From: a virus
Length of the DNA stretch: 20,365 nucleotides
Virus record (IMG/VR): IMGVR_UViG_3300036801_000224
Span: 1 to 20,365 of that record
Direction: 5' to 3' (one strand)
The notes below the pieces were generated by a model. The model had not been told where the DNA came from. It saw nothing but the letters and a program-made list of their open reading frames with translations, and made no database searches. This document shows positions 1 to 20,365 of the stretch, in pieces (position 1 is the first letter of the stretch; each line of letters begins with the position of its first letter). The translations under genes were made by a program, and so were the position numbers.

Positions 1-80
1 CAGAGCGCGGCAATCCAGCCTACCCCCAAGCCGATCAGAAACGCAGTGATGATGGCGGCGATGGTGTAACGGCGCGACAC
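1..80 (-). CDS. Small membrane protein, N-terminal part (cut by window edge)
   Basis: Reading leftward from a GTG at 80-78, about 26 residues are open to the window edge: VSRRYTIAAIITAFLIGLGV then GWIAAL. This is a short positively charged start followed by one strongly hydrophobic segment, as in single-pass inner-membrane proteins. An AAGG lies about ten bases upstream of the GTG, and the gene follows the 95-residue gene by 12 bases on the same strand, so the two are probably co-transcribed. Small one-helix proteins at phage module borders are often lysis proteins (holin or inner-membrane spanin), but nothing here proves that. The remainder lies outside the window. Confidence 0.42.
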   Translation of the reverse strand, partial: MSRRYTIAAIITAFLIGLGVGWIAAL

Positions 81-92
81 ACATTCTGTGCC

Positions 93-380
93 TTAATTGG
101 GCGCGACGGCCTTCGCTTCCTCGAGCTTCTCCGCGATCCCCGCCGGATCGTACAGCTTGATCATCGCCCCGATCTTCGGCTGGCGCGGATCCACCTCAAT
201 CGGATGGTGGCAGATCACCATCACGCGAGTCGGTCGCATCTCGGACTGACCCCCGCGAAGCCCAGTGATAATGCCCCCTTCAGCCACTTCCGCGATCCGT
301 CCGAAGATCAGCGGACGCTCCAGCTGCAAGGCCACCAGGTCGCCTTCCTTGAGCTCGTTTCCCATGATGTCTGTGACCAT
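93..380 (-). CDS. Unknown 95-residue phage protein
   Basis: I do not recognise a family. I chose the ATG at 380 because AGGAGG sits seven bases upstream; an in-frame TTG two codons earlier lies too close to that site. The stop of the upstream gene (TGA, 395-393) is just before the ribosome-binding site, so translation is probably coupled. The protein is small and mixed in charge. Its first half (GDLVALQLERPLIFGRIAEV) has the alternating pattern of a small beta barrel such as an SH3-like fold, and its C-terminus is a short helix rich in Ala, Lys and Glu. No signal peptide or membrane segment is visible. A role in replication or regulation is only suggested by its neighbour. Confidence 0.7.
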   Translation of the reverse strand: MVTDIMGNELKEGDLVALQLERPLIFGRIAEVAEGGIITGLRGGQSEMRPTRVMVICHHPIEVDPRQPKIGAMIKLYDPAGIAEKLEEAKAVAPN

Positions 381-392
381 TCCCAACCCTCC

Positions 393-1316
393 TCACCACT
401 GTCGCGGCGGCGGCTTCAGTCTCCCCCAGCGATCCTGTGGACCTGAAGCGTGTTCCCAGATATTACGCAGCCAGCGGCGGGGCAGCTGCGACGGGTTGAT
501 ATTTTCCGACTTGGCGCGGTTGACCAGCCAGCCGGTGAAGATCTCCAAAGTCACTGCTTTGTTGCTTTTGAGTAGGACTTCCAGCGCCCGGTGGTCGAGG
601 TATTCCCAGGGGCAATCCGGCTGGCCGGGATTCTGGCCGCGCCAGAACTGCATCACCTGGTCCCGAAATGGTTCGTATCGCTCATCCGCGCTTATCGGCA
701 GCGCGTCCTGACCCGTGTCCCTGCGTCTGCTGGCCCTGGTGCGCTGGGGTACACCCTTACCGGCCCCGCCGAACGCGCCTCGCGTCAGATTTGAGCTTTT
801 GATGGCGTCCACGATCTCGTCCACCACCGACCGGAGGAATCCGGTGGGGGGTTTGGGGGGTATACAGACCCCAACGTTAGAGCCAAAACCTAACGTAGTA
901 CCTGGGGGGATATATAAGGGGGGGGAAGCCGCGCCGACCGCCATGCTTGGAGATGACCGGAATTTGGCCCACCTGGCCTTCGCCGCTTTTGACGCTTTCT
1001 CACTTCTTTTCCTAGCGTTACCCAACCAACGCTGCAACTTATCTGAATGCAAAAGCGATGCCACAGGTGTGCTCCCAGAAGTGCTCGCGTGCTCTAGCGT
1101 ACTTGGGTCTATGCCCCTAGCTTTTGCCCATCGCACCTGTGCCGCCCAACTGGCTTTGGCTTTAGCGCGTGCCCGTTTTTGCAGCCAGTCATCGGCCAGC
1201 GAAAACACATAATCAGCCGTTGCATCAGGGGTTAGAAGTTGGATCTTCCGCATGAATCGCCCAACGTTCAAAGGCATCCAGAGATCGAGCGTAGCCGCAC
1301 TAGCGCCACATTGCAT
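393..1316 (-). CDS. Putative phage replication-region protein (DUF1376-like)
   Basis: 307 residues, strongly basic. The N-terminus (LDLWMPLNVGRFMRKIQLLT, about residues 10-29, then a helix ending in DDWLQ) resembles the start of the DUF1376 domain found in phage replication-region proteins. The helix KASKAAKARWAK near residue 110 is also typical of such proteins. A Pro/Gly-rich linker follows (about residues 130-160). The C-terminal half is helical and ends in a Trp-rich segment (RRWLRNIWEHASG). The start is the ATG at 1316 because GGAG (1326-1323) lies six bases upstream; a TTG at 1328 overlaps that site and is unlikely. The gene is divergent from the structural operon, as expected for an early gene. 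A helicase-loader or origin-binding role is inference from family and position; no catalytic motif is visible. Confidence 0.55.
   Translation of the reverse strand: MQCGASAATLDLWMPLNVGRFMRKIQLLTPDATADYVFSLADDWLQKRARAKAKASWAAQVRWAKARGIDPSTLEHASTSGSTPVASLLHSDKLQRWLGNARKRSEKASKAAKARWAKFRSSPSMAVGAASPPLYIPPGTTLGFGSNVGVCIPPKPPTGFLRSVVDEIVDAIKSSNLTRGAFGGAGKGVPQRTRASRRRDTGQDALPISADERYEPFRDQVMQFWRGQNPGQPDCPWEYLDHRALEVLLKSNKAVTLEIFTGWLVNRAKSENINPSQLPRRWLRNIWEHASGPQDRWGRLKPPPRQW
841..1101. repeat. Short CTARCGTW repeats, inverted repeat and G-runs inside the replication gene
   Basis: Within the linker-coding part of the leftward gene there is a 7-base perfect inverted repeat, ACGTTAG (874-880) and CTAACGT (890-896), with a nine-base loop. 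Further copies of the same octamer family occur as CTAGCGTT at 1012-1019 and CTAGCGTA at 1094-1101. On either side of the inverted repeat lie runs of six to eight G (about 845-860 and 903-926) and an A/T-rich GATATATAA at 910-918. The codons here (TTA, ATA, TGT) differ from those of the surrounding genes, which suggests constraint on the DNA itself. Confidence 0.4.
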
Positions 1317-1390
1317 GGCGTACTCCAACTGGGGACGAGTGTGCTCTGGGCAATTCAGCTTTGCCTGCCAACAAACGACGTACTCCGCAG

Positions 1391-1470
1391 GCTAAAAATC
1401 AGGGTATATCGCTGAAAAAAAGAGCATTCAGCAAAAAAATTCCGAATTGTCCAAGTGGGGTTTTTTTGAT
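1391..1470. other. A/T-rich island upstream of the replication gene
   Basis: An A/T-rich stretch stands out in an otherwise GC-rich window. It contains seven consecutive A at 1415-1421, seven A at 1433-1439 and seven T at 1461-1467, plus GGGTATATC at 1402-1410. Such a stretch could be an easily melted or curved DNA segment at an origin, or simply the promoter region of the leftward gene. Confidence 0.45.
1405..1434 (-). promoter_or_regulatory. Possible leftward promoter for the replication gene
   Basis: Read on the minus strand, TTGCTG (1434-1429) and GATATA (1410-1405) are separated by 18 bases, a fair match to a sigma-70 type -35/-10 pair. Transcription would begin near 1398, about 80 bases before the ATG at 1316. 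The A/T-rich setting makes chance matches likely. Confidence 0.3.
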
Positions 1471-1553
1471 TCCGCTATGCTGCGGATTCACTGCACAACA
1501 ACGAATCTTGCGATTCCCTCACCTGGACCCCCCTCCGGTCAATCCCGAAAATT

Positions 1554-1606
1554 AGGCGAAGATCCAGGCGAAAACTAGGCGAAGACGTGGGCGAAAGACA
1601 GGCGAA
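1554..1606. repeat. Five phased AGGCGAA repeats (iteron-like)
   Basis: The heptamer AGGCGAA occurs at 1554, 1566, 1577 and 1600, with a one-base variant GGGCGAA at 1589. The start-to-start spacings are 12, 11, 12 and 11 bases, close to one helical turn, so all copies would face the same side of the DNA. This is the arrangement of iterons or of a multi-site operator. It lies between the replication gene and the first virion gene, 88 bases before the ATG at 1694. Confidence 0.6.
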
Positions 1607-1693
1607 ACCCCTCTTGCATTCCCCTCGGAAAAGGCGGAAATTGGCCTCACGGATCCCAATCCTGGGACCGCGTTCCATGAGGAGGAAATTCCC

Positions 1694-2278
1694 ATGAGCA
1701 GCATCGCAATCAACCGGGCAGCAGCAGCATTGCCTCTCCCCGGCCTCGTCACCACTGCGCAGATCTTCGCGCTCGCATCGAACGCCCTGCTTCCTGCCGT
1801 CGTCTCCGCGCCAGGCAAGTACGCCATCGAACAAAAACGATTCCGAGTGCGCGGCGAGGGCAACGCCTTCGTCTCCGTCAACACCACCACCGTCAAACCC
1901 ACGCTCTATGGTGCCCTGGTCGTTCCGGCCAGCCCGCTCGTCGCCGCGAACTGGACCGTCCTCGCTGCCGGTGCTGCGGTCGCCATTGCCACCACCACCC
2001 TCACCTGTCCCTGGTGGATCGAAGCGGATCTGATCTTCGATTCAGTCGGCGGATTTCTCCAGGGAATCTGGAATCAGATCGTCAACAACACCTACGCCGC
2101 CCCCGCCGCCATTGGGAATCAATTGAGCGGCATCAACGGATCGAATCAAAACGCCACGCAGAATGCGGTCGTGATTCCTCCTGCGGATCCTGTCGTCCAG
2201 TTTGCGGTCGGCCTCACCTTCAGCGTGGCCAACGCACTCAACGGAGGCAATCTCTCCAATTTTGAGTTAGGATTCTAG
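1694..2278 (+). CDS. Putative virion-associated protein, unknown family
   Basis: 194 residues, first gene of the rightward operon. The ATG at 1694 is preceded by GAGGAGG eight bases upstream, a strong ribosome-binding site. The protein is rich in Ala, Val, Thr and Asn with almost no charged residues after the first third, a composition common in beta-sandwich virion proteins. A segment around residues 90-105 (AAGAAVAIATTTLTCPWW) is hydrophobic but Thr-rich and reads more like buried beta strands than a membrane helix. The C-terminal third is Asn/Gln-rich. No signal peptide or catalytic motif is visible. A decoration or minor capsid protein would fit the position and composition, but I cannot name the family. 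Confidence 0.75.
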   Translation: MSSIAINRAAAALPLPGLVTTAQIFALASNALLPAVVSAPGKYAIEQKRFRVRGEGNAFVSVNTTTVKPTLYGALVVPASPLVAANWTVLAAGAAVAIATTTLTCPWWIEADLIFDSVGGFLQGIWNQIVNNTYAAPAAIGNQLSGINGSNQNATQNAVVIPPADPVVQFAVGLTFSVANALNGGNLSNFELGF

Positions 2279-2340
2279 TTCAGAAATATCCTCCCAGCGG
2301 CTCGTTCGTCCCCGCGCTGCGGTATTGACGGGAGATATAC

Positions 2341-2664
2341 ATGGCAAAGACCCACGATAGCGTCCGTAAAGCCCTGGGAAAGACCAAAGGCAAGCTTCAC
2401 TCGCACTCGGTGAAGTACACTCGCGCCGACAATGGCGGCATCCACGCGCACGTCGAACGGCACACCTCTGCCGGTCACCACCACGATGAACATCACGTTC
2501 TGAATGGCCCCGACGAAGCTGCCGAACATCTCCAACAACACATGGGCGATCAACCTGCTGCTGGCCAATTGACCCCTCCTGACGCCGTGCCGCCGCCCGA
2601 GGCCGCAGCCGGTGGCGATCCCGCAGCAGCAGCTGGTGGCGCAGGCCAAATTCCAGGGATGTGA
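2341..2664 (+). CDS. His-rich small protein upstream of terminase
   Basis: 107 residues in two parts. Residues 1-70 are basic and unusually rich in histidine (HSHSVKYTRADNGGIHAHVE and a later GHHHDEHH), with a conserved-looking NGG turn and a final helix (EAAEHLQQHM). Residues 71-107 are a low-complexity Ala/Pro/Gly tail. GGGAG lies nine bases upstream of the ATG. The stop overlaps the terminase start (TGATG), so the two are translationally coupled. This is the position where a small terminase subunit is often found, but I see no helix-turn-helix and the composition argues against a usual one. The His clusters could bind metal; that is inference only. Confidence 0.75.
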   Translation: MAKTHDSVRKALGKTKGKLHSHSVKYTRADNGGIHAHVERHTSAGHHHDEHHVLNGPDEAAEHLQQHMGDQPAAGQLTPPDAVPPPEAAAGGDPAAAAGGAGQIPGM

Positions 2665-4325
2665 TGGATCCGAACCTCATCGACATAGCGCGGATCCCCG
2701 ACGACGACAACTATCGCGAGTACCTGGCCTGGCGCATGCAGACCGACCTGTTCTGGCTCGCCAAGTACGTTCTCGGCTACTCCAAACTTTCCGAAGAATG
2801 GCACCGGCCCGTCTGCCAGGTGTTCGTGCAGAAGGATCCCAGCAAACCTTTCGAGGAGCAGAGCCCCAACGTGCGACGGCGCATGGTCATGATGCCGCGC
2901 AAGACCTACAAGACCACAATTAACATCGCCGACACCGTGCAGTGGATCATCGGCTTCCCCGAAATTGCCATCATGGCCATGACCGCATCGAACTCGCCGG
3001 ATTCTCCCCTGGCCGATGCGTTCGTGGCCGAGGTGGCCTCGCACTTTCTCTGCTACGACGGCATGCCGAAAAAGCCCCTGCATCTCTGCTTTCCTGATCA
3101 CATCCTGCTCAAACATCCCAAGGCCGGGGAGTTCACCACCCCCGCCCGCACCCGCTTCAATCGCCACCCCACGCTCAAAGGGGTCAGCATCGAACAGTCG
3201 TTGTCAGGCTGGCATCCGCTGATCATCAAGAGCGAAGACGTGCAGGACAACCGCAATTCTCAGACCGCATTTTCTCTCCGCAAAGTGCGCCAGAATTTTT
3301 ACATCAATCTCAAAATGTTGGGCGAGGAAGGCCTGCTCGATCTCACCGGCACCCGCTACGGGCCGATGGATCTCTACGGCGACATGATCGCCAAGGCGGG
3401 CGAGGAAACCATTGTCCACTGGAAGCCCGCGTATATACGCAAGCCATACGCGATGAAGCTCGAGGATGACGAGCTCACCGAAGAGGATGTGATCCTGCAA
3501 TTCCCGCAGCAACTCAGCTGGCACTTCCTGCGCGAAGAGAAAAATCTCGACGAGTCGAGTTTTTGGACGCAGTACATGAATGTCGCCGAGGGCAACTTCA
3601 AATCGACGTTCCCCATGGAGAGGTTGCAGGCGGCGAAGGTGAGCGAGGACGTGAACGAACACGACGGCAAAGTTCATGTGGCGTGGCGCATGGAATATGC
3701 CGACTGCAAAAGCGCGGCGGGTGCGGTGGGCATCGAGCGCGACGGCAGAATGACGATTGTGGAAGTTGTCAGAGGCGTGTTCGCTCCCACCTCGCTCGCC
3801 AAGCGGGTGGTCACCATGTGCAAGCGATGGGATGCCCATCGCGTGGAGATCGAGGACACTCCGGGTGCGCAGTCGATGTCCACCCACATTCGCAACGAGG
3901 CCATCGAGCAGGAGTGGCGCGTCGATGTCAGCTGGGGCACCTTCTTGCAGGACGAGACGGCGCGATCTCTCTCGATCAAGAGCGCCGAGCCCCATCTGCT
4001 CGCCGGTCGGCTGCTGTTCGCCGATGGCATCACCAATGTGCAGGAAGTCTTCCGCCAGCTGCATCACTTCGGGCTGGTGGAAGAGTACGAAGTCGCGAGC
4101 GTGATCTCGCGCCTGGCCGCGAAACTCCCCGCCTCGATTGCGGCCAAGGGCTTTGAGCCATCCGACGAAGAGGCCTTCACCCAGTACGTGAGTCAGGACG
4201 CTTACAACCGCGTGTACGGTCGCGGTCGCTACACCGAACCCGAACCGCAGCCGGAGCCAGAGCAGGAGTGGATGCCAATGCAGCATGACGAACTCTCGGA
4301 CTGGATGCCTGGATTGAGTGGATGA
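2664..4325 (+). CDS. Terminase large subunit (diverged)
   Basis: 553 residues, the usual size for a phage DNA-packaging motor (ATPase plus nuclease). It would cut concatemeric DNA and drive it through the portal. The Walker A region appears to be MPRKTYKTT (residues 77-85), which keeps the Pro-Arg start and Lys-Thr end seen in some terminases but lacks the usual glycines. The Walker B-like strand is LIIKSEDVQ (186-194), where the acidic pair is E191-D192. The nuclease domain begins near residue 337; candidate metal ligands are D347, E397 (in VEIED) and E476 (in EEYEVASVISRL, where many relatives have Asp). The C-terminus is a Glu/Pro-rich tail. I chose ATG 2664 over GTG 2661 because it forms the TGATG overlap with the upstream stop. 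Confidence 0.85.
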   Translation: MDPNLIDIARIPDDDNYREYLAWRMQTDLFWLAKYVLGYSKLSEEWHRPVCQVFVQKDPSKPFEEQSPNVRRRMVMMPRKTYKTTINIADTVQWIIGFPEIAIMAMTASNSPDSPLADAFVAEVASHFLCYDGMPKKPLHLCFPDHILLKHPKAGEFTTPARTRFNRHPTLKGVSIEQSLSGWHPLIIKSEDVQDNRNSQTAFSLRKVRQNFYINLKMLGEEGLLDLTGTRYGPMDLYGDMIAKAGEETIVHWKPAYIRKPYAMKLEDDELTEEDVILQFPQQLSWHFLREEKNLDESSFWTQYMNVAEGNFKSTFPMERLQAAKVSEDVNEHDGKVHVAWRMEYADCKSAAGAVGIERDGRMTIVEVVRGVFAPTSLAKRVVTMCKRWDAHRVEIEDTPGAQSMSTHIRNEAIEQEWRVDVSWGTFLQDETARSLSIKSAEPHLLAGRLLFADGITNVQEVFRQLHHFGLVEEYEVASVISRLAAKLPASIAAKGFEPSDEEAFTQYVSQDAYNRVYGRGRYTEPEPQPEPEQEWMPMQHDELSDWMPGLSG

Positions 4326-4355
4326 TCGACAACCCCAAACGAACAGGAGAATTTT

Positions 4356-4937
4356 ATGACGCCAAAGAAAGATGCCGCCCCCGCTACGGTGGCCTTCCAC
4401 GGTTTGATTGAACCCGATGGCGGTGGTGCGTCCTTCACTGCGAAGGTCACAGCCTACGCGCCTGCCGAGCCCTCAGATATCCCGCCCAATTCTCCCGGCC
4501 TGCCGCCTCCCACCGACTGGGGCCCAGGTGGCCCTCCGCATCCCGCGTTCCCCATCTGGGGTGGCCCCGGTTCGAACTTCCCTGACCGGCCAGGCTATCC
4601 GCCTGTGGTCGGCGGCGGTCCCATCATCCCCCCGCCACCCGAGCACCCCAATATTCCCGAGCACCCGGTCTGGGGCCCGCCTGGGATCCATTGGCCTGGT
4701 GGCCCCGGATATCCGCCATGGGCTGGCAATGAACTGCCGGTTCCGCCCATCATCATCGTCGATCCCCCGACAGGGTTGGATCTGCCGAAGCCGTCGCATC
4801 CCATCAACCTTCCACCTCCTGGCCAGCCGCCGCCGGGAACCTACTGGGCCCTGGTCTACGTCTACACCGTGGGCTGGATCTGGGTGCTGCTCCCGAGCGG
4901 TCCCACTGCTGGTGGGGCCTCATCACCGCGCAGGTAG
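4356..4937 (+). CDS. Pro/Gly/Trp-rich low-complexity protein
   Basis: 193 residues. AGGAG stands seven to eight bases before the ATG. Residues about 40-160 are dominated by Pro and Gly with regularly placed Trp and Tyr; the phrase PGYPP occurs twice in similar settings (FPDRPGYPPVV and WPGGPGYPPWA), indicating a degenerate internal repeat of about 40-45 residues. The last 35 residues are different: GTYWALVYVYTVGWIWVLLP is aromatic and hydrophobic, probably a beta hairpin or anchor. The first 30 residues look like an ordinary small domain. It sits between terminase and the portal. Extended proline-rich proteins can be flexible virion appendages, but I cannot assign a function. Confidence 0.75.
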   Translation: MTPKKDAAPATVAFHGLIEPDGGGASFTAKVTAYAPAEPSDIPPNSPGLPPPTDWGPGGPPHPAFPIWGGPGSNFPDRPGYPPVVGGGPIIPPPPEHPNIPEHPVWGPPGIHWPGGPGYPPWAGNELPVPPIIIVDPPTGLDLPKPSHPINLPPPGQPPPGTYWALVYVYTVGWIWVLLPSGPTAGGASSPRR

Positions 4938-4946
4938 AAAACCACC

Positions 4947-4972
4947 GGCCCGCGTCCTCCAGGGCGCGGGCC
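4947..4972 (+). other. GC-rich hairpin between genes
   Basis: GGCCCGCG (4947-4954) pairs perfectly with CGCGGGCC (4965-4972) around a ten-base loop. No T-run follows, so it is not a standard intrinsic terminator. It ends 12 bases before the ATG of the zinc-ribbon gene, close enough to influence ribosome access or to stabilise a processed transcript end. Confidence 0.6.
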
Positions 4973-4984
4973 AATGGTGACAAG

Positions 4985-5263
4985 ATGCTCGAGACGTTTC
5001 TTCACAAACCGAGCCACTGCCCCAACTGCAAGGAGCTCCTCACCGCATCGGAGGAGACGAGAGAAGGTGGCCGAGAGGGTCAACCGGAGCCCGGCGATTT
5101 CTCCGTCTGCTGGTACTGTGGGGCCATTCTCGAATACACCCCCACTCTGGAGCTTGTGGATGCTCGTCTCGACGATCTTGCCGAGATGCTCAGTGAGGAT
5201 CCCAGCCAGTTTCATCACCTGATCGCGGTGCGCAATTCGATCCAGCAAAGAATCTCGAACTGA
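4985..5263 (+). CDS. Small zinc-ribbon protein
   Basis: 92 residues with two Cys pairs: CPNC (C12, C15) and CWYC (C42, C45), the four ligands of a zinc ribbon, separated by an acidic Gly/Glu-rich loop. The C-terminal half is helical and acidic (LVDARLDDLAEMLSEDPSQF) and could mediate protein contacts. The ATG at 4985 has only a weak GGTGA site and follows a stable hairpin, so expression may be low. The next gene, the portal, starts ten bases after its stop. Zinc ribbons in phage operons often bind DNA or stabilise small virion or regulatory proteins; which applies here is unknown. Confidence 0.75.
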   Translation: MLETFLHKPSHCPNCKELLTASEETREGGREGQPEPGDFSVCWYCGAILEYTPTLELVDARLDDLAEMLSEDPSQFHHLIAVRNSIQQRISN

Positions 5264-5273
5264 GGTGGCCTGA

Positions 5274-7415
5274 ATGGGAACTCTACCGAACGTCGTCAAC
5301 GGCAGCGCCAACATCGAGCTCGCGGACATCCAGCTGCTGGGCCCGCTGCTCGATCCGAAGTACACCGACGATGCGGCGGTGCAGCTGACCATTCAGGATG
5401 CGCGGCGGGCGCGGACCTGGCTCGATCAGAAGCAGTGGAATCTCAACTGGCGCGAGAGCGATGTGCTCTTCCAGTCGCCGCGCACCAATCAATCCTTCGA
5501 AGGCTCGACCGTGGCCCGCGCCAACATCTCGAGATTCCGTGTCGCGTCGACCGTCAACTCGCTGGTGCCCGCGATGAAGGGCGGGATCTTTTACGAGACG
5601 CCGCCATTCCTGATCAGGCCGAGGCCTGCGACCTCGCAGAACACCGCCCGCGCCAAGACCGCGCTCTTTGCCGCGCAGCTGGACAAAGCAAAATTCGAAG
5701 ATGTGAGTGAGCGGGCCCTCGAGTACATGACCACCTTCGGCACCGTGATCGTGAAAGCGGGCTGGGAAAAAAACACCAAGATCAAAAAAGTGCGAGCCCC
5801 GAGAGCCGAGCCGGTTCGCATCAAGATCCCTCTCGGCGGCGAGATCGTAGCCCACACCAAGGAGTCCGATGAAGTTGTCGTCACCGAGCAGGAAGTCACC
5901 ACGCAGAAGCTCACTCTCGAGATGTGCGAGCTTGGCTCAGTGCTCGTCGACCCGACGTGGAACGTCGCCAATTCGCTGCATGACAATGCGAAGTATGTGG
6001 TTCACGTCACCTATCCGACCTTCAAGGATCTGGACAATCTACGCGAGCAGAAGATCTTTGACGAGGACGGCAAACAGGTAGGCGGCTACGACATTCCCAG
6101 CGAAGAGGCGCTCCTCGAATACTTCTACGCGCACCAGGACAATGCCGCTGGGCAGATGAGCCAGGTGGCGGAAAACCTGGGCGGGCAGAACTACTCGATC
6201 CACCACGCGCAGCCGGAAGATGTGCCTGCCAGCGAGTCGCCCGTGGAGCGGCCCATTCAGTGCCTCGAGCGCACCGACGACACCTACGTCTACACCGTGC
6301 TCTGCCCCGATGGCAGCGACCGCGGGGTTTTGATTCGCACCGAAGAGCACGGGTTTCCGTTCATCAATTTCTTCGCGGCGAACTTCTGGAACATCCCGAA
6401 CGCAGGCTTCGGCATCGGCTGCGGTCGACTCTCGGGAAGTACGCAGCGGATCGAGAAAGGCCTGATCGACGCGCTGCTCGACATCCTCTCCTTTGCCTGC
6501 AATCCGATGTACGCCAGGGATCGCGGAGCCAACGCGCCCACGCAGCAGATCCGCTCCCGCCTGGGCGGCATTGTGGACGTCGACACCCGGGGCAACCAGA
6601 GTGTGCGCGACGTCTTCGGCATCATCGAGCCGCCCCAGATCCCCAAGGACGTGTTCTCGGTGCTGCAGGAATCGGTGCAGAACGATCAGTCGACCACGGG
6701 CGCGGACGAGGCTTTCACCCAGGGCTCGCTGCCGGGCCGGGGAGGCAGCTCTGCGGCCCGCACCGCCACCGGGGCGGGTGGAATCATCGCCGCCAACGCC
6801 GGGCGCATCCAGGGGCCCGTGGGCCACTTTGTCAAAGGCATCCTGATCCCCGTGATCCAGCTGCTCGAGTGGTTCGTGAAGAACAAGCTCTCCCCCAAGG
6901 AGATTCGCGACACCCTGGGCGAGGAACTGGGAACCGCCTTCGAGCTCGACATGCAGAATTTCTACGAGTCCGAGGACCGCTACGAGTGCCTGGCCGGGGC
7001 GCACCTGGCCGCGAAGAAAGCCATGGCCCAGGCACTGCCGATGCTGATGCAAGTCCTCGAGAACCCGCAGATCGTCCAGGCCCTCACCGGCATGGGATAT
7101 ACCGTGGATGTACGCGAGCTACTCGCGATGTATATGGAAGTCACGGAGTGGCACAACTCGAGAGAGCTCATCCGGCCCATGACGCCGCAGGAAAGGCAAA
7201 ACTTCATGCAGGCTAGCCAGGCCCAGTCCAAGGGCGCGGCCCAGATCCAGGCCATCGGCGCACGGCACCAGGCCAAAACCGCAGAAATTGATCAGTCGAA
7301 CGAAGCCAAGCTGGCCCAGTCGCTGGTCGGCAAGGCCTCGGACGAGGCGGCACTCTGGGATGAACGTCGCTGGGATCGGGAGACGATCAATCAGAGCGTA
7401 TATGCGCCCTCATAA
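5274..7415 (+). CDS. Portal protein (podovirus-type)
   Basis: 713 residues, within the size range of large portal proteins of short-tailed phages. The portal is the dodecameric ring at one capsid vertex through which terminase loads DNA and to which the tail attaches. The N-terminal third is a mixed region with many aromatic residues. The centre (about residues 345-420) contains the typical portal sequence style with GFPFINFFAANFWNIPNAGF then GIG followed by the long helix GSTQRIEKGLIDALLDILSF. A Gly/Ala-rich stretch near residues 485-520 (GRGGSSAARTATGAGG) could be a flexible loop. The C-terminal part is a long charged helical region rich in Ala, Gln and Lys. GAGGTGG precedes the ATG by about six bases. 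It follows terminase with two small genes between, and is followed directly by a terminator. Confidence 0.85.
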   Translation: MGTLPNVVNGSANIELADIQLLGPLLDPKYTDDAAVQLTIQDARRARTWLDQKQWNLNWRESDVLFQSPRTNQSFEGSTVARANISRFRVASTVNSLVPAMKGGIFYETPPFLIRPRPATSQNTARAKTALFAAQLDKAKFEDVSERALEYMTTFGTVIVKAGWEKNTKIKKVRAPRAEPVRIKIPLGGEIVAHTKESDEVVVTEQEVTTQKLTLEMCELGSVLVDPTWNVANSLHDNAKYVVHVTYPTFKDLDNLREQKIFDEDGKQVGGYDIPSEEALLEYFYAHQDNAAGQMSQVAENLGGQNYSIHHAQPEDVPASESPVERPIQCLERTDDTYVYTVLCPDGSDRGVLIRTEEHGFPFINFFAANFWNIPNAGFGIGCGRLSGSTQRIEKGLIDALLDILSFACNPMYARDRGANAPTQQIRSRLGGIVDVDTRGNQSVRDVFGIIEPPQIPKDVFSVLQESVQNDQSTTGADEAFTQGSLPGRGGSSAARTATGAGGIIAANAGRIQGPVGHFVKGILIPVIQLLEWFVKNKLSPKEIRDTLGEELGTAFELDMQNFYESEDRYECLAGAHLAAKKAMAQALPMLMQVLENPQIVQALTGMGYTVDVRELLAMYMEVTEWHNSRELIRPMTPQERQNFMQASQAQSKGAAQIQAIGARHQAKTAEIDQSNEAKLAQSLVGKASDEAALWDERRWDRETINQSVYAPS

Positions 7416-7416
7416 A

Positions 7417-7461
7417 AAAGCCCACCAGACTTGAGCGAGATCTGGTGGGCTTTCCGCTTTT
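7417..7461. terminator. Strong intrinsic terminator after the portal
   Basis: AAAGCCCACCAGA (7417-7429) and TCTGGTGGGCTTT (7441-7453) form a perfect 13-base-pair stem with an 11-base loop, followed by CCGCTTTT. The A-run on the left also gives a U-run for leftward transcripts, so it could act in both directions. It lies two bases after the portal stop codon. Confidence 0.9.
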
Positions 7462-7529
7462 CAACTGCATAAGCCCCCACGGTCGGAGGAGCTCACCGGA
7501 AACTATAGCAACATGGGACGAGGTCCGCA

Positions 7530-7733
7530 ATGGATACGGAACCCACGAAACACCAGGCACGGCTGTACTGGAAGAAGCGGCTTCACCTCTCTGAATATCA
7601 GACCAAGCACCTGACCATTCCGCTGATGGAGCAGCTGGTGAGGTGCAAAGACGAGGAAGCACGGCGCATCCTGATGAGAGCCAGAATGGAGGGACACGCA
7701 TGGAGGTCAAACTCCGCACCACCCGAACCTTGA
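7530..7733 (+). CDS. Small basic/helical protein, unknown
   Basis: 67 residues. GAGGT lies six bases before the ATG at 7530. The sequence is charged and helical (HQARLYWKKRLHLSEYQTKH and EQLVRCKDEEARRILMRARM), without membrane segments or Cys motifs. It overlaps the next gene by 34 bases in another frame; in that overlap the next gene's ribosome-binding site and start are embedded, so its own last residues (RSNSAPPEP) are probably under little constraint. It is the first gene after the portal terminator. No family recognised. Confidence 0.6.
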   Translation: MDTEPTKHQARLYWKKRLHLSEYQTKHLTIPLMEQLVRCKDEEARRILMRARMEGHAWRSNSAPPEP

Positions 7734-8038
7734 AGGTCACCGAAGAAAAGATTTCTGACGAAGAGCGGGCCATGCTGGCGCAGCTGTTCATGGATCCACG
7801 CTATATTGCTCTGGTAAATGTCATGGAAAGATCGTGTATAGCCCTCGACGGCTGCTTCATCAACGCGCCGGTCGGCAACCCCGAGGAAATCCTCGGGGCG
7901 CATGCGGTTTCCAGAGCGGCCTGGCTTTTCTTTACTTACGTTCAGCGCCAGGTGTTAAATTGCTACAACATGCAGCCCGGCGAAGAGGAAGAAGTTCCCG
8001 AGCCAAGCCTCAACGATATTCTCCAGGGGGTTGGGTAA
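7700..8038 (+). CDS. Unknown 112-residue protein before scaffold
   Basis: The start is the ATG at 7700, with GGAGG seven bases upstream; earlier in-frame codons have no such site. The protein begins with a basic beta-like segment (MEVKLRTTRTLKVTEEKISD), then a helical domain containing a Cys and many hydrophobic residues (AMLAQLFMDPRYIALVNVME, AWLFFTYVQRQVLNCYN), and ends with an acidic tail (GEEEEVPEPSLNDIL). It overlaps the gene before it and ends three bases before the scaffold-like gene, so it belongs to the capsid cassette. Function not recognised; a head-assembly accessory role is position-based inference. Confidence 0.72.
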   Translation: MEVKLRTTRTLKVTEEKISDEERAMLAQLFMDPRYIALVNVMERSCIALDGCFINAPVGNPEEILGAHAVSRAAWLFFTYVQRQVLNCYNMQPGEEEEVPEPSLNDILQGVG

Positions 8039-8041
8039 GGT

Positions 8042-8899
8042 ATGGCGAAGAACTGGTTCGATTTAGGCAACAACCGCTGGAAGCTGACCATCACCGATGA
8101 TCAGAACCCCGACGCACCGCCCAGTGTGTATCGGGGCTCGAAAGACGAGATCGCAGACATGCTGGCCGACTCCCAGCACAACGCCAACCGGCGAATCGCC
8201 GAACTCAAAGGCAATGGCAATGGCAAGTCGGTTCACTTCGGGCCGGTCGCTGGTGACCCGAAACCCCTCTCCCCCAATGAACGCATGACCACGGTGGCCG
8301 AGCTTCAGGATCCGGCCACCGTCGACCAGGCTTTTTCGCGGTTGCATCAGGCCGCGACCGGCGAAACGCCGGAAGAGCAGCGGGATCGGCGCAAGCGCGA
8401 AGAGGAAGACAACTACAATCGCGTGGCCACCGACACCGCGCTGCAGTTTGCAAGAGACACGCCCGAGTACGTCATGACCCAGCACAACGCGAATACCATG
8501 GTGGCGTACATGCGCCTTCACGGCATGGATCTGACCAACATCGAAAACTTTCAGCAGGCCTTCGATCATCTCAGCGCAGAAAAACTTTTGCAGCGAGAGG
8601 CACCGGGGTCTGAAACCCAAACCGAGGAAGAGGAGGACGAAGTGACTGAGCGTAATGCTCCCACGCCCAAAGCACCTCCGAAGCCACCAGCCAGGATCTC
8701 GACCGGCATCCAGCAACGTGACATTTCTGGAACGCCGCCGAGGCCCACAACGAGGCTGAAATATTCACGGGAGCAACTGGATCAGATGGCGCCGCAGACA
8801 TACAAACAACTCATGCTCACAGATCGTGCCGAGCTCGAGAAGTGCGAAGCGTACTATGCGAAGCGTCCACAGAAAGGCCAGCTAGTTCCCGCGCAGTAG
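8042..8899 (+). CDS. Putative capsid scaffold protein
   Basis: 285 residues, directly upstream of the major capsid gene, where tailed phages normally encode the scaffold. Composition supports this: highly charged, rich in Glu, Arg, Gln and Pro, few aromatic residues outside the first domain, and a predicted helical centre (about residues 105-180, including EEQRDRRKREEEDNYNRVAT). A very acidic run TEEEEDEVTE and a Pro-rich linker follow. The C-terminal 50 residues (YSREQLDQMAPQTYKQLMLT onward) form a helix with mixed charge, the part that in known scaffolds contacts the coat protein. The N-terminal domain (WFDLGNNRWKLTITDDQNPD) is beta-like. The ATG at 8042 follows the upstream stop by three bases with only a weak AAGG, so coupling is likely. 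Confidence 0.72.
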   Translation: MAKNWFDLGNNRWKLTITDDQNPDAPPSVYRGSKDEIADMLADSQHNANRRIAELKGNGNGKSVHFGPVAGDPKPLSPNERMTTVAELQDPATVDQAFSRLHQAATGETPEEQRDRRKREEEDNYNRVATDTALQFARDTPEYVMTQHNANTMVAYMRLHGMDLTNIENFQQAFDHLSAEKLLQREAPGSETQTEEEEDEVTERNAPTPKAPPKPPARISTGIQQRDISGTPPRPTTRLKYSREQLDQMAPQTYKQLMLTDRAELEKCEAYYAKRPQKGQLVPAQ

Positions 8900-8926
8900 C
8901 AGCCCCGAGAAGGGGAGCAGTGCGCC

Positions 8927-9940
8927 ATGGCGGGTTACTCACCAGCATCGAACCTGACGAGTAATTTGACCCAGTCCCAGGTCAATTTTTACGATAAAAA
9001 CTTTATACAAAATCTCAAAGCGGAGACTCCGCACTACCGTTGTGTAGAGCGCAGACCTCTGCCTGAGAACAGCGGCAACACTCTCAACCTTTTCGAGTAC
9101 GTTCCCTTTGGTCCCGACCTCAGTCAGGCACCGGAAGGCACGGTCGAAGCGGGCGAGACGCTCACCGTACTGAGCGACAAGATTGTGATCGGCAACTTCG
9201 CAGATTACATTTCTTACAGCCGCTTCAGCATGCAACTGGCCATCGATCCTGCGCTTGAAAACGGATCGAAGGAATTGGCGTACCAATGTGCGCTGACCGT
9301 GGCCAACCTGATCAAGAACACCACCGACGCTTTAGTGAATGTGGACTCGAGCGTCTCCCAACCGAACGCCTACAACGTCCCGTTCAACAAGACCAACATC
9401 ACCTCTGCCGTCGCTTCGCTGCGCCAACGCAACGTGCATCCGATGGAAGGTGGAAATTTCTGCGGCCTGGTTTGCGGCTTTGCCTGGGGCGATGCATTGA
9501 ACGATGCATCGAACAACGGCATCACCGACATTCTGAAGCGCAGCGTCGAGGGCACCGATGTTCTGAAGGAGCTCCCCGGCGGCAAGGGCGAGTACGTCAC
9601 GGCGATGGAGTGGAGCGGCGTCAAGTTTTATGAGACAACTGTCGTCACCCAGACTCCGAACTATCTGTCCCATGCCGGTGTCACCGCATTTCGCACCTAC
9701 ATCTATGGGGAAAATGCAGTGATCACGATCTCCATGGGCGCGAAAGAGAACACCAACCTCGGCGACGGTGACTGGAGAAATCTGAAAGTCATCGTGAAGC
9801 GGTACGACGACGCCAGTGTTTCTGACGCGGCCATGATGATCGGCGGCAGCGCAGCGTACAACTTTAACTTCGCAACCGGCGTCGTCCCCGACACCACAGG
9901 CCGGGCTCGTTATATCGACGCGCCCACGCTCATCACCTAG
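8927..9940 (+). CDS. Major capsid protein, N4 gp56-like family
   Basis: 337 residues. The pattern is that of the N4 gp56-type major capsid family (HK97-like fold): an N-terminal YDKNFIQNLKAETPHYRCVE, then PLPENSGNTLNLFEYVPF, a segment EGTVEAGETLTVLSDKIVIG for the extended loop, and YISYSRFSMQLAIDP followed by the long spine helix. The C-terminal part is beta-rich (NAVITISMGAK, NLKVIVKRYDD) and ends in a short tail. No protease or cleavage site is evident. AGGGGAG precedes the ATG by about ten bases and overlaps a small CCCC/GGGG hairpin (8903-8915), which might modulate translation. A terminator follows. Confidence 0.88.
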   Translation: MAGYSPASNLTSNLTQSQVNFYDKNFIQNLKAETPHYRCVERRPLPENSGNTLNLFEYVPFGPDLSQAPEGTVEAGETLTVLSDKIVIGNFADYISYSRFSMQLAIDPALENGSKELAYQCALTVANLIKNTTDALVNVDSSVSQPNAYNVPFNKTNITSAVASLRQRNVHPMEGGNFCGLVCGFAWGDALNDASNNGITDILKRSVEGTDVLKELPGGKGEYVTAMEWSGVKFYETTVVTQTPNYLSHAGVTAFRTYIYGENAVITISMGAKENTNLGDGDWRNLKVIVKRYDDASVSDAAMMIGGSAAYNFNFATGVVPDTTGRARYIDAPTLIT

Positions 9941-9954
9941 CAAAAAATCCGAGC

Positions 9955-9990
9955 GCCGGTCGATCTGAAAAAATCGCCCGGCCACTTTTT
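9955..9990 (+). terminator. Intrinsic terminator after the capsid gene
   Basis: GCCGGTCGAT (9955-9964) pairs with ATCGCCCGGC (9973-9982) with one mismatch around an eight-base loop, and five T follow at 9986-9990. It lies 15 bases after the capsid stop codon. A terminator in this place also occurs in phage T7 just after gene 10, where it makes the capsid gene the last and most abundant message. Confidence 0.75.
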
Positions 9991-10006
9991 CAAACTTGAG
10001 GTTCAC

Positions 10007-10456
10007 ATGGCAAAAACAACCGTGAGCGAAGCCGAAGAAATCGAGCTCGAGTTCAAGCGGCTGCAGATCGAAATCATGCGTGATCAGATCAACTCCGTGA
10101 ATGACAAGAAGTCGCGCAGCGCCGAGCAGCGCGAACGCGCCGTCGTCGAGTTCAAGAAGGGCCAGGCGATAGTGGCGCGGATCCAGGCGCGGTGCCAGCA
10201 CAAGAAGGGTGGCCGCGACAATCGCTTCGCCAAAGGGAACGATGCGAACTATGCGGTGATCACCAACACCTATCCCTTCGGCGAGATCTGCGTGTCCTGC
10301 ACCCGCTGCGGGAAGGAAGTGTGGCGACCGGACAAGAAGCTGAAGAAAGATAATCCCGAGCTCTACGCGACCATGATGGCCGAGTACAAAATCTGGTCGA
10401 ACTATCCGACCGACAACACGCCATCGGGCTCGAAGATCTTCGAACTCGCGTCCTAA
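10007..10456 (+). CDS. Zinc-finger-type protein after the capsid gene
   Basis: 149 residues. Residues 1-62 are a charged helix (EAEEIELEFKRLQIEIMRDQ) probably forming a coiled coil. Then come C63-Q-H65 and CVSCTRCGKE with C95, C98 and C101, enough ligands for one zinc site. The C-terminal tail is rich in Tyr, Pro and Asp. TGAGGT lies about five bases before the ATG. It is the first gene after the capsid terminator and its stop overlaps the ribosome-binding site of the next gene. The function is unknown; a coiled coil followed by a zinc site suggests a structural or DNA-contacting protein. Confidence 0.78.
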   Translation: MAKTTVSEAEEIELEFKRLQIEIMRDQINSVNDKKSRSAEQRERAVVEFKKGQAIVARIQARCQHKKGGRDNRFAKGNDANYAVITNTYPFGEICVSCTRCGKEVWRPDKKLKKDNPELYATMMAEYKIWSNYPTDNTPSGSKIFELAS

Positions 10457-10469
10457 AGGAGGTATCGCC

Positions 10470-10622
10470 ATGGCCCTGGTCGCAGCCCCCAAGGGCACCA
10501 CCCCCAACACGCTCCTCAGTTACCCGCCCGGCAGCGTGATCGCGCCTGCGAGCGTCCCCGCTTCCACACAGGGCAACAAGAACACAACAGGCAACACCAC
10601 CATCTACCAGGTGCCCTCATGA
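10470..10622 (+). CDS. 50-residue Pro/Ser/Thr-rich protein
   Basis: A short frame starts at the ATG at 10470, preceded by the perfect site AAAGGAGG (10455-10462) at seven bases, one of the best in the window. It encodes MALVAAPKGTTPNTLLSYPP followed by GSVIAPASVPASTQGNKNTT and GNTTIYQVPS. No charge clusters, Cys or hydrophobic helix. The stop overlaps the next start (ATGA), so it lies inside a coupled chain. The phrase PPGSVxAPxSxP recurs near the C-terminus of the next protein with 31 of 35 bases identical. The role is unknown; such composition fits a virion peptide or linker. Confidence 0.78.
   Translation: MALVAAPKGTTPNTLLSYPPGSVIAPASVPASTQGNKNTTGNTTIYQVPS
10524..10558 (+). repeat. 35-base direct repeat, copy 1
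   Basis: Begins CCGCCCGGCAGCGTGA and matches 10961-10995 at 31 of 35 positions by eye. It encodes PPGSVIAPASVP in the 50-residue protein. Confidence 0.8.
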
Positions 10623-11056
10623 GCAAAGCGAAACCAAAAACCAAAGCGCAGCGCAAACCGCCGCCGCCCCCAAGGAGGAAGTCCATGCACCATCAGGATG
10701 AAGAAACCACCCAGCAGCAGACCGCTGCTCAACAGCCCGAAGACACTGCGCAGGAAGAAGGCATCGCCATAGAGAGGCCCAGGCACTACACGGGTGGAAA
10801 TATTACGGAGGAAGGCAAGCGGATCCTCGAGGGCCGCGATCTGCCCAAGCCTGGCCAGCTGCAGGAAGGCGACCAGGAGCTCTACGACAACGGTCCCGCA
10901 CCCCAAGAAGATCTGCCGCCCGCACCTGTAGGGATGAAGCCGAACGATCTGATCGCCATGCCGCCCGGCAGCGTGAACGCGCCGTCGAGCTTCCCTGGCG
11001 GTGCGCCACCGACCGATGTGGTGGTGCCAGAACCGGAAGAACCACCCGCAGAGTAA
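10619..11056 (+). CDS. Acidic/Pro-rich disordered protein with a nested start
   Basis: 145 residues from the ATG at 10619, which overlaps the upstream stop (ATGA). The first 22 residues are a basic, Pro-rich leader (MSKAKPKTKAQRKPPPPPRR). Residue 23 is an in-frame ATG at 10685 with a perfect AAGGAGG (10672-10678) six bases upstream, so a 123-residue form starting MHHQDEETTQQQ is likely made too, and may be the main product. The rest is rich in Gln, Glu and Pro and probably largely disordered, with one ordered-looking part (RPRHYTGGNITEEGKRILEG). Near the C-terminus LIAMPPGSVNAPSSFP repeats a phrase of the preceding 50-residue protein. Function unknown; head-tail or tail accessory by position. 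Confidence 0.72.
   Translation: MSKAKPKTKAQRKPPPPPRRKSMHHQDEETTQQQTAAQQPEDTAQEEGIAIERPRHYTGGNITEEGKRILEGRDLPKPGQLQEGDQELYDNGPAPQEDLPPAPVGMKPNDLIAMPPGSVNAPSSFPGGAPPTDVVVPEPEEPPAE
10672..10687 (+). promoter_or_regulatory. Internal ribosome-binding site and nested ATG
   Basis: AAGGAGG at 10672-10678, a six-base spacer, then an in-frame ATG at 10685 inside the 145-residue gene. It is much stronger than the site for the first ATG at 10619, which has only AGGTG in front. Confidence 0.65.
10961..10995 (+). repeat. 35-base direct repeat, copy 2
   Basis: Second copy of the repeat at 10524-10558, here encoding PPGSVNAPSSFP. The flanking codons also encode similar residues (N-x-L-L/I-S/A before the repeat), so the duplicated unit may be slightly longer at protein level. 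Confidence 0.8.
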
Positions 11057-11068
11057 GGAGCGGCCATC
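11055..11068 (+). promoter_or_regulatory. Ribosome-binding site pointing to an ATC start
   Basis: AAGGAG (11055-11060) overlaps the upstream TAA stop and is followed after five bases by ATC (11066-11068). No ATG, GTG or TTG occurs in this frame between the stop and the ATG at 11126, which itself has no good site in front. Confidence 0.6.
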
Positions 11069-12070
11069 TCAAACTCAACAACAAGCCTTCAGGCAGTCGT
11101 CGATTACATCTGTTCGCTGGGCGAGATGCAGCCCGTGATCCCGGCCTCGGGATTCGGCATCAACACTGCGCTCACCATGGCGACCGATGTGATGGCGGAT
11201 CTCATTTCCCAAAGATTCAACTGGAAATGGAACCGCATGAAAGTTGCGCCGTTCTACACCATCTCCTGGCAGCAGGACTATGCGCAGCTGGCGAGCGCCT
11301 TTCCTGGGCCCATCGGCTGGCTCGAGGACGCGTACTGGGTGGACATCAACAACACTGCCCTTCCCAAACCCACCTACGGCATCGAGGTGAAGCGCGATCT
11401 GCCGCCCACCTCGATCTCGGGCAATCCACCAGGCAAGCTCTGCTGGCACTACAACGACCAGCTGAATCAGGGCGTCTGGCCTGGCCCCAATGTGAAGTAC
11501 ACAGTTCCTCTCGGTGCTCCTATCACACCAACGAACCCGATCACCAACATCCTCGACCCCAACGGGAACATCCTGGTGTTGACGACGTACGGCACGACCG
11601 GGTCCACGCCCCCCTCACTCGCCACGAACTCACCCGAAGGCACGACAGTGAACGACGGAAGCTGCATATGGACTGTGGCCGGGCCTCGGTCGCAGGGCTT
11701 CCGCCTTCTTCCTATGCCGCCGCAGCAAGGGGTCTGCTACCAGGTCAACGTGATCGCGCAGAAGCAGGCACCGCCGCCCTTCACCTCGATGCAGCAGTTT
11801 CTCGATCCGCTTCCTGACGATTACGCCAATCACTTCCGCACCGGCTTTTCGGTGTACTGCTACAAGCTCGCTCCCAATCCAAGTATTAGAAGTCTCTTTC
11901 CCGGCATGCATCAAAGCTGGCTCGCGGCTATCGAAGCCACCATGAAGCAGGGCGACCGCGAGATGGACAACGCAGGCTTCATTCCTGATCGCTCTATCAT
12001 CGCGCCCCAGGGTGGAGCGGATATCGGACCCGCCAATCCGTATCTGTACAACGTGTATCCAGGGCGTTGA
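11066..12070 (+). CDS. Putative head-tail adaptor-like protein A, probable ATC start
   Basis: 334 residues if begun at ATC 11066, 314 if begun at ATG 11126. I prefer the longer form: a good AAGGAG precedes ATC, and the extra residues (SNSTTSLQAVVDYICSLGE) line up with the N-terminus of the paralogue at 12275-12976, both giving the phrase EMQP 22-23 residues in. Shared landmarks with that paralogue are EMQP, W-x-WNR, QDYA, FR-x-x-P-x-P, a Y...I-x-Q...AP stretch and P-x-PDD. Residues about 161-207 are an inserted module (DPNGN ... GSTPP ... NDGSCIW) missing in the paralogue. The C-terminal helical part (HQSWLAAIEATMKQGDREMD) is followed by a short tail. Position between capsid and nozzle-like gene fits an adaptor; function is inference. 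Confidence 0.75.
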   Translation: MSNSTTSLQAVVDYICSLGEMQPVIPASGFGINTALTMATDVMADLISQRFNWKWNRMKVAPFYTISWQQDYAQLASAFPGPIGWLEDAYWVDINNTALPKPTYGIEVKRDLPPTSISGNPPGKLCWHYNDQLNQGVWPGPNVKYTVPLGAPITPTNPITNILDPNGNILVLTTYGTTGSTPPSLATNSPEGTTVNDGSCIWTVAGPRSQGFRLLPMPPQQGVCYQVNVIAQKQAPPPFTSMQQFLDPLPDDYANHFRTGFSVYCYKLAPNPSIRSLFPGMHQSWLAAIEATMKQGDREMDNAGFIPDRSIIAPQGGADIGPANPYLYNVYPGR

Positions 12071-12072
12071 TC

Positions 12073-12081
12073 GGGTATATA
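12073..12081 (+). repeat. GGGTAWATA motif before the basic small gene
   Basis: GGGTATATA, 11 bases before the ATG at 12092. The same pattern occurs at 16345-16353 and 17501-17509, each at a gene junction, at 14903-14911 inside the nozzle-like gene, and with one change at 1402-1410. It may be a regulatory element or chance. Confidence 0.35.
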
Positions 12082-12091
12082 CGGAGGATTT

Positions 12092-12271
12092 ATGCCGCTC
12101 AAGGGCACCAAGAAGAAAATGTTCGACGAATTCCGCCACGGCAAGACCTTCAAAAAAACGGCCGCAAAATCCGGCAAGAAAAAAGCGGTGAAACAGATGG
12201 TCGCTGTGGTGCTCTCCACCAAACGCAAGCAGGCCGCGAAGAAAGCCGCCAAGAAACGGAAACGGAGCTGA
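12092..12271 (+). CDS. Small Lys-rich protein (DUF6496-like)
   Basis: 59 residues, extremely basic: MPLKGTKKKMFDEFRHGKTF, then KKTAAKSGKKKAVKQMVAVV and LSTKRKQAAKKAAKKRKRS. GGAGG lies five bases before the ATG. The pattern F-x-E-F-x-x-G-K-x-F/L followed by a Gly-Lys and the phrase KQMVAVVLS resembles the small bacterial and phage family DUF6496 (typically ...KQAIAIALS...), an uncharacterised family. The Lys-rich tail suggests nucleic-acid binding. It sits between the two paralogous adaptor-like genes and ends three bases before the TTG start of the second. Confidence 0.78.
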   Translation: MPLKGTKKKMFDEFRHGKTFKKTAAKSGKKKAVKQMVAVVLSTKRKQAAKKAAKKRKRS

Positions 12272-12274
12272 TCA

Positions 12275-12976
12275 TTGCCATCAACCGTCACAGTGCAGAA
12301 CACCGTGAACTGGATGCTGCCTCTGCTCGAGATGCAGCCTCTAGAGATAACGGGAATGGAACCGGTGCTCTCTTCCGCGCAGCTGGTGCTCTCGACGCTG
12401 CTGGGCCCGCCGCTGGTGTGGCCCTGGAATCGTTCTGTGCTGCCCTTCACGACCGCCAACCAGGACTATGCAGCGATCCTGCCCGATTTCAGTTTCCTCG
12501 AGGGCGGCACCGTGCAGCCTCAAACGGGCGGCAAGAGTTGGGAGCTCACGGTGAAGCTTCTGCTCCATTCCGACCAGAGCAGTGCCAGGCCGCAGTACAT
12601 CGGCCCGCTGCTCGACGATGGCCAGGGCAACATCACCTTCCGCTTCTCTCCGTCGCCGGATCAGTCCTACAACGCCAAGCTGATCTATCAGCGCAACGCA
12701 CCACGCATCCAGTCGCTGGCCGCGACCTGGGCCCCGGTTCCTGACGATATGTCCTACATGCCCATGTGGGGATTGCTGGCCATGATGTCGTTGATCGGCA
12801 ACGACGCCCGGTTCAACGAATACAACACGAAGTTCGTCACCGCAGTGCTGGGGGCGCAGGGTGGTCTGACCGATCTCGAGAGGAACATTTTCATCGGCAA
12901 CTGGATGCGTGTCGCATCGCAGATCACGTCCACGCAGATGGCCACCCAGGAGCGGTTCAAAGCGAGGGAGCAGTAA
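12275..12976 (+). CDS. Putative head-tail adaptor-like protein B (TTG start)
   Basis: 233 residues. The frame is closed by TGA six bases before the TTG at 12275, so TTG is the first usable start; GGAG lies seven bases upstream of it. An ATG 14 codons later would remove the conserved N-terminus. The protein aligns by eye with the gene at 11066-12070 over its whole length (EMQP, W-x-WNR, PF-x-T, QDYA, FR-x-x-P-x-P, Q-R-N-A-P, PVPDD) but lacks the inserted DGS-W module. The C-terminus is helical (FNEYNTKFVTAVLGAQGGLT). Its stop overlaps the start of the nozzle-like gene (TAATG). An adaptor or stopper position at the neck would fit. Confidence 0.75.
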   Translation: MPSTVTVQNTVNWMLPLLEMQPLEITGMEPVLSSAQLVLSTLLGPPLVWPWNRSVLPFTTANQDYAAILPDFSFLEGGTVQPQTGGKSWELTVKLLLHSDQSSARPQYIGPLLDDGQGNITFRFSPSPDQSYNAKLIYQRNAPRIQSLAATWAPVPDDMSYMPMWGLLAMMSLIGNDARFNEYNTKFVTAVLGAQGGLTDLERNIFIGNWMRVASQITSTQMATQERFKAREQ

Positions 12977-15900
12977 TGCCGGAATCCCCGCTCCAGGCCG
13001 CAGGCGCACAGATACAACCGAGCGCCGCCGCGCCTCTGCACACCAATGAATTTTTCACTGGCCTGTGGACCCAGGGCTCGCCCTTCGGGCCGGGCGCAGT
13101 TCCCTTCCTTCAGTCCAAGTACTATTCCGCATCGCGCTACGACCGGCTGATCGGCGGCATCAACACCGAGATCACGGTCAGGCTCACGCTGGGCAGGCGA
13201 CCGGGCAACTCGGTCTACAATCCCGGCCCCTTCCCTCCCATCAACAGGTTCTATCCGTTTCGCACTTTCGGCCCGGCAGGCGAGGCGATCCGTCTCATGG
13301 CCAGCTGCGATCCGGCGGGCGGCGGAACCCACGGCACGGTGCGCGAGGTGTCCGCGCCTGCGGTCAACACCATTCTTCAGACCAAGGATCCCGCCGCCGG
13401 TCGCACCAGCTTTGTGGGTGTGGGCAACGAGTTGTTCTGGGGCGACGGTGTCGCGACCAAGAAGTGGCTGGTGTCGCAGCAGGCCTGGAAGGCCGCGACC
13501 GCATTTCCTGTGGGCACTTTCATCATCGATTCGAACGGCAACGTGCAGGAGAGCGTGGGGGCGCAGACCGCGAACATCACGCATGTCCAAATCGATCTCC
13601 TGCACCTGGCAGGAGGAGCGACGGGGCGCAAGGTGACATTGTTTTTCGATCCGCTCACGCCGCTCGATATTCCGTCGAACATCAGCCTCACCCTTGCGGG
13701 CATGACCACGATCCCCGCGCTTAACGGCGCGACCAGCTACACCATCGCTCCGCAGAGCAGCCTGCAGGCCAATTTTGTTCTGGCCGGATTCGGTCTGCCG
13801 CCGGTCACCGCATACAGTGTCGAAACCGGCACCGCTACGACCGGCACCGGCATCACCGGAGGATCGCAGCCGGTATGGAATACCAACGTTGGGCTGGTCA
13901 CCCAGGACGGCACCTTGCAGTGGGTGTGCAGAGGATCGGCGGTGACCGACTGGGGCACCATTGCTCCTCTCAGCGCACCCACCGTGAGCCAGGCTGTAGC
14001 CCCGACCACCTATCCCAGCTGGGCAGCGAACACCTGGTATTCGCCGCTGTTCGTGATCGTCGATTCGAATAGTAACCTGCAGCAGCTGACCACGGGCGGT
14101 GTCACCGGAGGAGCTCCTCCGGTCTGGAATGTCGCCCTCGGCGGCATCACCAACGACAACACCGCGAAATGGACGAACATGGGACCGGGCGCGTGGGCCG
14201 CGTCGACCGTGGTCGCCCTGGGCAAGCTGGTGGTGGCCAGCTACACGTACTACATCACCGTCACCCAGGATCAGGGCTACTGGAACGGGACCACGTATGT
14301 GCCGCGACCGACTCAGGTGCAGATCGCGGTCACTGTCACTTCCCTTTTTCAATGCGGCAAAGCTGGCACCACGGATCTGAATCAGCCTGCGTGGGTGAAC
14401 GGGCTGAACACGCTCACCACCGAGGCGACCGGCGTGGTGTGGCAGAATCTCGGCACTCCGCAGACCTGGGCATTCTTCGGCCCGGCGGCGAATGTCTCGA
14501 CCGCAACCACCATCGTCGATGCGAACGGCTACATCGAGGTCGCGCAGAACACCGGCAAGAGCGGGGCCACCGCGCCGAGCCCATGGCCTACGGATCCGAA
14601 CGCCCAGGGCAAGCTCACCACCGATGGCAGCGTCACCTGGCTGAACGGCGGCGGCTATGCAGCTGCGCAGCCCCTGCCGTGGGTCTACGCCTACTCAGGC
14701 AAATCGAGTGTGACCCGCCACGTTGGAAATGCCAGCCCCCGGTCGATGCCCATCACCATCGCGGCGAACAGCCTGGCGGTGATCCAGGGCGTGGGCCCCA
14801 CCGATCCCCAGGACGATCAGATCGTGATCTGGCGCACCAAGGGCGGCGGCAGCATTCTGTTCCAGCTGGACACCTTTGCCAATCCCGGCCCCGGTGTACC
14901 CTGGGTATATACCGACTCTACATCCGATACAGCCCTGACCGGCACTTCGCTGATCGCGCCTGAATTCGGCGGCGATATCACCCTGGGCAACTCCGACAAC
15001 TCGCCGCCCGATCCGGCCTTCATCCCCTGCGCGTATTACCTGAACCGCATCTGGGGATTTGTGGGCAACGTGCTCAAGTACTCGGGCGGGCCCGACACGG
15101 GGACCGGATCCGGCAATGAGAGCTTCCCGCCCGACAACGAGTTCACGCTGCCTTCGACCGGCATCACCTGCTGGCCCACTTCGATTGGCCTGGTGGTGCT
15201 CACCAACTCCGACATGTGGGTTCTCTTGGGCCAGGGCACCTTCGACGGCAACGGCAATCCGGTGTCGCCGTTCTATCTCGTCAACTTCCAACAGGGCGTG
15301 GGAATCCTTTCGCAGGACGCGTTCTCGGTGAACGGATCGACGGCCTATGCGATGCTCGCATCGGGCCAGGTGATATCGATGGATCCCGGTGCCGGTGAAG
15401 TCGAGGTCGGCTTCCCCATCGGCAACATCTTCGACGATTTCATGAATCCGGCGACCGCGTACCTCGCCTGGCACCAGGGCAAGTCGAAGGACACCGCGCT
15501 CTACGTGGCCGATGGCTCGAGCTACTGGCACCGCATGGCGGCGGTGGCCGCGCCTGAAAGCGGGAACGTGTGGAGTCCTCCCGCGCAGATCACCTCGCCG
15601 GGCAAAGTGAAAGCGATTGCTTCGGTCGAGACGGCGCCAGGCATCAAGTCGCTGGTGCTGGGTCCATCGGTCGACGGCAATCCCATCCTGGTGCGCGACT
15701 ACACCACCAATCAGGACGCGGGTGTTTCCTACCAGGCGAACGCCTACATCGCGAGCGTGGTGCTGGCGCAGCCAGGCCTGGTGGCCGGGGTTCAGTTCGT
15801 GGTCACCGAGGAGAAGATGATCGCGGGCGCATCTCCGCTCTCGGTGTCGATGCTCTATGACGAGATCCTCTCCATCGAGGTGCCGAGGACCGAGTTTCAG

Positions 15901-16107
15901 GTGCTGCGCAACATCACGGCGGATCCGCCCAATCTGCCCGCGCAGAAGTCGATCCGTTCGCAGCGCCTGTGGGCCGCGCAGGACGCCAACAGCGTCATCA
16001 AGTGCCGCCACTTTCAGCAGGCCATCCTGTGGCCCGCCGAGAATTTTCCCAATGAGATTTACACCAACACGGTGTACGGGCGGTTGCCCGAGAAAGCGAG
16101 ACGCTGA
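12976..16107 (+). CDS. Large tail protein, nozzle-like (T7 gp12 position)
   Basis: 1043 residues. The ATG at 12976 overlaps the previous stop (TAATG) and has GAGGGAG about six bases upstream; the frame is open further upstream, but that would overlap the preceding gene. The N-terminus (NEFFTGLWTQGSPFGPGAVP, YDRLIGGINTEITVRLTLGR then RPGNSVY) and later blocks (YYLNRIWGFVGNVLKYSGGP near residue 686, GLVVLTNSDMWVLLGQG, FPIGNIFDDF near 813, ALYVADGSSYWHRM near 842) have the style of podovirus tubular tail or nozzle proteins with a beta-propeller core. Between about residues 292 and 560 lie four copies of a P-x-W ... DGT-x-x-W module. It would form the distal tube; the modules may bind the cell surface. 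Identity rests on motifs and gene order. Confidence 0.75.
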   Translation: MPESPLQAAGAQIQPSAAAPLHTNEFFTGLWTQGSPFGPGAVPFLQSKYYSASRYDRLIGGINTEITVRLTLGRRPGNSVYNPGPFPPINRFYPFRTFGPAGEAIRLMASCDPAGGGTHGTVREVSAPAVNTILQTKDPAAGRTSFVGVGNELFWGDGVATKKWLVSQQAWKAATAFPVGTFIIDSNGNVQESVGAQTANITHVQIDLLHLAGGATGRKVTLFFDPLTPLDIPSNISLTLAGMTTIPALNGATSYTIAPQSSLQANFVLAGFGLPPVTAYSVETGTATTGTGITGGSQPVWNTNVGLVTQDGTLQWVCRGSAVTDWGTIAPLSAPTVSQAVAPTTYPSWAANTWYSPLFVIVDSNSNLQQLTTGGVTGGAPPVWNVALGGITNDNTAKWTNMGPGAWAASTVVALGKLVVASYTYYITVTQDQGYWNGTTYVPRPTQVQIAVTVTSLFQCGKAGTTDLNQPAWVNGLNTLTTEATGVVWQNLGTPQTWAFFGPAANVSTATTIVDANGYIEVAQNTGKSGATAPSPWPTDPNAQGKLTTDGSVTWLNGGGYAAAQPLPWVYAYSGKSSVTRHVGNASPRSMPITIAANSLAVIQGVGPTDPQDDQIVIWRTKGGGSILFQLDTFANPGPGVPWVYTDSTSDTALTGTSLIAPEFGGDITLGNSDNSPPDPAFIPCAYYLNRIWGFVGNVLKYSGGPDTGTGSGNESFPPDNEFTLPSTGITCWPTSIGLVVLTNSDMWVLLGQGTFDGNGNPVSPFYLVNFQQGVGILSQDAFSVNGSTAYAMLASGQVISMDPGAGEVEVGFPIGNIFDDFMNPATAYLAWHQGKSKDTALYVADGSSYWHRMAAVAAPESGNVWSPPAQITSPGKVKAIASVETAPGIKSLVLGPSVDGNPILVRDYTTNQDAGVSYQANAYIASVVLAQPGLVAGVQFVVTEEKMIAGASPLSVSMLYDEILSIEVPRTEFQVLRNITADPPNLPAQKSIRSQRLWAAQDANSVIKCRHFQQAILWPAENFPNEIYTNTVYGRLPEKARR
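13849..14655 (+). repeat. Four P-x-W / DGT-x-x-W modules within the tail protein
   Basis: Protein-level repeats in the nozzle-like gene: residues 292-320 (QPVWNTN ... TQDGTLQW), 360-407 (DSNSNLQ ... APPVWN ... DNTAKWTNMG), 457-498 (QPAWVNG ... TGVVWQNLG) and 513-560 (DANGYIE ... APSPW ... TTDGSVTWLNGG). The full unit appears to be D-x-NGN-x-Q, a Gly-rich turn, P-x-W, then DGT-x-x-W-x-x-x-G. The same unit occurs once in the gene at 11066-12070 (residues about 161-207). Confidence 0.7.
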
Positions 16108-16343
16108 TGGCAAGGCTCAGACCGAATCCGACGAATCGGGCTGGGGGGCCGGGTGAACCTCCCCCGGTGTCCCGGCTCCCCCAGCTTCCTCCACCGCCGA
16201 TTCAAGAAGGTGGTGGCGGTGTAGGGCCCTTGATGATCTCGAGCCTGCCGGTGCAGGCCTCGGGTGCCGACGTGTACTACCGGCAGTTCTACAGGCCAAG
16301 CAAGGTTCCATTCCGCCGGTACTTGCCCATTGTGCGGCAATAA
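16107..16343 (+). CDS. Small Pro-rich basic protein
   Basis: 78 residues. The ATG overlaps the stop of the nozzle-like gene (TGATG), so translation is coupled; there is no strong ribosome-binding site. The first 40 residues are Pro/Gly/Arg-rich and probably disordered (MARLRPNPTNRAGGPGEPPP). The C-terminal half (MISSLPVQASGADVYYRQFY then RPSKVPFRRYLPIVRQ) is aromatic and basic and may be the ordered or binding part. No family recognised; it lies within the tail gene block. Confidence 0.7.
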   Translation: MARLRPNPTNRAGGPGEPPPVSRLPQLPPPPIQEGGGGVGPLMISSLPVQASGADVYYRQFYRPSKVPFRRYLPIVRQ

Positions 16344-16344
16344 C

Positions 16345-16353
16345 GGGTAAATA
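16345..16353 (+). repeat. GGGTAWATA motif at the GNAT-like gene start
   Basis: GGGTAAATA, whose last A is the first base of the ATG at 16353. An ATATAC follows at 16360. Same pattern as at 12073, 17501 and 14903. Confidence 0.35.
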
Positions 16354-16874
16354 TGCGAGATATACAGGCAAAATTCGGAGACTTTACGCTGCGGTCGGTC
16401 GACCCCCAGGTCGACCACGCCTTGCTCGAGGCCTGGATTGATGAAGATCAGTACCACCGCATCACCATGTCTCCTGAGTTTTTCCTGGGCCAGCGCCCCG
16501 TGGGCGGCGGCGTCTGGGTGCCGGATCCGCGTCCTGGTTGCTACGCCATTGAGGACGAGAAAGGCGTTGTGATGTTCGTGCGACTGTCCAGGGCTGCACG
16601 GGTTCACATCCAGTTCATGCCGATAACCGGAGTTCTGCCAAGGACGCGGTCGGCGGCGGCACTACTCAACGGGATGCGGTTTCTCCAGGTTGGGTTGGCG
16701 CGGGCCGGTGCCGAGGAATGGATCTTCGCGACCGAGAACCATTCGCTGGCGGCACTGGCCAAGATGCGCCTGGGCTTCACAGCGAGCCCGCACGAATGGG
16801 TGAAGGGGATTGCGCCGCTCGATCCCGCTGAGCAGCAGCAAGAGGCCTCTCTGGGCCAGGAAGGGGGCAAGTGA
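16353..16874 (+). CDS. GNAT-fold-like virion protein (T7 gp13 position)
   Basis: 173 residues. The layout is that of a GNAT acetyltransferase: an N-terminal FTLRSVDPQVDHALLEAWID, a central beta hairpin (GCYAIEDEKGVVMFVRLSR), a strand with HIQFMP, a helix (RSAAALLNGMRFLQVGLARA) and the terminal EEWIFATENHSLAALAKMRL then GF (residues 121-142), like the N...A...K-x-GF ending of GNAT enzymes. The usual acetyl-CoA loop (R/Q-x-x-G-x-G/A) is not visible; the corresponding VLPRTRSAA lacks glycine, so the protein may be non-enzymatic. T7 gp13, downstream of the nozzle gene, is thought to be related to this fold, which fits the position here. An acidic Gln-rich tail ends the protein. Its stop overlaps the next start (TGATG). 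Confidence 0.65.
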   Translation: MRDIQAKFGDFTLRSVDPQVDHALLEAWIDEDQYHRITMSPEFFLGQRPVGGGVWVPDPRPGCYAIEDEKGVVMFVRLSRAARVHIQFMPITGVLPRTRSAAALLNGMRFLQVGLARAGAEEWIFATENHSLAALAKMRLGFTASPHEWVKGIAPLDPAEQQQEASLGQEGGK

Positions 16875-17506
16875 TGTGTGGTGGACCCTCAAGCACACAG
16901 ATGAATTTGCAATCAGAAGAGGCCGATTTCTATAAGACCCAGATCGACGCCTACAAGACGGCCTATTCGAAATATTCAGACTTGAGCGATGCGATCCAGC
17001 AGCAGTTTGCGCCCATCCTCGCTGCGGGCCCCGGCCAGTACGGCTACACGCCCACCGAGGATGCGGACCTGCGCACCCAGGCCAGCGAGGGCACGGCGGA
17101 AAACTACGCGGCGGCGAGTCGCACTCTGGCCGAGCAGCGGGCCGCGCTGGGCGGCGGCACCAGCAATGTCAACTCGACCAGCGGAGCGGCAGGAGCGGAG
17201 CGGGCGCGTCTGGCAGGCCTGGCGGCTCGCACCGAGTCGCAGCAGAACCTGGGCATCACCACCAGCGGTTACGACCTGGGCCGGGAGATGTGGTCGAACG
17301 CGATGTCAGGAACCATGCAGCTGGCCGGGATGTGGAATCCGAATCAGTTCGCGGGATCGGCCACGGGTGCCGGTGGTCTGGCCTCAAACACAGCCAACAC
17401 CATCACCCAGCAATCGCAGGCTGCATGGGGCAATGTGCTGGGGGCGCTGGGCGGGATCGCAGGCAATGTCACCAGCCCGAAAATCGGGGGCTGGGGGATT
17501 GGGTAA
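16874..17506 (+). CDS. Putative ejection protein, gp14-like by position
   Basis: 210 residues from the ATG at 16874, which overlaps the previous stop (TGATG) and has a GGGGG tract about ten bases upstream. It begins MCGGPSSTQM, then an amphipathic helix (SEEADFYKTQIDAYKTAYSK), then long Ala/Gln/Ser/Gly-rich stretches without strong charge (AENYAAASRTLAEQRAALGG, SATGAGGLASNTANT). This composition, with Ala/Gly-rich helices that can insert into membranes, is typical of the small internal virion proteins ejected by short-tailed phages. Position between the GNAT-like protein and two larger internal-type proteins supports a T7 gp14-like role. Direct sequence similarity is not evident. Confidence 0.65.
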   Translation: MCGGPSSTQMNLQSEEADFYKTQIDAYKTAYSKYSDLSDAIQQQFAPILAAGPGQYGYTPTEDADLRTQASEGTAENYAAASRTLAEQRAALGGGTSNVNSTSGAAGAERARLAGLAARTESQQNLGITTSGYDLGREMWSNAMSGTMQLAGMWNPNQFAGSATGAGGLASNTANTITQQSQAAWGNVLGALGGIAGNVTSPKIGGWGIG

Positions 17507-17509
17507 ATA
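17501..17509 (+). repeat. GGGTAWATA motif at the next gene junction
   Basis: GGGTAAATA overlaps the TAA stop at 17504-17506. The junction up to the ATG at 17546 also contains GTAAATA (17520) and GGTGTATATG (17539-17548), making it unusually A/T-rich for this window. Confidence 0.35.
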
Positions 17510-17545
17510 GGCTTGATTTGTAAATACGCGGTATAGGCGGTGTAT

Positions 17546-19552
17546 ATGCCCGATGGAGATGGAAGCAGCACAGGGATGCTCGACGAAGTTAGGCAGGGGA
17601 CTGGGCCGGGTAATCCGCCACCTCCTCCGACCGATGTGGAGGCTGGCTTGGGGACGAGCCAGCCCCCACCTCTTGCCACACCGAAGCCGGTGGTCACACC
17701 GGGATCCGCCGCGCCCCCCGAGGTGCAGTATGCCGCGCCTGGGGACGATGCGCGGCTCGCCCACCTCAAGGCCGACAGCTATGGGACCAAGGTCTACCAC
17801 GGGATCCTGAACGCCCTGGGCGGTGCGCAGGATGTGAGCTACAGCATCGATCCGGCCACCGGCAAGATGGTGCAGAGTACCGTTGCCAGCGGCCCTGGCA
17901 CCCAGTGGAAGCGCATCATCTCGGGAGCTCTCACCGGCTACGCGGCGGGCGCAGGCCTGACCGGCCCCGGATCGACGGCGGCGAAATTTGGGCGCGGGAT
18001 CCAGGCCGGTCAGCAGCAGGCCCAGCAGCAGGATCAGTCGAAGCGCCAGGAAGCCACCGAGGATTACGAGCGCGGGCAGAAGCTCGCCACCACCAATCTG
18101 CAACGTTCTCTGCTGACCCAGCAAGTGACCGAGGCCAGCTTCCGCAACACGCGCAGCCAGATCGAAGCAGCGGAGCATGACTCAGAGAACATGAACAAGT
18201 TTCATGACCTGATCGTGGCGGGTGGCGCGGGCACCAAAAACATGGGCCACTTCGATTCGCCCGAGGCAGTCAGAGCGGCCTTCGATAACGATCCCACGCT
18301 GCATGACAGCCATGTGCAGGGCCGCATCGTCTCGATCCCGCATGTGAACGAGCAGGGCAAGCTCGAGGGCGTCGACGCAGCCTACGTGACCAAGGGCTGG
18401 CTCGATGCGACCTACAAGAACGATCTGCCGGTCACGGTGAAGGGATGGAAGGATGGCAAGGCGACCGAGGAGACGTTCACCATTCCAGGCGGCTCGATCA
18501 CCAACGACAAGGCCTCGCAGATCATCATGTCGCAGGGCAAGGACTCGATGGATCAGCATTGGAAAGAAACCAGCGAGCAACGTGCCGGGGAAGAAGCCAA
18601 AGCCAAGGAGGCGGGCGAATATGCGGGGGCTGGCGAGCATCGCGCCACCACCAGAAAAACCAACCTCGAATCGGACGTCCTCGAGAAGACCGGCGAACTT
18701 CCCGGCACCGCTGGCAAAGGCGGCGGCGTCATCGCCCCCGAGGACATGCCTGCCACCGTGCAAGCGGTGGGACAGGGGCGCGTGGGCCTGGGCGATCTGA
18801 ACAGGCTTCTAGCGAAGAACCCCGGCCTGGCAGAAGAGATCGCCAAAACCTATCCCGACTTCCGCTCTGGAGCGGCGAAGAATTTCGACAAGCAGTATGC
18901 CAACTTCACTTCCGGTCAAACGGGTGGTGCTCTCAATGCCGCTGGAACCTCGGCGCAGCATCTGACCAGGCTCATGCAAATGAACACCACCGCCAGCCAT
19001 ATTCCCGGCACTCCAGCCTACCGGGCTTATCAAGCCCAGGTGCTGCCTGCGGCTGAAGAACTCTCGAAGTATTATGGCGGCGGCAAGGGCTCTGTCACCC
19101 TCACCCAGCACTACGAAAAGATTCTCGGCGGCATCGGGCCGGGCCGCGAGGATGCGATCTGGACGACGGCTGGCGCACTGGCCGATAAATTCTCCGAGTA
19201 CCAGCAGCAGTGGCAGAATGCGCTGCCCAGCAAATCGTGGTCGATTCCCATGCCCACGGTTACGCCGGAAGCTCTGGCGGATCTCAAGGCCGTCGAAGAT
19301 CACCTCGCGCAGCACGATCCGAAATATGTTCGCAGACTTCCTGTCACCCAGCCACAAGTAAGGCCCGCGCCCAATGCAATGGGTGCCGGGGCTACACCGC
19401 AGCAATCCCCGGTAAATACCGGAGCTACACCGCAGCTTCCTGATGCAGCAATGGCAACGTTGCGAGCAGCCGCTGGAAAGCCGGTCGCATTCAAGGGCAA
19501 GGGAGTGTGGGCCATCAGCCAGTCTGGGCAGGCCTACAAAGTCAGCGATTGA
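17546..19552 (+). CDS. Putative large internal virion protein, gp15-like by position
   Basis: 668 residues. I chose ATG 17546 because AGGCGG lies five bases upstream; the in-frame GTG at 17540 would sit inside that site. The N-terminal 65 residues are Pro/Gly-rich and disordered. A Gly/Ala segment (ISGALTGYAAGAGLTGPGST, about residues 130-150) precedes a long Gln/Glu-rich helix (GQQQAQQQDQSKRQEATEDY). A mid domain of mixed beta character (HVQGRIVSIPHVNEQGKLEG) follows, then more helices (EEAKAKEAGEYAGAGEHRAT) and a helical C-terminal domain. No catalytic motif seen. Size, composition and position after the gp14-like gene agree with a podovirus ejection protein. The 14-base gap to the next gene suggests one operon. 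Confidence 0.68.
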   Translation: MPDGDGSSTGMLDEVRQGTGPGNPPPPPTDVEAGLGTSQPPPLATPKPVVTPGSAAPPEVQYAAPGDDARLAHLKADSYGTKVYHGILNALGGAQDVSYSIDPATGKMVQSTVASGPGTQWKRIISGALTGYAAGAGLTGPGSTAAKFGRGIQAGQQQAQQQDQSKRQEATEDYERGQKLATTNLQRSLLTQQVTEASFRNTRSQIEAAEHDSENMNKFHDLIVAGGAGTKNMGHFDSPEAVRAAFDNDPTLHDSHVQGRIVSIPHVNEQGKLEGVDAAYVTKGWLDATYKNDLPVTVKGWKDGKATEETFTIPGGSITNDKASQIIMSQGKDSMDQHWKETSEQRAGEEAKAKEAGEYAGAGEHRATTRKTNLESDVLEKTGELPGTAGKGGGVIAPEDMPATVQAVGQGRVGLGDLNRLLAKNPGLAEEIAKTYPDFRSGAAKNFDKQYANFTSGQTGGALNAAGTSAQHLTRLMQMNTTASHIPGTPAYRAYQAQVLPAAEELSKYYGGGKGSVTLTQHYEKILGGIGPGREDAIWTTAGALADKFSEYQQQWQNALPSKSWSIPMPTVTPEALADLKAVEDHLAQHDPKYVRRLPVTQPQVRPAPNAMGAGATPQQSPVNTGATPQLPDAAMATLRAAAGKPVAFKGKGVWAISQSGQAYKVSD

Positions 19553-19566
19553 AAGGGAACTGAACC

Positions 19567-20365
19567 ATGTCCGATTGGGTAGTCGACACCGAGAGAATGG
19601 GCGCGGCCCCCGCAGCAGCTGCTCCTTCCGCCACGCCTTCCGCCACGCCTGGAGGAGGAGATCAGTGGGAGGTGGACACCAGCCGCACCTCGCCCGCCAC
19701 CACGCAGCCGACCGAGGATCATGTCGACACCTGGCTTCAGCGCCATCCCATTCTCGGTGCGCCTCTCAATCTGCTGGCTGGTGCCGGTGCGGGTGTAGAG
19801 GATACTGCCGCAGGCCTGGACAAGCTGGGACGCAAAGTGGTGGGCGCGAAGAACCAGGAAGACTGGTTGACACGCGAGGCGGCGAAACCCACAGAGGGAA
19901 CCGTGCAGTCTGTCGGCAAAGGTGCCGAGAGCGTGGGCGAATTTTTCTCGGGAGAAGAATTGCTGGGCATGCTGGGCCGCACCGGCACGGTGATGAACGC
20001 CGCCGACAAGCTGAAGAACGCCACGCAGATCGCATCGCTTTTGAACAAGAGTCCCTATCTGGCCAAGGTTCTGAAGATCGGCATGGAGACGGTGAAGGCA
20101 GGCGCTCTGGGCGCTACGCAGGAGTATGCCAAGACCGGCGGCGATACCGACCAGGCCGCAGGCACCGGCCTGGTGACCGGCGCGGGCACCGCCTTGCTGG
20201 GTGGCGCAGGCCTGGCTGGTAAAGCGATGCTCGATCTCGCTCCGGTTCAGAGGATGATCGAGGGCGTTAACATCCCTGGGCTGGTATCGCAGATGGGCAA
20301 GAGCGGGCGTTTCATCGAGGGCGGCGACATCTCCGAAGTCGCTCCCCAGATCGCGGGGCAGCAGC
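19567..20365 (+). CDS. Putative internal/ejection protein, gp16-like by position (partial)
   Basis: Open from the ATG at 19567 to the window edge, at least 266 residues, with no stop. The start follows a weak GGGAA site. It opens MSDWVVDTERMG, then a Pro/Ala/Thr-rich linker and a second WEVDT, so a short W-x-VDT phrase is repeated (residues 4-8 and 34-38). From residue 57 on it is Ala/Gly-rich with helices that look membrane-active (APLNLLAGAGAGVEDTAAGL and GTGLVTGAGTALLGGAGLAG). This matches the style of the largest ejected protein of short-tailed phages, and the position (last in the portal-to-ejection order) agrees. Whether a lytic transglycosylase or other enzyme domain follows cannot be told from this fragment. 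Confidence 0.68.
   Translation, partial: MSDWVVDTERMGAAPAAAAPSATPSATPGGGDQWEVDTSRTSPATTQPTEDHVDTWLQRHPILGAPLNLLAGAGAGVEDTAAGLDKLGRKVVGAKNQEDWLTREAAKPTEGTVQSVGKGAESVGEFFSGEELLGMLGRTGTVMNAADKLKNATQIASLLNKSPYLAKVLKIGMETVKAGALGATQEYAKTGGDTDQAAGTGLVTGAGTALLGGAGLAGKAMLDLAPVQRMIEGVNIPGLVSQMGKSGRFIEGGDISEVAPQIAGQQ

Follow-up and report, generated by a model that had tools for sequence, protein, structure and literature searches.

Sequence comparison points to recurrent near-cognate start codons in a head-to-tail adaptor-like gene of a soil phage and its relatives

In bacteria, few genes with near-cognate start codons are known (infC, sigR). The infC gene of E. coli starts with ATT and that of Streptomyces with ATC, and the Streptomyces sigR gene begins with GTC, which is repressed by IF3, as near-cognate start codons are, and keeps the protein low relative to the product of its neighbour (PMC5472188). 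A passage of PMC10666635 that cites Hecht 2017 puts initiation at ATT at ~0.3% of that at ATG in E. coli, and termination-reinitiation needs close gene pairs with short distances (PMC10666635). In phage SPP1, such coupling has been proposed for the connector gene 16, where UAAGAUG lies directly behind the upstream stop (PMC6316719). No report of ATC, ATA or ACG starts in phage structural genes was found in the literature searched, which was confined to work outside subscription journals.

The gene described in this study lies in a 20,365 nt stretch of DNA from a soil phage (IMG/VR record IMGVR_UViG_3300036801_000224), the whole of which is called the window here. It encodes a head-to-tail adaptor-like structural protein (11066-12070, plus strand, as are its upstream gene, its start signals and the sister gene) with an intact frame, 334 aa long if the proposed start codon, ATC at 11066-11068, is the start. 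As in infC (PMC5472188), homology fixes the start position, and the only start there would be a near-cognate codon with a third-base change from ATG. However, the infC codon serves IF3 autoregulation and is kept over wide distances, whereas the adaptor is a phage structural gene whose start codon varies among ATG, GTG, TTG, ATC, ATA and ACG and for which no feedback is known. The likeness to sigR is that of a non-canonical start that limits one protein and is missed by annotation pipelines, although for the adaptor we infer the dosage effect, whereas the sigR start is two mismatches from ATG, belongs to a bacterial regulator and has been demonstrated experimentally. SPP1 gene 16 likewise belongs to a head-to-tail connector and shows unusual initiation signals right after an upstream stop, but it has an ATG without a ribosome-binding site, while the adaptor gene combines a strong ribosome-binding site with a weak start codon.

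Directly upstream is a gene of 145 aa (10619-11056 in the ORF list) that shares its frame with the adaptor, has no match in Pfam or PHROG and ends at a TAA stop (11054-11056). The Shine-Dalgarno sequence AAGGAG (11055-11060) overlaps this stop, having AA in common with it, and is followed by a 5-base spacer and then by the ATC, which begins 9 bases downstream of the TAA. The preliminary description of this DNA had pointed to both the AAGGAG and the in-frame TAA, and both are read directly in the sequence; this is the very short stop-start distance that is characteristic of termination-reinitiation. From the TAA at 11054 to the ATG at 11126-11128, ATG, GTG and TTG are absent in all frames, so that this ATG is the first in frame, at what would be internal codon 21 rather than the start. 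At ATC 11066 the Shine-Dalgarno duplex has an energy of -8.4 kcal/mol, a value reached by just 2.5% of random window positions, compared to -2.4 at ATG 11126. AAGGAG followed by ATC after 4-9 bases occurs only once on the plus strand of the window.

The gene sits in a late operon with the order terminase (2661), portal (5274), capsid (8927), adaptor (11066) and sister gene (12275). The terminase belongs to PHROG 38, the portal is of the SU10 type (PF23899), which is a likeness to phage SU10 itself, and the capsid belongs to PHROG 1357. The capsid frame (8899-9940) is closed at 8899, with its start at 8927, and most related capsid genes have ~50 more N-terminal residues in frame. The sister gene (12275-12976) is a paralogous adaptor or tail-tube gene according to its profile comparison and structure model. 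It had been described as a paralogue with a TTG start, which agrees with an hhalign comparison of the adaptor and sister families (98.7%, E 2e-16) and with the TTG that is also found in its 82%-identical relative in L026. The two N-termini had been aligned up to the residues EMQP, and both proteins do reach EMQP (residues 20-23 and 19-22), but the tetrapeptide itself was rejected as a conserved motif because at this place the adaptor consensus reads GELxPV and that of the sister QQPL.

The term adaptor-like is supported by the predicted structure of the sister protein. Its model (pLDDT 88) matched only podoviral tail adaptors in the PDB, with E from 8e-8 to 6e-4 (cyanophage A4, VP1, Pa223, SU10, KHP30, crAss001, GP4 and N4). 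The adaptor model had a low pLDDT of 66 and a weak best match (E 3.5e-3, TM ~0.3), with podoviral tail or connector chains in all of its top 12 matches. The predicted sister fold thus resembles the podoviral tail adaptors and connectors of SU10, cyanophage A4, VP1, Pa223 and N4, and the predicted adaptor fold does so weakly. Unlike those connectors, the adaptor has no sequence match to PHROG, Pfam or PDB families, nor does the sister protein. The only isolated phage with an adaptor homologue is the Tunturiibacter phage Tunturi_3, in which the gene starts with ATG and is annotated "structural protein". Relatives in MAGs include Acidobacteriota, and an acidobacterial host is plausible for the window phage.

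Scanning IMG/VR for relatives of the window protein returned 23, with 37-85% identity, in which the aligned first codon was ATG, GTG or TTG exactly at ATC 11066, save for the most divergent few, which begin one or two codons earlier. The closest relative, L002 (85% identical over the full length), has the same stop-to-start layout as the window, with TAAGGAG at equal spacing before an ATG. Wider IMG/VR scans gave 220 distinct adaptor 5' regions, 14 of which have a longer N-terminus, leaving 206 with an assignable start: 149 with ATG, 40 with GTG, 10 with TTG and only 7 with a near-cognate codon. The ATC of the window therefore falls in one alignment column with the standard codons of ~199 5' regions of homologues and with the near-cognate codons of six others. 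None of the homologues read begins at the position of ATG 11126; homologues that do so were what the preliminary description had named as speaking against its reading. In adaptors L239, L241, L255, L263, L269, L270, L053, L154 and L165, an N-terminal extension of ~15-80 residues precedes the usual start in one frame.

Codons 2-20 of the window gene are under purifying selection. The pN/pS between the window and L002 was 0.28 for these codons, equal to that of codons 21-46, and was 0.33-0.72 in comparisons with eleven other relatives. The stretch of 20 residues that precedes ATG 11126 is thus protein-coding, and the start must lie at 11066 or very close to it. Both this result and the duplex energy of -2.4 bear out the earlier view that ATG 11126 has a poor ribosome-binding site and would cut off a conserved part. 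The locus thus has no standard codon at the conserved start and has that position fixed by homologues, which are two of the features that define the near-cognate class. As had been proposed, the gene probably starts at ATC 11066, judging from the sequence alignment of homologue starts and from the repeated appearance of ATC, ATA and ACG at this one codon.

This recurrence is the new observation reported here. Adaptor genes without a standard start have ATC in the window, L060 and L211, ATA in L223, and ACG in L073, L074 and L153. L204, which was counted as TTG, has a better-placed ACG and is one more, doubtful, case. In L060, a TTG that lies nine codons upstream lacks a good ribosome-binding site, and the ATC has AAGGAG. 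The sister gene has a single ATC (L059) among 198 sequences, and two additional homologue scans gave no further near-cognate case. Every near-cognate codon found in the adaptor and sister genes is a single-base change of ATG; in the adaptor this applies to 7/7 near-cognates, compared to 13% expected of unconstrained non-standard codons from the codon usage of the gene (p 6e-7). On a FastTree phylogeny of 191 proteins, built with the start residue left out, parsimony required 7 changes for the 8 near-cognate cases, and therefore the near-cognate start arose repeatedly, although L074 and L153, which are close on the tree, may share one origin. ATG-starting genes are the nearest relatives of L073 (L062, 95% identity over the compared columns) and of L060 (L054, 81%).

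Other families of the same loci served as controls. Near-cognate starts were found in 0/112 members of the family at 12976 and in 0/92 members of another family (comp 4), both of which have a sharp start, and the adaptor excess over these two was significant (Fisher p 0.015, ignoring relatedness). Against all seven families without exceptions (0/373; in two of these families the starts are poorly defined) the p value was 0.0007, again ignoring relatedness. Some large clusters (comps 1, 2, 6, 10 and 13) consist of shadow frames or have no sharp start column, and their members with no start were left out of the counts. The capsid gene was rejected as a control family because its N-terminus varies in length among phages. 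The share of ATG was 134/185 in the adaptor and 97/108 in the 12976 family, the adaptor being richer in GTG and TTG.

The preliminary description had named a sequencing error as what could undo its reading. That an ATG was misread or misassembled as ATC in the window contig, the phage itself having an ordinary start, is improbable. The window is a single metagenome contig, no near-identical contig was found in IMG/VR (pattern GCCATNTCAAACTCAACAACAAGC), and the closest relative (85%) has ATG at the aligned codon, so the window's own base is known in a single copy. As a general explanation, however, error is unlikely because six other lineages recur at exactly the same codon and the two neighbouring families have no case (0/204), whereas random error would strike every gene equally. 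The near-cognate rate in the family (~3%) is also far above any plausible per-codon error rate. In addition, the ACG of L073 is present in L292/L301, with 1 difference from L275 over 6984 bases, making three IMG/VR records. The two that are identical over the 6984 bases may be re-assemblies of one sample, but the third differs by one base, and therefore at least two separate assemblies agree on ACG. On the sequence evidence, the ATC, ATA or ACG start is a real, recurrent property of the adaptor gene and not a sequencing slip, and at least six other lineages would have exchanged ATG independently.

Three further readings accept the sequence as it is. Translation from ATG 11126, the first standard start codon in frame, with the 20 conserved N-terminal residues absent or dispensable, is very improbable given its duplex energy of merely -2.4, the absence of homologues starting there, the equal purifying selection on codons 2-20 and elsewhere, and the same N-terminal helix segment in the sister gene. 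Least probable is a fusion made by readthrough of the upstream TAA, which would free the adaptor from needing a separate start. In the window, in L074 and L211 and at the sister gene of L059, an in-frame upstream gene stops precisely four codons ahead of the near-cognate codon, and the 14 relatives with longer adaptors have them in one frame, which would suit such a fusion. However, the upstream gene is in a different frame in L060 and L223 and ends 144 bases away in L073, the upstream proteins in these cases are unrelated, TAA is an improbable stop for readthrough, and the constant single-base distance from ATG would go unexplained. Recent loss of the start, with the gene poorly expressed or dying in a defective or decaying phage, is about as improbable as an error in the window. 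The leader of L073 has been replaced relative to the 95%-identical L062, leaving a weaker ribosome-binding context, but the near-cognate genes are all intact over their full length and have kept a Shine-Dalgarno sequence in every case, the L073 sequence is present in several metagenomes, and a second intact adaptor copy was not found on the near-cognate contigs.

The surroundings of the near-cognate adaptors were also inspected. Mobile-looking genes often lie just upstream of the adaptor (L060:1903-2511, L223:2550-2996, L231:2466-2997), including HNH-like proteins recognized by eye (L060 and L231 cluster) and a VbhA-antitoxin-like protein (PF18495, E 1e-7). The site looks like an insertion hot spot, and insertions there may disturb the start signals of the adaptor. 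Compared to L062 (2150-2700 in both), L073 has lost or exchanged the whole leader, including a small upstream region, and the coding part is highly similar. The motif AGGGTA(N2)TAT stands directly before the start in L204:2985-3000, L211:2988-3003 and L223:2988-3003 and in no standard-start adaptor of the set; in L204 and L223, relatedness between the ends of the upstream genes may account for it.

It is likely that ribosomes terminating on the upstream gene would re-initiate at ATC 11066 by means of the strong Shine-Dalgarno sequence. The ordinary initiator fMet-tRNA, with its CAU anticodon, would read the ATC with the third base mismatched, and the product would be a protein of 334 aa, fMet-Ser-Asn-Ser-Thr..., that is (f)M-SNSTTSLQAVVDYI. 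The weak codon would keep adaptor synthesis low, giving a small but adequate supply, which would be tolerable because the head-to-tail adaptor is a low-copy part of the virion; solved structures of relatives have 12 copies per virion. An initiator tRNA for AUC or ACG carried by the phage was rejected, as no tRNA genes were found on the window or on seven of the near-cognate contigs.

Without help from coupling, the yield of a near-cognate codon may not suffice for an essential virion protein. An upstream stop within -15 to +40 nt of the start was found in 6/7 near-cognate adaptors with a readable upstream region and in 61/148 ATG adaptors (p 0.04 in this post hoc comparison), and also in 26/40 GTG adaptors (p 0.01). 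The trend was absent for the TTG starts and for the GTG starts of the sister gene. An in-frame stop exactly four codons upstream occurred in 3/8 near-cognate adaptors compared to 20/176, which was not significant (p 0.06). As far as can be read from these sequences, the short stop-start distances would fit termination-reinitiation. The duplex energy was -4.5 or lower at all 9 near-cognate sites, and a stronger Shine-Dalgarno sequence as compensation was rejected because the medians were -6.7 for near-cognate and -6.5 for ATG starts. A broader proposal, in which the adaptor family is selected for weak and often near-cognate starts, IF3-sensitive reinitiation meters a low-copy part and host fidelity would thereby control assembly, is doubtful, and so is its extension that many phage late genes may have such starts, unseen because gene finders accept only ATG, GTG and TTG.

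The data presented in this study indicate that a phage structural gene has repeatedly lost its canonical start across distantly related phages and stayed intact. This suggests that ATC, ATA or ACG can suffice as the start of an essential gene when the Shine-Dalgarno sequence is strong and coupling is tight. Genes with such starts are systematically truncated or missed by gene callers. Comparing homologous start columns over viral metagenomes reveals them, and the natural leaders could be used directly as constructs to test how start codons are selected, how IF3 discriminates among them and how reinitiation works.
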